Positions 1-64,000 of a stretch of DNA of 64,000 nucleotides are shown here, piece by piece. This DNA comes from Fibrobacter sp. UWH4 (lineage in GTDB: Bacteria; Fibrobacterota; Fibrobacteria; Fibrobacterales; Fibrobacteraceae). Position 1 is the first letter of the stretch. The number at the start of each line of letters is the position of its first letter. Under the pieces are notes generated by a model, which made no database searches, was not told the DNA's origin, and worked only from the letters and a program-made list of their open reading frames with translations. A program made the position numbers and the translations under genes. The stretch spans positions 558,001 through 622,000 of the forward strand of contig NZ_FRAY01000001.1 in the NCBI RefSeq assembly GCF_900142475.1, in the 5' to 3' direction.

Positions 1-3000
1 GGTGACCGTGGTCAGGTGATTTACGAGAATGAAAAGGGTGAGGTGGTTACCCGCCTGGGTTCGCTGGATGTGGATTCGTCTATTACCAAAGATGATGTCT
101 TGGACCAGTACGATTACACGACTCCTTCGGCAAAGACCCAGAAAGTCAACGGAAAGGATGTTCCCGTTACCAACTATTATCAGACCGACGGTGTGGTGCG
201 TGACCCCAAGTATATCCATTCTGTAAGTGAAAAGGTTGGCGGAACCGATACGATTATCGCCAATGGCGATAGAAATGTGGTTCTTGGCGGTGCCGGTGCC
301 GATACTATTTCCCTGAATGGTTCTGATAACGTTGCTGTTGGTGATAATGGCGAAGTCAAGTTTGCTAATAGTGTTGTGGTCAAGAACGCTTCTGGCGATG
401 TGGTTAATCATGTTTATGGTGATTCTACCAAGACTTACCTGAACTATGTGCAGTCTACGTTTGATGCAGATGGCGATACGGACACGATTACAACCAAGGA
501 TGGAAAGAATGTTGTAATTGGCGGTACCGCTTCCGACAGGATTGCTACTGGCAATGGTAACGATATTATTGTCGGTGATGGTGGCGAAGCTTATGTGGAC
601 CGCAATCGTGAAGCCCTCTTGGTGAGCAACCAGGGCCGTAATCTTGATGGTAATAGCGCGGGTTCCGATGTCATTAAGACAAGCGGCGGCGACAACGTTA
701 TCTTGGGCGGTTTGAATTCCCAGTCTAGAGACTTCGATTTCGTTAAGAATGAGCAGTCTGGAGAATGGGAAACGACCTCTGTTGACGAAAATAATGAAGA
801 CCTGATTGTGGCTGGCTCCGGCAAGGATGTTGTGTTCGGCGATAATGCCTATGCGTCCTTCCGTGGAAATTACAAGATGGTCGAAGAAAAGTTGAATACC
901 AAACTTCCGACTTTCCAGACGGGTAATTCCAGTGAAGAAAAGAATATCTCTGATACTTCTATTCTGAGCTTCAACTTTACGGGTGATTCCGACAAGAAAA
1001 TTACCCCGGAAATGGAAGCTGGTGTAGAATCCGCTAAGAACTGGAATAATATTTCGGGTCTTTTGTCCGGGACTTACGGTAATAATGACAATGAAATTGT
1101 CCGCTTTGATGACGGTACCCGTGCAAGCGCTATTAGCGTAAGCTACGGCGGTCATGAAAATCATCGTAACACGTCTACGGATTCCCGTATTAACCTGCAA
1201 GGTTACAACCATTGGCTCAATGGTGACGACGGAAATACGATCTTGATGAATTCGGGCCTTATGTCTACTGCGCCGAACCAGCAGTGCGGCAGCCTCTTGG
1301 AAGTGTCTGTCGATGGTCTTGCTCAGTATTACGAAAGCTACGATGTCATTGTTTATCTCGATATTCCGGATTCCCATTCTTCTGCAAACGAAAGTGTTCG
1401 TAAGATTACTTTGTCTACGGAAGATGGTAAGTTTACGAAGTCGTACTATATTGATGATAGGGCTGGAAAGACATTTAGTGGCTCTCTTGTCAAAGGTAAC
1501 AACGAGACTGTTCAAGGCGCCATTAACGCTGTGAAATCTGATGATAAAAATGTTGTTCAGAACTATGTTGTCTTTAAGGTAGGCAAACAGTTTGCTGCAG
1601 ATCGCATTATCATAACGGTTGAAGATGGTCTGCATCCTTACAGCTATAACGGCAAGGATCTGCCGGGAATTGCGGGTCTTCAGATTAGGGGCGATTTGCA
1701 TAAGCAAGATGTAGCTGTTTCGACCGATATTGACTATGGTGGAAACGACGTGGTTGATACGAATGGCGGTGACGATATTGTTGTCGGCGGTACCGGTAAA
1801 GATGTCATTGTAACCTATGGTGACGAACGTTATAGCATTGACGATAATGATGTCGTTTATGGCGATAATGCTAAGTTGCTGTTTGCTGATCGTGATAACA
1901 ACCCGGATACGGCAACGACGCTTACCAAGGCTGAATCCATTGTTGCAAGCAATCTTGCTGCAACATACGATGATGCAATCCGTACTGGTGATGGCAACGA
2001 CGTTGTGGTGGGCGGTATCGGTAACGATGTTATCTTCTCCGGTGATGTCAAGGTTGATGATGGTACCGAAGAAACCGCAGGCCGCTTTGAGGCCGTGAAG
2101 GACAATGACGCAAACAAGAATACGGATAAGGTCAAGCTTGACAATCTGGATATCTTGAGCTTCAACTTTACCGCCAATAATAGCGGTGACGATGCACGCG
2201 TAGCTCATGGCGTTGCGGCTGGTGTTGTTGTCGATGACGATTGGCACGACTTCTATCGCAATGATCGTGGTGTCTTGATGTGCGACGACACTAAGGCCGG
2301 CTGGACTCAGAACTTGTATGAGGAAGAAGTTAACGCAATTGCCAATAACCATGCGTTCAATACGTTTGCTACGGTTGATGGTGTGAATGTCGACCTGTAC
2401 GGTCGCAGTGAGCAGAATAACAATCCTCTGGGACTTTCTGCCTATACACAGAAAAATGTTGCCGAACTGGATGGCGATACTGCTAATTCTAAGATCTTCA
2501 ATTTTTCCTTGGCGCTGCACTCTCAAGAAGAGATTGTTCTTAAACTGTCTGGTTTGAATAATTATCTTGCCCGTAAGGAAAGTGGCGAAACTAAGGGTGA
2601 TCAAAAGACTTATGATGTCTATGTTTACCTGGGCGGCGATAATGACAATTCAGATACCTACAACTTCGTTTATGACGTATTCTCCGATTCGTATGGCGAC
2701 TATGCGGGTGAACATCGTTATGTGAACGATTGGGTCGGTCACTTCTTTGATGGTGATTACCGTGAAGCCACTTGCACTGATGCAGATAAGGCTCGCGTGG
2801 TTGCTGAAAACGGCGTTACTCCCCGTGTCGAAATGATTGGCAACTATGTTGTATTCCGTGGTGTTACCGGCGATAAATTTACGGTGCATATCAAGAATTA
2901 TCATATTCCTGGTTCTGATCAGTGGCCGAAGAACCTGCCCGTGATTACTGCTGTGCAGATTGTGACGGGTAAGGGGCGCTTTGAACTGAATGAAGATGGT

Positions 3001-4146
3001 AATCCGAAGACCAATAATGATGGCGAAAAGGTGAGAGCGAATGTTGCGATTGGCGGTGATCACGATAAGGATCTTGTCTATGGTGATGACGCTTATCTCG
3101 AATTCGATTTCGATATTCCGTATGGCGTCGGTGAACATATCAACGACTTCCAGAACCGTGTCGTTTCAGCCAACTCTATGGCAATTAAACATGACGATGC
3201 TGTTAAGGTTGATACGCGTGATATCATTTACACCGGAAAGGACCGCGATGTGGTTGTGGGTGGTGAAGATGCCGATACAATCAAGACGGGTGCTGCCGAT
3301 GACGTTGTTGTCGGTGACAATGCCAACTTGATGATGGAACACAATAACCCGATTGGCGTGTTTACTCCGAGTAACGAAATCACGTTGGACGACCATACAA
3401 TCGATACTTCTACTAAGGAAGATTACCTTGGTCATGACAATGTTACAGTTGAAACCATTCAGCGCAAGTATGATCCTAACTGGGGCAACCAGAACAATGG
3501 CTACTGGGGCTGGGGTCAGTATGGTTGGGGCTGGTATAGCAACAACAATAGTGCCCGCGGTTCTATTGAAGGAATCAAGGAACCTGTTGATACCGAAAAT
3601 ACGGGCCGCATGGACAATATCGTTGATAACGAAGGTAGTAACCTGCTGATTGAAGGCCAAACCAGTTCCGACGTTCTGTATGATCCGAGTGCATTTGAAA
3701 ATCAAGATGATAATGGCGACAATCATGGCGATGATAATCAGCCGGTGAATGACAACGAACAGCCTGTTGATGACTCTCAGCCTGAAGAAGAATTGACTCA
3801 GGATGACGGCGTTATTAGACAGATTGTTCTCGATAAGAAGGATCAGGGCCGCGACATTTCTATCGAGGCTGGCGAAACTATCATGTTGGTCTTGACGGAT
3901 TGGTTGGAAGGTAATCCTTGGTATCAACCGAATGTCCTTCTTCAAGTGGATCTGTTGAATGGCGATAATTTGAATCATTCACTTTTGGTAAGCTGGAATG
4001 ATCATGCAGAACTTGTGACGTTCACTGAGAACTGCAAAAATATTGACATCCCTGATTCTGCAAATGTCGATGGTGAACACAAGATTGTTCTGTTGGTTTC
4101 ATCCGAAGAAGATCTTAATTTCAAAGCGACTGTGACAAATTCCTAG
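1..4146 (+). CDS. Giant RTX-type repetitive exoprotein, 3' part only (5' end outside window)
   Basis: The reading frame is open from the first base, so about 1381 C-terminal residues of a larger protein are seen; the GTG at 16 is internal. At least seven blocks resemble degenerate RTX nonapeptide repeats, with strings such as GGAGADTISL, GNGNDIIVGDG, GDGNDVVVGGIGNDVIF and GAADDVVVGDN; in RTX proteins such repeats bind calcium and fold as a beta-roll after secretion. Between them are two related globular modules, each beginning ILSFNFT (about 960 and 2150) and ending with a YDV-V-Y-L strand and a VVF strand region. Near 3480-3550 is a Gly/Trp/Tyr/Asn-rich linker, then an acidic Asp/Asn-rich linker and a C-terminal beta-rich domain of about 110 residues. 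The next gene starts 8 bases downstream. Probably a cell-surface or secreted adhesin or matrix protein; the exact role is unknown. Confidence 0.8.
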   Translation, partial: GDRGQVIYENEKGEVVTRLGSLDVDSSITKDDVLDQYDYTTPSAKTQKVNGKDVPVTNYYQTDGVVRDPKYIHSVSEKVGGTDTIIANGDRNVVLGGAGADTISLNGSDNVAVGDNGEVKFANSVVVKNASGDVVNHVYGDSTKTYLNYVQSTFDADGDTDTITTKDGKNVVIGGTASDRIATGNGNDIIVGDGGEAYVDRNREALLVSNQGRNLDGNSAGSDVIKTSGGDNVILGGLNSQSRDFDFVKNEQSGEWETTSVDENNEDLIVAGSGKDVVFGDNAYASFRGNYKMVEEKLNTKLPTFQTGNSSEEKNISDTSILSFNFTGDSDKKITPEMEAGVESAKNWNNISGLLSGTYGNNDNEIVRFDDGTRASAISVSYGGHENHRNTSTDSRINLQGYNHWLNGDDGNTILMNSGLMSTAPNQQCGSLLEVSVDGLAQYYESYDVIVYLDIPDSHSSANESVRKITLSTEDGKFTKSYYIDDRAGKTFSGSLVKGNNETVQGAINAVKSDDKNVVQNYVVFKVGKQFAADRIIITVEDGLHPYSYNGKDLPGIAGLQIRGDLHKQDVAVSTDIDYGGNDVVDTNGGDDIVVGGTGKDVIVTYGDERYSIDDNDVVYGDNAKLLFADRDNNPDTATTLTKAESIVASNLAATYDDAIRTGDGNDVVVGGIGNDVIFSGDVKVDDGTEETAGRFEAVKDNDANKNTDKVKLDNLDILSFNFTANNSGDDARVAHGVAAGVVVDDDWHDFYRNDRGVLMCDDTKAGWTQNLYEEEVNAIANNHAFNTFATVDGVNVDLYGRSEQNNNPLGLSAYTQKNVAELDGDTANSKIFNFSLALHSQEEIVLKLSGLNNYLARKESGETKGDQKTYDVYVYLGGDNDNSDTYNFVYDVFSDSYGDYAGEHRYVNDWVGHFFDGDYREATCTDADKARVVAENGVTPRVEMIGNYVVFRGVTGDKFTVHIKNYHIPGSDQWPKNLPVITAVQIVTGKGRFELNEDGNPKTNNDGEKVRANVAIGGDHDKDLVYGDDAYLEFDFDIPYGVGEHINDFQNRVVSANSMAIKHDDAVKVDTRDIIYTGKDRDVVVGGEDADTIKTGAADDVVVGDNANLMMEHNNPIGVFTPSNEITLDDHTIDTSTKEDYLGHDNVTVETIQRKYDPNWGNQNNGYWGWGQYGWGWYSNNNSARGSIEGIKEPVDTENTGRMDNIVDNEGSNLLIEGQTSSDVLYDPSAFENQDDNGDNHGDDNQPVNDNEQPVDDSQPEEELTQDDGVIRQIVLDKKDQGRDISIEAGETIMLVLTDWLEGNPWYQPNVLLQVDLLNGDNLNHSLLVSWNDHAELVTFTENCKNIDIPDSANVDGEHKIVLLVSSEEDLNFKATVTNS

Positions 4147-4154
4147 TATAGTCC

Positions 4155-6323
4155 ATGATTCTCGATCAACAGCGCAAGATTTTCCACGAATCCTGGTACC
4201 GCCTTTCGGAGAGCAAGATTGCCCTCCGGGCGAGTGTCCGGGTGCACCGCCAGGTTTACCGGGGGGTGGTGTGGTATGTTCTTTATGAACCGTTTACAAA
4301 TAAGTTTTACCGCTTGCCGCAGGGGGCGTACGAATTTGTTTCGCGCCTGAGCATAAACAAGACGGTAGGCGAGGTGTGGAACGGTATGCTGAACTCCGCC
4401 ACGGGCGAAATCCCGGGGCAGGGTGAGGTCATAGAGATGCTTGCGCAGTTGTACCAGTCGAACATGCTCATGTACGACGGAATCGAAGATGGTGCAAAGC
4501 TGTTCGAACGAAACCAAAAGCAGAACCGCAAAAAGGTGAAGGCGTCGCTTTTGAACATCTTCTTTTTGAAGGTGCCCTTGGTCGACCCCGATGCCCTTTT
4601 GAACAAGTTGCGCTGGCTGATTGCTTGCCTTATCAGCAAGCCGTTTGCCTTGGTGTGGCTTTTGACGGTGATTGTGGCTGCCAAGTACGGTGTCGAAAAT
4701 TTTGACACCCTAAAAGACAGCGCGCAGGGCTTTTTGTCTCCGTCGAACATAGGCTGGGTTTACGTGTGTACGGTATTCGTCAAGCTTTTGCACGAATTCG
4801 GGCACGCGAGTGTTGTCAAGCGATACGGCGGCGAGGTGCATACGCTGGGCGTCATGTTCATGCTGCTTGTTCCGCTCCCGTATGTAGATGCCACGGCAAG
4901 CTGGTCGTTCCGAAAAAAATCGAGACGAATGCTGGTGGGTGCCGCGGGCATGCTCACGGAATTCTTTATTGCATCGATTGCCTTGATTTTATGGGCGAAT
5001 CTGGGTGGCGGCATTTTAAAGAACCTGGCGTACAACGTCATTATCATGGCGTCTGTGTCGACGGTGCTCTTTAACATTAACCCCCTGATGCGCTTTGACG
5101 GTTATTACATGCTCACGGACTTGCTGGATATGCCCAATTTGCAGCAACGCTCCGTTCAGCATTTAAAGTATTTGTTGGAACGCTATATATTCTTTAAGCG
5201 CGATGCCGAGCCTGTCGCCGAAACTTGGAGCGAAAGGGTCGTCTATTTCTTTTACGGCATTTGCAGTTCCGTGTACAGGGTGTTCTTGTTTACGGGGTTC
5301 ATTGTGGCGATTTCGCAGCACTACCTGTTGCTTTCGTTCTTTATGGGTATTCTGCTGTGCTTGACCATGGTGATTATGCCGGTGGGGCGCTTTCTCAAGT
5401 ATATCTTTGCAAGCCCGGGACTTGCCTTGGTGCGTTCGCGGGCGGTGATTTTAACGGTCCTGTTCTTTGGCGGCGTGTTTGCGTTCTTGTTTAACTTTCC
5501 TGTGCCCGATACGTTCAAGGCACCGGGCGTTATGGAGGCTCGCACATACGAAAATGCGGTTGTGGGCGAGGGCGGAATTGTGAAACGTGTTTACCATTAT
5601 GCCGACGGTCTTGTGCATAAGGGCGATACGCTCATGCTGCTTAAGAATCAGGAACTGGAATATCAGCTCGAAGAAAAGCGGGCCCAGCTGCGCGAGGCGA
5701 CGCAGTCTTACTACCAGGCGCTGGAAAAAGCTCCCGAAAACATGTTGCCGATTGAAAAGCGAATGGGGGCACTCAAGCAAGAGTTGGAAAAACTCGAAGA
5801 AGATCGCAGCAAGCTGGCTGTAATTGCCCCTGTTGGTGGAATTTGGGACCTTAAGGATTTAGATGATTACAAGGATCGATTTGTACGCCAGGGTGATTCA
5901 ATCGGGCTTTTGCTCGATACAAGTGCGTTTGATTTCTTGGCGGTGGTTAGCCAAGAAGAGGTCTCCAGGCTTTTTGCGGGTAAGCCGCGGTCGGTGTCGG
6001 TGCGCTTGAATGGCGATGCTTTCACCGAAATTCCGGTGGAAAAAGTCATGGCGATTCCTGCTGCAAGTGATCACTTGCCCTCGGCGGCACTCGGCTGGCT
6101 TGCCGGCGGCGAAATCGAGACCCGCATGAACAAAGCGCAAAATGGCGAACAGACGGTAGAACCGGTCTATATCGTGCGTGCGCAGTTGAATGATAGTTTA
6201 CTTGCCATGCTCAAGCGCCACGGGCGCACGGGTAAAATCCGGTTTGACTTGGGTGAATCGCCACTTGCCATGCAAGGGATTCGCAAAGTGCGTCAGGCTT
6301 TGCAAAAGTACTACAGGATGTAA
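4155..6323 (+). CDS. M50 (site-2-protease-like) membrane protein fused to HlyD-like adaptor domain
   Basis: 722 residues. A soluble N-terminal region (about 1-110) resembles PqqD-like winged-helix modules. A polytopic domain follows with the zinc-protease motif HEFGH at residues 213-217 and the second M50 signature NINPLMRFDGYY near 307-318. More membrane helices run to about 440, then a biotinyl-lipoyl/HlyD-like region begins (VVGEGGIVKRVYHYADG, then a GDTL turn), interrupted by a coiled coil near 510-555, with a beta-rich C-terminus. M50 enzymes cleave within membranes; HlyD-type adaptors bridge inner and outer membrane in type I secretion. The fusion, 8 bases after the RTX gene, suggests a role in exporting or maturing that protein. 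This is inferred from context. No type I ABC ATPase or TolC gene lies nearby in the window. Confidence 0.75.
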   Translation: MILDQQRKIFHESWYRLSESKIALRASVRVHRQVYRGVVWYVLYEPFTNKFYRLPQGAYEFVSRLSINKTVGEVWNGMLNSATGEIPGQGEVIEMLAQLYQSNMLMYDGIEDGAKLFERNQKQNRKKVKASLLNIFFLKVPLVDPDALLNKLRWLIACLISKPFALVWLLTVIVAAKYGVENFDTLKDSAQGFLSPSNIGWVYVCTVFVKLLHEFGHASVVKRYGGEVHTLGVMFMLLVPLPYVDATASWSFRKKSRRMLVGAAGMLTEFFIASIALILWANLGGGILKNLAYNVIIMASVSTVLFNINPLMRFDGYYMLTDLLDMPNLQQRSVQHLKYLLERYIFFKRDAEPVAETWSERVVYFFYGICSSVYRVFLFTGFIVAISQHYLLLSFFMGILLCLTMVIMPVGRFLKYIFASPGLALVRSRAVILTVLFFGGVFAFLFNFPVPDTFKAPGVMEARTYENAVVGEGGIVKRVYHYADGLVHKGDTLMLLKNQELEYQLEEKRAQLREATQSYYQALEKAPENMLPIEKRMGALKQELEKLEEDRSKLAVIAPVGGIWDLKDLDDYKDRFVRQGDSIGLLLDTSAFDFLAVVSQEEVSRLFAGKPRSVSVRLNGDAFTEIPVEKVMAIPAASDHLPSAALGWLAGGEIETRMNKAQNGEQTVEPVYIVRAQLNDSLLAMLKRHGRTGKIRFDLGESPLAMQGIRKVRQALQKYYRM

Positions 6324-6330
6324 TGGTAAC

Positions 6331-6363
6331 GTCATTGCGAGGAACTTTGTGACGAAGCAATCT
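6331..6363. repeat. Dispersed palindromic repeat (GTCATTGCGAGG...GACGAAGCAATCT type)
   Basis: A 33-base imperfect inverted repeat, ATTGC...GCAAT with matching CGAGGA/TCGTC flanks, fills the gap between the M50-HlyD gene and the SecA-like gene. The same core sequence is familiar as a dispersed repeat in many unrelated bacterial genomes (from memory, not searched). It may act as a transcript-stabilising hairpin; it has no T-run and is not a convincing terminator. Confidence 0.6.
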
Positions 6364-6388
6364 ATTGATGATTAGGTGTATTTAATTT

Positions 6389-8335
6389 ATGAACCTGACG
6401 GACAACTATCGCCTGACGACTTGTAAGCAAGTGAAAAAGATTCCTACGGGGCTCGATGCGTTACTTTACCGTATGGTTGGCCGCTTCAAGGGTCGCCATG
6501 GTGTTTTGATTCGCTTGTTGAAAGATGCAATCAAAATCGATAAGGAAAGTCTTAAGTACAGCAAGTTTGGTGATTCGCTGCTTCAAAGCCGCATGAATAC
6601 GGTTCGTCAGCAGTTAAGATGCCGCTTTGAAAAAGAAACCTTGCTGACCGCTTTTGCGCTGGTTCAGGAATCGGTCAAACGTACACTTGGCTACAGACCG
6701 TACGTTGAACAACTTGCCGGTGCGCTCGCCTTGTATCGGGGCTATATTGCCGAAATGTCGACGGGCGAGGGCAAAACGGTTACTGCTGCCATGTGCGCTA
6801 CGGTGCGCGGCTGGAGCGAACGCCCTTGCCATGTGATTACGGCAAACGATTACTTGGCCGCACGCGATGCCGAAATCATGCAACCGCTTTATTCTTTTTG
6901 CGGCGTGACGGTGGGCGCTGTTACGGGAAGTATGAAGCCTAAAGAACGCCGGGCAGGTTATGAGGCTGACGTCACGTATTCTACGGCGAAAGAGGTGCTG
7001 GCGGACTTTTTGCGCGACCGCATTGCCATGGGTCGCTACCAGAGTTTTGCAAAGCGCCTTGCGAACGGGACTGTCCTGAATTTTGAACAGATGGCGCAGA
7101 ACCTGGTGCAGCGCGGGCTTTGTACGGCGATTGTCGACGAGGCCGACAACGTACTGATTGACGAGGCCGTGACTCCGCTCATTATTTCGAGTGAAAAAGA
7201 AAATGCTGACTTTAATGAGTCTTGCAAAATGGCGTATGCGATTTCGACCAAGTTGCGCCGCGATGTAGACTACGCGGTGGACTACAGGAATCGAACGGTC
7301 CGTTTTATTGTAGATTTTGACGAACGTCTCGAAGACATGCAGGAATCGACTGCGTTTTCGCGTGCGGGGTTCCTTAAAGATTTGGTGCGCCAGGCCCTTG
7401 TGGCTCGCGAACTTTTTGAACAGGGCCGCCATTACGTTGTCGAAGAGGGCAAGGTGGTGATTGTCGATGAATCGACGGGCCGTAAAATGCCCATGCGCTC
7501 ATGGAACGGCGGGCTCCACCAGATGATTGAAATCAAGGAAAACCTGGAACTTTCGGGCCTTAAAGAAACGCAAGCCCGCATGAGTTTTCAGCGCTTCTTT
7601 AGGTTGTACAGGAATTTCTCGGGCATGACAGGTACGGGCAAGGAGGCCGCCGCTGAATTCTGGACGATTTACGGGGCCGCGGTGGTGAGCATTCCGAATC
7701 ACCGCAAAAGCAAACGCAAAATTTCGCACCTTAAAACGTTTACCTCTAAAGAATCCAAGCGCCGCGCCATTGTGAAAGAGGTTGTCCGCATGCATGCAAA
7801 AGGGCGGCCGATTCTGATTGGCACCAAGGATATCGACGAAAGCGAAATCCTGGGCAAGAGCATCGAAAACGAAGGCCTGCACTGTCGAATCATCAATGCC
7901 GTGCGCAGTGAAGAAGAGGCGGCCATCATTGCCGATGCAGGCAAGTTCGGGGCCATTACGGTGGCAACTAATATGGCGGGGCGCGGTACCGATATCAAGA
8001 TTCCGGATAGCGTCAAAAAGCTGGGTGGCCTGCATGTGATTGCAACGGAATGCAATCCGTCTTCTAGAATTGACCGCCAGCTTTTTGGACGTTCGGCGCG
8101 CCAGGGCGACCCGGGCAGCGTGAGCCATTATGCTTCTTTTGAAGACGATGTTTTGCGTCGCAATTTGCCGAATACCATGGTGACGCTTTTTAAGCACATG
8201 GGCCCGCTGTCGGCGCTTTCGGTAAAGTGGGCGCAGCAGCGTGCGGGGCGCAAGGCTTACAAAAGCCGCCTTTCGGTGCAGCGCACCGATACCTGGCTCG
8301 AAGATTCATTGGGCTTTAGCGACGGCGGCGTTTAA
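6389..8335 (+). CDS. SecA-like preprotein translocase ATPase, shortened
   Basis: 648 residues; housekeeping SecA is usually 800-950. The DEAD motor is recognisable: STGEGKT (Walker A, about 124-130), VDEADNVLIDEA (Walker B, about 249-260; canonical SecA has VDEVDSILIDEA), TNMAGRGTDI (about 527-536) and LFGRSARQGDPGS near 570. A preprotein-crosslinking segment appears to lie between the two motor halves. The C-terminal helical-wing and zinc-binding linker seen in housekeeping SecA are absent or very short, so this is a specialised paralogue and not the main SecA. It sits downstream of the RTX and M50-HlyD genes, so it may drive export of the RTX protein across the inner membrane. The stop overlaps the convergent rhomboid gene stop by four bases, with no room for a terminator. 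Confidence 0.8.
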   Translation: MNLTDNYRLTTCKQVKKIPTGLDALLYRMVGRFKGRHGVLIRLLKDAIKIDKESLKYSKFGDSLLQSRMNTVRQQLRCRFEKETLLTAFALVQESVKRTLGYRPYVEQLAGALALYRGYIAEMSTGEGKTVTAAMCATVRGWSERPCHVITANDYLAARDAEIMQPLYSFCGVTVGAVTGSMKPKERRAGYEADVTYSTAKEVLADFLRDRIAMGRYQSFAKRLANGTVLNFEQMAQNLVQRGLCTAIVDEADNVLIDEAVTPLIISSEKENADFNESCKMAYAISTKLRRDVDYAVDYRNRTVRFIVDFDERLEDMQESTAFSRAGFLKDLVRQALVARELFEQGRHYVVEEGKVVIVDESTGRKMPMRSWNGGLHQMIEIKENLELSGLKETQARMSFQRFFRLYRNFSGMTGTGKEAAAEFWTIYGAAVVSIPNHRKSKRKISHLKTFTSKESKRRAIVKEVVRMHAKGRPILIGTKDIDESEILGKSIENEGLHCRIINAVRSEEEAAIIADAGKFGAITVATNMAGRGTDIKIPDSVKKLGGLHVIATECNPSSRIDRQLFGRSARQGDPGSVSHYASFEDDVLRRNLPNTMVTLFKHMGPLSALSVKWAQQRAGRKAYKSRLSVQRTDTWLEDSLGFSDGGV

Positions 8336-9372
8336 GCCAACGCAATTTTCCACGCGATTACGTATAGCGCGTAGTAAATGAGCAGGCCGATTCCGTCGGC
8401 GGTAGCAAGCGGCGTTCCCCAGCGGAGCGCCTTTTTGCTGGGAATGAATCCGCAGAAAAGTCCGGCAACGAATCCGTAGGCGTGGCCGAGAATGTCGGCG
8501 TTCTCGCCAAGTCCAAGGAACACGGCGAGCGATGCCGCGCCGCAGAGCGGCGCGAACCTGCGAAGCAGGCCGTGCGTTTCCTTGGGCATGAGCCTAAATT
8601 CAATGACGCTGAGGCAACCGATGGCGGCGAACACGAATGTCGAAAACCCGAGCGAACGGAAACTCGTCTGTACGGTCAAGGAAACGCACAGGTTCGCGAT
8701 TGCTGACGCAATCGCGATAAACGGCGCGAGCCGCAAGAGCGGAATGCGGAAGGTAATCATGTTCATCACGATATAGCCGCAAATTAAATTCGAGGCCAGG
8801 TGCCTTACGTCGCCGTGCAATGTTTGCGCGGTCAGCGAGCGCCACCATTCGCCCTTAAGGACCTTGGCTGCATCCGAAATGCCGGGCGTATGCAGGTTCA
8901 TGGCGTCTGTAAAATCAATCAGCGTGACAATCAAGAGCGCAAGCAAAACCCAGAGCGGCTGCAGGCTAAAACTCAAGGGAATCGGTGGGTTTTCTTCTTT
9001 GGGCGGATTCTCTTTACGGTACAGTTCCAACTGCTCGCGTGCTCGCGCCTCATGCTCGGGCAAAACCAAAATCAGGAACGGGCCTTCGATACTGCGCAAG
9101 AGTCGGTGTGAAATTCCCTGCGAAAGCAGCACCAGGCTGTCGTCGCGAATCTGGCGGAACGTGCCTTCGGATACGCACACGATTTCAGGATATTCGGGTT
9201 CCTGCGGCTCGGGCGATTCTTGCGCGGCATTCAGCGAAGCCGTATTCGCTTCGGACGAAAATTTCGGCGCTTCGGGTGTCGCCGTTATGGATTGTATATG
9301 CAATCCTTCTTTCGGAATGTCCGATGGGGAACGCATGTAGCGCGGTCGCAATGGCGACATGAATCGTGGCAT
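8332..9372 (-). CDS. Rhomboid family intramembrane serine protease
   Basis: 346 residues from the ATG at 9372, chosen over an upstream in-frame start because GAGGAGGT lies just before it. Residues 60-120 form a soluble domain resembling the small DUF2007-type signal-transducing fold. Six or so membrane helices follow. Rhomboid signatures are visible: the serine in GFSTF (Ser244), the catalytic His in LGHAYG (His297), and the HGDVRHLASN loop (His186, His191, Asn195). The dyad implies cleavage of membrane-protein substrates in or near the bilayer. The substrate is unknown. It is the last gene of a minus-strand run; the PHP-domain gene upstream ends 45 bases before it. Confidence 0.9.
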   Translation of the reverse strand: MPRFMSPLRPRYMRSPSDIPKEGLHIQSITATPEAPKFSSEANTASLNAAQESPEPQEPEYPEIVCVSEGTFRQIRDDSLVLLSQGISHRLLRSIEGPFLILVLPEHEARAREQLELYRKENPPKEENPPIPLSFSLQPLWVLLALLIVTLIDFTDAMNLHTPGISDAAKVLKGEWWRSLTAQTLHGDVRHLASNLICGYIVMNMITFRIPLLRLAPFIAIASAIANLCVSLTVQTSFRSLGFSTFVFAAIGCLSVIEFRLMPKETHGLLRRFAPLCGAASLAVFLGLGENADILGHAYGFVAGLFCGFIPSKKALRWGTPLATADGIGLLIYYALYVIAWKIALA

Positions 9373-9417
9373 GTGTACCTCCTCGGATGGGTTACCCTTA
9401 AGATATAAAATTCGCAA

Positions 9418-11007
9418 CTACGCGAGTACCGCCGCCGAGGTCATCGCGAATTTGCCGGTTGCCGTTTCGCATTCGGCGCGCAAATAGGCAAAGTTGTCTG
9501 CGTTTACGGTGATGTCTGTTTTTGCCGGGGCGGCGACAAGGCTTTCTATGCAGACGGTTTCGTTCTTGGCGAGCTTGCCGCCTGCAGAACGCTTGCGCCC
9601 GTAGATGCGAATGTAGCGGAAGGCACCGCCAAAATCTTGCGTATTGCAGGCATGGAATGTCACCGTCTTTTCGCCGCGTTCCCACCAGAGAGCAGGGCCA
9701 TCGGTAATGTAGCAGTTGTCGCCCGCGAATGCTTCGTGGATTGCCTCGCTTGAAACTTTAGTTCCGAATTCCGAATTCCGAATTCCGAATTTAATTACCG
9801 TTCTCACTTTCCCGAAAACATGTTCGCGGGAGTGCCTCAATGAAATCAGCGGCATGCTGACTGATGTCGTGTCGTTTAAATCTCCGTGAGCGTCGTTGCC
9901 ACCAATCGGGAGCAAGAAATTCCCCTTGCCGAGTTCCTCGATCCACCATTCTCTTCCTAGCTTGAATCCCTCGTCGCGAATTCCGTTCCAGAACTGGATT
10001 CCGCGGATCTTGTGGGTTGCGTCCAGATTCAAATCTTTGTGGCTCCAGTAGCCGCGACGGAAGATGAATTTCTCGAGGTAGCCCATGGGCTGCATCGGGT
10101 GTGCGGCAAAGCAATGTGCCGCGGTCATTTCCAAAAGCTTTGGAATCTTGAAAGTGGGCTTGTTGTCGAGCCAGTTGCGTCCGCAGTCGCCAAGGCCGGG
10201 CAAATAACCTTCGGGGCCGAGAACGGTCATGTGCACGTTTTCGCCTTTGGAATTGCCTGCCGAAACTTCTTCGCCTGCAATCATGAGCGGCATGTCGTCG
10301 GCTTCGTTCAGTTTGCGGACTTCTTCGCGCAAAGCGTCGAAGCGGGTGAGGGGCGTGTCCGCTTCTTTAGTGTAGTCTTCGGTCGTGAAAGCGAAATCGT
10401 AGGCGTGGTCGGTGCAACTCACAAAATCGAGCCCGACGGCTTGGGCCGTCTGTTGCAATACTGCAGGCGAGGCTCCGTGTTCCACATGGTCTGCCGAGTA
10501 GTGCGTGTGGCAATGCATTTCGCCTGCCACAAATCCAGGTGCCTTGGGCGGTTCTTCTGCAAGAACTTGAATCTTGAGGGGCTTTGGCTTTAATCCGGGA
10601 AGGTTCCAGCGTCTAAAGCATCTTTCCTTGTCTGCGGTAGGCTCGCCGTTTTCGCTGATTCTTTTTGCGTAAATCGTGCAGTCGATTTCATAAATACCCG
10701 CAGGAAGCTTGCCCAACCTGACGGGGTAAAATCCAAATTGCTCCATGGCGCGGATATGTAAATCGACGCTCTTGTTAGTGCTGAAATTTTCGGAGCCTGT
10801 AATTGAAATTTCAATTTTTTCAATAAGCGTCGGGAACCGATGCGCGTCGCGGACCACCAACCATAAAATAGGCTCGACTCCAGGAACAAACTGGAAGGGC
10901 GCATCCGCAAGAATTTCGGGCCACGGCTTGTACAGTAGCGACCACGGGAGCTTGAACTTGAAATGCGTCTCGGCGTAATGCAACTTTTCGCCAGGAAGAA
11001 AACTCAT
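9418..11007 (-). CDS. PHP/CehA-type metallohydrolase
   Basis: 529 residues. The N-terminal third (about 1-155) is beta-rich. The PHP metal site begins at GEMHCHTHYSADH near residue 163, with CTDHAYDF about 35 residues later and GGNDAHG further on, the pattern of CehA/McbA-like PHP hydrolases. These families hydrolyse phosphoesters or esters; the substrate here is unknown. The ATG overlaps the stop codon of the upstream outer-membrane gene by one base (TAATG), so the two are probably translationally coupled. Odd point: four perfect CCGAATT heptamers at 9764-9791 lie inside the frame and encode part of the linker around GIRNSEFG; loss or gain of one unit would shift the frame. Confidence 0.8.
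   Translation of the reverse strand: MSFLPGEKLHYAETHFKFKLPWSLLYKPWPEILADAPFQFVPGVEPILWLVVRDAHRFPTLIEKIEISITGSENFSTNKSVDLHIRAMEQFGFYPVRLGKLPAGIYEIDCTIYAKRISENGEPTADKERCFRRWNLPGLKPKPLKIQVLAEEPPKAPGFVAGEMHCHTHYSADHVEHGASPAVLQQTAQAVGLDFVSCTDHAYDFAFTTEDYTKEADTPLTRFDALREEVRKLNEADDMPLMIAGEEVSAGNSKGENVHMTVLGPEGYLPGLGDCGRNWLDNKPTFKIPKLLEMTAAHCFAAHPMQPMGYLEKFIFRRGYWSHKDLNLDATHKIRGIQFWNGIRDEGFKLGREWWIEELGKGNFLLPIGGNDAHGDLNDTTSVSMPLISLRHSREHVFGKVRTVIKFGIRNSEFGTKVSSEAIHEAFAGDNCYITDGPALWWERGEKTVTFHACNTQDFGGAFRYIRIYGRKRSAGGKLAKNETVCIESLVAAPAKTDITVNADNFAYLRAECETATGKFAMTSAAVLA
9764..9791. repeat. Heptamer tandem repeat (CCGAATT)4 inside a coding sequence
   Basis: Four exact 7-base units lie within the PHP hydrolase gene. 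The same heptamer, or one-base variants of it, recurs in intergenic tracts near 44.3 and 49.6 kb. Seven is not a multiple of three, so slippage would switch the frame. Confidence 0.9.
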
Positions 11008-11969
11008 TATTCCTCCGGGACTTTTTCTTTTGCAGTCCGTTCCGGTACGCTTGCCGTGGGAGTTGCCGTGGATGTTGCCGGGGATGTTGCTGGGGGAGTT
11101 GCCGTAGATGTTGCCGTGGGAGTTGCAGCGTTTGTTGAGTCGTCGTCCGCGTCGTCATCTTCTTCGACAGGCTCGGGTTCGTTCCAAAGTCCAAAACCGA
11201 CGCGCACTTGCATCGTGAGTCCACCGATATTCCATTTGGCTTTCTTTTCGGGACCGTCAGGAGCGATGTCCGAATACTTCTTGTCCGATTCCACCTTGAT
11301 GCTGCTGTAGCCTATGTCGCCGTAAATGTTGAAGTTTTTCCAGTTGGCAATAAGGTAGCCGACGCTGATGCCGAAACCCGCTCCCACAGCGGACGATTTT
11401 GCTTCCAGCTGTCCCCAGGTGCTGTAAATTTCGGTGCCAGGCAGCACCCAGTACCAGCGCACGGCGATACTGAAGAGGCTTTCTCCCGAAAGGGTCATCA
11501 GGTTGCGCGGAATGCCGAGGCGGTATTCAAGGAACAGCGGCATCCCCTGGATGGTATAGCTGTAGTTATGCGTCCTGTTCTTGCGGTCGGTGAGCACCAC
11601 CTCTTCGTTGTCGTAGATAAAGCTCAGACCGAGACTTACGAAATTGTCGGGGAAAATTTGGTATTGCAGTCCGGCCGAAATCGGGAAACAGAAGTTCACC
11701 TTCTGGAAATCCTGCTTGGCGACGCTGAGCGATTCACTTTCGGTGAGGGCGTCTTCCCTAAAACTGTAGTAGAGGGTGTCGATGGCGTTCTGGAAGTATT
11801 CTCGCTCCGGAAAATCCAAAAAAGAAACGGCGGGCTGCAAAAAAATCGAAAGTCTGGAACGGTCGCGTGTCGAGGTTTCTTCGGCGGCCATCGCAGATGC
11901 GGCAAGGAGCACCACAAGGAAAATGTGTAGCAGCTGTTTCGTTTTTGGTTTCCTATTAATGTCTATCAC
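11007..11969 (-). CDS. Outer-membrane beta-barrel-like protein with repetitive Thr/Ala/Pro tail
   Basis: 320 residues. A signal peptide is evident (hydrophobic LLHIFLVVLLAASAMA, cleavage near AMA-AEE). The mature part has alternating amphipathic strands rich in Tyr, Gly and Ser (for example GAGFGISVGYLIANW and NIYGDIGYSSIKV), like small outer-membrane barrels. The C-terminus is an acidic EEDDDADDD stretch followed by about 30 residues of TATP/TATS/PATS repeats. No specific family was recognised. Translationally coupled to the PHP hydrolase downstream. Confidence 0.6.
   Translation of the reverse strand: MIDINRKPKTKQLLHIFLVVLLAASAMAAEETSTRDRSRLSIFLQPAVSFLDFPEREYFQNAIDTLYYSFREDALTESESLSVAKQDFQKVNFCFPISAGLQYQIFPDNFVSLGLSFIYDNEEVVLTDRKNRTHNYSYTIQGMPLFLEYRLGIPRNLMTLSGESLFSIAVRWYWVLPGTEIYSTWGQLEAKSSAVGAGFGISVGYLIANWKNFNIYGDIGYSSIKVESDKKYSDIAPDGPEKKAKWNIGGLTMQVRVGFGLWNEPEPVEEDDDADDDSTNAATPTATSTATPPATSPATSTATPTASVPERTAKEKVPEE
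11051..11122. repeat. 12-bp minisatellite, six units (TTGCCGTGGGAG-like)
   Basis: Six consecutive 12-base units with substitutions encode the four-residue Thr/Ala/Pro/Ser repeats at the end of the outer-membrane protein. The unit length is a multiple of three, so copy-number change alters tail length but not frame. Confidence 0.85.
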
Positions 11970-11974
11970 AATAC

Positions 11975-12060
11975 GTCATTCTCGACCCTGGAGTGCGTAG
12001 CACGATAGGGGAGGGAATCCAGTACTGGTTCCCGTCCCCCCTTCGGGGGTCCAGGATGAC
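11975..12060. repeat. Palindromic dispersed element (REP/MITE-like, about 86 bp)
   Basis: The termini are near-complementary: GTCATTCT...CCTGG at the left and CCAGGATGAC at the right. Inside are two further palindromes, one around CCAGTACTGG and a C5-TTC-G5 hairpin. It lies between the outer-membrane gene start and the end of bamD. No coding potential was seen. Confidence 0.65.
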
Positions 12061-12070
12061 ATTTTAAGGG

Positions 12071-12925
12071 TTAGTTCTGCATCTGTCGGTCTTCTTTCCA
12101 GAACCTCTTCTTCTGAGAATCCTTCTTCATGCGTTTGGCGAAGGCGAGTTCGGACTTGTCGATAGCCTTTTCGCTTTTCTCGATTTTCTTCAGGATATCC
12201 TTGTCGTCGGGGGAGGCCTCGTTTCTTGCGATGTTCAGGTACAGCTTGGCGGTTTCGAACTGGTCAAGTTCGTTGTAGGCTTCCGTAATCATGAACAGGG
12301 CCTCGGTATGGCGCTTGCTGTTCGGATAGGTTTCCAGGAATTCCTTCAGATAGATGACGGCTGCCTGGTACTTGTCCATGCGCATGTAGAGTCTGGCCGT
12401 CTGGAATTCCTTTTCGGCAAGGCGTTCCACCAGCAGGTTGTAGTAGTAGTTCACCGAGTCGCGCAGCGGAGATTCGGGGTAGTTCGACAGGTAACGTTCG
12501 AAGTCCCTCATGGCGATCGTCGTGTTGGCTTCGTCGCGGCTCACGCGGAATTCCATGTTGAACGAAGAAATGGCCTTGCGGAATTCGGCGGTCTCGATAA
12601 ACGGGGAACCGGGGAAGTTCAGGATAAAGCTGCCGTACTCGCCGCGGGCCTCGATCCAGTCTTCCATGTTGAAATAGCTTTCCGCCATCAGGAACTGTGC
12701 CTGTTCCATGTAGCCGGTCCCGGCGCAGGTGGCGAGAATTTCTTCGAGCTTGTCGGTTGCACGCCCGTACTTCTCTTTCTTGAAGAGTTCCTCGGCGTTC
12801 TCGTAGCGGATTCTGCACCATTCGGTATGTTTCATCTTGGTCTGCCCGCTAGACGAACAACCTATAAAAGCGATTGCAAAGGCCAAAAGATAAAGGAATA
12901 GGGGAATCTTTTTGAACAGGTTCAT
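12071..12925 (-). CDS. bamD: BamD-like outer membrane assembly lipoprotein
   Basis: 284 residues. A lipoprotein signal ends in the lipobox AFIGC, with Cys near residue 23 as the lipidation site. Tandem TPR-like helix pairs follow (AEELFKKEKYGRATDKLEE, then MEQAQFLMAESYF and so on), matching BamD/YfiO in order and length (E. coli BamD is about 245 residues). BamD is the essential lipoprotein that works with BamA to insert beta-barrels in the outer membrane. The C-terminus carries an extra Lys-rich helix. It is divergent from lptF, with a 67-base shared promoter region. Confidence 0.85.
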   Translation of the reverse strand: MNLFKKIPLFLYLLAFAIAFIGCSSSGQTKMKHTEWCRIRYENAEELFKKEKYGRATDKLEEILATCAGTGYMEQAQFLMAESYFNMEDWIEARGEYGSFILNFPGSPFIETAEFRKAISSFNMEFRVSRDEANTTIAMRDFERYLSNYPESPLRDSVNYYYNLLVERLAEKEFQTARLYMRMDKYQAAVIYLKEFLETYPNSKRHTEALFMITEAYNELDQFETAKLYLNIARNEASPDDKDILKKIEKSEKAIDKSELAFAKRMKKDSQKKRFWKEDRQMQN

Positions 12926-12992
12926 TTTTTTTCTTTGGTTTTAATTCTAATTTTACTCCCGTAAAGTAGAAAATTTTGCAAGTCCAGAAGTA

Positions 12993-14405
12993 ATGATTCT
13001 AGTCCGCTATGTGTTGAAAGAGCTTATAGCCCCGTTTTTGGCGGCTCTTTTTGGCATCACCTTCTTGTTCGTGGTGGACTTTCTCGTAAAAATCCTGGAC
13101 AATGTGCTGTCCAAGGGACTCCCGGCAGAAACGGTGCTCGAAATATTCGCCCTGAACCTCGCGTGGATGCTCTCGCTCTCGATTCCGATGGCTGTTTTGG
13201 TGGCAAGCCTCATGGCGTTTGGCCGGCTTTCGGGTGACCAGGAAATTACGGCCTGCAAGGCGGCGGGCGTGTCGCCGCTTTCGCTGATGCGTCCGGTTCT
13301 TCTCGTTTCGTTGCTGATTTCTTTGTTGATGGTGATTTTCAACAACTGGGTGCTTCCCGAGGCGAACCACCGTTCCGTGGAACTCATGAATGCCGTGTCG
13401 CGCAAGAAACCGCACGTGTTCATCGATGCGGGCCGCCTTATTACGCAGTTTCCTGATGTGCAGCTGTGGGTAAACCGCATCGACCCCGTTTCCGGAACTT
13501 TGTACGGAATCCAGATTTTCGAGATGGAGAAGCGCGGCGCTCCCCGTATCGTGTATGCGGATAGCGCCTCCATGGAATATGCGGATAACGGTGCGACCTT
13601 GATGCTTAGGCTCCGCAGCGGCGAGACGCACATGACGGATGCCGACAATCCCGAGAACTATTTCCGCATTCGATTCTTCTCGCAGGATCTCGCGATGAAG
13701 AATGTCGATGACCGCCTGGAACGCCGTAGCCGCAGTTACCGCAGCGACCGCGAAATGCCGATCGAGATGATGACCGAAGTCGTGGAAGATGCGCGGAAAA
13801 AATATGTGGAATACCGCGATGCGGCCCTCGAAAAGCGTCTGGGCTCGTTGGTGGCGTTGCGGAACGATGTCGAAGGCGATTCGATTGTTCCTGAATCGGT
13901 CGAGAGCGGCGTGACACTCGATTCTATCCAGCGTAGGCGGTCGTTGCAGCGTCTGCGCGTCCAGGAAATTGCGACCTTCCGCACGACGGAGCGCCTGTAT
14001 GGTCGCATGGAAGCCGAACTCAAGCGCGAGGCGCAGTATACGGTAGAAATCCAGAAAAAGTACAGCACGAGTTTTGCCTGCTTCATCTTTATTCTGATCG
14101 GGGCCCCCCTTGGTATCATGGCCCGCAAGGGCGGTATCGGAACGGGTATCCTCTATAGCCTTGCGTTCTTTGTGATTTACTGGATTTGCCTGATTGGTGG
14201 CGAAAATATGGCCGACAGGCTCCTGGTGAGCCCCTATCTTGCCATGTGGGCGTCCAATATCATTATCGGTGCGTTCGGCATCTTCATTACGATTGCGATG
14301 GTGCGAGACCGTTTCTCGGGCGATTCCAAGTTCTTCAGGGCGGTGCGTGCCGTGGGGCGCTTCTTCAAGAATATCTTCGGCTTTTTGGGGAGGAAATTCG
14401 GATGA
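12993..14405 (+). CDS. lptF: LPS export ABC permease LptF
   Basis: 470 residues. YjgP/YjgQ family: three membrane helices at the N-terminus, a large periplasmic domain of about 230 residues (usually a beta-jellyroll) and three C-terminal helices. The conserved early segments are visible, including the helix after the start and FGRLSGDQEITACKAAGVS, typical of LptF. LptF and LptG form the permease that lifts lipopolysaccharide from the inner membrane to LptC/LptA. The periplasmic part is longer than in E. coli (about 366 residues in total), with extra charged helices around 250-350. An AGAAG-like Shine-Dalgarno precedes the ATG. It overlaps lptG by four bases (ATGA). Confidence 0.88.
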   Translation: MILVRYVLKELIAPFLAALFGITFLFVVDFLVKILDNVLSKGLPAETVLEIFALNLAWMLSLSIPMAVLVASLMAFGRLSGDQEITACKAAGVSPLSLMRPVLLVSLLISLLMVIFNNWVLPEANHRSVELMNAVSRKKPHVFIDAGRLITQFPDVQLWVNRIDPVSGTLYGIQIFEMEKRGAPRIVYADSASMEYADNGATLMLRLRSGETHMTDADNPENYFRIRFFSQDLAMKNVDDRLERRSRSYRSDREMPIEMMTEVVEDARKKYVEYRDAALEKRLGSLVALRNDVEGDSIVPESVESGVTLDSIQRRRSLQRLRVQEIATFRTTERLYGRMEAELKREAQYTVEIQKKYSTSFACFIFILIGAPLGIMARKGGIGTGILYSLAFFVIYWICLIGGENMADRLLVSPYLAMWASNIIIGAFGIFITIAMVRDRFSGDSKFFRAVRAVGRFFKNIFGFLGRKFG

Positions 14406-15541
14406 AGTTTACCCGCTACATGATGTGGAATTTCCTCAAGATGTTCCTGCTGGTGTTGCTGGGCGCAATCCTCATGTTTGCGGTCATCGACTTTGTGGGT
14501 AACATCAAGACGTGGCTTGCCCGCGACACCAAGGATGCCATCGATTACTACGTGAGCTATATCCCTTACATGGTGTACCTGATTACGCCGGTCGCCTTGT
14601 TCATTGCGGTACTCGCATCTATCGGTAACATGGCGCGTCACCTGGAAACGAGTGCCATGCAGAGTTCGGGGCAGAGCCCTCTCAAGACCCTTTTCCCGAT
14701 ATTTGTTTTTGGAGTCCTTGTTTCGATAGGTTCGTACGAGATGAGCGAACTTTGGCTGCCCGATGCGAACCATAAGCGACTCGAGACCATGGAAACGAAT
14801 GCGCAGAAAAAGAAGAATCCGCGCATCAAGGAAAAACGTGACTTTACCTTTATCGACAGTGAGCGGGCGAGCTGGTTCTTTAGGCATTACTCCGGCGTCA
14901 ATCGACTAGGCCGCGACGTGGTGCTCCTGCTGCGCGAAGATGGCCGTCTCCGGGAACGCTACGACGCAAGGATTGTCCGCTGGGAAGAAATTCCGCCGAA
15001 GGATTCCCTGGATTCCATCGCCCGGCTCGAAAGTATCGAACCGCCTCCGGGATGCTGGCTGTTCGAACGGGGAAACCGCCGTGAATTCAACAAGGACGGT
15101 TCCGTCAAGGTTTACCCGATCAAGCGCGAAAAAATTTGCGACAAGGTCAACACGCATCCGAACGACCTTATCAACGAACGCCAGACCGCCGACGAGATGG
15201 ATTCCAAGATGGTGATGGCGCGAATCAGCGTGCTGAAACGTTCCGGCGAAGATACCCATGCCATGGAAACGGCTTTGCAGTTCAAGCGTTCGGCCCATTG
15301 GATGAACTTAATCGTTCTGCTCATTGGAGCAGCTCTTTGCCATCGCTATAGCCGTTCCGGGGGGCTTTCCCAGAAGTTCGGGGTTGGCCTCTTGATTGTT
15401 TTTAGCTATTATATCTTTGAACGAATCGGTTTGAAAATGGGAGAAAACGGTGCGTTGACGCCTTTCTGGGCGGCGTGGATTAGCCACTTCGTTTATGGAG
15501 GCGTTGCCGTGGTCATGTTGTACCGTTCGTTCCGTCTTTAG
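14402..15541 (+). CDS. lptG: LPS export ABC permease LptG
   Basis: 379 residues from the ATG that overlaps the lptF stop (ATGA); a longer in-frame extension upstream lies inside lptF and is rejected. Topology matches LptF: three N-terminal helices, periplasmic domain, three C-terminal helices. PDANHKRLETM after the third helix parallels the LPEANHRSVELM of LptF. It is the partner permease in the LptB2FG transporter; the ATPase gene lptB is not in this window. Confidence 0.88.
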   Translation: MKFTRYMMWNFLKMFLLVLLGAILMFAVIDFVGNIKTWLARDTKDAIDYYVSYIPYMVYLITPVALFIAVLASIGNMARHLETSAMQSSGQSPLKTLFPIFVFGVLVSIGSYEMSELWLPDANHKRLETMETNAQKKKNPRIKEKRDFTFIDSERASWFFRHYSGVNRLGRDVVLLLREDGRLRERYDARIVRWEEIPPKDSLDSIARLESIEPPPGCWLFERGNRREFNKDGSVKVYPIKREKICDKVNTHPNDLINERQTADEMDSKMVMARISVLKRSGEDTHAMETALQFKRSAHWMNLIVLLIGAALCHRYSRSGGLSQKFGVGLLIVFSYYIFERIGLKMGENGALTPFWAAWISHFVYGGVAVVMLYRSFRL

Positions 15542-15551
15542 AAGGTGAAAT

Positions 15552-17372
15552 ATGTCGGTTTCTGAAATATTGTTTATTGTGGCAGGTCTTTTGGTTGGCC
15601 TTTCGTTTCTGAACGGGATGTTCCTTTTCCTGATCCCCTTTGCCGTGGTGGCTTTTGTCCTTGCCTGGATGAACCGTCCGCGCCTGGCCGGCCCGGGGGC
15701 ATCTACGGCGACACTTCCGGTGATTACGCTCAAGAACCGTGCAACGGGGACGACTCCCGTGGTGGCTCCCGATTTGCGTTCCGAATTCCGCAACGGCAAC
15801 GGTATGGCGAATGAACCCGAGGCGGCACTCAAGGTGAGCCAGGTCTGGGCGCGTGCCAATGCCGACATCAACAGGGCCATGATGGATCTTCTCCTTGCCC
15901 TTAAGGGTATTGTCCCGAATGTCAATTCCGCCCTGGTCTTTTCGCAGCGCAATGCCAAGGAATGGGGCGTCCGCAATTACGTGAACGACAAGGAAGTTTC
16001 CGTCAATCCTTCTACGGTAATCACTGAAACTTCCGGACTTTTAAGTCAGCTTTTCCGTTCCGGGGTTGACCGTCTCCTGGAAGGCGACTTGCCTGGTTGC
16101 AAGAGTCTGCAATATTATGTAGACAACACCCCGATTAAGTCGGTGGTGGCCGTGCCCCTGATCGACCATGGAAGCGGAGTCCGTGTTGGCGCCCTGATTT
16201 TGGATTCTGTTTGCCCGAACGCCTTCAACAATGCGACAGCCCGAGCGCTGACTTATGTGGCCGGGGCGATTTCGATGCTCGACTACAAGGGTTTTTATTC
16301 GGCACAGAAGCATATTGCCCTGCAGCAGTATAGCGGCCTTTACAACTACTTGCGCAAGTTCTTCAAGACGATGTCGGTGAACGACATTTACAAGGAAATC
16401 ATCAACTACGTCAGGGCCAATATGGCCTACGATCGCCTGACGATCATGGCGATGGACAAGGATAAGGATTCTGGTCGTGTCATCCATTGCGACGGCGTGG
16501 ATGCGGACCAGTTCGTCAACAAGCGCTTCACCCTTTCGGACAAGGGCATCTTTGTCCTTTCGATCATGCGCAACCGTCCTATGGAACGTTCCTTCTTGCC
16601 CGGCTTCAAGGATTACCTGCCTCGCCTGAACGATTCCGAAAAGAGGAACCTGAACCTCCGCCAGATTTTCGTGATGCCTATTGCGGCTGAACACGATGCC
16701 GCCACGGCCGATATCGCCATTTGTCTCGAAAGCAGCAGCTCGCTTCCCTATAACGATCACGAGAAGGAATTGCTCAAGGCGTTCGCAAGTGTCGCCGGTT
16801 TTGCCTACGACCGTGCCTGCAAATTCGAAATGGGCCGTGAACAGGCGATGCGCGACGGCCATACGGGGCTTATCAATAAGAAGACTCTGTTCGAAAAGCT
16901 CCGTGCCGAAAAGAGCCGCGCCGATCGCGGCAAGTACAGTATCGGTGTCCTGATGATGGATATCGACCATTTCAAGAGTGTGAATGATACCTACGGGCAT
17001 CCGATTGGCGACGTGGTCATCAAGGGAATCGCCGATACGATCAGCAAGGAAATCCGTAGCGATATCGACATCGTGGCGCGTTTCGGCGGCGAAGAATTTG
17101 TTGTTGGGCTTATCGAGACCGATGCGAACGGCATGGTCGAAACGGCTGAACGTATTCGCAAGGCTGTCCAGAAGCTCTCCTTCGACATTCACCAGGCGGA
17201 ACCCCTGCGTGTGACGGTCAGTATCGGTGCGTTCCTCCTGCAGCCCAATTTCAACGGGGACCTCCAGAAGGCCGTAAACAACGCCGACCAGGCACTCTAC
17301 CGCGCCAAGGAAGGCGGCCGTAACCAGGTGGTTCAGTTCCAGACGGCGGAACCCGAACCTGCAACTGTTTAA
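15552..17372 (+). CDS. Membrane-anchored GAF-GGDEF diguanylate cyclase
   Basis: 606 residues. Two closely spaced hydrophobic segments lie at residues 4-40, then a linker; GAF-like regions occupy about 95-250 and 270-430; a GGDEF domain occupies about 435-600. The active loop is RFGGEEFV (about 511-518), so catalysis of c-di-GMP synthesis is likely. The RxxD inhibitory site that often lies five residues upstream is not intact. AAGGTG precedes the ATG. The N-terminal 45 residues closely match the start of the unrelated-looking gene at 29514-30704. It lies 10 bases after lptG, possibly in the same transcript. Confidence 0.88.
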   Translation: MSVSEILFIVAGLLVGLSFLNGMFLFLIPFAVVAFVLAWMNRPRLAGPGASTATLPVITLKNRATGTTPVVAPDLRSEFRNGNGMANEPEAALKVSQVWARANADINRAMMDLLLALKGIVPNVNSALVFSQRNAKEWGVRNYVNDKEVSVNPSTVITETSGLLSQLFRSGVDRLLEGDLPGCKSLQYYVDNTPIKSVVAVPLIDHGSGVRVGALILDSVCPNAFNNATARALTYVAGAISMLDYKGFYSAQKHIALQQYSGLYNYLRKFFKTMSVNDIYKEIINYVRANMAYDRLTIMAMDKDKDSGRVIHCDGVDADQFVNKRFTLSDKGIFVLSIMRNRPMERSFLPGFKDYLPRLNDSEKRNLNLRQIFVMPIAAEHDAATADIAICLESSSSLPYNDHEKELLKAFASVAGFAYDRACKFEMGREQAMRDGHTGLINKKTLFEKLRAEKSRADRGKYSIGVLMMDIDHFKSVNDTYGHPIGDVVIKGIADTISKEIRSDIDIVARFGGEEFVVGLIETDANGMVETAERIRKAVQKLSFDIHQAEPLRVTVSIGAFLLQPNFNGDLQKAVNNADQALYRAKEGGRNQVVQFQTAEPEPATV

Positions 17373-17385
17373 CTTAGAACTTTGG

Positions 17386-17434
17386 TTCGGCAGGCTCACC
17401 AACCTTGTAGGGTCCCTGAGCTTGTCGAAGGGCC
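17386..17434. repeat. Dispersed inverted repeat (TTCGGCAGGCTCA / TGAGCTTGTCGAA)
   Basis: Two arms are complementary at 11 of 13 positions. The right arm, GGTCCCTGAGCTTGTCGAAG, is a sequence known to recur in many bacterial genomes (recalled, not searched). It sits between the GGDEF gene and the symporter gene and could form a stable RNA hairpin. Confidence 0.65.
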
Positions 17435-17452
17435 AACTATCGACTTCCTGCT

Positions 17453-18940
17453 ATGTTTACTGTTCTTGATTGGATTGTTCTTGCGGCGTACTTGCTGCTG
17501 TCTGTATTTATCGGTCTCTGGGTGTCCCGTGGCAACAAGAACCTGAAGGAATACATGTTGGGCGGCGGCTCCATCCCGTGGGTGGCCGTGGGCATCAGCC
17601 TGATCGCGACATCGGTGAGTGCGACTACGTTCCTCGGGGCGCCTGCCGATGTGTATGGCGACAACATGACGTTCCTGATGTTCCAGATCGGTGCGCTCAT
17701 CAGTATCGTGGTCGTCGGCTTCGTCTTTATCCCTAGGTTCCGCAGTTCGGGAATCAATAGCGCCTATGAACTTTTCGAGGTGCGCTTTTCCAAGCCGGTC
17801 CGTCGGCTTGCGGCTATTTTCTATTGCCTGCACCTGTTGCTCCGCACGGGAATCCTGCTGTTCGCACCGTCGCTGGTGCTTGCGCAGATTCTGCATATCG
17901 ACCTTAAGCTGGCGATTGTCGTGTCTGCAGCCGTGGCCATTTTCTATACGTGGTTCGGAGGCATCAAGGCGGTCATCTGGACCGACGTGATGCAGTTCTG
18001 CGTTTTCTTTGGTGGCGGCGTGCTGGTGCTCCTGGTAATTGCGAACTCCGTCGGTGGCTTCGGTGAAATGGCGGCTCTCGCTTCCGAGGCGGGCAAGACC
18101 AAGTGGTGGGACGCCTCGATGGATATTTCGAATGCCCGTACGCTTGTTTCGGCGGGCTTTGCATACGCCATTCTTGAAATTGCAATCCGCGGCTGTGACC
18201 AGCAGTTCGTGCAGCGTTACCTGAGCTGCAAGGATGTCAAGGCGGCAAACCGTTCGAGTATCCTTTCGATGGTGCTGGGCTGTGCGGTCTCGATCCTTTT
18301 CTACTGGGTAGGTGCTGCGCTCTACGTTTACTACCAGAAAGCTCATGCTGCTCCGCTTCCAGAAGGTCTGGGACAGAACGACGTTTTTCCATACTTTATC
18401 GTCCATGGACTTCCCGCGGGAATCACGGGGCTCATTGTGGCGGCGATCTGTGCGGCGGCCATGAGCAGTCTCTCGAGTGCCATCAATTCGCTCGGCAATA
18501 CGTCTGAACGAGATTTCCTGGGCTGGGACGAAAACGAAGGAATTGGCGGCCTCAAGCGTGCCAAGATCTGGACGGTCGTGTGGGGCGTTTTAGGAATTTT
18601 CTTTGCCCTGTTTGCGGCGACGCAGCAGGGGAGCCTGCTCAAGAACGCCCTGTTCTTTACGGGACTTTTCACGGGACCGCTCTTGGGAATGTTCCTGCTG
18701 GCTTTCTTTGCCGACAGGTTGTTTGGAACGGGTGCGAAAAGGCTTCGCGGCTGGGTCGTAATCGTGGCCGTGCTCTGTGGCATGGCAAGCCTTGTCCTGG
18801 TGCAGGGAATTCCGGCCTTTGGCGTTTCCGCGGTGCTTGGAGGAATCTTCAGTTGGCCGTGGATGCCCTTTATCAGCATGACGACGACGGTGGCCGTGGC
18901 GCTCCTAGTCAATGCCTTTGTTAATTTATTTAAAAAGTAG
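17453..18940 (+). CDS. Sodium:solute symporter (SSS family)
   Basis: 495 residues with about 13 hydrophobic helices. SSS-family features include the early segment YMLGGGSIPWVAVGISLIAT, then SATTFLGAPADVYG, and the later AAICAAAMSSLSSAINSLGN region that carries conserved small residues of the sodium site. Members import sugars, myo-inositol, amino acids or carboxylates with sodium; the substrate cannot be told from the sequence. It is followed eight bases later by the SIMPL-domain gene. Confidence 0.88.
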   Translation: MFTVLDWIVLAAYLLLSVFIGLWVSRGNKNLKEYMLGGGSIPWVAVGISLIATSVSATTFLGAPADVYGDNMTFLMFQIGALISIVVVGFVFIPRFRSSGINSAYELFEVRFSKPVRRLAAIFYCLHLLLRTGILLFAPSLVLAQILHIDLKLAIVVSAAVAIFYTWFGGIKAVIWTDVMQFCVFFGGGVLVLLVIANSVGGFGEMAALASEAGKTKWWDASMDISNARTLVSAGFAYAILEIAIRGCDQQFVQRYLSCKDVKAANRSSILSMVLGCAVSILFYWVGAALYVYYQKAHAAPLPEGLGQNDVFPYFIVHGLPAGITGLIVAAICAAAMSSLSSAINSLGNTSERDFLGWDENEGIGGLKRAKIWTVVWGVLGIFFALFAATQQGSLLKNALFFTGLFTGPLLGMFLLAFFADRLFGTGAKRLRGWVVIVAVLCGMASLVLVQGIPAFGVSAVLGGIFSWPWMPFISMTTTVAVALLVNAFVNLFKK

Positions 18941-18948
18941 GAGAAAAA

Positions 18949-19713
18949 ATGTCTAACAAGCTTTTTGTTTTGGTCATAGTCCTTTTGGTTTTTGTCGCCT
19001 TCATCGTCGTGTCGGTGGATAAGGACGAAACTCCCGGCGAAAAATTGTCGCAGATGCTGCCTCTTGGCGACAAGACAACGCCTACGGTAGAAGTTTCCGC
19101 TTCGGAAAGCCGCAAGTACGAGGCCAACGAATTCGTTACGGTTGCCTGCCTTGAATTGCACGGCAAGGACAAGGAACTTCTTTTCAAGCAGTTGACGAGC
19201 CGTCGTGCTTCTATCTTTGAGCAAATGAAGAACATCGACGTGACGGAAAGTGATATTGAACAGAACAGTGTCGAAATGCGCAAGGAATGGTCCTACGACA
19301 AGGGAACGCGCAGTCTTACAGGTTACGTGGTCAGCCAGTTCTTTGCGATCAAGTCTTCGAACAGGGCTACGGCTGCGGCGGTGATTGCGGCCCTTTCTGC
19401 CGAACTGGATGTGGAAATCAGCCATACGTCGGCAACGCTCAAGAATGAGGCCGAACTCAAGAAGGGGATTATTAAGGCGGCTGGGGAAAAGGCTCTCGAA
19501 ACGGCGTCCAGCTACGCGGAAAGCGTGGGCGGCAAACTGGGCAAGGTTATCTCGGTGACGGGAAATGGGGAGGGACTCTCTTTTAGAAATCATGTCCTTG
19601 GCGCAAGAAAGGCCGCTTTCTATGACGGGGCGACGGCGGATAATCTTTCCGCCGTGGCGGATTCGGTAGAAATTTCGGCGTCTATTCACCTGGTGGCGGA
19701 ACTGCTCCAATAG
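18949..19713 (+). CDS. SIMPL-domain (DUF541) envelope protein
   Basis: 254 residues. One N-terminal hydrophobic helix (about 4-20) would act as a membrane anchor or uncleaved signal. The rest fits the SIMPL/DUF541 pattern: a valine-rich first strand, RRASIFEQMKNIDVTESDI with the following VEMRKEW strand, a YVVSQFFAIKSSN strand, and the AELKKGIIKAAGEKALETAS helix near residue 165. SIMPL proteins are periplasmic or outer-membrane associated, with poorly defined roles. GGAGAAAA precedes the ATG. Probably cotranscribed with the symporter. Confidence 0.75.
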   Translation: MSNKLFVLVIVLLVFVAFIVVSVDKDETPGEKLSQMLPLGDKTTPTVEVSASESRKYEANEFVTVACLELHGKDKELLFKQLTSRRASIFEQMKNIDVTESDIEQNSVEMRKEWSYDKGTRSLTGYVVSQFFAIKSSNRATAAAVIAALSAELDVEISHTSATLKNEAELKKGIIKAAGEKALETASSYAESVGGKLGKVISVTGNGEGLSFRNHVLGARKAAFYDGATADNLSAVADSVEISASIHLVAELLQ

Positions 19714-19779
19714 CGGCTAGTCAAGACGGCTGTTTTTGTCAAGGTGTAGTTTACAAAAAACTTTTATTTTTCCGTTGAT

Positions 19780-19823
19780 AAAGCTAACTTCTTATAAATA
19801 AAGGGGTTAGCTTTTTGCTTTTG
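19780..19823 (+). terminator. Candidate intrinsic terminator after the SIMPL gene
   Basis: A 9-base stem AAAGCTAAC/GTTAGCTTT encloses a 17-base loop and is followed by TTGCTTTTG. The large loop makes it weak. Confidence 0.45.
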
Positions 19824-19959
19824 TTAGTTTGTTTGTACCCGCGTCGAAACCCCTTAAAAGGTTGTGGATAAAACGTCTTGTTTGAAAATTAAAATTTACA
19901 CAAAAAGCGAATTTTTTCTGAAAAAAGTCTTCCAACGGCGCCTACATTTATTATATTGT

Positions 19960-20008
19960 TTTCCATATCTTGTGCTTTTGACTTGAAGGAGAGCACAAGA
20001 TATAGTAA
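19960..20008 (+). promoter_or_regulatory. nrdD promoter with two NrdR-type boxes
   Basis: A sigma-70-like promoter is present: TTGACT (19978-19983), 17-base spacer, TATAGT (20001-20006). Two sites match the NrdR box consensus ACACWATATMTWGTGT: 19960-19975 (11 of 16) and 19993-20008 (12 of 16). Their starts are 33 bases apart, about three helical turns, the usual arrangement of paired NrdR boxes. The second covers the -10 element. This predicts repression of nrdD by NrdR when dATP is abundant. Confidence 0.65.
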
Positions 20009-20017
20009 AAATAGAAA

Positions 20018-20095
20018 ATGAAAGAAAAATGTATGTTCGATACGGAATTTGCCCGTAGGGGGCCGATTCCGCCGGATACAAGGATTGGTAGATGA
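20018..20095 (+). other. Short leader frame overlapping the nrdD start
   Basis: A 25-codon frame starts at an ATG about five bases after the predicted transcription start and ends in a TGA overlapping the nrdD ATG (ATGA). It could be a near-leaderless leader peptide coupled to nrdD translation, or chance. The peptide has no recognised features. The nrdD start itself has only a weak AAGGA upstream. Confidence 0.3.
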
Positions 20096-22422
20096 TTGTT
20101 TCTGTAAGGAAGCGTGACGGCCGTGAGATGCCGTTCAACATTGAAAAAATCGCCGATGCCATTGTCAAGGCTTTCCGCGCCTCGGGTGAACTTGATGAGC
20201 AAATCAAGGCGTCCCAAAGTCAGTTGAATTTGTTGGGTAGCGATGACGTGCTTACGAGCACGGCGCTCAAGGTGTCTGCCGATGTGGTGGGCAGACTCGA
20301 AGCCGAGGGCAAGACCGTTCCCGAAATTGAAGAAATCCAGGATGCTGTAGAAAAGTCTCTTACCGAAGGTGGCTACGCCGATACCGCCAAGAGCTACATC
20401 TTGTACCGTGCCGAACGTACTCGCGTGCGCGAAGTGAATACTCGCCTCATGCATACGCTCCGCGACATCACTTTCAGTTCTGCCAAGGAATCCGACCTCA
20501 AGCGTGAAAACGCGAACATCGATGGCGACACCGCTATGGGCACCATGCTCAAGTACGGTTCCGAATCGGCCAAGCACTTCTACACGATGATGATGCTCAA
20601 GCCCGAGCACAGCCGCGCCCACATGGAAGGCGATATCCATATCCACGATTTGGATTTCTATTCCCTTACCATGACTTGCTGCCAGATCGACCTCAAGAAA
20701 CTCTTCAAGAACGGTTTCAATACCGGTCACGGTCATCTGCGCGAACCGAAAGATATTCGTAGCTATGCCGCCTTGGCCGCTATCGCGATCCAGTCTAACC
20801 AGAACGACCAGCACGGTGGCCAGTCCATTCCGAACTTTGACTATGCCATGGCCGACGGCGTGCGTATTACGTACCGCAAGAGCTATTTGGCCAATATGGT
20901 CAAGGCCCTCATGCTCTTGACTTCCAAGACCGAAGAAGAAGTCCAGCCGGTCGTCAAGAAGCTCCATACCGAAATGGCGGAAATGGGAATGGTGGCGACG
21001 CTCGTGCCGAACGAAAAGTTCCAGGATACCGAAGCTCGCGAACTTTCCAAGACTTATGGCGAAGAAGTGGTGATCAACGCCCAGAAGTTTGCCGAAAAGA
21101 TGGCTTACGAAGAAACCGACAAGGCGACCTTCCAGGCCATGGAAGCCTTCGTCCATAACTTGAACTCCATGCATAGCCGCGCTGGTGCCCAGACTCCGTT
21201 CAGCAGCATCAACTACGGTATGTGCACGGAGCCCGAAGCCCGTATGGTCATGAAGAACTTGCTTCTCACGACCGAAGAAGGCCTCGGCGGTGGCGAAACG
21301 GCAATCTTCCCGATTCAGATTTTCCGCGTCAAGGAAGGCATCAACCTGAACCCGGAAGATCCGAACTACGATTTGTTCAAGCTGTCTTGCCGCGTGAGCG
21401 CCAAGCGCCTGTTCCCGAACTTCAGTTTCCAGGATGCCCCGTACAACCTGCAGTACTACAAGCCGGGCCACCCTGAAACCGAAATTGCCTATATGGGCTG
21501 CCGTACCCGCGTGATCGGTAACCACTACGACCCGAGCCGCGAAATCAGCTTCGGCCGTGGCAACTTGAGTTTCACGTCGATCAACCTTCCGCGTATCGCC
21601 ATCAAGATGAAGTCCGTGGACCTGTTCTTCAAGGAACTCGACCGCATGCTGCAACTGGTGAGCGACCAGCTCATGGAACGCTTTGCCGTCCAGAGCCGCC
21701 GCAAGGTCAAGAACTTCCCGTTCCTCATGGGACAGGGCGTGTGGATCGATTCCGACAAGCTCGGCTGGGAAGATACCGTGGGTGAAGTCATCAAGCACGG
21801 TACGCTTTCGATCGGCTTTATCGGACTTGCCGAAACTCTGGTGATGCTGACGGGCAAGCACCACGGCGAATCCGAGGAATCCCAGAAGCTCGGCCTCAAG
21901 ATTATCGGCCACATGCGCGAATTCTGCGACAAGGAATCCGAACGTCTCGGCCTCAACTTCAGCTTGCTCGCTACGCCTGCCGAAGGCCTTTCCGGTCGTT
22001 TCGTGCGTATGGACAAGAAGAAGTTCGGTATTATCCCGGGCGTGACTGACCGCGACTACTACACAAACTCTTTCCATATTCCGGTGTACTACAAGATTTC
22101 CGCTTTCAAGAAGATTTCGCTGGAAGCCCCGTACCATGCGCTCACCAACGCAGGCCACATTAGCTATGTGGAACTCGATGGCGACCCGACGCAGAACCTG
22201 GAAGCCTTCGAAAAGATCGTGCATCACATGGCGAAGTCCGGTATCGGTTATGGATCCATCAACCACCCGGTCGACCGCGACCCGGTGTGCGGATTCGTGG
22301 GTGTCATCGGTGACTGCTGCCCGCGTTGCGGCCGTACCGAAGGTCATGCGATTGCCCCCGAAAAGATCGAGGAACTTCGTAAGCTGTACCCCGGCATGCC
22401 CGTATTCAAAGGAATCAGGTAG
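20092..22422 (+). CDS. nrdD: Anaerobic (class III) ribonucleotide reductase large subunit, lacking its glycyl-radical tail
   Basis: 776 residues. An ATP-cone regulatory domain opens the protein (VRKRDGREMPFNIEKIADAI, residues 4-23, extending to about 95). The ten-stranded barrel follows, with class III signatures such as YIHDLDFY-like IHIHDLDFYSLTMTCCQ and NLNSMHSRAGAQTPFSSINYG. The C-terminus has a four-cysteine zinc ribbon (VCGFVG...CCPRCG). In family members the next segment carries the radical site in R-x-TGY or R-x-CGY; here the protein ends 20-odd residues after the ribbon without it. That segment is encoded by the small gene at 22581. Reduces ribonucleoside triphosphates to dNTPs without oxygen. 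Confidence 0.92.
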   Translation: MIVSVRKRDGREMPFNIEKIADAIVKAFRASGELDEQIKASQSQLNLLGSDDVLTSTALKVSADVVGRLEAEGKTVPEIEEIQDAVEKSLTEGGYADTAKSYILYRAERTRVREVNTRLMHTLRDITFSSAKESDLKRENANIDGDTAMGTMLKYGSESAKHFYTMMMLKPEHSRAHMEGDIHIHDLDFYSLTMTCCQIDLKKLFKNGFNTGHGHLREPKDIRSYAALAAIAIQSNQNDQHGGQSIPNFDYAMADGVRITYRKSYLANMVKALMLLTSKTEEEVQPVVKKLHTEMAEMGMVATLVPNEKFQDTEARELSKTYGEEVVINAQKFAEKMAYEETDKATFQAMEAFVHNLNSMHSRAGAQTPFSSINYGMCTEPEARMVMKNLLLTTEEGLGGGETAIFPIQIFRVKEGINLNPEDPNYDLFKLSCRVSAKRLFPNFSFQDAPYNLQYYKPGHPETEIAYMGCRTRVIGNHYDPSREISFGRGNLSFTSINLPRIAIKMKSVDLFFKELDRMLQLVSDQLMERFAVQSRRKVKNFPFLMGQGVWIDSDKLGWEDTVGEVIKHGTLSIGFIGLAETLVMLTGKHHGESEESQKLGLKIIGHMREFCDKESERLGLNFSLLATPAEGLSGRFVRMDKKKFGIIPGVTDRDYYTNSFHIPVYYKISAFKKISLEAPYHALTNAGHISYVELDGDPTQNLEAFEKIVHHMAKSGIGYGSINHPVDRDPVCGFVGVIGDCCPRCGRTEGHAIAPEKIEELRKLYPGMPVFKGIR

Positions 22423-22425
22423 TAA

Positions 22426-22513
<88 letters not shown>

Positions 22514-22580
22514 ATTCTCTTTTCTCTAAGCTCTATCAACTAAGTTCTACCAACTATTTATCTAGCAAGGAGAAACAACA

Positions 22581-22727
22581 ATGTCCGAAAAAGAACTGAA
22601 CAAGTATGGTGAAGGTGTTGGATTCGAACGTATCCGCCGCATCACGGGTTACCTCGTCGGTACCGTCGATCGCTTCAACAACGCCAAGCGTGCCGAAGTG
22701 AACGATCGCGTGAAGCACGGCATTTAG
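22581..22727 (+). CDS. Separate glycyl-radical domain of the anaerobic ribonucleotide reductase
   Basis: 48 residues, preceded by AAGGAG eight bases before the ATG. The segment RIRRITGYLVGTVDRFNNAK (residues 17-36) and the following DRVKHG match the C-terminal glycyl-radical motif of class III reductases, which normally ends NrdD itself (R-x-TGYL...FN-x-AK...DR). Gly23 in TGY would be the residue converted to the glycyl radical by NrdG. It lies between nrdD, which lacks this motif, and nrdG, whose ATG follows one base after its stop. Inference: the polypeptide binds NrdD in trans to complete the active site. Confidence 0.88.
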   Translation: MSEKELNKYGEGVGFERIRRITGYLVGTVDRFNNAKRAEVNDRVKHGI

Positions 22728-22728
22728 T

Positions 22729-23283
22729 ATGGACGAATACCCTCGCTTGCGGATTGCCGGAATCGAACCCGAATCGTTCGTGGACGGTCCCGGAATCCGC
22801 ATGACAATCTTTACTCAAGGTTGTCACCATAATTGCCCCGGATGCCAGAACCCGCAGACCCACGATTTTAACGGGGGTCATTATATTGAAATTGAAGAAA
22901 TCCTCGATATGATCGAGGAAAACCCGTTGCTTGACGGCATCACGTTTAGTGGCGGTGATCCGATGGACCAGGCGGCTGCCCTGATCCCTTTGGCGCGTAA
23001 AATCAAGGAACGGGGCATGAACCTGGTGATTTTCACCGGCTACACCTACGAACGCCTGATGGAACTGACGCACGAGCGTCCCGAAATGTTCGAACTCCTG
23101 ACGTTTGCGGACATTTTGATTGACGGCCCGTTCATCTTGGCGAAGCGTTCCTTGGAACTCAAGTTCAGGGGGTCGTCGAACCAGCGCATTATCGATGTGC
23201 AGAAGAGCCTTGTAGAGGGCCATGTGGTGCTTCACCAGATTCAACTGGACGAAATGAAGGCGCACCCCGACCTTTTGGGCTAA
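22729..23283 (+). CDS. nrdG: Anaerobic ribonucleotide reductase activating protein (radical SAM)
   Basis: 184 residues. The radical-SAM cluster motif CHHNCPGC (C-x3-C-x2-C) lies near residues 32-39, preceded by EPESFVDGPGIRMTIFTQG as in NrdG. The SAM-binding GGDPM motif follows at about 81. NrdG uses S-adenosylmethionine and a 4Fe-4S cluster to make the glycyl radical in NrdD; here its substrate would be Gly23 of the small upstream protein. The start is one base after that gene's stop. Confidence 0.92.
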   Translation: MDEYPRLRIAGIEPESFVDGPGIRMTIFTQGCHHNCPGCQNPQTHDFNGGHYIEIEEILDMIEENPLLDGITFSGGDPMDQAAALIPLARKIKERGMNLVIFTGYTYERLMELTHERPEMFELLTFADILIDGPFILAKRSLELKFRGSSNQRIIDVQKSLVEGHVVLHQIQLDEMKAHPDLLG

Positions 23284-23304
23284 ATTTTTATTTATTTTTA
23301 GAAC

Positions 23305-24861
23305 ATGTTTAAACGAATTCTGATTTCGTCTTTTTTGGCGTTGGCGGGGGCTGCTTTTGCCCAGACGTCTTCGACCGAGCTTGTTTCTTCATCGGCCGAG
23401 GTTGTTTCGTCTTCGGCGGAGGTGGTCGCCTCATCGTCGTCTGCGACGGTGGTTGCCGACTCTTCTGCAGCGGAGGCCCCGAAGGGGCGTGAAGTTCCCG
23501 TCCGTTACTGGATTAACGGCGACTCCGTGGAACTGGAGGCTATCTTTGTCAAGATCGAGAACGATACGGTCTACCTGAAGAAGCCGACCGAGGCCGAACA
23601 GAAGCACATCGACCAGATTGCCGACGAAGAGGCCCTTGCCCTGCAAGAAAGCAACGGACAGCAGGTTGCGGATTCCCTTGAAGACGAAAATGACGATGTG
23701 GACCTGAAGAAGGATTCCTCCGACATTATCATGACCGATGCGGTCAAGGACTCCCTCGCGGCCCGTGCGGATACCTCCACGGCGGCCGAGGCCGCTCCTG
23801 TAGATGACGGTGCCGAAGATGACTTGGAAACCGCACTGGCCAAGGAAGACACGCGTCTTAAAAACGAGGAAATCGAAAGGTACGAAAAGGAACTTCGTGA
23901 ACGCGAAATCCAGGACAGTATCGCAGCGGCGAAGAAGAATCCCTATATCAAGATTTTCAGGTTCGAACTCAAGCGTCTTTACAACATGGAAGACGAAGTG
24001 ATGATCGACCTTTCGCTTTCGAATTATATCGTGCCCGAAATCAAGGAAGAAATCGAGAAGGATCTTTATCCTCCTGGAAAGGCCAACTTGCTGGTGGTCT
24101 CGGAACCGGAAGCCTGTTCGCTGTTCGTGAACGGAATTCCCCTGAAGATTGTCGCTCCCGATACCATCAAGAACATCAAGCCGGGCAAGTATACGATCTC
24201 GGTGATGAAGGTCCTGAAGGACGTGGAATGGTGGGGCTCTGCCGTGGTGCGCATCGACGCCGATAGCCTGAACAAGGTGACGATTCCGGTGGTGCGTCCG
24301 TCTACCAGGCTGACACTCAATACGAACCCCGAAGCGGTAGAAGTGTATGTGGGGGAGGAACCTTCCGTGAACCGAATGCCCGATTATATGACCGATATCG
24401 TGGTGGATAACGTCAAGCCGCGGGTCGGGGCTACGGTGTTCTTCAGGAAGGTCGGCTACCGTGATACTTCCGTGACGATGGAAATCAAGCCCTACATGCC
24501 GAACCTGGTCTATGTGGACATGACTCCTGTGCTTGACGACTTGGAATTCATCGAGGAACAGAAGGTCTTTGACAAGGAACGTAGCCAGAGGCGTATCGGT
24601 CGTGGACTCCTGTGGAGCTCGATTGTGCCGATTCTTGCGGGCGGTGTTCTATGGTACTTGGCGGAACGCGACTGGAGCGATGCTGCGGACAAGAAGCATG
24701 CCTACGAGAAACTCTCTGCCTTCGATAGCGACGATACCCGCAAGATGGTGAAGGACAACCATGAATTGAATGACCGGGGCGATACCAAGTGTGGCGTGGC
24801 GATTGGTCTCGGTGCTCTTGGACTGGGTCTCCTGACAGCAGGCATCATCCTTGCTTTCTAG
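23305..24861 (+). CDS. Envelope protein with Ser/Ala-rich N-terminus and PEGA-like domains
   Basis: 518 residues. A clear signal peptide precedes FAQTSS. Residues 22-60 are Ser/Ala/Val-rich with SSAEVV repeats, followed by an acidic, helix-prone region (about 105-215). Two PEGA-like beta modules follow: SEPEACSLFVNGIPLKI...IKPGKYTISV near 265-305 and TNPEAVEVYVGEE near 345. Two hydrophobic segments near the C-terminus (about 435 and 500) suggest membrane insertion. PEGA modules occur in surface and signalling proteins; no specific function is assigned. Confidence 0.6.
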   Translation: MFKRILISSFLALAGAAFAQTSSTELVSSSAEVVSSSAEVVASSSSATVVADSSAAEAPKGREVPVRYWINGDSVELEAIFVKIENDTVYLKKPTEAEQKHIDQIADEEALALQESNGQQVADSLEDENDDVDLKKDSSDIIMTDAVKDSLAARADTSTAAEAAPVDDGAEDDLETALAKEDTRLKNEEIERYEKELREREIQDSIAAAKKNPYIKIFRFELKRLYNMEDEVMIDLSLSNYIVPEIKEEIEKDLYPPGKANLLVVSEPEACSLFVNGIPLKIVAPDTIKNIKPGKYTISVMKVLKDVEWWGSAVVRIDADSLNKVTIPVVRPSTRLTLNTNPEAVEVYVGEEPSVNRMPDYMTDIVVDNVKPRVGATVFFRKVGYRDTSVTMEIKPYMPNLVYVDMTPVLDDLEFIEEQKVFDKERSQRRIGRGLLWSSIVPILAGGVLWYLAERDWSDAADKKHAYEKLSAFDSDDTRKMVKDNHELNDRGDTKCGVAIGLGALGLGLLTAGIILAF

Positions 24862-24888
24862 CTTGCAATGCTAGGAAATTAATTTGTT

Positions 24889-25482
24889 ATGAAAATTCTT
24901 TTGCGGGTGCTGTGTCTGATTCTCCTGTTTGGCCTGGCGCCCGTTTTTGCGCATCCGCACGTTTTTGCCGATTCGAAGATTAAGGTCATTTTCAACGATA
25001 AGGGCTTTGCGGGGATTCATAACCGCTGGGTCTTTGATGAAATCTATAGCACCGCCATGATGTCCTCAGGTGATGTAGACGGCGACGGTGAAATTTCGAA
25101 TGCCGAAGGTGAATGGTTCCGTAGGGCGATTTTGGACCCCTTGCAGGACAAGAACTACTACAACTACGTTCTGCAGGGAACGTCTTTTGTGAAGGCCCGC
25201 AAGCTGAAAAATTTCAGGGCGAGTTTCCAAGGGGGGCGCCTGGTGCTCGATTTCGAGACGGAATTCGAAATGCCTGTGACGGCGGATTATACGATGTTCG
25301 TCGTTGTGGTTTCCGATCCGACGAACTATATCCAGATGACGACGGATATGGAAAACGCAGACGTAGATGCTCCCGATGCAATCGATGTGGAATTCTTCGA
25401 TGACGGCCTGGAAGGACTGACTATGTTCAGGGCTTTTGTGTACGCTCCTCAGGGACTTTTCCTGAGATTCAAGAAAAAATAG
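24889..25482 (+). CDS. DUF1007-family exported protein
   Basis: 197 residues. Signal peptide with cleavage near VFAHPHVF. The start of the mature protein (HPHVFADSKIKVIFND) and HNRWVFDEIYSTAMM are typical of DUF1007, whose members often sit next to nickel/cobalt permeases. The histidines at the mature N-terminus could bind metal. A DVDGDGEISNAE stretch looks like an EF-hand loop. No permease gene is adjacent here. Confidence 0.75.
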   Translation: MKILLRVLCLILLFGLAPVFAHPHVFADSKIKVIFNDKGFAGIHNRWVFDEIYSTAMMSSGDVDGDGEISNAEGEWFRRAILDPLQDKNYYNYVLQGTSFVKARKLKNFRASFQGGRLVLDFETEFEMPVTADYTMFVVVVSDPTNYIQMTTDMENADVDAPDAIDVEFFDDGLEGLTMFRAFVYAPQGLFLRFKKK

Positions 25483-25551
25483 CTCTCGCAAATTTGCTAT
25501 TTTTGCTCCCGAAAATGGCGGCCCCGTGCCGCAGCAAAAGTGGAGAATCTT

Positions 25552-25875
25552 ATGCCTGCAATTCACCTTACTGCAGAAAATTTCGACCAGGCCATTTCTT
25601 CGGGTCAGCTGGTCTTTGTGGACTTTTGGGCAACCTGGTGCCGCCCGTGCATGATGATGGGCCCGATTATCGACGAACTTGCCGATGAATACAATGGTCG
25701 TGCCGTCATTGCGAAAATTAACGTGGACGATGCCGGCGTGGGCGATATCTGTGGCCGTTTCGGCATCACGAACATTCCCAACATGAAGCTGTTCAAGAAC
25801 GGTATCGAAGTGGGCAACGTGGTAGGTGCCGTTCCCAAGGCGACCGTGAAGGCTGTCATCGATCGCTACCTGTAA
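25552..25875 (+). CDS. trxA: Thioredoxin
   Basis: 107 residues from the ATG at 25552, with GGAG eight bases upstream; a GTG at 25540 overlaps that site and is less likely. The thioredoxin fold is complete: FVDFWATWCRPC (active cysteines 30 and 33) and the cis-proline segment TNIPNM. The active site is WCRPC, not the usual WCGPC; a basic residue between the cysteines may alter redox potential. hisF begins five bases after the stop. Confidence 0.9.
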   Translation: MPAIHLTAENFDQAISSGQLVFVDFWATWCRPCMMMGPIIDELADEYNGRAVIAKINVDDAGVGDICGRFGITNIPNMKLFKNGIEVGNVVGAVPKATVKAVIDRYL

Positions 25876-25880
25876 TACCC

Positions 25881-26657
25881 ATGCTTACAAAACGTCTTAT
25901 AGTCTGCCTCGACGTCCGTGACCGCAAGGTAACGAAGGGCGTCAAGTTCAAGGGCAATATCGACATCGGCGACCCTGTGGAAATGGGCGCTCGCTATAGC
26001 GACGACGGTGTTGACGAGCTCGTTTTCTACGATATTACGGCCAGTGCCGAAAATCGTCCCTGCGATATGGAAATGATCCGTCAGATTGCGCGCCGCGTGT
26101 TTATTCCTTTTGCGGTGGGTGGCGGAATCCGTAACCTCGACGATATGCACGAGGCTCTCCTGGCGGGTGCCGAAAAGGTAAGTGTGAATAGCCTCGCCGT
26201 GCTGCATCCCGAAATTATTGCCGAGGGCGCCAAGGCCTTCGGTCGTCAGTGCATTGTGCTTGGCATGGATGCGAAGTTCGTGGGAGTTTCCGAGAAATTT
26301 CCCAGCGGTTACGAAGTGTATATCCGCGGCGGTCGTCAGGCGATGGGCCTCGATGCGGTGCAGTGGGCGAAACGCGCCGAGGAACTCGGTGTCGGTGAAA
26401 TCTGCCTGAACTCGATCGATGCCGACGGCGTCAAGGGTGGCTATGAATTGAATATTACCGACCAGGTGTCGCGTGCGGTGCAGGTGCCGGTAATCGCGAG
26501 TGGCGGTGCGGGGACGCCGGACCATATCGTTGACCTTTTTGCTAAGACATCTGCGGATGCGGCCCTGGTGGCGTCGATGGTACATTTCGGCGATTACACG
26601 GTACCCGGAATCAAGGATGCCATGCGTCGTGCGGGAGTTCCCGTTCGCGAAAAGTAA
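25881..26657 (+). CDS. hisF: Imidazole glycerol phosphate synthase, cyclase subunit HisF
   Basis: 258 residues, the standard HisF length. TIM-barrel signatures include KRLIVCLDVRD (catalytic Asp near residue 11), FAVGGGIRNLDD, VLGMDAK (second catalytic Asp, about 131) and IASGGAG. HisF with HisH converts PRFAR and glutamine-derived ammonia to IGP and AICAR in histidine synthesis. No other his gene is in the window. It is tightly packed between thioredoxin and tldD. Confidence 0.93.
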   Translation: MLTKRLIVCLDVRDRKVTKGVKFKGNIDIGDPVEMGARYSDDGVDELVFYDITASAENRPCDMEMIRQIARRVFIPFAVGGGIRNLDDMHEALLAGAEKVSVNSLAVLHPEIIAEGAKAFGRQCIVLGMDAKFVGVSEKFPSGYEVYIRGGRQAMGLDAVQWAKRAEELGVGEICLNSIDADGVKGGYELNITDQVSRAVQVPVIASGGAGTPDHIVDLFAKTSADAALVASMVHFGDYTVPGIKDAMRRAGVPVREK

Positions 26658-26707
26658 TCTAGTGAAGCCGAGGGGCGTTTCGGATGTCGCTCGGCGGGAG
26701 TGTCTGA

Positions 26708-28090
26708 ATGAATCCTTCTGTCGCGGTAAAAATTTTCGAGGCGGGTAAGAGCGCCGGTGCGGATTTTGTCGAAATTTTTGAAGAAGAAACGCGTAGCTCG
26801 ACTTTGGGATTGAAGTCCAGCCATATCGAATCGGCGACTGCCGGAACCGAGTACGGTATCGGCATCCGTCTTTTGTATGGAACGGAAGTGCTTTACGGTT
26901 TTACGAGCGATGATTCCGAAGAAGCCCTGCTGAAATTGGTTCAGACGCTTGCCTTTGGCCGTATCGCGGGAAAACCGTCGATGCCGTTCGAGTTCGCTCC
27001 GCAGAAACGCGTTGCCGATTACAATGTTGCCGCCTTCAAGGATCCGCGGGTACTGGGACAGGCGGTCAAGCAGGATTTTCTGTTCCGAGCAGACAAGGCT
27101 GCCCGCGCCATTTCGGATAAAGTAGTCCAGGTCGGCGCTTCCGTCACGGATTCGTGTACGTCGATTATGCTGTTGAATAGCGAAGGTCTGAATTTGGTTT
27201 TCGACCGTGCCCGCCTTCGCGTGAACGTGACGGTGACTGCAAGTGACGGAACCGAAAGGCTTACGACGCACGAGGCTCCGGGAGCCCTGGGCGGTTACGA
27301 GCTGCTGGGAAATTATTCTCCCGAGGCGTTGGCAACGGAAAGTGCCGAACGTGTGCTCCGGATGCTTTCGGCCGGCTACATTCAGGGCGGACAGATGCCC
27401 GTGGTGATGGGTAATGGCTTTGGCGGTGTCATTTTCCACGAGGCGTGCGGACATCCGCTCGAGACGGAATCGGTCCGTCGCGGCGCAAGCCCCTTCTGCG
27501 GAAAAATCGGCGAGGCAATCGGGCAACCGTGCCTCACGGCAATCGATGACGGTACCCTGGACGGCGTATGGGGAAGCCTCAAGTGCGATGACGAAGGAAC
27601 TCCCACGCAACGTACGGTGCTGATCGAGAACGGCATCCTGAAAACTTACATGAGTGACCGCGTAGGCGCTGCCGAGGTGGGTATTGCCCGTACGGGTTCC
27701 GCCCGTCGCGAAAGCTACAAGTATGCGCCCGTCAGCCGCATGCGCAACACTTTTATTGCACCGGGTAAAGATTCGTTCGATTCGATGATCGCGAGTGTCG
27801 ACAACGGCCTGTACGCCGCCCGCATGGCGGGCGGTTCGGTGAACCCGGCGACGGGCGAGTTCAACTTTGCCGTCGACGAAGGTTATGTTATCCGTAACGG
27901 AAAAATCTGCGAACCGGTTCGCGGCGCAACTCTTATCGGAAAGGGCCACGAGATTATGCCTCGCATCAGCATGGTCGGTTCCGACTGGGAAGTGGCGGCC
28001 GGTGTCTGCGGCGCTTCTTCGGGACATGTCCCCGTGACAGTCGGCCAACCTACCATCAAGGTGGACCAGATTCTCGTCGGTGGCCGATAA
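26708..28090 (+). CDS. tldD: TldD metalloprotease
   Basis: 460 residues. The zinc-binding HEACGHPLE motif (HExxxH) lies near residue 242, with conserved GGVIFHEACG context and the later GGSVNPATGEF segment of TldD/PmbA proteins. TldD forms a protease with TldE (PmbA) that degrades unfolded peptides and processes some modified peptides. No tldE neighbour is present. GGGAG precedes the ATG. A bidirectional terminator follows. Confidence 0.88.
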   Translation: MNPSVAVKIFEAGKSAGADFVEIFEEETRSSTLGLKSSHIESATAGTEYGIGIRLLYGTEVLYGFTSDDSEEALLKLVQTLAFGRIAGKPSMPFEFAPQKRVADYNVAAFKDPRVLGQAVKQDFLFRADKAARAISDKVVQVGASVTDSCTSIMLLNSEGLNLVFDRARLRVNVTVTASDGTERLTTHEAPGALGGYELLGNYSPEALATESAERVLRMLSAGYIQGGQMPVVMGNGFGGVIFHEACGHPLETESVRRGASPFCGKIGEAIGQPCLTAIDDGTLDGVWGSLKCDDEGTPTQRTVLIENGILKTYMSDRVGAAEVGIARTGSARRESYKYAPVSRMRNTFIAPGKDSFDSMIASVDNGLYAARMAGGSVNPATGEFNFAVDEGYVIRNGKICEPVRGATLIGKGHEIMPRISMVGSDWEVAAGVCGASSGHVPVTVGQPTIKVDQILVGGR

Positions 28091-28099
28091 TCGTAGAAT

Positions 28100-28129
28100 A
28101 AAAAATGCCCGACTTAGTCGGGCACTTTT
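28100..28129. terminator. Bidirectional terminator between tldD and fabV
   Basis: Stem TGCCCGAC/GTCGGGCA with loop TTA, A-tract on the left and CTTTTA on the right. It serves convergent genes. Confidence 0.85.
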
Positions 28130-28145
28130 AATACACAGCGAAAGT

Positions 28146-29351
28146 TTAAATCGTTTCGACGCTCTTGACGTCGGCGCTGTAGTCGACGCCTTCGACATCG
28201 AATCCGTTCGTTGCCAAGAAGTCGTGGCGGTATCCTTCGAGGTCGCCCACCTGGGCGAAGTTTTCTTGGGTAATGGTCGCCATACGCTTGTTCACTTCTT
28301 CCTGTACCTTCGGGTCCAGTTCCCAGTCGTCAATGCGGATCAGGTGATTTTCGTCGGTCGGTACGGCCTTGCCCGTGTACAGGCGTTCGCTCATTAGGCG
28401 CTCCATCTGCTCGATGCAACCTTCATGTGAGCCCTGTTCCTTCATCACCTTGAAGAGTACCGAGAGGTACAGCGGGATAATGGGAATCACGGCACTGGAA
28501 CGCGTCACCAGTCCCTTGTTCACGGAAACATAGGCTTCACCCTTCAGGTCTTTTTGCAGCGAGGAATTCAGTTCGCGGGCGGTCGCTTCGAGATGCTTCT
28601 TGGCTCCGCCAATCGTTCCGTCGCGGTAGATGGCGTGGGAAAGCTTCGGGCCGATGTAGGAGTAGGCTACGGTCTTTACGCCTTCGGCAAGCACGCCTGC
28701 GGCCTTCAGCTGGTTTACCCAGAGAGCCCAGTCTTCGCCGCCCATCACTTTCACGGTATTTGCGGCTTCTTCTTCGGTGGCGGGTTCTGCGCTGATGGTG
28801 CTGATTTTGCCCGTCATGCAGTCGATGGTGGCTCCCGAGAAGGTTTCCCCGATCGGTTTCAGCACGCTGCGGTAAAGGGTGCCGTTGTCCGGATCTACGC
28901 GCACGCTCGAGGCCACGCTGTATACCAGCAGGTCAACCTTGCGGCCCATTTTGTTCAAGGTGTCGATGACGTTCTGGCGCATTTCGTGCGAAAAGGCGTC
29001 TCCGTTGAAGGTGACGGATTCAAGGCCTGCTTCTTTTGCAAATTTGTCGAAGGCCATATTGTTGTACCAGCCCGGTGTTCCCGTTTTCTGGCGAGGTTCG
29101 TCAGTGCCTTCTTTTTCGAAAGATACGCCGATGGTGGCGGCGCCGTATCCGAAGGCGGCGGTAATGCGGCTGGCAAGCCCGTAGCCGGTGGAGCAACCCA
29201 AAACGAGGACCGTTTTCGGAGTGTCCTTGGGTTCGCCGCGCTCGGCCATTTTCTTCTGCACGTAAGCGATCTGGCGCTTTACATCCATAGCGCAGCCCTG
29301 CGGGTGGGCGTTGACGCACATATTGCTACGGATCATCGGTTCAATAACCAT
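28146..29351 (-). CDS. fabV: Trans-2-enoyl-ACP/CoA reductase FabV
   Basis: 401 residues, the usual FabV length. Conserved features: the N-terminal IEPMIRSNMCVNAHP, the Rossmann motif VLGCSTGYGLASRI, the active-site spacing Y-x8-K in YRDGTIGGAK, and the FAQVGDLEGYRHDFLATNGF C-terminus. FabV reduces the trans-2 double bond of enoyl thioesters with NADH in fatty acid synthesis or CoA-linked butyrate-type pathways. A good promoter lies upstream at 29416-29444. Confidence 0.93.
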   Translation of the reverse strand: MVIEPMIRSNMCVNAHPQGCAMDVKRQIAYVQKKMAERGEPKDTPKTVLVLGCSTGYGLASRITAAFGYGAATIGVSFEKEGTDEPRQKTGTPGWYNNMAFDKFAKEAGLESVTFNGDAFSHEMRQNVIDTLNKMGRKVDLLVYSVASSVRVDPDNGTLYRSVLKPIGETFSGATIDCMTGKISTISAEPATEEEAANTVKVMGGEDWALWVNQLKAAGVLAEGVKTVAYSYIGPKLSHAIYRDGTIGGAKKHLEATARELNSSLQKDLKGEAYVSVNKGLVTRSSAVIPIIPLYLSVLFKVMKEQGSHEGCIEQMERLMSERLYTGKAVPTDENHLIRIDDWELDPKVQEEVNKRMATITQENFAQVGDLEGYRHDFLATNGFDVEGVDYSADVKSVETI

Positions 29352-29415
29352 AAATTCCTTCTTCCTTTATCTTTTCTTTACAAACCGCGCCAAACTTAGA
29401 AAATAAGGGGGGTGT

Positions 29416-29444
29416 TTTGTACCCTTTTGGAGCCTTTTTGTCAA
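29416..29444 (-). promoter_or_regulatory. Promoter of fabV
   Basis: On the minus strand: TTGACA (29444-29439), 17-base spacer, TACAAA (29421-29416). Predicted start about 55-60 bases before the fabV ATG. Confidence 0.6.
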
Positions 29445-29513
29445 AATCCGTAAGAAAAAAGTAATTTTATAAGATTTTTAACAATTCGGGACGGATATAA
29501 AGTTAATTCGTCG

Positions 29514-30704
29514 TCATCTCTGTTGGGCGGATTCTGTAAAACCGAATTTCTGGCGAGCCCAAGCTTCCATATAGGGCAGAATTTCCTTGTAAGGTACCAC
29601 AATCATCACGCTACCGTGGGAATGCCAGCCGATTTCGAAAGAGTAGCCATCAAAACCGATACCGTCCTTCAAAAAAGAAGGTTCTAGCTTGAAATCCATG
29701 CCGATGGCATTGGGACGTGCATCGTATTTTTCCGCATATTTGCGAAGAAGCGATACAATCTTTTCCTTTTCTTCTGGATTGAATATTGTGGAATCAACCT
29801 GCGACCCGTCTTTCTTCGAGAAGGTCCGATGATACTCGTAATTGTATCCTCCGGCAGCACCGGCATTGTACCCGGCGTTCGAAATATAATAAGTCGTCCA
29901 CAGCTGTGAATTGAACGCGATATCTATACTGTCCTGTCGTTCGTAATGGAGGGTGGCGGCGACTTCCGTATGGGTGCTGTCATAGTACCAGTCATTGGGA
30001 TAATTCCTGAGTTCGGACTCAATGAGCCTCTTGTATTCTTCCACCTGACGGTAAAGGGCTCTTTTATGAATTTTTTCTAAATGTCTGGCATCAAGGACCG
30101 TGTCGGCATCGGTCAAGTCCTCTCCCAACAATCCCTTGATGATTTTCCAGTGGACCCATTTAGGATAAACCTGGAACCTCGGCAACTCCCAGTGCAAGGA
30201 TACCATGTAAAACCTGCTGCTGTCGCGTTCCGTTCCATAATTGGAGAATTCCATACAGCCTTTCTCTTTTGTGGGGTCGCATTCAATCAATTCGTCGTCA
30301 TGTAAGGCGATCTCCGCCTTGACCCGCTCCAGATCGCTTTTTCCAATCAGGCTGTATTCAAATTTCATGTCGTCAAGCATGGAATAGACTTTATCCACCT
30401 TCTCTTCCAGAACGGACATGTCCTTGCAATCTAAAGCCTGCGATGCAACTGCCGTCTCCTTTTTGGGGGCTGTGGCAGCAAGTGAGCAAACAACTACCGC
30501 GACAACTACCGCGGCAAGGTATGCCGCCGACAAAATCGAACTCACGATTTTCTTTGCCCTGGAGCCTGTCGGGCTCGGCCTGTTCATAATAGCGAGCACG
30601 AACGCCACCACGGCAAGCGGAAGCAAGAACAGGGACATTCCTCCCCGCGATACAAGGCCAACGAAAAAACCGGCCAAGATAAAAAGTATTTCAAAAATTG
30701 CCAT
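29514..30704 (-). CDS. Unrecognised membrane-anchored protein sharing its N-terminus with the GGDEF protein
   Basis: 396 residues. GGAG precedes the ATG. Three hydrophobic stretches lie in the first 80 residues; the first 45 (FEILFILAGFFVGL...VVAFVLAIMNRP) closely match the first 45 of the diguanylate cyclase at 15552. The remainder (about 95-396) is soluble and charged, predicted outside or inside the membrane without a known motif. No domain was recognised. It is the last gene of the minus-strand accessory run. Confidence 0.6.
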   Translation of the reverse strand: MAIFEILFILAGFFVGLVSRGGMSLFLLPLAVVAFVLAIMNRPSPTGSRAKKIVSSILSAAYLAAVVVAVVVCSLAATAPKKETAVASQALDCKDMSVLEEKVDKVYSMLDDMKFEYSLIGKSDLERVKAEIALHDDELIECDPTKEKGCMEFSNYGTERDSSRFYMVSLHWELPRFQVYPKWVHWKIIKGLLGEDLTDADTVLDARHLEKIHKRALYRQVEEYKRLIESELRNYPNDWYYDSTHTEVAATLHYERQDSIDIAFNSQLWTTYYISNAGYNAGAAGGYNYEYHRTFSKKDGSQVDSTIFNPEEKEKIVSLLRKYAEKYDARPNAIGMDFKLEPSFLKDGIGFDGYSFEIGWHSHGSVMIVVPYKEILPYMEAWARQKFGFTESAQQR

Positions 30705-30793
30705 ATTTTACTCCATAGTAGTGAAGAGAATTGCACCGAAAAAACTAGATGCACCTATTTATATCATCCACAAGAGCAAATTGACACAAGCCG

Positions 30794-31237
30794 TCAATCA
30801 TAGCCTTCTTCCCAATCAATGGATTGGGCACGCAATTCTCCTTCCCATAATAAGTATTCTATAGTTATAGCATACATCTTCCGACCAATTTTTTTTCTAT
30901 AGTGGCAAATACCCCCATCTTGCATACAATCTTCACTCCCAAGACGTGCGTCCAAACACACATCAAAACAAGTTCCTTTATTTGACATACCCAATTTTTT
31001 TTCAATGTCACTTTGCTTCATAAGGCAATCTGGCACACACTCTTCGAACGCTTCTGTTTGATTCTTTAAATTTTCCAAATCTTTCAGCGTAAAACTGTCT
31101 GCTACAACATCAGGACCATCTGCTACAACATGAGCGTTGCCTGCCGCAACATGAACGACAAGTTCTATAATTAGGGTTATCAACAAAACCACGAAGATGC
31201 CGATGGCCACATAAATCCCTTTTTGTTTTTCAGTCAT
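30794..31237 (-). CDS. Small membrane-anchored cysteine-rich protein, unknown
   Basis: 147 residues from the ATG at 31237, with AAGGA upstream; an earlier TTG is less likely. One N-terminal membrane helix (VAIGIFVVLLITLIIELVV, about 7-25). The outer part has seven cysteines (ECVPDC, CFDVC, EDCMQDGGIC), suggesting disulfide bonds in the periplasm. No family recognised. Confidence 0.55.
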   Translation of the reverse strand: MTEKQKGIYVAIGIFVVLLITLIIELVVHVAAGNAHVVADGPDVVADSFTLKDLENLKNQTEAFEECVPDCLMKQSDIEKKLGMSNKGTCFDVCLDARLGSEDCMQDGGICHYRKKIGRKMYAITIEYLLWEGELRAQSIDWEEGYD

Positions 31238-31260
31238 CACTTTTGTCCTTGTCAAAGCCG

Positions 31261-31914
31261 TTAATTTTTTCTCGCCTTTTGGATTTTCAAATAGGCTTCT
31301 TTAATTTTTTTTAGTCTCTCCTTTGCAGCATCAACAATCCATTCAGGAGAATCTTTAGGTAATTTATCCGGGTGGCTCTCTTTCATTTTCGTGAAATATG
31401 CACAATCCACTTCATCATCCGAAGCGTCTTGCTCACATCCTAAAATTTCAAACGCCCACTTTAAATCATCGTCAAATTGGAAATTTTTCTCATATTCATC
31501 ATAATTTCCCGGTTTCTTTTCCGAGTCATCAGAACGAGAGCTTTCGGAATTTACCCGCTCAAATGCTTTGGGGTCAGGGCCATATTTGTTTTCTCTTGAC
31601 TCAGAATCCGCGAAACAAAGTTTGAAACCAATATAAAAATTTACGAAGGGAACCAGCAAAAGCCACCAATACCAGCCACTTAAACCTATATCATGAGCTC
31701 TACGCACTGTAATTGCGATTCCTGGGCAACATATAGCTAGCCCGTAAACATTCGCAAGATATGAAGATATTCCATGGTAAATGAGTAGCATGTCGACTGC
31801 TAATAGAATGATTAGAAATAAAGTAGCAAATAAGCTATACATCCAATATTCTTTTCTAGTCGCCCTCCCGTTTCCATTTGCATAATTTGCTAAAGCTTTT
31901 AAAAAATAGTCCAT
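31261..31914 (-). CDS. DUF805 membrane protein with C-terminal J-domain
   Basis: 217 residues. The N-terminal 115 residues fit DUF805: YFLKALANYANGNGRATRKEYW, then four helices with RRAHDIGLSGWYW before the third. The C-terminal 70 residues (DLKWAFEILGCEQDASDDEV...) fit a DnaJ J-domain, including the diagnostic HPD within SHPDKLP near residue 185. J-domains recruit and stimulate DnaK. This would place a DnaK-recruiting site at the cytoplasmic membrane. AAGGA precedes the ATG. Confidence 0.8.
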   Translation of the reverse strand: MDYFLKALANYANGNGRATRKEYWMYSLFATLFLIILLAVDMLLIYHGISSYLANVYGLAICCPGIAITVRRAHDIGLSGWYWWLLLVPFVNFYIGFKLCFADSESRENKYGPDPKAFERVNSESSRSDDSEKKPGNYDEYEKNFQFDDDLKWAFEILGCEQDASDDEVDCAYFTKMKESHPDKLPKDSPEWIVDAAKERLKKIKEAYLKIQKARKN

Positions 31915-31934
31915 AAGATTTTTCCTTTAATTTG

Positions 31935-33188
31935 TCAATTATCACCTAAATCCAAATCGGCGAACGGGTCTCTCACTCCTGTATCCAAATCGGCGGACCG
32001 TTTTTTTGAAAGGCACACTGTATCTTCATCTGTAAATAAATGCTCTAAATCTAAATTGTCCAAGCTGAAGGCTGATGTTACTGTATTTTCAAAGATACGC
32101 TCCAGATTTTGTCGTGCAGGCTCAAAACCCTGTGCTGCCGCCTTTTGGTACCATTCAATGGCCTTGTCAGGATCCTGTTTCATATGTTCATAGGCTCTGC
32201 CCAATTCATTCTGAGCCTCAGCGAAGCCTTGCTTGGCAGATTTTTCCGTCCATTCAAAAGCCTTTTCTAAATTCTGCTCCACACCCTCACCCCTTAAATA
32301 CAAACAAGCAAGATAGAACTGGGCCGGTGCATCACCAATATTGGCTGCACTTGAATAATAATGGAACGCCTTGTTGAAATCTTTTCGTATTCCATATTCT
32401 TCAACCCCACTATAATACATGGTTCCCAAACGAACCATTGCGTCTACGTCACCTTGATCCGCAGCCTTTCTGTACCAATGTTCCGCTTGTACATAATCCC
32501 GAGTTACTCCCAAGCCTTTTGCATACATAGACCCAAGTGCGCTTTGAGCTTCCGCATCATCAGCTCCTGCTGCTCGGGTCAAATAACGAAGAGCATCGTC
32601 ATAATTCTGCCGAACCCCATCTCCTTCCAGATACATAAGCCCTAACCGTCCCTCAATATTAGCATACCAAGTTTCCCATCCTCGAGGAACGGGACTAATA
32701 TCAAGCGCCCTTTTCCATAATTTTGCAGCTTCCGAACGATCCTTTGGCACAACATTTCCGTCATAATACATAAATCCCAAAGAAATTAAACCACAGCCAT
32801 TGAATTGATTTGCAGCCATCCTGTACCAGTGTTCCGCTTTTTCAAGATCCTGGGAAACTCCCAAGCCTTCTGCGTACATATCCCCAAGTAAGCATTGAGC
32901 ATCTGCAAGCCCCTTTTCGGCGATGGGCACAAAGGCATCATAGGCTTCGCCATATTCCTTCTTTTCCAGCAAGCATAAGCCTTTATTGAATTCAGCAGCC
33001 CGGTTTCCCAGCGCAGAGGCAATGCTGCTAACGAGGGAACTGTTGTGCGAATAATTGCATTCATAGTCAAGGCCGACTATTTTATCGGATGTTCTCAAGA
33101 CAACTGCGGCGGTAACCACTGCGATAAAAAATAGAACCGCCGCCCCCCCCAAGATCAGAGGCACTATAAATCTGTTCCTATTGTTCAT
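31935..33188 (-). CDS. Sel1-repeat protein, membrane-anchored
   Basis: 417 residues. One N-terminal membrane helix (about 8-31). About eight Sel1-like repeats follow, each with the pattern A-x2-LG-x-MY-x-G-GV-x(7)-A-x2-WY-x-KAA (for example SALGSMYAKGLGVTRDYVQA). Sel1 repeats are alpha-solenoids for protein binding, often in envelope or regulatory proteins. A short Asp-rich C-terminus contains twice a D-x-x-D(P/A)FADLDLG-like element. AAGGAG precedes the ATG. Confidence 0.82.
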   Translation of the reverse strand: MNNRNRFIVPLILGGAAVLFFIAVVTAAVVLRTSDKIVGLDYECNYSHNSSLVSSIASALGNRAAEFNKGLCLLEKKEYGEAYDAFVPIAEKGLADAQCLLGDMYAEGLGVSQDLEKAEHWYRMAANQFNGCGLISLGFMYYDGNVVPKDRSEAAKLWKRALDISPVPRGWETWYANIEGRLGLMYLEGDGVRQNYDDALRYLTRAAGADDAEAQSALGSMYAKGLGVTRDYVQAEHWYRKAADQGDVDAMVRLGTMYYSGVEEYGIRKDFNKAFHYYSSAANIGDAPAQFYLACLYLRGEGVEQNLEKAFEWTEKSAKQGFAEAQNELGRAYEHMKQDPDKAIEWYQKAAAQGFEPARQNLERIFENTVTSAFSLDNLDLEHLFTDEDTVCLSKKRSADLDTGVRDPFADLDLGDN

Positions 33189-33262
33189 TTGTCAAACTCC
33201 TTATTGAAATAAAAGGCACCACATCGCGCCAACCACAAGGCCTTAGGGGCAACCGCCGGCAT

Positions 33263-33539
33263 CTACGGAACCAGCCTGATTGGGCAATTGTCAACACCAT
33301 CGCGGACAGCGTCATATTTATCATTCACTCCATTTTGGCTTACCCAAGGGCAGCATATTCCGTCCCCATCGGGGTCCGGATCTTTGGCGGATGAGTCTTC
33401 AGCTTTTTCGTCAGACACATTTGTTTGGAGTTCATTGGGGGCCAAATTTTTAGCAGATGTGTCTTCAGCCTTTTTACCGCACGACATACCAAGAACCGCC
33501 CAAACGACCAGTCCCGTCAAGAATAATATCTTTTTTCAT
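33263..33539 (-). pseudogene. Small lipoprotein gene with one-base frameshift in the signal peptide
   Basis: The ATG at 33539 has a strong GAGGT upstream, but its own frame ends after 21 codons. One base after an A6 tract must be removed for it to run into the downstream frame; the joined product would begin MKKILFLTGLVVWAVLGMSC, a textbook lipoprotein signal with lipobox LGMSC, and continue to 33263. The mature part is Asp/Lys-rich with a calcium-loop-like DPDPDGDGI and two cysteines. It is either a recent frameshift, a phase-variable tract, slippage or a sequence error. Confidence 0.65.
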
Positions 33540-33570
33540 CTTTACCTCACAAAAAAATTGGTTTCATTTA

Positions 33571-34269
33571 TTACTTTTCCTCCCAGTAGTTTTCCCAAAC
33601 TTCTTCAAGCAGCTTCTTGAGCTCTGCTTCACGCTGCCGTTCCTCCTCACTAAGATTACTATCGTTGTATGGCTGATCTATGGTCAACACAATCCGCACA
33701 AAAGGATTTTCTGTGTACAGCCATCTCAGCGGGAATTTCATAACATATCCTTCGTGTGTTTTTGCAACCTTTAATCGCCTTGTTTCCCCTGTTGCTCGTT
33801 GCAAAGTAGCGTTTCTCACTACTGGAGGTGTTCCTACTTTTGGTATAACTAAACTGTATGTATATTCATCTGATGTCAAGGCTAGTTTAACATCTTCGTC
33901 GTATTCCGTACCGAAGTCCAAAGGAATGATCATCTGGTCTCCGTATACTTTGGGAAGAAGTTTTCTTGCTTTGTATGGGCTTGTGTTTGTGATTTTAAAA
34001 ACACTCCTCATTACATATTCTTTTTTGGTGGAATAATGCTCGAATATAACGGGTTCTCCCATACTTGAACGCAATGTTTTTTCGGCATCGCTCATAAAAT
34101 CGCCACCATCGTCATGGTTTTTGGCATCCACAATTATTTTTGATATATACCAGTCAAAACCCACATAGTATTCACCATCATTTACTGAAACATAGTGAAC
34201 TACTCTTATACATGAGCACAAAAGCAGAGATATCATTACAAGGGCTAGATACGTACAGATTTTCTTCAT
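33571..34269 (-). CDS. Predicted lipoprotein, unknown
   Basis: 232 residues. Lipoprotein signal ending in LLLCSC, so the Cys near residue 20 is the lipidation site. The body is beta-rich with no motif recognised; the C-terminal 30 residues form a charged helix (EEERQREAELKKLLEEVWEN). No clear Shine-Dalgarno. It sits 23 bases after the TSP3-like gene. Confidence 0.6.
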   Translation of the reverse strand: MKKICTYLALVMISLLLCSCIRVVHYVSVNDGEYYVGFDWYISKIIVDAKNHDDGGDFMSDAEKTLRSSMGEPVIFEHYSTKKEYVMRSVFKITNTSPYKARKLLPKVYGDQMIIPLDFGTEYDEDVKLALTSDEYTYSLVIPKVGTPPVVRNATLQRATGETRRLKVAKTHEGYVMKFPLRWLYTENPFVRIVLTIDQPYNDSNLSEEERQREAELKKLLEEVWENYWEEK

Positions 34270-34292
34270 ATGGCAGATTCAATGATTATCAT

Positions 34293-35858
34293 TTACCAGA
34301 ATTTGACTTTTTTCCCGTTTACGAAAAATCCGTTTCCATTCTTTTGTCCGCCATCATCGTACTTCTTGCCTCCGGCATTCCTTTCTGACTGAGTGCAATC
34401 GTCATGACACCCGATGGCACCGGGCGGACAGCAGCGTCCTGCCGGCCGGTTCGCCTTTTGTCGCGCAAAACTGTCATCTTGCTGCCTCGGGCAGCCTCGT
34501 TCGCCGCCAAATTCCGTGGGGCATTCGTCAAGATAGTCCTGGTTGCAACCGGAGCCCATGGCTCTCCAAAATCCCTTTTCTCCAACCCACTTGTCACAGA
34601 ATCCATCGTGGTCCGGGTCATATTCGCCATAAGTGCTCCTAACATATTCCCTAAGATTTCGGTCAGCACATCCCATGGTGTTTCCCCTAGTGTCAGGACA
34701 CGCATCGACATAGCCATTCGAGCAAACCTTTTCCTTCGCTTCGGCAATAGCGGCTTTTGTCTCGGCTTTAGAGAGGAACGGATTAAAATACATGTAATTC
34801 TTGAAAGAGACATTTTCTTTTATTCCAGAGGCTGCAGCATACTCGGCACACCCACCCCATTTATCAAACTCCTCCGAACAGAACCCGTCCGCATCGCAGT
34901 CAAATAACTGCCGTATTTGCAGTTCTATTGTCTCCTTGGCGTCCTTTTTCATCATTGCGCGGACTTCTTCCGTGCAGCCGTCGGGACTGGTCCCTGAAAG
35001 ACCTGGACAGAGGTCAAGGCCTTCAAAAAGCTCTGAATGTTTCTGATATATTTCATCATCGTCACAGAAGCCGTCCCGATCGGTATCGTTATCCATTTTG
35101 ATTTTCTGTTCCAATGTGCAGCCGTCGTACTTGCCGGGTGTTTTGGGGCAAAGATCGTCACCATCGCAAAGATTCCTCATGGTGGGTTGCATCTCGTAAT
35201 CCCCTGTGCAGAATCCATCACCATCGGGATCGTATTGTTTCAGAAATGCTGCCTTTTTCTGGTTGTATTCCTTTTCTTTTTGGGCTTCTCTTCGCTCCTT
35301 TTCTTTTTCCCATTCTTCATGTTCTTTTTTATTCTTTTCACGCAATTTTTGCCATTCTTTGTCTAAAAAATCACGACAGTCTTCATCCCCGGAGCATACT
35401 TGTATACCCGAGGATTCAACTTTTGTCATTGAGCAGTTGCTTCCCATGCAACTATAATATTTTGTATACAATCCTTTTTCTATCTTTTCACAGAAGCCGT
35501 TACTCTTGCACTTTTTTACATATCCCGAATTTTTTTCATAAACAAGATGTCCATAGTCGTCATATCGTTTCTCCCATCCAGGTCCGGCTTGGAATATAAG
35601 TCGATCATTTTTGTATGTCTTTTTGATATTATCAAGAATCCCTCCTGTTCTCCTATATGAAATATATTCTTCATAACGGTACGGGCCTGAGGCGGTAATG
35701 GTTTTCACGACTTTTGGTTGTCCGTCTGGAAATCTTTCTATGACCTCTGCATTTGCTATTGTTGATAAGACCAAGACAAGAATGGCCAGCAACAGAAACA
35801 AATGGGTTGCCTTTATTCGGTACACAATGATGTCTAGTGGCATATTTCCATTCCCCAT
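34293..35858 (-). CDS. Secreted protein with YwqK/MORN-like front and TSP3-like calcium repeats
   Basis: 521 residues. A hydrophobic signal ends near NAEVIERF. Residues 35-150 have beta repeats (EVIERFPDGQPK...GPGWEKRYDDYGHLVYEKNSGY) like MORN/YwqK tracts. A coiled coil (EKNKKEHEEWEKEKERREAQ) follows. Then several DPDGDGFC / DTDRDGFCDDDE segments with regularly placed cysteines resemble thrombospondin type 3 calcium loops. The first 200 residues are paralogous to the gene immediately upstream, whose 3' end it overlaps by 25 bases. The start may instead be the ATG 15 bases further in. Confidence 0.65.
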   Translation of the reverse strand: MGNGNMPLDIIVYRIKATHLFLLLAILVLVLSTIANAEVIERFPDGQPKVVKTITASGPYRYEEYISYRRTGGILDNIKKTYKNDRLIFQAGPGWEKRYDDYGHLVYEKNSGYVKKCKSNGFCEKIEKGLYTKYYSCMGSNCSMTKVESSGIQVCSGDEDCRDFLDKEWQKLREKNKKEHEEWEKEKERREAQKEKEYNQKKAAFLKQYDPDGDGFCTGDYEMQPTMRNLCDGDDLCPKTPGKYDGCTLEQKIKMDNDTDRDGFCDDDEIYQKHSELFEGLDLCPGLSGTSPDGCTEEVRAMMKKDAKETIELQIRQLFDCDADGFCSEEFDKWGGCAEYAAASGIKENVSFKNYMYFNPFLSKAETKAAIAEAKEKVCSNGYVDACPDTRGNTMGCADRNLREYVRSTYGEYDPDHDGFCDKWVGEKGFWRAMGSGCNQDYLDECPTEFGGERGCPRQQDDSFARQKANRPAGRCCPPGAIGCHDDCTQSERNAGGKKYDDGGQKNGNGFFVNGKKVKFW

Positions 35859-36652
35859 TTGTTCTTTTTGCAGTTTCTCGTTGTTCTGTCATTGTCCATT
35901 TGAGAATCACTGCCCGTGCACAGTTTTCCCCACCAACCTTCTTTACAATTCTTGTTTTTTTGTTTTTCGTTTTGCTCTTTCCTAGCTGCCCTTTCTTTTT
36001 CCCTTTTTTCTCGTTCTGCTTTTCTTTTTTCAGCCTGCTCTTGGTCTAATTTTGCTAGATACTCGCGACAATCATCATTCCCAGAGCAAACTATACGTCC
36101 TTCGAATTCTATGCTCTTTATCAAACAGTTGTTTCCATTACAACTAAGGGTGGATGTATAACCACCCCGTTCTTTAATTACTTCACAGTTGCCGTTGCTC
36201 TTGCACTTTTTTTTATATCCAGAACTTTTTTCATAGACAAGGTTCCCATTGTCGTCATATCGCTTCTCCCATCCAGGTCCGGTTTTGGATATGATTTTTC
36301 CCCGCTCATTGTACTGTGTGGTGACCATATCCTCTTCTATGTTAACAAATGAGCTACCAAAATCCGGCCAATATTTACAATCGCCCCCGGCTTCGGAAAT
36401 AAAAAAAAGTCGTTCATTTTTGTATGTCTTCTTGACTATATGACAAGGCTGTCCTGTTTTTTCCATATATTGGGTATGGTTTTCATAACGATACTGACCT
36501 GAGGCAGTAACGGTTTCCACGATTTTTGGCTTCCCGTCTGGAAATCTTTCGATAACTTCTGCATTTGTTACCGTAGATAAGACCAAGACATGAATGGCCA
36601 GCAACAGAAACAAATGGGCAGCCTTTTTATGGGAAATAGTCTTCATCTGCAT
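35834..36652 (-). CDS. Secreted MORN-like protein, paralogue of the downstream gene
   Basis: 272 residues, with a signal peptide ending near TNAEVIERF. It shares with the next gene the segments EVIERFPDG-PK, TYKNERL, KTGPGWEKRYDD-G-LVYEKSSGYKKKCKSNG and a following Cys-containing stretch, then a Lys/Glu coiled coil (AEKRKAEREKREKERAARKE). It lacks the calcium-loop region and ends in a short Cys-rich tail. Probably a tandem duplication. Function not recognised. Confidence 0.6.
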   Translation of the reverse strand: MQMKTISHKKAAHLFLLLAIHVLVLSTVTNAEVIERFPDGKPKIVETVTASGQYRYENHTQYMEKTGQPCHIVKKTYKNERLFFISEAGGDCKYWPDFGSSFVNIEEDMVTTQYNERGKIISKTGPGWEKRYDDNGNLVYEKSSGYKKKCKSNGNCEVIKERGGYTSTLSCNGNNCLIKSIEFEGRIVCSGNDDCREYLAKLDQEQAEKRKAEREKREKERAARKEQNEKQKNKNCKEGWWGKLCTGSDSQMDNDRTTRNCKKNKWGMEICH

Positions 36653-36995
36653 AATTTCTCGCTTTGTCTATAAATTTCTTGAAATCCACCATAAAAAATG
36701 AGCACACGTCAAAAGGGCGATTACCATGATGGAAATCGCCAACAGCGAAGTTGCTTTGTAAACTAAATTTTACGCGGGGGGGGTAACAGATTTGAATGAG
36801 TCTTTTTTTAGGCCCAATTCACGCAATTTGACGCAACCCTTCACAATCATACGTTGCAAATATATATTTTTTTTTGCAACGCATACAACAGATCATCCTT
36901 TTTTTTTGAATTTAACCGTTTATTGCTAGCCCCCAAAAGAAAGTCCCATCAAAAATGGTTCTAATGTCGTAAATTAGTAACCACACTTAACAAAA
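36653..36995. other. 343-base AT-rich intergenic region in the accessory block
   Basis: It contains a 7-base stem GGCGATT/AATCGCC (36717-36740), a run of eight or so G residues near 36775, and long T/A runs. On the minus strand a short hydrophobic frame (36668-36742, TTG start, 24 residues) could encode a single-helix peptide, but evidence is weak. Nothing else was recognised. Confidence 0.4.
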
Positions 36996-37316
36996 TCAAG
37001 CAAAAATCGTTAAGTCTAGTTGACAATTCTGCACCCCGAAATTATATTTCAGGGTGATCACAAATGGTTTCTGGAAGGTGTTCTCCATAATATAGTCGTG
37101 ATTTGCGCCTGTTTGGACAGGAACATCGTAATTGATGTTGTCTATGGTATGGTTGTCCGATGGAGATGTCTCTTCTGCCACAGGTCTATGGGACCAACAG
37201 CTGTTAGGAGACTCGGGCCGATACGGATCGAAGATGAGCTTGTAACCAACGATAAGCATAATGATAATCATGATTATGCCGAGGAAGATTTTGATTAGGT
37301 TGCCAAGACACCCCAT
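36996..37316 (-). CDS. Small single-helix membrane protein, unknown
   Basis: 106 residues. One N-terminal helix (LIKIFLGIIMIIIMLIVGY, about 7-25) then a soluble beta-prone tail. No motif recognised. Probably cotranscribed with the 78-residue protein upstream, 21 bases away. Confidence 0.5.
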   Translation of the reverse strand: MGCLGNLIKIFLGIIMIIIMLIVGYKLIFDPYRPESPNSCWSHRPVAEETSPSDNHTIDNINYDVPVQTGANHDYIMENTFQKPFVITLKYNFGVQNCQLDLTIFA

Positions 37317-37337
37317 GGTGACGCCTCCGTTGTTGGT

Positions 37338-37574
37338 TTATTTTCCATATTGTTCGTCATAGAGGCGTTGCAAAGCCTCCTTGTATTGAGCATCTCGTTC
37401 GGCCTCGATTTTCTGTTTCTGGATTTCTTGCGAGTGGTCCACATAGGGGTTCTTGTTGTGCCTGTTAGTTGCGAGGAAAAGCAGGACGACTGCGAGAACG
37501 ATGATGATGAGCAAGACCACCTGCGCGAAAAAATTCGTTATGCGTTCTAATATGTTGCTGATGAAATCAAACAT
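37338..37574 (-). CDS. Small membrane protein with charged coiled-coil tail, unknown
   Basis: 78 residues: a membrane helix (VVLLIIIVLAVVLLFLA, about 19-35) and a Lys/Glu/Gln-rich helical tail. No family recognised. First gene of the minus-strand accessory run, with a promoter just upstream. Confidence 0.5.
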   Translation of the reverse strand: MFDFISNILERITNFFAQVVLLIIIVLAVVLLFLATNRHNKNPYVDHSQEIQKQKIEAERDAQYKEALQRLYDEQYGK

Positions 37575-37604
37575 AGGTTACCCGTTGGCTGTATTTCCTA
37601 TATA

Positions 37605-37633
37605 ATTATCGTGGGTAATCCTGCCAATGTAAA
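37605..37633 (-). promoter_or_regulatory. Promoter at the head of the accessory block
   Basis: On the minus strand: TTTACA (37633-37628), 17-base spacer, GATAAT (37610-37605). It faces the 78-residue gene. Confidence 0.6.
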
Positions 37634-37813
37634 GCAAATCAGTGAAAAATTGTAAAAAAGCGAAAAGCCTTGTGCTTTCCGTTCAAGACTTTGAGTGCTA
37701 AGAAGGAATGCCCTGCAAAAATCGGGTGCTGAACCTAATGTAAAAAGTGCTTTTTTGTGCATTATTTAAAGAATGTCATAAATTGTCGGTGGTAATTTGT
37801 TATATTGGTGCAC

Positions 37814-39208
37814 ATGGTAGCACTAAATAAAACGAAAGCGAAAAAAGAAATTGAGTTCCTCTGTACCGAATGTGGCAACACCACACCCAAGTGGGCGGGC
37901 AAGTGTCCATTCTGCGGGGCGTGGAGTAGCCTCAAGGAGCATGTCGTAGAAAACATCCTCGATGGGGGGCGAGCCTCCCGTGGTCTCGGCGGTCCAGTCC
38001 ATAAGGTGGTTCCACTGAAGGAGGTCGCTACAGAAGAGACGAGGCGGCTGAGCACCGCCAATACCGAATTTGACAGGGTGCTAGGGGGCGGGCTTGCACC
38101 AGGTTCCCTGGTGCTCATCGGTGGCGATCCTGGAATCGGAAAGTCTACTCTGGTGCTGTCCACGCTCGCCACTATGACAGCCGCCGGAGTAAGGAGCCTC
38201 TATGTGAGCGGCGAAGAAAGTGCGGTGCAGGTCAAGCTGCGCAGCGAGCGCCTGAACGTGGCGGGTTCCGACATGCTTCTGCTTTGCGAGACTAGCCTTG
38301 AAAAAATTTTGCAGCAGGCGGCAGAGATCAAGCCGCAGGTGCTCGTCATCGATTCAATCCAGACGGTCTATAAGGAAAATTTATCGGGGACTCCGGGCTG
38401 CGCCACGCAGCTTCGCGAATGCACGCTCGACCTGATGGTGTTCGCGAAGAATACGGGCTGCATCACAATTCTTATCGGGCATGTCACCAAGGACGGTCAG
38501 ATCGCGGGGCCTCGCATCTTGGAGCACATGGTCGATACGGTCGTGTATTTCGAGGGCGACCGCAACCATCAGTACCGCCTGATCCGCACCATCAAGAACC
38601 GTTTCGGTGCGACGGATGAAATCGGCGTATTCGAGATGACTTCGCACGGACTTTCTCCGGTAGAAAATCCGAGCCGGGTCTTTCTGCAAGAGAATGTTCC
38701 TCCGACGCCCGGAAGCGTGGTCTGCTGCACGATGGAAGGGACGCGGGCGATGCTTTTCGAGACGCAGGCGCTCGTAAGCCAGACCACCTTTGCGGTACCG
38801 CAGCGGGTGGCCGCAGGGATTGACCCGAAGCGGCTCACCATCATCCTGGCGCTGCTTGAAAAGTTCGGCGGGGTAATCGTTGGGGCCTCCGACGTATTTG
38901 TCTCGATTGCCGGCGGGCTGAAGGTCTCCGACACTTCGTCGGATCTCGCCCTCGCGCTCGCTGTCGCGAGCAACCACCTCGCGATTCCGCTCGGCAGGCA
39001 GTCCATCGTCATCGGCGAACTCGGACTGTCGGGCGAGGTCCGCTCCGTGAGCCTTTTGGAACAAAGGCTCAAGGAAGCCCGCCGCCTGGGCATGACCGAA
39101 GCGGTAGTCCCGGCGGGTGGCCGCCTGCCGGAGAATACCTCGGGCATGAAGGTTGTCCAGGTGCATACCCTCTCCGAAGCTGTGAACTGGCTGATGGATA
39201 AGAAGTAA
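37814..39208 (+). CDS. radA: DNA repair protein RadA (Sms)
   Basis: 464 residues from the ATG at 37814. Domains in order: N-terminal zinc finger CTECG...CPFCG, RecA-like ATPase with Walker A GGDPGIGKST, the RadA signature KNRFG near 260, and a C-terminal Lon-protease-like domain. RadA promotes branch migration and processing of recombination intermediates. There is no Shine-Dalgarno; TATATT ends seven bases before the ATG, which could be a -10 element for a leaderless message. Codon and base use change sharply from the AT-rich block just before it. Confidence 0.93.
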   Translation: MVALNKTKAKKEIEFLCTECGNTTPKWAGKCPFCGAWSSLKEHVVENILDGGRASRGLGGPVHKVVPLKEVATEETRRLSTANTEFDRVLGGGLAPGSLVLIGGDPGIGKSTLVLSTLATMTAAGVRSLYVSGEESAVQVKLRSERLNVAGSDMLLLCETSLEKILQQAAEIKPQVLVIDSIQTVYKENLSGTPGCATQLRECTLDLMVFAKNTGCITILIGHVTKDGQIAGPRILEHMVDTVVYFEGDRNHQYRLIRTIKNRFGATDEIGVFEMTSHGLSPVENPSRVFLQENVPPTPGSVVCCTMEGTRAMLFETQALVSQTTFAVPQRVAAGIDPKRLTIILALLEKFGGVIVGASDVFVSIAGGLKVSDTSSDLALALAVASNHLAIPLGRQSIVIGELGLSGEVRSVSLLEQRLKEARRLGMTEAVVPAGGRLPENTSGMKVVQVHTLSEAVNWLMDKK

Positions 39209-39214
39209 GTGTGA

Positions 39215-39249
39215 GCAACAAACGCCTCGTATTAACGAGGCGTGGTTGC
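39215..39249. repeat. Composite hairpin A (radA 3' side)
   Basis: Outer stem GCAAC/GTTGC; inner perfect 9-base stem ACGCCTCGT/ACGAGGCGT with loop ATTA. No T-run follows, so it is not a classic terminator. Confidence 0.7.
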
Positions 39250-39306
39250 GAGAGCGAACGCTTCGGGGTCGAACTTTGATGATTAGGCGTGAGCGGTCTT
39301 TTGTGA

Positions 39307-39341
39307 GCAACAAAGCCCCTGTTATTAAACAGGGGCGGTTG
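39307..39341. repeat. Composite hairpin B, same design as A with a different stem
   Basis: Outer CAAC/GTTG; inner perfect 9-base stem GCCCCTGTT/AACAGGGGC with the same ATTA loop and the same GTGAGCAACAAA leader. Stem sequence differs but pairing is kept. Confidence 0.7.
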
Positions 39342-39481
39342 ACGCCTTTGGCGTCCGCGGCTTCACTCGGTCATAAAATGATGCAAGCATCATTTTGCGA
39401 CACTCGTTTTGCACTCTTTTGCGAGAGAACTGGCTTCAGAGTAAGGATTCTGTTGAGTTTAGCCAGTTCGGTCGTGTAACT

Positions 39482-39532
39482 AAAAAAGCCTCGGTTCATC
39501 ACCGAGGCTCTTCAATTCCGTTTTTGGTTAAC
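39482..39532 (-). terminator. Intrinsic terminator of the pentapeptide-repeat gene
   Basis: On the minus strand, stem GCCTCGGT/ACCGAGGC with a five-base loop followed by TTTTTT. On the plus strand it is flanked by TCTTCAATTCC, then T5, so it may also stop transcription from radA. Confidence 0.8.
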
Positions 39533-39534
39533 GA

Positions 39535-40956
39535 CTATTCGTCGTCATTGTCCATGGACTTTCTTTTCTTGCGCTTCTTCTTCGGCTGGTCTTCTTCGCC
39601 GTCACCGGACTTCTTCTTGCCTTCGACCTTGATGTCGGCGGCCTTTTCACCGCGCTTGGTGAAGCCGTACTGACGCGGGTCAAAGCCTGACGGGAACTGG
39701 GTCTTGTTGTCGTAGATTACCTTCTTGGCGGTGAACTTTTCGATCTTGGCGCCTTCGAGGTTTGCACCGGAGAAGTCCACGTCTTCCATCTTGGTATCGG
39801 CGTCAATCTTGATGCCCTGCATGTTGGCGTTGGTGAAGTTCACCTTTTCGAGCTTGGCACCGGCAAAGCTTACACCGGCGAGCTGGGCGAGAATGAAGTC
39901 GGAACGTTCAATGGTGGAGTTCGCGAAGTTGGCCTTGGTGAGGTCAGCTTTGTCGAAGATGTTCTTGCGGACGTAGGCGCCGTCGAACACGGCCTTCAGG
40001 AGTTCTGCGTTCTGGAAGGAGTTCTTGCTCACTTCGGTGTCGTAGAAGGATGCCTTGGAGAGCTTGGTCTTCACGAAGGAGCTCTTGGAAACGGAGCCCT
40101 TGTCGAACACCACGCCCGTGAGGTCCTGGTTGTCGAAGTTCATGTTCTTCAGGGTGGACTGGGCGAACTTGGCCTTCTGGAGCTGGGTCTTGGAAAGGTC
40201 CACGTCATTGAAGGTGGTCAGGGAAAGGTCTGCTTCCCTGAGGTTCACGTTCTTGAATTCGGCACCGCTGAAGTTGGCCTGGGAAAGACCTGCCTTGGCG
40301 AAGTTCACTTCGATGAGGTCCACGCCCTTGAAGTTGGCGGCGATCAGGTTACAGGCGGTGAAGTCCGTCTTCACGAGGGTCGTCTTGCGGAGGTCGCTGT
40401 TTGCCATCAGGGAACGCGAGAAGTTCGCGTTGGTGAGGTTTGCCTTGTTGAAGTCGGCGGCAGTCAGGTCCACGTCCATCACGGATGCCTGGGTGAGGTC
40501 AGCCTTGCTGAAGTCGGTCTGGTCGGACACCTTCATGGCGTCGAGGCGGGCGTTCTTCAGGTTTGCCTTGGGGAACTGGCTATCGAGGAGCGTTGCACGG
40601 TAAAGGTTCGCTTCCTGCATGTTGGCGCCTTCGAAGGAGGAGCCACGGATGTCGGCACCGCTAATGGTTGCCTTGACGAGGCTTGCATTTTCAAAGCTTG
40701 CGTTGCTGATCACCGCATTCTGGAAGGAAACTTCGTTGAGGTTTGCACCCGTGAAATCCGGGTTTTCACCAGTTGCACGGCGGAAGTCGGTCGTATGGGC
40801 GACAGCCTTCGCATTCTTGAAGTTGAAATTGTCGATACGCTTGTTACTGAAGGACACGTTCAGGTCCTTGCCGGCCCAGTTGTCCTGAGCAAAAACGTTG
40901 AGGGCTAGTGCGCTGACTAGGCACAAACCAAACTTTGATACTCTCTTCATATTCAT
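39535..40956 (-). CDS. Secreted pentapeptide-repeat protein with basic C-terminal tail
   Basis: About 473 residues from the ATG at 40956 (AAAGGG upstream; an ATG six bases earlier is too close). A signal peptide ends in ALNVFAQD. About 60-70 pentapeptide repeats follow, pattern A(D/N)LxX or A(N/K)F, predicted to make a right-handed quadrilateral beta-helix roughly 370 residues long. After this comes a Gly-x-D linker and a Lys-rich tail, KKKRKKRK, then acidic residues. The fold usually means a scaffold or DNA mimic; here the signal peptide points to the periplasm or outside. No function assigned. Confidence 0.85.
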   Translation of the reverse strand: MNMKRVSKFGLCLVSALALNVFAQDNWAGKDLNVSFSNKRIDNFNFKNAKAVAHTTDFRRATGENPDFTGANLNEVSFQNAVISNASFENASLVKATISGADIRGSSFEGANMQEANLYRATLLDSQFPKANLKNARLDAMKVSDQTDFSKADLTQASVMDVDLTAADFNKANLTNANFSRSLMANSDLRKTTLVKTDFTACNLIAANFKGVDLIEVNFAKAGLSQANFSGAEFKNVNLREADLSLTTFNDVDLSKTQLQKAKFAQSTLKNMNFDNQDLTGVVFDKGSVSKSSFVKTKLSKASFYDTEVSKNSFQNAELLKAVFDGAYVRKNIFDKADLTKANFANSTIERSDFILAQLAGVSFAGAKLEKVNFTNANMQGIKIDADTKMEDVDFSGANLEGAKIEKFTAKKVIYDNKTQFPSGFDPRQYGFTKRGEKAADIKVEGKKKSGDGEEDQPKKKRKKRKSMDNDDE

Positions 40957-41076
40957 ATACATTCCCTTTTAAGGATAAAACCAAATAACGGATAGCCCTA
41001 AAATAACTAAAAAAATTGGCAAATAACAATAAAAAAGAAAAAAACTTTATAAATAAATGCTAATTTGTTCCCCGAA

Positions 41077-42276
41077 ATGGCAAATTTTGCATCAAATCGG
41101 TATGATGTGGTGGTTTGCGGGGCCGGTCCAGCCGGTCTCATGGCTGCCTGCACCCTCGGTCGACTGACTGGCGGTGCTAGACGTATTTTACTTTTGGACA
41201 AGAAAGAACCGTGGAAGGAGCCGATTTTTTGCGCCGAGGCCGTCTCTAATGACAGGCTGAACGCCTTGTGGCCGGTGGATCCCTCTTTTGTCCGCGGAAC
41301 ACTTTCCGGCATTTACTTTACTTCCCCCAAGCGTTACCGTGCTGAATTCTACAGCAAGGACTGTGGCCTGATCCTGGATCGCAGGCTTTTCCACCATAAT
41401 CTGGCGGATGGATGTAGCGCGGCGGGCGTAGAATGCCGCTACGACGCCTTGATCAAGAAACTTGAAAAGACCGCCGAAGGCTGGAATGTTTCGGTGTCCG
41501 TGGCTGGTGGCGAGGTCGAGACGCTTTCGGCCGCTGCCGTGGTTGACGCTTCGGGCCCGAGCTGCAAACTGACCCGCGGCATCGAGTGCCTGCAGGGAAT
41601 TGAGTCGGGGGATGCCGACTTGGAACCGGCAATTTTTGCGGTAGCCGAAGGTATAGAGCATAGCAAGGAACATATCGAGCTTTTCTTCGGCTCCGAATTC
41701 GAATCGGGCTATGGCTGGATTTTCCCGCGCGACGGCAAGGAAGTGAATATCGGCTTTGTGCTAGGCAAGGATGTCAAGCATAAGGTTCCTCTGCGCCAGA
41801 AGTTGCTGGACTTTATCGCCCGCGACTATCCCGAGGCAAAGGTCAAGGCCGTGTACGGCGGCGCAATCGCCTGTACCGGGACCGAAATTCGCCCCTTCGC
41901 GAAGTGCGGCCTCTTTAAGGCGGGCGATGCGGCAAGCTGCGTGAATCCCATCAGTCGTTCGGGAATCGTGGAATCGCTCCTGTGCGGAAAGGTGGTCGCG
42001 GAGTCCGTGAAGGAATGGCTTGACGATTCCGGTGCAAACCGTGAGGCGATCGAGGCCAAGACGCTTGACCGCTGGATGGCCGTTCTGGGCAAGAAACACC
42101 TGCAGGTGGCGCGCGCCAAGGCGGGCTTCAACAAAATTAGCGATGCCCAGTTTGACCGTGCCGCCAAGAAGCTATCGAAGCTTCCGCGCGAAAAGCAGAC
42201 GTTGTTCAGAATTTTCTTTAATGTGCTGTGGGCCGCACCTTCGCTCATCTGGAAGATGCGTTCCTTCTTGCGTTGA
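41077..42276 (+). CDS. FAD-dependent oxidoreductase, geranylgeranyl-reductase family
   Basis: 399 residues from the ATG at 41077 (the upstream TTG is less likely). The N-terminal Rossmann FAD motif VVVCGAGPAGLMAACTLG is intact. Mid-protein segments VDASG and, near the C-terminus, KAGDAASCVNPISRSGI match the GGR/FixC type flavoproteins. Such enzymes reduce isoprenoid or quinone-like substrates; the specific substrate is unknown. There is no clear Shine-Dalgarno. A SufE gene follows ten bases after its stop. Confidence 0.8.
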   Translation: MANFASNRYDVVVCGAGPAGLMAACTLGRLTGGARRILLLDKKEPWKEPIFCAEAVSNDRLNALWPVDPSFVRGTLSGIYFTSPKRYRAEFYSKDCGLILDRRLFHHNLADGCSAAGVECRYDALIKKLEKTAEGWNVSVSVAGGEVETLSAAAVVDASGPSCKLTRGIECLQGIESGDADLEPAIFAVAEGIEHSKEHIELFFGSEFESGYGWIFPRDGKEVNIGFVLGKDVKHKVPLRQKLLDFIARDYPEAKVKAVYGGAIACTGTEIRPFAKCGLFKAGDAASCVNPISRSGIVESLLCGKVVAESVKEWLDDSGANREAIEAKTLDRWMAVLGKKHLQVARAKAGFNKISDAQFDRAAKKLSKLPREKQTLFRIFFNVLWAAPSLIWKMRSFLR

Positions 42277-42286
42277 TGGTGATTTT

Positions 42287-42733
42287 ATGAGTGATGTGAT
42301 GGATTCTCGTTTGAACGAAGTGCGTGAGACGTTTGCAAACTTTGCAGACGAAGACGGCAAGTGGAAGTACCTGCTTGACTTGGCCCGAGCCCACAAGGGG
42401 ATGGACGCCGCGCTCAAGGACGAAAAATTCATTATCCAGGGGTGCGCCTCGACCATGTATCTGGTGCCTAAGTTCGACGGCGAAAAGATTCACTTCGAAA
42501 TGGATGTCGAAGGCGGTACCACGAATCCGCTCATTAGCCGCGGCCTCGGCGCGCTTGCGCTCAAGGTCTATAACGACATGGCTCCGGCGGACATTCTCGC
42601 GGTCGATCCGAAGTTCTTCCAGGATATCGGCCTGAATGTAGGCCTTTCGCCGACGCGTTCGAACGGTTTTGCGAGCCTGGTCAAGCAAATTTATTTGTAT
42701 GCACGGGTCTTTGCGGCCCTTGCCAAAAAGTAA
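42287..42733 (+). CDS. sufE: SufE-family Fe-S cluster assembly protein
   Basis: 148 residues from the ATG at 42287. The SufE fold is visible, with the sulfur-accepting cysteine in IQGCASTMY (Cys near residue 46) and FEMDVEGGTTNPLISRGL typical of the family. SufE takes sulfur from the cysteine desulfurase SufS and passes it to the SufBC(D) scaffold. No suf genes other than this one are in the window; the flavoprotein upstream is likely cotranscribed. Confidence 0.85.
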   Translation: MSDVMDSRLNEVRETFANFADEDGKWKYLLDLARAHKGMDAALKDEKFIIQGCASTMYLVPKFDGEKIHFEMDVEGGTTNPLISRGLGALALKVYNDMAPADILAVDPKFFQDIGLNVGLSPTRSNGFASLVKQIYLYARVFAALAKK

Positions 42734-42754
42734 GTGTAAAAAAGTAGGTAGAAA

Positions 42755-43357
42755 ATGTTCAGTTTCTTGAATGGAAAGAGTCCCTTTGACGAAGCCGAAG
42801 AACGCCTGGAAGCAGGCGACACCGTCAACGGAAAACCGAGACTTCCCAGCGGCCCGATCATGGGCTGGCAGGATGGCGTGTTCCTCCTGGTCATTGTCGG
42901 CCTGATTGTGGGCGGTTATCAGTATTACCAGCATGTGAAACGCAGCTGCGCCGAAACGTTCGCCCAGTGCGATTCTCTGTATGTCGCCGCGACCGCAGAT
43001 GCGACGAAGTTTGCCGAAGTGGAAGCCTGCTACGAGTCCACCTGGGACCTGGCTTTCGTTAGCGATACTCTGGAAGTGCTCCGCCAGAACCGCCTCGGCG
43101 AAATCGAGGATATGCGCAACGTTCAGAAGGACTTGCTCGCAAATGCAAATGATGCTCTCGACAAGGGCGATACCGCTGCTGCCGCCAAGATCGTGACGGA
43201 ATACAAGGGTGCTATGCTCCTGTATACCGGCGACAAGAGCGAATGGGACGAAATCGTGAAAATCTCGGAAATCCAGGCCGCGAAGGATGCCGCTAAGGCC
43301 TCTGCGGTCGCTGCTGAACCGGCTAATTCCGCTGCCGACTCTAGCGCGGCAAAGTAG
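42755..43357 (+). CDS. Single-helix membrane protein with Ala-rich tail, unknown
   Basis: 200 residues. A soluble N-terminal 45 residues, one membrane helix (about 49-65), then a helical, mildly cysteine-containing part and a C-terminal Ala/Ser-rich tail. No motif recognised. It may be cotranscribed with sufE, 21 bases upstream, and ends before a strong terminator. Confidence 0.5.
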   Translation: MFSFLNGKSPFDEAEERLEAGDTVNGKPRLPSGPIMGWQDGVFLLVIVGLIVGGYQYYQHVKRSCAETFAQCDSLYVAATADATKFAEVEACYESTWDLAFVSDTLEVLRQNRLGEIEDMRNVQKDLLANANDALDKGDTAAAAKIVTEYKGAMLLYTGDKSEWDEIVKISEIQAAKDAAKASAVAAEPANSAADSSAAK

Positions 43358-43402
43358 TTCTCAGAAACTTTAAAACGCAAATTTTATTGCAAATGAAGAC
43401 GC

Positions 43403-43429
43403 AAAGCCGTTCCCTAAAGGAACGGCTTT
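43403..43429. terminator. Bidirectional intrinsic terminator
   Basis: Perfect 11-base stem AAAGCCGTTCC/GGAACGGCTTT, loop CTAAA, followed by TTTTGTG. Confidence 0.85.
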
Positions 43430-43521
43430 TGTGTATAGCTCCGTTTTTGGGACGAAGACGTGCTTGTGCCTAGATTTTGTTCCGTTTTGGGGCTGTTTTT
43501 GAGTGTTTTTTGGCGAAGTGT

Positions 43522-43778
43522 ACCTATAAAAGTGTTGCTTAGGACAATTTATAGGTAGGAAACGGCTTGCAAATTGCGCCTGTTTTGAATATATACCTAT
43601 AAACAGGGGTTATTTGTTTGTTTTATAGGTGCTTAATTGTTTAATTTGTATGCAAGTACAGCGAAAGTTGAAAAAATATACCTATAAAGAGTCCGTTTTC
43701 GATTTGTTTATAGGTACGATTGCAAAGAGCGCTTTTTTTGTTACCTATAAACAAGGTGCTTTATGCCGGCTTATAGGT
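43522..43778. repeat. Array of four ACCTATAAA-N17/18-TTTATAGGT inverted pairs
   Basis: Pairs at 43522-43556, 43595-43630, 43680-43715 and 43743-43778. Each spans 35 or 36 bases with 9-base arms; seven of eight arms are exact, the last (CTTATAGGT) has one mismatch. In three pairs the arms extend to TACCTATAA on one side. The inner 17-18 bases differ completely between units, as do the gaps between pairs (38, 49 and 27 bases). The constant arm spacing suggests a binding site or hairpin unit and not chance. Confidence 0.85.
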
Positions 43779-43826
43779 ACACGCCGGCCTTGCTGCAGAT
43801 ACTTGCAGCCCCAATGGCATGGAATT

Positions 43827-44234
43827 TTAAAGTGTAGTGACTTCGATTTCCCTCTCGGTTTCCGAGAGGATTTTTATTTCAACCTTATGCGTGAGGCCGG
43901 GGTCGTTGTCTTCGAGGCGTTCGGGCCATTCGATCAGGCTGATCCCCTTTTCGAGGTAGTCGGGGTCGAGGCCGACCTCGTTCAGGTCGGCGCCGCCGTC
44001 TAGGCGGTAAAGGTCGAAGTGAAAAATCGGCGGGTTGTTCGGGTATTCGTGCAGGATGGTATAGGTGGGGGAGCAGACGGATCCCGTGAAACCGAGACCT
44101 TTGCAGACCCCGCGACTGATGACCGTCTTGCCTGCGCCCAGGTTCCCGTAAAGAGCCACCTTGTCGCCCGGCTTCAGGCTACGCCCGAATTCAACCGCCC
44201 AGTTATAAGTTTCTTTTTCCGACTTAAAAATCAT
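43827..44234 (-). CDS. tsaE: tRNA threonylcarbamoyladenosine biosynthesis ATPase TsaE
   Basis: 135 residues. Walker A GNLGAGKTVISRG near residue 32, then SPTYTILHEYP, FHFDLYRL and LIEWPERL, the family pattern. TsaE works with TsaB and TsaD to form the t6A modification at position 37 of ANN-decoding tRNAs. No tsaB or tsaD is nearby. Confidence 0.92.
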   Translation of the reverse strand: MIFKSEKETYNWAVEFGRSLKPGDKVALYGNLGAGKTVISRGVCKGLGFTGSVCSPTYTILHEYPNNPPIFHFDLYRLDGGADLNEVGLDPDYLEKGISLIEWPERLEDNDPGLTHKVEIKILSETEREIEVTTL

Positions 44235-44271
44235 AATGCAATTAAAAATTCATTGATCATTATTCTCGAAA

Positions 44272-44332
44272 TCTGAATTTTCTTAGTTCTAAGCTCTAAG
44301 ATTTGAATTCCGAATTCTGAAATCCGAATTAA
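44272..44332. repeat. Mixed heptamer tract (TTAGTTCT and GAATTCCG variants)
   Basis: Intergenic AT-rich tract between tsaE and nspC with CTTAGTTCTAAGCTCTAAG followed by units near AATTCCG, AATTCTG and AATCCG. Same sequence families as at 9.8, 22.4 and 49.6 kb. Confidence 0.7.
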
Positions 44333-45472
44333 TTACAGCTTCTCCTTGAACTGCTCGTAGGTGAACTTGTGGAGCAAATGGAATTTGCCCTGTTCGTCGA
44401 ACTTGCCGATGCTCGGGTGGCGTACACCGTTAAAGAATGTGGTCTTGACCATTGTATAATGGATCATGTCTTTGAAGATAATCTTGTCGCCTACCTTGAG
44501 TGGCTCGTCGAAGGAAAAGTCTCCGAGCTGGTCGCCTGCGAGGCAAGAATTGCCTGCGAGTTTGTATGTAAATTTCTTTTCTCCAGGCATTCCCGCGCCA
44601 ATCACTTCTGGGCGGTATGGCATTTCCAAGCAGTCCGGCATGTGCGCGCTGATCGACACGTTCAGGATGGCAATGTCCATTTCGTTGTGAACAATGTCTC
44701 CGACTGAGGAAACCAGTTCGCCTGTCTGCCAGCCGACAGCTTCGCCCGGTTCCATGATGACGGTCAGGTGCGGGTAGCGGCTATGGAATTCTGTTAGGAT
44801 GCGCACGAGCTCTTCGCGATGGTAATCCTTGCGGGTGATGTGGTGACCGCCGCCGAAGTTCACCCATTTCATTTGGGGCAGGTACTTGCCGAAATGTTGT
44901 TCGAAAGCTTTGAGCACGCCCTCCAGTGCGTCGGCGTCCTGTTCGCAGAGGGCGTGGAAGTGCAGCCCTTCGATGCCGTCCAAGAGTTCCGGTTTGAACT
45001 CTGCTTCGGTGACTCCGAGTCTCGAAAACTTGCCGCACGGGTTGTACAGGTCGGTTTCTACGGTCGAGAACTGCGGGTTCACGCGGATTCCTGCGCTTAC
45101 TCCTGCGGCGAGAGTCTTGTCTTTGAATCGCTGCCACTGGCTAAAGCTGTTGAAGGTGATATGTCCCGCGCAAGACAGGATCTGGTCGATTTCGTCGTCT
45201 TCGTAGACGGGGGCGAATACGTGGACTTCCTTGCCCATTTCTTCCTTGGCGAGCCTCGCCTCGTTCAGGCTGGAGGCTGTTGCGCCAGCAAGGTATTCGC
45301 GGATGAGCGGGAAGGATCGCCAAAAGCTGTAACCTTTTAACGCACAAATTATTTTTACATTCCCTCGCTTTTGGATATCGTCCAAAATTTCCATATTACG
45401 GCGGAGTCTTGCCTCGTCCAGGACAAAACAGGGGGAGGGAACTTGGGTATAATCGAGCTTTTTTTCGAACAT
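44333..45472 (-). CDS. nspC: Carboxynorspermidine decarboxylase NspC
   Basis: 379 residues, fold III (alanine-racemase-like barrel) PLP enzyme. The PLP lysine lies in IICALKGYS near residue 45. NFGGGHHITRKDY and IMEPGEAVGWQTGELV are typical of NspC. It decarboxylates carboxynorspermidine or carboxyspermidine to norspermidine or spermidine. No carboxy(nor)spermidine dehydrogenase is adjacent. AAGATA on the plus strand (45479-45484) is a TATCTT -10-like element six bases before the ATG, and no Shine-Dalgarno is present. Confidence 0.9.
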   Translation of the reverse strand: MFEKKLDYTQVPSPCFVLDEARLRRNMEILDDIQKRGNVKIICALKGYSFWRSFPLIREYLAGATASSLNEARLAKEEMGKEVHVFAPVYEDDEIDQILSCAGHITFNSFSQWQRFKDKTLAAGVSAGIRVNPQFSTVETDLYNPCGKFSRLGVTEAEFKPELLDGIEGLHFHALCEQDADALEGVLKAFEQHFGKYLPQMKWVNFGGGHHITRKDYHREELVRILTEFHSRYPHLTVIMEPGEAVGWQTGELVSSVGDIVHNEMDIAILNVSISAHMPDCLEMPYRPEVIGAGMPGEKKFTYKLAGNSCLAGDQLGDFSFDEPLKVGDKIIFKDMIHYTMVKTTFFNGVRHPSIGKFDEQGKFHLLHKFTYEQFKEKL

Positions 45473-45553
45473 AGCCCAAAGATAGCCTTTTTTTATCCTT
45501 TTTCCTACTTTTTTTAATATGCTTTAACTACATTTAAGTCGATGAGAGATTTC

Positions 45554-46459
45554 ATGTACAAGCATATCCTTATTTCGTTTTTGTCCCTGGCGTTCGTAGG
45601 AATGCCTTTCGCTCAGACTGCAGCATCTGCTGCTAAGCCTGCTCCCGCTGCTCAGACCGCGCCTGCCGCTCCGGCCAAGACCGTAGCCCCGACGCAACCG
45701 TCTGCTACTGCAGCGACTGTCTCTTCTTCGACGTCCCAGGCTCCAGCCAATGCCGCCGCGCGGCCCGCAAACCTTGCGAAGGTGGAATCTCAGGTGGTTG
45801 CCGCTCCCCGCGGTGCGACTGCAACGCTCGACGAAATGATCCAGGCGAAGCTCGATTCCATGAACAGGGTTGCCGCTCCGACGGGCCCCCGCAATAGCGA
45901 CAGTGTCGCCAAGGTTCAGGCCGATAGCGTCCGCAAGCAGATCCAGAGCGGCAAGTACGTCCAGCGTGTGCGTTACGACAAGAGCAACTTCGACCACTGG
46001 AATATCGATACGGTCCTCCAGAAGAGGATGAAGGAACAGGTCTTCGGCGTGTGGCGCACTCCGATTATCGCCCACGGCCACGCCTTCCGCGATGCAGAAC
46101 TTCGTTTCGGCGCAAACGACACCCTCGTGGGTATTACCCGCACCTATTCCGATTCAGGCCGCTACCAGATGACCGGTGAATACACCTTCAAGGCCCGTTA
46201 CCGTTTCGATAGCGATCAGACTCTCGTGAGCCGCGAAGTGTTCAAGGACCGTCAGGTGGTTCGCTGGGACTATATCACGTTCGAAATCAGCAAGGACTCC
46301 CTGCTCTACAACTTGAACAAGCTGGAATTCCGCGACTTGAACGATAACTGGCTCAACGCCCTGCAGGGCTTTGACAATATTCCTGCCGAAATCTACCTGC
46401 GCGACCCGAAGGGCTCCGCCGAAATGAAGCAGGAAGCTGAAAAGAACAAGAAGAAATAA
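45554..46459 (+). CDS. Predicted secreted protein with Ala/Pro-rich front, unknown
   Basis: About 301 residues from the ATG at 45554 (an ATG at 45542 is also possible). A signal peptide ends in GMPFAQ; about 60 residues of Ala/Pro/Thr low complexity follow. From about 120 on there is a conserved-looking folded part with DTVLQKRMKEQVFGVWRTP, ITRTYSDSGRYQMTGEYTFKARY and a C-terminal Lys helix. No family recognised. It ends seven bases before the ABC permease gene and is probably cotranscribed with it. Confidence 0.55.
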   Translation: MYKHILISFLSLAFVGMPFAQTAASAAKPAPAAQTAPAAPAKTVAPTQPSATAATVSSSTSQAPANAAARPANLAKVESQVVAAPRGATATLDEMIQAKLDSMNRVAAPTGPRNSDSVAKVQADSVRKQIQSGKYVQRVRYDKSNFDHWNIDTVLQKRMKEQVFGVWRTPIIAHGHAFRDAELRFGANDTLVGITRTYSDSGRYQMTGEYTFKARYRFDSDQTLVSREVFKDRQVVRWDYITFEISKDSLLYNLNKLEFRDLNDNWLNALQGFDNIPAEIYLRDPKGSAEMKQEAEKNKKK

Positions 46460-46466
46460 GGCGCTC

Positions 46467-47441
46467 GTGATCGGGGGACGAAATACGTTTCGAATCCTCA
46501 CGGGATTTGCCTTGTTGCTTCTGCTTTCGGCAACACTCTCTTATTTGACATTGTTTTCAGGGACGGTCGGACTGTCGTGGTCCGACGTTTTTTATGGGGA
46601 CGGTTCTGTCCTGAACCGTATCTTTTGGGATTTGCGCGTGCCCCGACTGGTGGCGGCGGTCCTAGCCGGTATTTCGCTTGCGGTGTCGGGACTTTCGTTG
46701 CAGACCTTATTCAGGAACCCGCTTGCGGGGCCGTTCGTGCTAGGCATCAGTAGCGGCGCAAGTCTGGGGGTCGCCCTTTCGCTGTTGGCCGGATTTAGCT
46801 TCGGACATTTCGGGGTGCTTACTTCGGCGGCGGCGGGTGCTTTTGCGGTGACGTTCCTGGTGATGCTGGTGTCGAACCGCTTCCGGAGCTCGACTGTGCT
46901 TTTGATCGTGGGACTTCTGGTCGGTTATTTTATTGACGCCCTGGTGAATCTGCTGATTGTCGGGAGCGATGCGGAAGCGCTCAAGGTATTTGTGTCTTGG
47001 GGCATGGGTAGTTTTTGCCGGTTGACCTTTGACGGCATCTGGATTTTTGCGATAGCGGTCACCGTAGGGTGCGTGCTGATTGGTGTCTCGATCCGCTACT
47101 TGAACGCGATCCGTATGGGTGAAGATTTTGCGAAGGGCTTGGGCGTGAATGTGCGTCTTTACAAGAACCTGGTCTTGTTCGGGGCCTCGCTCCTGGCAGC
47201 TTCGTCGACCGCTTTTTGTGGACCGGTTGCCTTTGTGGGAATTGCCGTTCCGCACTTGGCGTTTATGTTGTTCAAAACGGGAAACCACCGCTTGCTTTTG
47301 CCGGGTTCTGCCTTGTGCGGCGCTGTTCTTTGCCTTGCGGCTGGGCTCTTCACGATGGTTCCCTTGAATGCCATATTGAGCTTGGTCGGTGTACCTGTGG
47401 TGCTGCTGGTCATTACTCGCGGTAGAGGGGCGCGCGGATGA
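46467..47441 (+). CDS. FecCD-type ABC importer permease
   Basis: 324 residues, GTG start with AAGG upstream. About nine to ten membrane helices and FecCD landmarks: VPRLVAAVLAGISLAVSGL with RNPLAGPFVLGISSGASLG, and the later FVGIAVPHLAF. This family imports iron-siderophore, heme or cobalamin. No substrate-binding protein or TonB receptor gene lies in the window, so the cargo is unknown. It overlaps the ATPase gene by four bases. Confidence 0.88.
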   Translation: MIGGRNTFRILTGFALLLLLSATLSYLTLFSGTVGLSWSDVFYGDGSVLNRIFWDLRVPRLVAAVLAGISLAVSGLSLQTLFRNPLAGPFVLGISSGASLGVALSLLAGFSFGHFGVLTSAAAGAFAVTFLVMLVSNRFRSSTVLLIVGLLVGYFIDALVNLLIVGSDAEALKVFVSWGMGSFCRLTFDGIWIFAIAVTVGCVLIGVSIRYLNAIRMGEDFAKGLGVNVRLYKNLVLFGASLLAASSTAFCGPVAFVGIAVPHLAFMLFKTGNHRLLLPGSALCGAVLCLAAGLFTMVPLNAILSLVGVPVVLLVITRGRGARG

Positions 47442-48172
47442 GCCTGCTTGCTTGTGAAAATCTGGTGTTCGGCTATGCCTCCCGATCTGAAAAGAAATCT
47501 GGGCTTGTCGACGCATTTGACTTCAACTTGGAAGCCGGTGAGGTGGTTGCCCTGATGGGGGCGAACGGATCGGGCAAAAGTACGTTCCTCAAGACGTTAT
47601 CCGGGTTTATTCCGCCCCTTGCCGGTAAGGTAAGCCTGTGCGAGAAAACTCAATGGACGTCCCGCGAGCGGGCGCGATTAGTGGCGCTTGTCCGTATGGG
47701 ACGCATGAACGGTGCTTTTTTTGACCGCATGACGGTGCGGGAGTTTGTTGGGCTTGGCCGCACGCCCTATGCGGGAGTCTTTGATGGGCATAGTGCCGAA
47801 GACGAACGCGTCGTTGACGAGTCCCTGGAACTACTGGACCTGAAGGATTTTGCAAACCGCTGGATGTCCGAGTTGAGCGACGGCGAATGTAGTCGCGTTT
47901 ACCTGGCGATGGCGGTGGCGCAGCAGGTAAAGGTGCTGTTGCTCGATGAACCGAATGCGTTTTTGGATATTCCCCGAAGTCGAAAACTTTTTGTAATGCT
48001 GCGGACCTTGGCTAGGGAGCGCGGCATGGGAATTCTTGTGTCAACCCATTCCGTGGAGTATGCCGAACGGTATTGCGACCGGATTATGGTCATTGAAAAT
48101 GGCCTCGCGCGTTGCGAGGCGGCCGGTGAGGCCCGCGTGAAGGGACTTCTGGACTGGACGGAAAAGTTTTGA
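47438..48172 (+). CDS. FecE/BtuD-type ABC importer ATPase
   Basis: 244 residues. Walker A GANGSGKST near residue 38, signature LSDGE (canonical LSGGQ), Walker B VLLLDEPNAFLD, H-loop near STHSVEYAERYCDR. The ATG overlaps the permease stop (ATGA), so they form one transporter. The Gly-to-Asp change in the signature (LSDGE) is tolerated in some importer ATPases. Confidence 0.88.
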   Translation: MSLLACENLVFGYASRSEKKSGLVDAFDFNLEAGEVVALMGANGSGKSTFLKTLSGFIPPLAGKVSLCEKTQWTSRERARLVALVRMGRMNGAFFDRMTVREFVGLGRTPYAGVFDGHSAEDERVVDESLELLDLKDFANRWMSELSDGECSRVYLAMAVAQQVKVLLLDEPNAFLDIPRSRKLFVMLRTLARERGMGILVSTHSVEYAERYCDRIMVIENGLARCEAAGEARVKGLLDWTEKF

Positions 48173-48191
48173 TTCTCCGATTCCAGGCGAC

Positions 48192-49547
48192 TTAGTATCT
48201 GGTAATTTCTTTAATGTCCACGCCTAGGTGATTAAGGCGGTTATAGAGGGCGGTGCGGAAGAGTCCCAGCTTTTGTGCTGCCTCGCGGACAGATCCGTTA
48301 CATTCGCGGATTTTCTGGATGAGAAATTTCCGTTCCTGCTCCAGTTGCATTTGGCGGAAATTTTCGTAATCGGAAAGCTCCTTGCCCGTCGAGGATTGCT
48401 CGGTGGCAGCGGATGTGGCTTGCTTGCTGGATGCTTTTGCCGTGGAATCGCCAATCTGGATGTCTTCGGGGCGGAGAGTGCCTGCGCTGGTGAAGCAGAG
48501 TGCGCGCTGGATGACATTTTCCAGTTCGCGGATATTTCCCGGCCAGTCGTATTCCTGTAGCTTGATTAGGGCTTCGGATGAAAGCGAATAATTTTCGCCT
48601 GCCGTCTGGTAAGTACGGATAAAGTAATTGGCCAGGTCTTCAATGTCTTCTTTGCGTTCGCGGAGCGGCGAAATCTGCACGGGAATCACGTTGAGGCGGT
48701 AGTACAGGTCTTCGCGGAAACGTTTTTCGGCAATTTCCTGTTGCAGGTCCCTGTTGGTTGCCGCGATGATGCGGACGTCAATATGCTTTGTCTTGTTCGC
48801 ACCGAGGGGACGGATTTCCTTGCTCTGCAAAACGCGCAAGAGTTTGACCTGGGCGTGTAGCGGCATATCCCCGATTTCGTCGAGGAAGATGGCGCCGCCG
48901 TCGGCAGCCTCGAATAGGCCGATGCGCTCGTTTTGCGCTCCGGTAAAGGCTCCGCGGGTATGCCCGAAGAGCTCGCTTTCGAAAAGGTTATCCGGAATGG
49001 CGCTGCAGTTGACCGTGACGAATTTGTCGTAGACGCAGGCGACCGCCTGCGCAATCAGTTCCTTGCCGACACCCGTTTCACCTTGGATAAGTACGGGACC
49101 CGTATGTACGATTGCCCGCTCGACAGTCTTGCGGAGATTCTGCATGGCGGGACTTTTTCCGACTAGGTGACTCATGCGTTCGCGGAAAATCTTTCGGGCG
49201 TTATGAATTTCCTTGAGCTTCGCGATTCGCGACATCAGGTGGAGCTTCAGGGATTCCACCGAAAGGACGCTGTCGTAAAGCTTGTTTGAAATTTCGCTGA
49301 ACCGTTCAGGGTTCTCGGCATAAACGAGAATCAGCGTGTCCGGAGACTTTTCGCGGAAGGTGGTCAGGGTTTCCAGGTTGGATTCTGGAAAGGAATCCAG
49401 ATCCCAGATGATTAGAGCGACTTGCGGAATGGCGTTCGCTGCGGGAGCATCGTGGAAAAAGTCCAACTGATAGTCTACCGAAGAAAAGACGTCCTGGATG
49501 AACGAGGACGTTGCATTTTCTTTTGCGTATAGACTGATGGTCGCCAT
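48192..49547 (-). CDS. Sigma-54-dependent transcriptional activator with degenerate receiver
   Basis: 451 residues. The N-terminal 110 residues are receiver-like but without a clear phospho-acceptor pocket; the only candidate is Asp in LIIWDLDSF. A central AAA+ domain has Walker A GETGVGKE, the sigma-54 contact loop GAFTGA, and Walker B GGAIFLDEIGDM. A Fis-type helix-turn-helix closes the protein (GSVREAAQKLGLFRTALYNR). It should activate transcription with sigma-54 RNA polymerase. A target promoter was not recognised in the window. Confidence 0.9.
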   Translation of the reverse strand: MATISLYAKENATSSFIQDVFSSVDYQLDFFHDAPAANAIPQVALIIWDLDSFPESNLETLTTFREKSPDTLILVYAENPERFSEISNKLYDSVLSVESLKLHLMSRIAKLKEIHNARKIFRERMSHLVGKSPAMQNLRKTVERAIVHTGPVLIQGETGVGKELIAQAVACVYDKFVTVNCSAIPDNLFESELFGHTRGAFTGAQNERIGLFEAADGGAIFLDEIGDMPLHAQVKLLRVLQSKEIRPLGANKTKHIDVRIIAATNRDLQQEIAEKRFREDLYYRLNVIPVQISPLRERKEDIEDLANYFIRTYQTAGENYSLSSEALIKLQEYDWPGNIRELENVIQRALCFTSAGTLRPEDIQIGDSTAKASSKQATSAATEQSSTGKELSDYENFRQMQLEQERKFLIQKIRECNGSVREAAQKLGLFRTALYNRLNHLGVDIKEITRY

Positions 49548-49551
49548 ATAT

Positions 49552-49618
49552 TCAATTCAGAATTCGGAATTATGAATTCGGAGTTGAATCAAATTCTGAA
49601 TTCCGAAATCCGAATTCT
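49552..49618. repeat. Heptamer tract of AATTCGG/AATTCTG variants
   Basis: AT-rich tract between the activator and proC, full of GAATTC-containing 7-base units in both orientations, same family as the coding tract at 9764. No other feature seen. Confidence 0.7.
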
Positions 49619-49621
49619 GAA

Positions 49622-50428
49622 CTATTTTCCCAGTTCCTTGCTGCGGTCGGTTCCTGCGACAACAGCCTTGATGAGCGTGCTGCGGAAGGCTCCTTCTTCG
49701 AGGGCATTGATGCCTGCAATGGTGGTACCTGCGGGGGAGCAGACCATGGCGCAGAGGTCGCTGGGGCTCTTGCCGGACTGCTTCACGAGTTCAACGCTAC
49801 CTTCGATGGTGCCAAGCGCAAGCTTGAGTGCCACATCGCGGGTGAGGCCAGCCTTCACGCCACCGCGGGTGAGGCCTTCGATGAATTCGAAAACGTAAGC
49901 GGGTGCACTGCCCGAAAGACCGGTGACGGCATCCATCAGGGATTCTGCAACGCGGCAGGTCACGCCGATGTTGCCGAAAATCTTTTCGGCGATGGCGAGC
50001 GTTTCTTCGGTCACGCCGTCGGTAGCGAGGCCCACGGAACCCTTGCCGACGGTAAGCGGCAAGTTCGGCATCACGCGGAGAATCTGATTCTTTTCGCCGA
50101 GGACTTCGATGAGGGCCTTGCGGGTGACGCCGGCCATGATGCTCACGAAGGTCTTCGACGCTTTTTCGGCTGCTGCAGCGGCCTTCCATTCGGCGGAAAC
50201 CAGCTTGAAAATCTGCGGCTTCACACAAAGGAAGGTGACATCGGCCTTGTTGATGCCTTCGGCAAAACTTGCCACACGCACGCAACCGAGGGCGGTGACT
50301 TCGGCGGCTGCCTTATCGGAGGGGTCAAAGAAGAAAATGGTAGAAGGATTGGTGCCGGCCTTCAAAAGTCCGCGGAGAATTGCTCCGCCCATGTTGCCGG
50401 TGCCTGCGAAAAAGATTTTTTCTGACAT
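49622..50428 (-). CDS. proC: Pyrroline-5-carboxylate reductase ProC
   Basis: 268 residues. Rossmann motif FAGTGNMGGAI at the start, FLCVKPQ, and GLSGSAPAYVFEFIEG with the later SPAGTTIAGINALE typical of ProC. It reduces pyrroline-5-carboxylate to proline. AAAGGA precedes the ATG. The next gene downstream is not proline-related. Confidence 0.93.
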   Translation of the reverse strand: MSEKIFFAGTGNMGGAILRGLLKAGTNPSTIFFFDPSDKAAAEVTALGCVRVASFAEGINKADVTFLCVKPQIFKLVSAEWKAAAAAEKASKTFVSIMAGVTRKALIEVLGEKNQILRVMPNLPLTVGKGSVGLATDGVTEETLAIAEKIFGNIGVTCRVAESLMDAVTGLSGSAPAYVFEFIEGLTRGGVKAGLTRDVALKLALGTIEGSVELVKQSGKSPSDLCAMVCSPAGTTIAGINALEEGAFRSTLIKAVVAGTDRSKELGK

Positions 50429-50443
50429 AGAATGTTCCTTTTG

Positions 50444-52435
50444 TTAACGGAGGCTGTCCTTGGCCTTCTTTAAAAATTCGAGCAATTCGGCATTGGTCTT
50501 GTTTTGCTTCATCATCTTGATGAGTTTGTCCATAATGCCGTTTTCAGTATCGTTCTGGGCGCCCTGACGGAATTTCCAAATAATATCCTGCTCGTAAAGG
50601 GAGAGCAAACGGTCTTCTTTACGGGTGCCGGACTTGAAAATATCAATGGCGGGCCAGGTGCGCTTTTCGGCCAGGCGGCGGTCAAGCACCAGTTCCATGT
50701 TACCCGTGCCCTTGAATTCTTCGAAAATCACTTCGTCCATGCGGCTGCCCGTTTCAATCAGGGCGGTGCCGATAATGGTGAGGGAACCGTTCTTCTGGAT
50801 GATTTCGCGGACCGGTTCGCCAGTAATGGTGTGAACGACCTGTCCGTTAGAATCCTTTTGGAAGTCTCCGAGTTTGTCGGCAATCTTACGGGCTGCACCG
50901 AAGAATTTTTTCGGGAACTGCATGGCGTTCGCGTCCACACCGCCCGAAAGGATCTTGCCGGAGTGCGGAATCACCACGTTGTTTGCGCGGGCAAAACGGG
51001 TAATGGAATCGAGCAAGACAACCACGTCCTTCTGCTGCTCCACGAGGCGCTTGGCTTTTTCGAGCACCATGGTGGCTACGCGGGCGTGATGGTCAGGCGG
51101 TTCATCGAAGGTGGATGCCACCACTTCGGCGCGCAGGTTCGGGTTTGCTTCGACCAGTTTGCCGATGATTTCACGCATTTCGGTCACTTCTTCAGGACGT
51201 TCGTCAATCAGAAGTACGATGATGATGATTTCGGGGTGGTTCTTGGCAATCGCGCGAGTCATGTTCTGCAACAGGATCGTCTTACCGGTACGCGGAGGTG
51301 CGAGAATAATACTGCGCTGACCCTTACCGATGGGGGAGAACAAGTCCATGACGCGGGTGCTTAATTCTTCGGGATCCCATTCCAGCTGAATCTTTTCGTT
51401 CGGGTGAATCGGGGTTAAGTATTCAAAAGCAACGCGACGCTTGATTTTTTCGGGATCTTCAAAATTTACTTTGTCTACACGGCGGAGTGCGTAGTACTTG
51501 TCGTTCTGGTCGCGCGGCGGACGGGCGAGACCGGCAACGGTATCGCCGATTTTGAGTCCGAGCTTGCGGATCAGGTTCTGGCTTACGTAAACGTCGTCCG
51601 GTCCCTGCTGGTAGTTGAATTCGGTGTTGCGCAGGAATCCGTGGCCTTGCGGGGTGACTTCCAGGAGGCCTTCGGCGTAAACGATGTTGTTCTCGTTTTC
51701 GAGGCTCTGCAACAAGAGACCCAGGGACTGCTTGCGGTAACGCCTAAAGTCAAGATTTTCCTTTTGCGCGGCGAGTTCCTGCAAGTCGCTCATGGTCATC
51801 TTGCGGTACTTGCTCCAGCATTCACGAGCCTTGTTCCAGGCTTCGGAGTCCGGTTCGGGGAGCGGAGTCGTGTCTTCTTCTTCGGGCTGGAATCTCTGAT
51901 TCTGTCGGTTGTTCTTGTCGAAACGGCGGTTGTTCTTGTTGTTGAACTTGTTGAACTGGCGGTTCTGCTGGTTCTGGAACTTCTGCTGGCCGTTCCCCTG
52001 GTCGCCCTGGCTTGCATCGGCCGCGATGCCCTGATTTTCGGTGGCTCCGTTGTTCTGGTCTTCGCCCTGGTTTTCGGCGGGCATGCTGGCTTGATTTTCG
52101 ACGGGCGCGTTCTGGATGTTTGCTTCGGAGGGAGCGGTTTCGTTGGTGTTTTTAATTTCTGTCGTGACGGGTTCTACAGGGGCGTTGTCCGTAATAATCA
52201 TTTCTTCGCCTGTAGCGACTGCTTCTTGCTCAGGAATCTTCTTGATTTTCTTCGGTTTCTTTTCGTCGTTGCCTTCTGCCTTGGCGGTCTTGGTCGAGGG
52301 CCTGCCGCGCTTGGGCTTTGCGACTTCGGCGGGAGCTAGTTCGATGTTACCCTGCACTTCTGCCGGAACATCGATGCCGGTGGATTCTTGATCTGCAAGA
52401 TGAGTTTCTTTAAGATTCTTTTTTGTTGGAGCCAC
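50444..52435 (-). CDS. rho: Transcription termination factor Rho with long N-terminal insertion
   Basis: 663 residues, GTG start with AGGA upstream (E. coli Rho is 419). The first about 210 residues are low complexity: Lys/Ala/Pro-rich, then Asn/Gln-rich stretches ([19 protein letters not shown]). The conserved part follows: Rho N helix ([12 protein letters not shown]), cold-shock-like RNA-binding module (about 250-330), and the ATPase with Walker A APPRTGKT and the Walker B/Q-loop region [10 protein letters not shown]. It is the hexameric RNA translocase that ends transcription. The rich N-terminus recalls prion-like Rho extensions in other phyla. Confidence 0.93.
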
Positions 52436-52686
52436 GATAGTGTCCTATAGGTTTAATACAATAATGAATGATTTTGTATGGATAATATTTATAATGAAAT
52501 TGTGCCCAAAGTCGAGTTGCTAGAAATGACTAATAGGGGCTAGTGTTGTTCTACTTTGCGTAGCAGGATACAAGATAATTAAAAAAAAGTATTTTGTCAT
52601 AAGAAACCTCATTTTTTTCATAAAAATTTTTTTCATGAGATTTTTGGGGGCTCTTTTCGTGTTTTTAACAGTTGAAAAGCTCTTTT

Positions 52687-52720
52687 TTGACAGAAAAGTG
52701 AAAATTTGAATATCTATATT
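52687..52720 (+). promoter_or_regulatory. Candidate folK promoter
   Basis: TTGACA (52687-52692) is followed 18 bases later by TATCTA (52711-52716), with TATATT overlapping its end. The predicted transcription start falls just before the GTG at 52727, implying a leaderless message. Confidence 0.4.
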
Positions 52721-52726
52721 TGCGAC

Positions 52727-53236
52727 GTGGATTCCTTAGAAAGAGTTTTCATAGCCCTGGGCAGCAATCTCCCTGACCGATACAAGCATCTTGGCGAAGG
52801 CCGCGAAATGCTTCGCCGGATTTCGGCGGGTGGCTGGATGGAAAGCCCGATTTACGAAACACCTCCGGTAGGACCGGCAGGCCAGGGACCCTATTTTAAC
52901 CAGGTCGTCAGTTTCTGGTATTCGGGAAATTCCACCAAGTTGCTCCATTACCTGAAAGGTTCAGAATTTATTTTGGGGCGCAAGCCGCGTGGCCATTGGA
53001 ATTCTCGTGAAATTGATCTGGACTTGCTTTATTTTGGTAAGGAAGTTCGGCAAGGGCGTCCAAATCTGCCCCACCCCCAGATAGTGAGCCGTCAGTTCGT
53101 GCTTGTTCCGTTGAACGACATTGCTCCCGACTGGGAAGATCCGCAAACGGGACTTAAGGTCAAGGATCTGCTATCTGGCCTGTTGCAAAAAGAAGAAAAG
53201 ATTCCGTTCCGCGTCGTAACCTCGGAGGAACCCTGA
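52727..53236 (+). CDS. folK: 2-amino-4-hydroxy-6-hydroxymethyldihydropteridine pyrophosphokinase
   Basis: 169 residues from the GTG at 52727, chosen so that the protein opens a few residues before VFIALGSNLPD as in known FolK; an upstream in-frame TTG at 52706 lies within the presumed promoter. FolK motifs: ALGSN, SPIYETPPVG, and GHWNSREIDLDLLYFG. Transfers pyrophosphate from ATP to hydroxymethyldihydropterin in folate synthesis. It shares the transcript with a deoxynucleoside kinase and panC. Confidence 0.88.
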   Translation: MDSLERVFIALGSNLPDRYKHLGEGREMLRRISAGGWMESPIYETPPVGPAGQGPYFNQVVSFWYSGNSTKLLHYLKGSEFILGRKPRGHWNSREIDLDLLYFGKEVRQGRPNLPHPQIVSRQFVLVPLNDIAPDWEDPQTGLKVKDLLSGLLQKEEKIPFRVVTSEEP

Positions 53237-53237
53237 T

Positions 53238-53888
53238 ATGCTGAGAGAAAAGGGCGTTCATTTTTTGGCCATCGAAGGCGCTATCGGCGTGGGGAAGACT
53301 TCCCTTGCCAAGATTATTGCCGAGCGCTGGAATGCGATGTTCATCGAGGAAAATTTCGAGGAAAACCCGTTCCTTGAAAAGTTCTACCAGAACAAGCAGG
53401 CCTACGCTTTCCAGACGCAGCTCTTTTTCTTGCTCGACCGCCTCAAGCAGTTGCAGCACTCCGCCTTGCAGAGCGACCTTTTCCATGACCTCTTGGTGAG
53501 TGATTTTACTTACGACAAGGACCAGATTTTTGCGGCCCAGAATTTGTCCGAAAGTGAATACGCCATGTACGACCAGGTGGCGAAGGCCTTGAACCACGAT
53601 ATTCCGAGACCGGATCTGGTAGTTTACTTGCAGGCGTCTGTCCCGACGTTGCTGAAGCGAATTCACGGACGTGGACGAACCATGGAAAAGACTATTGAAG
53701 GGTCTTACCTGAGTGGCCTTATGGATCGTTTTGACCGCCATTTTTGGAATTATCCTTATGCGCCGGTGTTGATCATCAATACCGACAATATTGATTTTGT
53801 ACACAACGAAAACCACCTGCAACTGGTGCTGGATGCGATTGCGTCCTGTCCCAAGCAGACGACCTACTTTGTTCCAGAAGGTAAATAA
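53238..53888 (+). CDS. Deoxynucleoside kinase (dGK/dAK type)
   Basis: 216 residues. Walker A GAIGVGKTS at about 12-20, then ENFEENPFLEKFY and the FQTQLFFLLDR and DLVVYLQA segments typical of deoxynucleoside kinases. ERxxR-like lid: RIHGRGRTMEK. Phosphorylates deoxyadenosine, deoxyguanosine or deoxycytidine for salvage. Starts one base after folK and overlaps panC by one base. Confidence 0.85.
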   Translation: MLREKGVHFLAIEGAIGVGKTSLAKIIAERWNAMFIEENFEENPFLEKFYQNKQAYAFQTQLFFLLDRLKQLQHSALQSDLFHDLLVSDFTYDKDQIFAAQNLSESEYAMYDQVAKALNHDIPRPDLVVYLQASVPTLLKRIHGRGRTMEKTIEGSYLSGLMDRFDRHFWNYPYAPVLIINTDNIDFVHNENHLQLVLDAIASCPKQTTYFVPEGK

Positions 53889-54739
53889 TGCAAATCGTAA
53901 CGACTGTTGATTCCCTGCGTCAAATCCTCAAACCGCTTTCTAAGGAAGGCAAGGTTATCGGGCTTGTTCCCACGATGGGTGCCCTGCACGATGGCCATGG
54001 GGCCCTTATCAAGGAATCCGTCAAGGACTGCGATATCACGGTGGTGAGCGTGTTCTTGAATCCGATCCAGTTCGGCAAGAACGAGGATTTGGACAAGTAC
54101 CCGAAGCGCCTGGAAGCGGATGCCAAGTTCGCCGGTTCTCTCGGAGCCGACTATGTGTTCGCCCCGAGCGTGCAGGAGATGTATCCTGATGGTGACCCGC
54201 TGACGCTTGTTCGCGATGAGACCTTGGAGAGCCTGTATTGTGGCGCATACCGTCCGGGCCATTTCCGCGGCGTGCTCACGGTGGTGTCCAAGCTGTTCCT
54301 GATTTCGGGCTGTAACCACGCCTACTTTGGCGAAAAGGATTATCAGCAGGTATTCCTGATTGAACGTATGGTGAAGGACCTGAATTTTGACTTGCAGATT
54401 CACCGCGTGAAGTTGGTGCGCGAAGATTCCGGTCTTGCCCTTTCTAGCCGCAACGAATACTTGAGCGAAGACGAACGTAACCGCGCCCTGGGCATTTATG
54501 GTGGCTTGAAGCAGGCGAAGGCCGCCTACGAGGCGGGCGAACGCAGCGTTTCCAAGATTCGTGATATCGTGCTGAAGTCTATCCTTGCCGCTCGCGGCAT
54601 CGTGCAGTTCGTGGAAGTCGTCAACCAGAAGGACTTGCAGAAGTTCTCCGGGATGCTCGCTCCCGAAGACAAGGTAGTTATCTTGGTGGCCGCCTTCTTC
54701 GGAAAGACTCGCCTGATCGACAATATCGAGTTGAACTAG
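53888..54739 (+). CDS. panC: Pantoate-beta-alanine ligase PanC
   Basis: 283 residues. Signatures: LVPTMGALHDGH (ATP-binding H-x-G-H), VSVFLNPIQFG, FRGVLTVVSKLF, YFGEKDYQQ and LALSSRNEYLS. Makes pantothenate from pantoate and beta-alanine with ATP. The start overlaps the kinase stop (TAATG). The operon's products (folate, dNMP, pantothenate) are all cofactors or nucleotides. Confidence 0.93.
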   Translation: MQIVTTVDSLRQILKPLSKEGKVIGLVPTMGALHDGHGALIKESVKDCDITVVSVFLNPIQFGKNEDLDKYPKRLEADAKFAGSLGADYVFAPSVQEMYPDGDPLTLVRDETLESLYCGAYRPGHFRGVLTVVSKLFLISGCNHAYFGEKDYQQVFLIERMVKDLNFDLQIHRVKLVREDSGLALSSRNEYLSEDERNRALGIYGGLKQAKAAYEAGERSVSKIRDIVLKSILAARGIVQFVEVVNQKDLQKFSGMLAPEDKVVILVAAFFGKTRLIDNIELN

Positions 54740-54787
54740 AACTTAGTCCGCTACGCTCTTAGAACATAGATCTAAGAGCTAAGTTCT
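54738..54787. repeat. Nested inverted repeat with GAACTTA heptamers
   Basis: Outer arms AGAACTTAG (54738-54746) and CTAAGTTCT (54779-54787); inner arms GCTCTTAG and CTAAGAGC. Lies between convergent panC and the cyclase gene and may act as a terminator hairpin. Confidence 0.6.
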
Positions 54788-54799
54788 AAGCACTATCAA

Positions 54800-57700
54800 C
54801 TATTTCTCTGTAGCGGTGAATACACCGTCCCATACCTCGCCTTCTGCAACAGGCGGGGTTATTTTGTATGCCTCGCAGCGCTTGATATAGATGTGCGACG
54901 GGGTTGTCTTGCTGCCCGGATCGCGGTCGGGGTGGTGCGGCTCGATTTCGAGGCATTGCTTGAAAAGTTCGATGGCATCATCCCATTGCATGTTCAGGTA
55001 ACAGGCGCGGGCCTTTTCCCAAATGCCGACCAGTTCGGTCAGGCTGGCTTCGTTTTCGCAACCGGTCTTGTTCAGAAGTTCAAATGTCTTTACCGGCTGG
55101 CTCTTGCCTATCACGCGGATGGTATCGAGAGAACGGTAGATGAACCGTCCCGGTTCCAGGTGCTTTTGCGTATCTTCGCTAATCTGGATGTAGGCGCCGT
55201 ACTGCTTTGCCGCACTTTCGAGACGTGCGGCGAGGTTCACTGCATCGCCCATCATGGTGTAGTTCTTGCGCATGGTGGAGCCCATGTTTCCGGTCACGAT
55301 GTCGCCCGAGTTGATACCGATGCGCATGTGCATATCGTGAACGACTTTCGGCCATTTGTTGCCTTCGCTAGCCCATTTTTTTCGGAGGTCCAGCAGCTTG
55401 TTCTGCATGTCCACGGCGGAGTCGCAGGCGCTCTGGGCGTGGTTAGGTAATGGCATCGGTGCACCGAAGAACGCGATGATGGCGTCACCTTCGTACTTGT
55501 CGAGCGTTCCCTTGTTTGCAAGCAGGGTGTCGGTCATGGCGGTTAAATATTCGTTCAACAGTTCAACCAACTTACTCGGGTCGCCGATTTTTTCGGAGAA
55601 AGTCGAGAAACTGGCGATGTCGGTAAAGTAGGCGGTAATGTTCGATTTTTCGCCACCCAGGGTGGGCATAATTTCGTTATCCACCATGGCGTCGATCAGT
55701 TCAGGAGAAATGTATTGCTTGAAGGCGTTGTTGATGAAGCTCTTTTCTTTGTTTTCGAAATAGAACTGTACCACCAGAGCTGTGATGTTGGTCAGCAGCA
55801 TGGCGAGAACCTGCTTGGATACGCCGATATAGAGGCCGTTCTGGAAATATTTGTAGGCGACCATCACGTAGGCAGCCATCAGGATGACCGATATGGCGAC
55901 CGAAAAGTAGCTTCGGAAATAGAGCCCGAGGAAAAGGCTAATCAGGGCGAGCAGGATGACGATAATCCGCTGGTAGTTTTCAGCCAAAGTGACGATGTAG
56001 TCGTCTTCAAGGATGTTCTTGATGATGGTGGCGTGGATCAGCACGGCAGGGTAGTTTTCTTCGCTGGGAACGGGCACAAAGTCGAAGAGGGCCGCCGCGG
56101 CGGAACCGAGAATAAAGATTTTTCCTTGCTCGGTCCTGGATTCGCCCGAGGCGACGTCTTTGTAGGATAGGTGCTGGAAAGTGCGGCGGGAATCGGCGAC
56201 ATTGTATCGGCCCTTGAAATTAACCTGATAGCGTCCGAATTGATCAATCGGAATTCTTTTGGCGGGGCCGAAACGGAGTTCTTCGCCGGGCTTGAGGTTC
56301 GTGATTTTTTCTTCGTCTGTAGCCTGAATGTCGCGGATGACGGCGTCGGAGAGGATGACCTGGTTTGATTTCCAGCGCCTTAACTGCTTGTCATAGTTGA
56401 TGTCCATGTCGAGTGACAGGTAGACGGACTTGCCGTTAGGAATTCTTTTGATGGAATCGGCAAAAAGCTGGAGCGTGCTGACGGTGTAGCGGCTGATGTT
56501 GATGAGGTCGTAGTCTTCTTCTTCTTCCTCGTCCTCTTCACCTTCGTCGTCACTTACGCTATCCGGGTCGCGGATTGAAATGACGAAATAATCCTTGTCG
56601 TCTTCGTCCTCGTCGAATTCCAGTTTGGCGAGCTTGTTGAGAATGACGGGCTTATCCTCTTCGACGGAATCCAGGGTGGCTTCCGTAATGTTCATAATCA
56701 GTCTGGACTGCTCGATGTCGAGGGGACGCGGATTGTTGCCGATTTTCAGGGTGATCTGTCCCAGGGAATCTTTTTGAACGATAATGCGGAATGAAACGTC
56801 GATGAATGTCTTGCTTGCTGTTTTTTCAATTTTCTTTTCGGAAAGTTTTTTCTTGAGTGCAGTGAACATGGGGTAGCTAAAATTCGGGTAAGTCGTGTGG
56901 AAGGTTCCCGCGGAGTCCCTGTAGATACCGAAAGGCTTGCCGACATCTATATATTGCCCCATCTTGATTTTAACGTTCTCGGGTTTCTGGTGGAATAGGT
57001 GCAAGATGGTCATCAGGGACATGGTCGTATAGATGTGACTGGAATCGATATGCCCGACTTCAAGCAGGGTTGTGTCCTTGGTAGGGGGGATGTCTGTATT
57101 CGGGAAACGGTAGAACATGGACACCTTGCGCACGATACCGTCGTTGTCCGGGTAGGCGTTCACGGAACCGAGACCGGCACCTGCCTGGGCGAGTTCCGGG
57201 AAGATGTTATCGAGAAGGTCCTTGGGCTCGATATTTTCGGGCTTGTCGACTTGGCTGCTATTGAAGGTGGATCCGAGGCCGATTTCCTGGGCGCGCATTT
57301 CGCCGCTCAGCTTGCGCCATTGCGATTCGTGCTTGTATCCCTTCGCGTCGCCGAACACATCGCAGACGATGGTGTGGCCGCTTTCCTTGATAGCGGAGAC
57401 GAGCATGGAGTCGTAGTTGTAGTTGGCGAGAATTTCGGGGTAGGTGGAATCCCACGGGGTGTCCGGGGCGATATTTCCGAGAACCTGCAGCACCTGGTCC
57501 GCTTTTTTCTTGCCGAAGTCGGCGGTCTTGAAAACGATATCAAAACTGATTGCAGCCGCGTTGCTCTTGCTCAGGTTCTTGATGACGTTGGCGTGGACGT
57601 CGCGGTCCCATTCGTTAAAGGGGCCTAGAGTTTCTAGGGAGGGCTCGTCGATGTCAACAATGAAAATGTTGGGGTCGTTCTTGTTCGATGCGTTTTTTTC

Positions 57701-57928
57701 GACAATGGTAATCTTTTCGTTCAGGGCCACATCGCTGTCGTCAACATAGGTGGCACCCTTGAAAAACAAGTCGTAAAAGAGGTTCTCAAGGGCTTCGCTA
57801 CTGTTTCTGGAGTTCCCGACGATATCGTTTTGAGTACTTCCGAAAATAAGGATGGCAACGACTATGATAGTCGAAGCGGTAAAACCGGCAATGACCTTCT
57901 TTAGCTTCTTGGAAATCTTCGCTTGCAT
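54800..57928 (-). CDS. CHASE2-adenylate cyclase (class III)
   Basis: 1042 residues from the ATG at 57928; a much longer upstream extension lacks support. One N-terminal helix, a large CHASE2 sensor (about 50-650) with an acidic insert (DDEGEEDEEEEED), then three helices near 690-750. The class III cyclase domain begins near YFTDIASFSTFSE; metal aspartates are the Asp in FTDI and that in YEGDAI. The Lys before Tyr in LDKYEGD indicates ATP as substrate. A short TPR-like C-terminus follows. No Shine-Dalgarno; TATCTT lies six bases before the ATG. Confidence 0.88.
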   Translation of the reverse strand: MQAKISKKLKKVIAGFTASTIIVVAILIFGSTQNDIVGNSRNSSEALENLFYDLFFKGATYVDDSDVALNEKITIVEKNASNKNDPNIFIVDIDEPSLETLGPFNEWDRDVHANVIKNLSKSNAAAISFDIVFKTADFGKKKADQVLQVLGNIAPDTPWDSTYPEILANYNYDSMLVSAIKESGHTIVCDVFGDAKGYKHESQWRKLSGEMRAQEIGLGSTFNSSQVDKPENIEPKDLLDNIFPELAQAGAGLGSVNAYPDNDGIVRKVSMFYRFPNTDIPPTKDTTLLEVGHIDSSHIYTTMSLMTILHLFHQKPENVKIKMGQYIDVGKPFGIYRDSAGTFHTTYPNFSYPMFTALKKKLSEKKIEKTASKTFIDVSFRIIVQKDSLGQITLKIGNNPRPLDIEQSRLIMNITEATLDSVEEDKPVILNKLAKLEFDEDEDDKDYFVISIRDPDSVSDDEGEEDEEEEEDYDLINISRYTVSTLQLFADSIKRIPNGKSVYLSLDMDINYDKQLRRWKSNQVILSDAVIRDIQATDEEKITNLKPGEELRFGPAKRIPIDQFGRYQVNFKGRYNVADSRRTFQHLSYKDVASGESRTEQGKIFILGSAAAALFDFVPVPSEENYPAVLIHATIIKNILEDDYIVTLAENYQRIIVILLALISLFLGLYFRSYFSVAISVILMAAYVMVAYKYFQNGLYIGVSKQVLAMLLTNITALVVQFYFENKEKSFINNAFKQYISPELIDAMVDNEIMPTLGGEKSNITAYFTDIASFSTFSEKIGDPSKLVELLNEYLTAMTDTLLANKGTLDKYEGDAIIAFFGAPMPLPNHAQSACDSAVDMQNKLLDLRKKWASEGNKWPKVVHDMHMRIGINSGDIVTGNMGSTMRKNYTMMGDAVNLAARLESAAKQYGAYIQISEDTQKHLEPGRFIYRSLDTIRVIGKSQPVKTFELLNKTGCENEASLTELVGIWEKARACYLNMQWDDAIELFKQCLEIEPHHPDRDPGSKTTPSHIYIKRCEAYKITPPVAEGEVWDGVFTATEK

Positions 57929-58028
57929 AAGAAAAAGATAATAATATGTTGTTATACAAAATTTTGAGGCAAAACGATAAATAAATAGATAGGGACAATG
58001 GAAAAATAAGGCATAGTGGCATAACTCG

Positions 58029-58057
58029 TTGACAGTCAATGTGTTACGGTATATTTT
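58029..58057 (+). promoter_or_regulatory. Candidate ftsK promoter
   Basis: TTGACA (58029-58034), 17-base spacer, TATTTT (58052-58057). Predicted start close to or just after the ATG at 58061. Confidence 0.5.
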
Positions 58058-58120
58058 GCGATGCCGGTGAGCCAAATATTTTTAGAAGAACTATATTTAA
58101 AAGGTAATTGCGGAGGCATT

Positions 58121-61100
58121 TTGGCTACACAAAAGAAATCGACGTCGAAAAAAGCGGGAAAGTCTTCTAAATCGAAAAAGGTTTTAACTCCGAATTCGGA
58201 TACTCAGGGCTTTGGTTCCATTATCGGGGGCTGGGCGCTTGTCGCGTTTGGCTTGTTTTTGGCATTGGGGTGTTTCTGTTCCGTGTATAGTGGTGAATCA
58301 GGAGGTTTTCTGGGGCCATATCTCGGAAAAATGTTTCCCAATGGGCTTGCTTATATGCTTGGCCGTGTAGCGTCCGTCGTTGCGGCGGGTGCCATGGTGC
58401 TTTGGGGCTTGTCCCTTATTTCGTCTAGTCGACGCTTTACATTCATCCGCTATGCCGTTGGCCTCTCGCTGTTGACGGTCAATTTCTCGTTTCTTTTTGC
58501 CATCCGCAACTATGGCCAGGTGAAGGTGCCCAGGGCCGAACTGATGCAGAACGGGGGCGTGGTGGGGCAGTTCCTGAACCAGTTCGTGGCGGCTCCCGTG
58601 TTCGGAAAGGAATCGTTCCTGATGCCGCTAGGCATTTCTCTCTTTTTGGTGGTGCTGGTGTTGGTGCTTGCTTTTGGATTGCGTCCGAGGCATTTTAAGT
58701 TTATCGTGCAGGCAACGGCTTGGCTGAAGTCGGTGTTCAAGAAAAGGGAGCCTATCGAGGGTGAAATTGTAGAACCTGTCGAAAGTACGCGTTCCGGTCG
58801 ATATGCCCAGGTGCGGACGAATATGGACTTGCCGGGAGCAGGGCTCCCCCGAGGCGTTTACATGGACGACAATACGGTGAATATCAAACCGGATGGTTTC
58901 AATATTCGTCGAAAGAACAAAGTGTCTCCGTTTAGTGGACGCAACAGCTGGATGGATGACGAATTCAGCTTGAACGGCTCGATGAATGAAATTCCCAATG
59001 TTCCGGATGAAGTGCTGCAGACCATGACGCCGCACCAGGTGAAAGAGGTGGTTCAGCCGCAGCCAGAACCTACGAACAACGTGGCGGGCGAGTACAACTT
59101 GGACGAAGACCCTGAAATCCGCAGGCTCGAAGATTATCTGCGCCAGAACGGCGGCAAGATGAACGCTCTTGAAATCGTGGAAGTCAAGGAAAAAATTGCG
59201 GCCCTCAAGCGCGCCCGTGACTTGATTGCTTGGGAAAAGGATCACCTCGGCCGTATGCAGGTAAAGGGCGATGTGCGTCGCGATGGTTCTCCGGTGACGG
59301 GTTCTATGGCGACGCGCACGGTGGCTGCAGGTGCGATGCCGACCGGAACGATGCCTGCTGCAAAGGGTGTAACGCAAAGATCCATGACACAGGTCCCGGC
59401 AGATGACCGCACGGTGATGGCGGGCGAGCCGACTCGCGGAAATGTGAATGCCGAGGATTTGCTGGGTGGCGACGGCGCCAAAACAATCGGTGCGGCAGCC
59501 TCTGATGACGAAACGTTTGTGCCCGAAGTTTACGGTGCCGATGACGTGGGCGAGGTCCCTGAAATGTTGGACGATCAGTTCCCTGAGCTTGCCGAAGGGG
59601 GTGATGGATCGATTGGGAATGTGCCGAGCGGTACATCAACAGCGGGAATGAAGGCCTCTCCGATTCCGCAGCGTGACCCGACCACGGTTTACGACGAATA
59701 CAAGGTGCCTGCCATTAGTGACATTTTGGAAGAACATGAGCCGCAGACCGCCGATTATAGTGAAGAGGAATTGAATGCTATCGGCAAGATGCTTGAAGAA
59801 AAACTCGAAAACTTCAAGGTGAAGGGCCGCGTGATCGGTTGCGAAACGGGCCCGATGATTACTCGTTTCGAGGTGGAACCGGGCCCGGGCATGAAGGTGA
59901 GCCGGTTCTCTGCCTTGCAAGAAGACTTGGCGCTTCCACTCAAGGTTTCTTCGGTGCGTATTCTAGCCCCGATTCCGGGGAAGGCCGCCGTCGGTATCGA
60001 AATCCCGAACCGCAAATTCCAGACGGTGTACAGCCTCGATGTATTCCAGAGCGAAAAGTTCAAGCCCTCGCCCGAAAAGATTCTGGTGGCGCTCGGTAAG
60101 GACATTACCGGCGAAGCGTTCACGATGGACTTGGCCAAGGCCCCGCACTTGCTGATTGCAGGTCAGACGGGTTCCGGTAAGTCTGTGTGCATTAACGCCC
60201 TCATGGCCTCGATGCTTTTCAGTAAGACTCCTGACGAACTTCGCATGATTCTGGTGGACCCGAAGGCGGTGGAACTCAAGATGTACGAAAACATCCCGCA
60301 CCTCTTGGCGCCTGTCATTACCAAGCCCGAAATTGCAATTCAGGCGTTGCAGTGGCTGTGCTATGAAATGGACCGCCGTACTGAAGTTTTGGCATCGGCG
60401 AAGGTGCGTAACATTGGCGGCTTTAACGCGAAGTTCGAAGCGGGCGAGTTGCCTGATGAAGTGCCCGAAGAAGACCGTAGTCACCGCATGGCGTTCATCG
60501 TGGTAATTATCGATGAAATGGCGGACCTCATGATGGTTGCCGGCAAGGAAATCGAAAAGAACGTGGCGCGCCTTGCCGCAAAGGCTCGTGCCGTGGGCAT
60601 TCACCTGGTGCTTGCCACGCAGCGCCCTTCCGTCAAGGTGATTACGGGTATTATCAAGGCGAACTTGCCGACTCGTATCAGCTTCAAAGTGGCATCGCAG
60701 ATTGACGCCCGCACGGTCATGGACCATGCCGGCGCCGAAAAGTTGCTTGGCCGCGGCGACATGCTTTACAAGGCTGTGAACGATCCGGAACCGGTTCGTG
60801 TTCACGGTGCATTCTTGAGTGACGAAGAAGCCGAAAAGCTTGCCGATGCCTGCTCCGACCAGAACGTATTCTACCCGCAGGTAGAATCGTTCGACGTCTC
60901 TGACGGCGAAGGCGACGAAGACGGCGAGGGCGGAGGCAAGGACTTGGGCAAACTCGACAAACTGCTCTATGAAGTAGCCGTTTGGGCGGTGGAATGCCGT
61001 GGGCTTTCGACCTCGGCGGTGCAACGCCACTTTAGCGTGGGATTCAGCCGAGCCGGTAAAATTGTGGACCAACTTTACAGCCTCGGCGTGTGTGGCCCTG

Positions 61101-61183
61101 CTAAGGGTAACTCGAAACCCCGCGCCATGCTGCTCGGAATCGAAGAAATCCAGAACATGGAACGCTCCGGAAAATTCGGGTAA
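58121..61183 (+). CDS. ftsK: DNA translocase FtsK
   Basis: 1020 residues from a TTG with GGAGG four bases upstream; an ATG at 58061 is also in frame but overlaps the promoter. Lys/Ser-rich start, four N-terminal membrane helices (about 32-215), low-complexity linker (about 240-530), then the FtsK alpha/beta motor with Walker A AGQTGSGKSVC, and the KOPS-reading gamma domain (STSAVQRHFSVGFSRAGKI). Couples division to chromosome dimer resolution. Convergent with the phosphatase gene, 14 bases apart. Confidence 0.92.
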   Translation: MATQKKSTSKKAGKSSKSKKVLTPNSDTQGFGSIIGGWALVAFGLFLALGCFCSVYSGESGGFLGPYLGKMFPNGLAYMLGRVASVVAAGAMVLWGLSLISSSRRFTFIRYAVGLSLLTVNFSFLFAIRNYGQVKVPRAELMQNGGVVGQFLNQFVAAPVFGKESFLMPLGISLFLVVLVLVLAFGLRPRHFKFIVQATAWLKSVFKKREPIEGEIVEPVESTRSGRYAQVRTNMDLPGAGLPRGVYMDDNTVNIKPDGFNIRRKNKVSPFSGRNSWMDDEFSLNGSMNEIPNVPDEVLQTMTPHQVKEVVQPQPEPTNNVAGEYNLDEDPEIRRLEDYLRQNGGKMNALEIVEVKEKIAALKRARDLIAWEKDHLGRMQVKGDVRRDGSPVTGSMATRTVAAGAMPTGTMPAAKGVTQRSMTQVPADDRTVMAGEPTRGNVNAEDLLGGDGAKTIGAAASDDETFVPEVYGADDVGEVPEMLDDQFPELAEGGDGSIGNVPSGTSTAGMKASPIPQRDPTTVYDEYKVPAISDILEEHEPQTADYSEEELNAIGKMLEEKLENFKVKGRVIGCETGPMITRFEVEPGPGMKVSRFSALQEDLALPLKVSSVRILAPIPGKAAVGIEIPNRKFQTVYSLDVFQSEKFKPSPEKILVALGKDITGEAFTMDLAKAPHLLIAGQTGSGKSVCINALMASMLFSKTPDELRMILVDPKAVELKMYENIPHLLAPVITKPEIAIQALQWLCYEMDRRTEVLASAKVRNIGGFNAKFEAGELPDEVPEEDRSHRMAFIVVIIDEMADLMMVAGKEIEKNVARLAAKARAVGIHLVLATQRPSVKVITGIIKANLPTRISFKVASQIDARTVMDHAGAEKLLGRGDMLYKAVNDPEPVRVHGAFLSDEEAEKLADACSDQNVFYPQVESFDVSDGEGDEDGEGGGKDLGKLDKLLYEVAVWAVECRGLSTSAVQRHFSVGFSRAGKIVDQLYSLGVCGPAKGNSKPRAMLLGIEEIQNMERSGKFG

Positions 61184-61197
61184 GTTTGCGGCTTTGT

Positions 61198-62658
61198 CTA
61201 CCTGAGAGAAATTGACAACATGGTAATGTCGTCGAATTGTTCGGCATCACCCACAAAAGCTTGCAGGTCTTCCTTGATCTGAGTCAAGAATGCTTTGCCG
61301 CCACGGACATCGGCCGAATTGAGTTTTTTCAGCAGTCTCTCTTCGCCGTAAAGTTCTCCTGAGTCGTTGTGTGCTTCGGTTAATCCGTCGGTATAGATTA
61401 AAAGGCTGTCGCCATCCTGTAATTGAATCTCGGATTCCTTGTACTGAGTGTCGTCCATGCCTGCAAGGAATAACCCATGCTTGTTCTTCAAAAATTCAAA
61501 TTTTTTGCCCTTTCTTGCAAAACAGGGGGCGTTGTGGCCAGCATTGGTGAATTTTAAAATGCGTGTCTTGGTGTCTAGAATGCCAATCCATGCTGTGGCA
61601 AACATTTCTTCGGGGTTGTTTTCACACAGGATCCGGTTGACATCGGTAAAAATCTGCGCAGTCGATAGCTTCATCGAAGCATGGTCTTTGATCATCGTCT
61701 TCACGGTCATCGAGAAGAGGGCCGCGGGAACACCTTTGCCCGAAATATCGGCGATGACAAATGCAATATGCGTGCCGTCGATTTCAAAGAAATCGTAAAA
61801 GTCTCCGCCAACCTCCTTGGCGGTATCTATGGCCGCGTAGATGTTTACGTCGGGATGGTTGACAAAAGCTTTCTCTACGGAAGGAAGAGAACCTGTTTGA
61901 ATGTTTGCTGCGAGGTTCAGGTCGGTTTCGACGGCCACTATTTTCTCACGATTCTTGACGAACCTATTTGTGTTCACGTTTGTTGTAAAGAAGGCGAGTG
62001 CGATGGCGGATGAAAGACCGGTTTCTAGATAATTTTCATCAAGTTCCAAGACGAATAGCTGAATAAACTCAATTCCTGCAATCAATAAGGAGGTTATCAA
62101 AATACACCGGCCGTAGAATTTCTTTTCTGCATTTGATTTTCTGCGTCGGATTAAGTAATAGAAGGACTGCAACAATGGTGAACCCGCGTACACGAAAGCA
62201 ATCGGTACCAAGCAATAATCAAAGATTATGCCATATTGAATGTCCCCATGTTCGTCGATGGAGTATACTAGGCCGGTCCAAGGTGTCGTTAGACATAAAA
62301 TAACGGTAAGAACGGTGGGTGCGACAAATAGTGCGTAGTGCAATTTTTTTGAACTCATCTTGATTTCAAATTGGTTCAACGAAAATCGCGTAAACATCGA
62401 TGTTCCGAGCATCATTGCAATTGCAAAAACATAGGCACAAGCGTAGTTAAGAATCTTGTATGTAAGATTTCCATCTACAAAATGCCAGATTCCGTCAAAA
62501 GCGGATAAGACCGTTGCCGATACAAGCATGATGGAAAGTTTGTCCTTGAAACTCATCTTGTACAGCACGATGTTGTTGTACAACATGAATGCGGTTAGCA
62601 AGGTCGTGAAAACGGATATTTCGACAAATAGGGTTTCTGCAATTTCTTCATAGGTCAT
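61198..62658 (-). CDS. Membrane-bound SpoIIE/RsbU-type PP2C serine phosphatase
   Basis: 486 residues. About seven helices fill the first 235, with no known sensor domain. The PP2C domain starts near residue 260: VGGDFYDFFEI and FVIADISGKGVPAALFSM carry metal-binding aspartates, and LLIYTDGLTEAHN with FDDITMLSISL completes it. RsbU/SpoIIE proteins dephosphorylate anti-anti-sigma factors in partner switching. The gene starts two bases after the MATE-GHKL gene stop, so they are cotranscribed. Confidence 0.88.
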   Translation of the reverse strand: MTYEEIAETLFVEISVFTTLLTAFMLYNNIVLYKMSFKDKLSIMLVSATVLSAFDGIWHFVDGNLTYKILNYACAYVFAIAMMLGTSMFTRFSLNQFEIKMSSKKLHYALFVAPTVLTVILCLTTPWTGLVYSIDEHGDIQYGIIFDYCLVPIAFVYAGSPLLQSFYYLIRRRKSNAEKKFYGRCILITSLLIAGIEFIQLFVLELDENYLETGLSSAIALAFFTTNVNTNRFVKNREKIVAVETDLNLAANIQTGSLPSVEKAFVNHPDVNIYAAIDTAKEVGGDFYDFFEIDGTHIAFVIADISGKGVPAALFSMTVKTMIKDHASMKLSTAQIFTDVNRILCENNPEEMFATAWIGILDTKTRILKFTNAGHNAPCFARKGKKFEFLKNKHGLFLAGMDDTQYKESEIQLQDGDSLLIYTDGLTEAHNDSGELYGEERLLKKLNSADVRGGKAFLTQIKEDLQAFVGDAEQFDDITMLSISLR

Positions 62659-62660
62659 AT

Positions 62661-64000
62661 TTAGGCCTCGAATTTTACCTTGAATGTGTTGCGGTTGTAA
62701 CTCATGGTTGTGAGGTACATTTTGTTATTTTTCATTTTTTCCATATACCCCGAAACCATGAACTCGGTTATGGAACCAGCGATTACATCGTCGCTTGATA
62801 AGTCGAATAAAATGCCATCGTCCTTGGTGATAATCTGTATTCCATCTTCGCGAATAAAGACGGAACATTCCGCATAGGTAGTCGTGTTCCCGTTTTTCTC
62901 GTAAACAAGCATAAAAAGTTCTTCAATGAGCAATTTGACTTTGGCTATGATTTTTTTGTTGATACCGTTTTCCAGAAGGTATCGCTCTATCTGCTTTTGA
63001 ACATCAATAATCAATTCCGGTTCCAGCTTGAGTTCGTAAAAACGGTAGTTTAGCCGTTTTTCTTTATCAGCAAGTAGTAAGGGGTAATTTTCTTTGCCGT
63101 ATTTGATGCGGATAAATAGTGTCGAGACGATGTAGGCGAAAATACTCGAAAGGGCTATCCCGACAAAGAAACCGTAAATTCCAAACTTTTCGCCGAGAAT
63201 GAATAGGAAGGGGGCGGCGACAATCACGTCGCGTAATCCGCAGAGAAAAGCTCCGAGAAAAATCTTGTCGATGAGCAGATAATACGAAGAGAGCAAGTAG
63301 AGAAGACTGGTTCCGGTGAGCCCAAGAGCAATAATGCGTGCCCCGTTGATGGCCTCCTCGGCGATTTCTGGATTCTCGATGCCATAAATTTTTACGATGA
63401 GCGGAGCCGCTGCCGCTATGATGACGGTCATTAAAACCCCTTCGACAACAGCCGCTTTCTGCGCGAGCCTGTAGCAATTTTTAATGCCGCGGTAGGATTC
63501 TTCGCCTAGATAGATGTTGATGAGGGGTGTAATGGCTTCGCCGATGCCGTCAAAAATAATCTGAAACTCTTTTGCAAAGAATATAACGGAGGCGATAATC
63601 AGCATTTCAGAACCGAATGCGAATGTGATGTATTTTTCGACAATCACTGCAAAGCAGGCGAAAAATAGATAGGTACTCGCATCAATCGTACTGTATTTCG
63701 CTATGTGAAAAATTTTTGCAATTGAAAAGTGAAATCCGATTTTTAGCGAGTTTCCTTTTTTGAATAAGTGGAGACTAGTCACTAAAAGTGCAAGTGCGGT
63801 ACCGATAAACGAACCCAGGGCGATACCTTCGATACCTATGGATTTTGCCAAGACTGTGGAAAGGGCAATGTTGACAACTAGCTGTATGATGCCTGCGATT
63901 GTGCTAATCGTGTCGTCTCCATCTGAAAATACGGCTTCGCACATCAGTAGGAATAAAGGCAAAATCAGAATGGTTAGCTTGTACCAAAAGAAATACTGCT
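62661..64000 (-). CDS. MATE-family transporter fused to GHKL (anti-sigma-type) ATPase, 5' end outside window
   Basis: The frame is open to the window edge. The N-terminal part seen (about 310 residues) has at least nine helices of the MATE/flippase fold. The C-terminal 120 residues are a GHKL ATPase like RsbW: KVKLLIEELFMLVYEKNGN (N-box with Glu-Asn pattern) and TKDDGILFDL (G1 box D-x-G). A cytoplasmic kinase-like module on a transporter is unusual. The PP2C gene directly follows, suggesting the two act on a common target. Confidence 0.8.
   Translation of the reverse strand, partial: QYFFWYKLTILILPLFLLMCEAVFSDGDDTISTIAGIIQLVVNIALSTVLAKSIGIEGIALGSFIGTALALLVTSLHLFKKGNSLKIGFHFSIAKIFHIAKYSTIDASTYLFFACFAVIVEKYITFAFGSEMLIIASVIFFAKEFQIIFDGIGEAITPLINIYLGEESYRGIKNCYRLAQKAAVVEGVLMTVIIAAAAPLIVKIYGIENPEIAEEAINGARIIALGLTGTSLLYLLSSYYLLIDKIFLGAFLCGLRDVIVAAPFLFILGEKFGIYGFFVGIALSSIFAYIVSTLFIRIKYGKENYPLLLADKEKRLNYRFYELKLEPELIIDVQKQIERYLLENGINKKIIAKVKLLIEELFMLVYEKNGNTTTYAECSVFIREDGIQIITKDDGILFDLSSDDVIAGSITEFMVSGYMEKMKNNKMYLTTMSYNRNTFKVKFEA

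Follow-up and report, generated by a model that had tools for sequence, protein, structure and literature searches.

What is the role of four inverted units, alike in build and different in their centres, that lie between two convergent genes of a Fibrobacter? The units occupy positions 43522 to 43778 of the window, by which the whole stretch of 64,000 nucleotides from Fibrobacter sp. UWH4 that was analysed is meant; the window belongs to a 3.70-Mb genome, labelled G000. Two matters had to be settled: what kind of site the array is, and which protein, if any, belongs to it.

The array in the window

The four units, to which no strand is assigned, are built as follows. Unit 1 (43522..43556; 35 bp) is ACCTATAAA-N17-TTTATAGGT and is present at the same place and with the same arms in the sister species G053; unit 2 (43595..43630; 36 bp) is ACCTATAAA-N18-TTTATAGGT, with its centre 73-74 bp (7 turns) from that of unit 1; unit 3 (43680..43715; 36 bp) has the same composition, with its centre a further 85 bp (8 turns) away; unit 4 (43743..43778; 36 bp) is ACCTATAAA-N18-CTTATAGGT, with one degenerate arm and its centre 63 bp (6 turns) beyond that of unit 3. 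The eight arms reported by the initial annotation were recovered at their positions, seven of them exact and the eighth being ACCTATAAG, as were the spans of 35, 36, 36, and 36 bp. The 9-base arm described there marks the right sites but is too short, as the arm actually extends to GTACCTATAAA. Centres and gaps had also been described as differing; this is borne out in that they are mostly unrelated between arrays, but the lengths of the gaps are not free, since the distances between unit centres cluster (see below). The dyad centre of the units is 82% A/T.

A second motif (TTARTTTGT...) was seen in the gap sequences, in the window as TTAATTTGTATGCAAG in the inner gap (43641..43656, + strand). 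It recurs, in either orientation, in an inner gap of Fibrobacter arrays with several arm types, and may represent a promoter-like site or one for a host factor. Two genes converge on the array: on the left an unnamed gene of 200 aa (42755..43357, + strand), which lies outside the system, and on the right a gene of 135 aa (43827..44234, - strand), which we take to encode a TsaE-like ATPase. One lone exact ACCTATAAA is found outside the array, at window positions 12860-12868, and is within chance expectation.

Arrays in the genome and helical phasing

The whole genome has 39 matches to ACCTATAAA-N14-22-TTTATAGGT and 0 to the reversed control pattern, a count far above the chance frequency that the initial annotation had asked to be compared. 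When one or two degenerate arms are tolerated, G000 holds at least 50 units (39 exact) in 14 intergenic arrays, mostly of four units each; none of the 14 lies within a clear gene. Eight arrays are placed between convergent, three between tandem, and three between divergent gene pairs, according to approximate gene calls by codon usage, and no common function was found among their neighbours.

Distances between unit centres cluster near 63, 74, 85, 95, and 105 bp, that is, 6, 7, 8, 9, and 10 helical turns. The best period is 10.7 bp in G000 (R 0.90; at 10.5 bp R 0.84, Rayleigh p ~1e-11), 10.55 bp in other genomes (R 0.90, p ~1e-31), and 10.50 bp in 36 arrays of other members of the gene family described below (104 distances, R 0.89, p ~1e-36). 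Whole helical turns thus separate the units, which all lie on the same face of the helix. Variation in one arm of a unit is independent of that in the other, as seen at arm position 4 (T or C) in the G011 group (11 T/T, 20 mixed, and 6 C/C units; Fisher p 0.74), so that the arms are not RNA stems; this independence speaks against selection for arm-arm base pairing at that position. No Rfam family matched the array at threshold.

Selection on the arms and multiplication of the arrays

Seven orthologous arrays are shared by the sister species G000 and G053. Substitutions were counted at 4/468 arm positions, against 32/461 in the centres, 55/888 in the gaps, and 121/1659 in the flanks (Fisher p <1e-6 each); indel columns number 0 in the centres, 3 in the gaps, and 42 in the flanks. 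Arm change is therefore ~8-fold below that of centres, gaps, and flanks, a contrast that is an upper estimate because arrays with wholly lost arms would be missed. The comparison of G019 with G090/G060 agrees with conservation of the arms, with two of its nine pairs aligning poorly. Such in-place purifying selection on dispersed arms exceeds the need of a purely selfish repeat.

Arrays with ACCYATAA arms are present in 18 of 80 Fibrobacter genomes. In the close relative G003, a short terminator-like stretch takes the place of the window array between neighbours of 84-93% DNA identity, and the G003 orthologue of the right flanking TsaE-like gene has no array beside it. No support was obtained for a chromosomal position common to different clades, and the neighbours that they share look like chance. 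Many arrays of the G090/G054/G019 clade are paralogues (~70-87% identity) that go back to one ~300-bp element with units A to D, the homology of which stops ~10 bp to the left and ~30 bp to the right of the units; array L036 of G000 is of the same family, at ~67% identity. These copies indicate that arrays multiplied, with later divergence falling mostly outside the arms. The earlier suggestion of recombination or transposon-end sites is met halfway by this four-unit element, with its many paralogous copies in one clade, but neither an array-flanked transposon nor a target-site duplication was seen. Array-free relatives were found for a G090 array, with no clean boundary or target duplication at the empty site; several other species carry an unrelated repeat family, GTCATCCTGAGTCCGTAAGGACGAAGGATCCAGTTAA, at array-free orthologues of this site (L164-L172). 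In Treponema, a dispersed copy of 140 bp with two units (L319 1497-1636 against L265 2198-2338) is 90% identical to a gene-linked array; its edges are sharp, and no flush target duplication was found. As array pairs occur at distances of ~30 kb or 3.5 kb, a mobile element of such a length with an array at each end was considered; it was rejected, since the genes within the 3.5-kb interval of G011 are ordinary ones.

A gene family linked to the arrays

When the genes flanking arrays were clustered, one recurrent family was found in every array clade, with the array directly upstream. In G000, the linked gene (G000:C5:39236-40054) encodes ~273 aa and is preceded at 175 bp by a five-unit array. 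The protein has no significant Pfam, NCBIfam, or PHROGs match; a PADLOC search aligned its residues 159-271 with PDC-S68, in the C-terminal nuclease domain of the latter (E 1e-24). A second family member in the same genome is located in G000:C6:90000-96000 (L352; gene 2309-3205, + strand), with TTACATACT arms upstream.

A scan of the collection found at least 569 stretches encoding relatives (pattern-matched), 80 of which were kept for analysis; these derive from Fibrobacter, Treponema, Lachnospiraceae, Butyrivibrio, and others, covering three phyla. At least three exact inverted units are present in 37 of 78 upstream regions of 700 bp, against 0 of 780 shuffles, and these arrays have arm words of their own and the same phasing. 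The array is upstream of the family gene in 36 of 73 cases and downstream in 4 of 73. About half of the family has no clear upstream array by this strict test; such members may have diverged arms or no array. Family genes are patchily distributed, with 1-8 paralogues per genome. Several gene-linked arrays of Treponema and Lachnospiraceae (L235, L267, L245, L285, L230) consist of as many as 8 units in nearly perfect tandem, which suggests growth through duplication in whole helical turns. Relatives are also present in three short records of the phage collection; in the plasmid collection, only the nuclease domain of larger ATPases/helicases was matched. The nuclease domain is found alone in viral contigs (L310-L318) and at the end of plasmid ATPases/helicases (hits H4-H11).

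At least three exact units were counted in 12 of 12 genomes that have arrays linked to the cognate gene and in 3 of 68 elsewhere (Fisher p 7.6e-12); since it was the linked array that defined cognate status, the information lies in how few of the other genomes have such units. In G006 the cognate gene is lost and the remaining arrays of that type have mutated arms; the same genome keeps the TTACATACT gene, and its TTACATACT arrays are plentiful (26 units). Arrays with no detected gene occur in some incomplete genomes (G022; G019 and G060 for TTACATACT).

Predicted structure of the linked protein

The AlphaFold model of the linked protein (mean pLDDT 93.5) has a beta-hairpin (residues 42-57) between two helices, followed by the nuclease domain. 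The protein is thus predicted to combine a variable beta-hairpin with a VSR/TnsA-like PD-(D/E)XK nuclease fold; a variable segment of ~seven residues sits in the hairpin, which would contact DNA. The nuclease domain has I-Bth0305I (Z 8.8; 89 of 97 residues, 2.6 A) and TnsA (Z 8.3; 114 residues) among its best structural neighbours. With Foldseek alone, nothing matched below E 0.001, and a sequence search found no solved relative. All 65 sequences compared have E170, E187, E216, and H217, and 64 have D201.

Arm types, hairpin residues, and cassette exchange

Each paralogue has its own arms, and the arm word tracks the ~seven residues after LR(V/I). Arm words among the paralogues include GTACCTATAAA, GGGGC(A/G)TATAA, ATGCATATAAA, TTACATACTAA, TTACGGACTAAA, TACGGATAAAA, and more; GGGGCATATAA and TTACATACT also serve as labels for family relatives. 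The segment D(K/R)CR(Q/N)S(Y/F) is paired with GTACCTATAAA arms in three clades, HK..(F/Y) with GGGGC(A/G)TATAA arms, and NH.. with TTACATACTAA. Similarity between arms is correlated with similarity between hairpin segments when the C-terminal part is controlled for (partial r 0.55, Mantel p 0.0005, n=37), a test in which shared descent is not fully removed.

Four arm types are dispersed through genomes, one of them in Treponema. Dispersed GGGCRTATA arms are found in other Fibrobacter (e.g., 25 units in G018), and GTCATATA arms in Treponema relatives; in G000 itself, TTACATACT arms form 14 exact units, beside the second family gene at G000:C6 and elsewhere, so that this one genome has two arm types.

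Between G077 and G076/G016, the array and the first ~50 codons of the family gene are wholly different and the arms are of different types, whereas the remainder of the gene is 94-96% and the flanks are 94-98% identical. The alignment indicates that array and first ~50 codons have been replaced as a block, which is compatible with copying into an element-free allele and is not proof of it. Three composite arrays (L327, L348, L351; G076:C8, G022:C22, G077:C14) consist of ACCTATAA units and one unit of another arm type, GGC(A/C)TATAA...TATATGCCCC, at the correct helical slot. In-place retuning of the G076 array was considered and discarded, the composite array being already present in its relatives.

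Discussion

We consider it probable that the array is a multi-dimer landing pad for a cognate nuclease in a repeat-nuclease partnership. The proposal of the initial annotation that closest resembles this, an array of binding sites for an as yet unknown protein, has strong support, and the family to which this protein probably belongs has been identified. The arrays, their phasing, the selection on their arms, the linkage and co-occurrence with the gene, the covariation of arms and residues, the cassette exchange, and the multiplication of arrays form the established part of this account.

The mechanism that we propose is as follows. Several dimers of a sequence-specific nuclease, whose gene lies at another locus of the genome (G000:C5:39236-40054), would use the window array as a landing pad. 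Each unit of 35-36 bp would bind one dimer, each monomer reading one arm (GTACCTATAAA) through the beta-hairpin near its N-terminus; the four dimers would share one face of the helix, because the units are whole helical turns apart, and could contact each other to form a single complex. The nuclease gene itself is probably autoregulated through the array upstream of it. The dispersed arrays would be small non-autonomous repeats that belong to the nuclease and are kept tuned to it. We infer binding, the dimer state, cooperative assembly, autoregulation, cleavage, and spread of arrays caused by the nuclease. The broader proposition, which we hold to be evenly poised between true and false, is that of a widespread, undescribed class of DNA-reading nucleases in which ~seven hairpin residues set the specificity, the cassette is swapped together with its own array, and dispersed arrays are retuned.

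Other explanations were weighed against this partnership. The arrays might be depots that hold a restrained defensive nuclease on the host chromosome, ready for invading DNA, with specificity cassettes swapped as in restriction systems. PDC-S68 is a candidate defence helicase, and the match (E 1e-24) to its nuclease domain would fit this, as would the patchy distribution, the 1-8 paralogues per genome, and the block exchange of the specificity part, all typical of defence genes; but no linked defence genes were found in the flanks examined, the family genes seem solitary, and a need for ~14 chromosomal arrays would be left unexplained. We regard the depot as unlikely. Still less probable is a role in organising the chromosome, with arrays that anchor or loop DNA through a binding protein whose nuclease fold no longer cuts. 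It would account for the large number of phased sites in each genome, most of them in 3'-3' intergenic regions, and for in-place purifying selection on arms and spacing. It is at odds with the invariant catalytic-type residues and with the positions of the arrays, which differ between clades of the same genus, whole sets being absent in close relatives, unlike what is expected of a core chromosome function.

Control of the transcription of neighbours by DNA looping between operators seems quite improbable: the phased multi-operator layout and the one array upstream of the nuclease gene are in its favour, but eight of the 14 arrays in G000 lie between convergent genes, and the neighbours share no function. 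A promoter operator for the neighbours had already been called unlikely, and the convergent contexts fit that judgement. We give hardly any credence to the remaining reading, that of hairpins with loops of 17-18 nt, either of RNA, as also raised by the initial annotation, or of single strands. The arms are complementary, but arm variants are independent and not compensatory, no Rfam family was found at threshold, and the gaps follow the 10.5-bp DNA helix.

The landing-pad partnership would explain a class of intergenic repeats that has no described function. It also offers a testable code of protein/DNA recognition, in which reading head and sites co-evolve naturally; if the broader proposition of a widespread class is true, hundreds of pairs would yield a natural one-to-one code. 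A family with no Pfam or NCBIfam match, in rumen and gut bacteria, has a putative target array beside the gene in about half of the tested loci, so that specificity would be readable from genomes alone.

Comparison with known systems

No description of this array/nuclease design was found in the open-access library searched. PDC-S68, listed by PADLOC as a candidate defence helicase, has the C-terminal nuclease domain in common with the linked protein; the helicase part is absent from the latter (~273 aa), and its N-terminal half is an unrelated, putative reading domain. TnsA of Tn7 is matched by the predicted nuclease domain in its PD-(D/E)XK fold, but the arrays are not known as element ends; TnsB/TnsC and a transposon gene set were not noticed beside the genes or arrays, among predicted flanking ORFs that were annotated in part. 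The EDxHD homing endonuclease I-Bth0305I, reported to act as a dimer on a very long DNA target (PMC3943268), shares the VSR-like catalytic fold; a homing enzyme recognises its own insertion site as present in the empty allele, whereas the family described here is linked to its own upstream and dispersed arrays.

By its logic, the closest system is REPIN/RAYT, in which dispersed short intergenic inverted-repeat elements are linked to a nuclease-type gene and enzyme and repeat have co-evolved (PMC3116915, PMC8266576); here, too, a dispersed repeat goes with a cognate gene that has a copy of the repeat beside it. The two differ in chemistry. RAYTs are HuH tyrosine enzymes that act on folded single-stranded REP hairpins. 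For the linked protein, no significant Pfam/NCBIfam match pointed to a HuH Y1 tyrosine transposase, and the modelled domain is of PD-(D/E)XK type; for the arrays, no arm covariation as in REP-like single-strand hairpins was found, and the units are helically phased. The enzyme is thus set apart by its predicted PD-(D/E)XK/VSR-like fold, and the repeats by arrays phased on double-stranded DNA.
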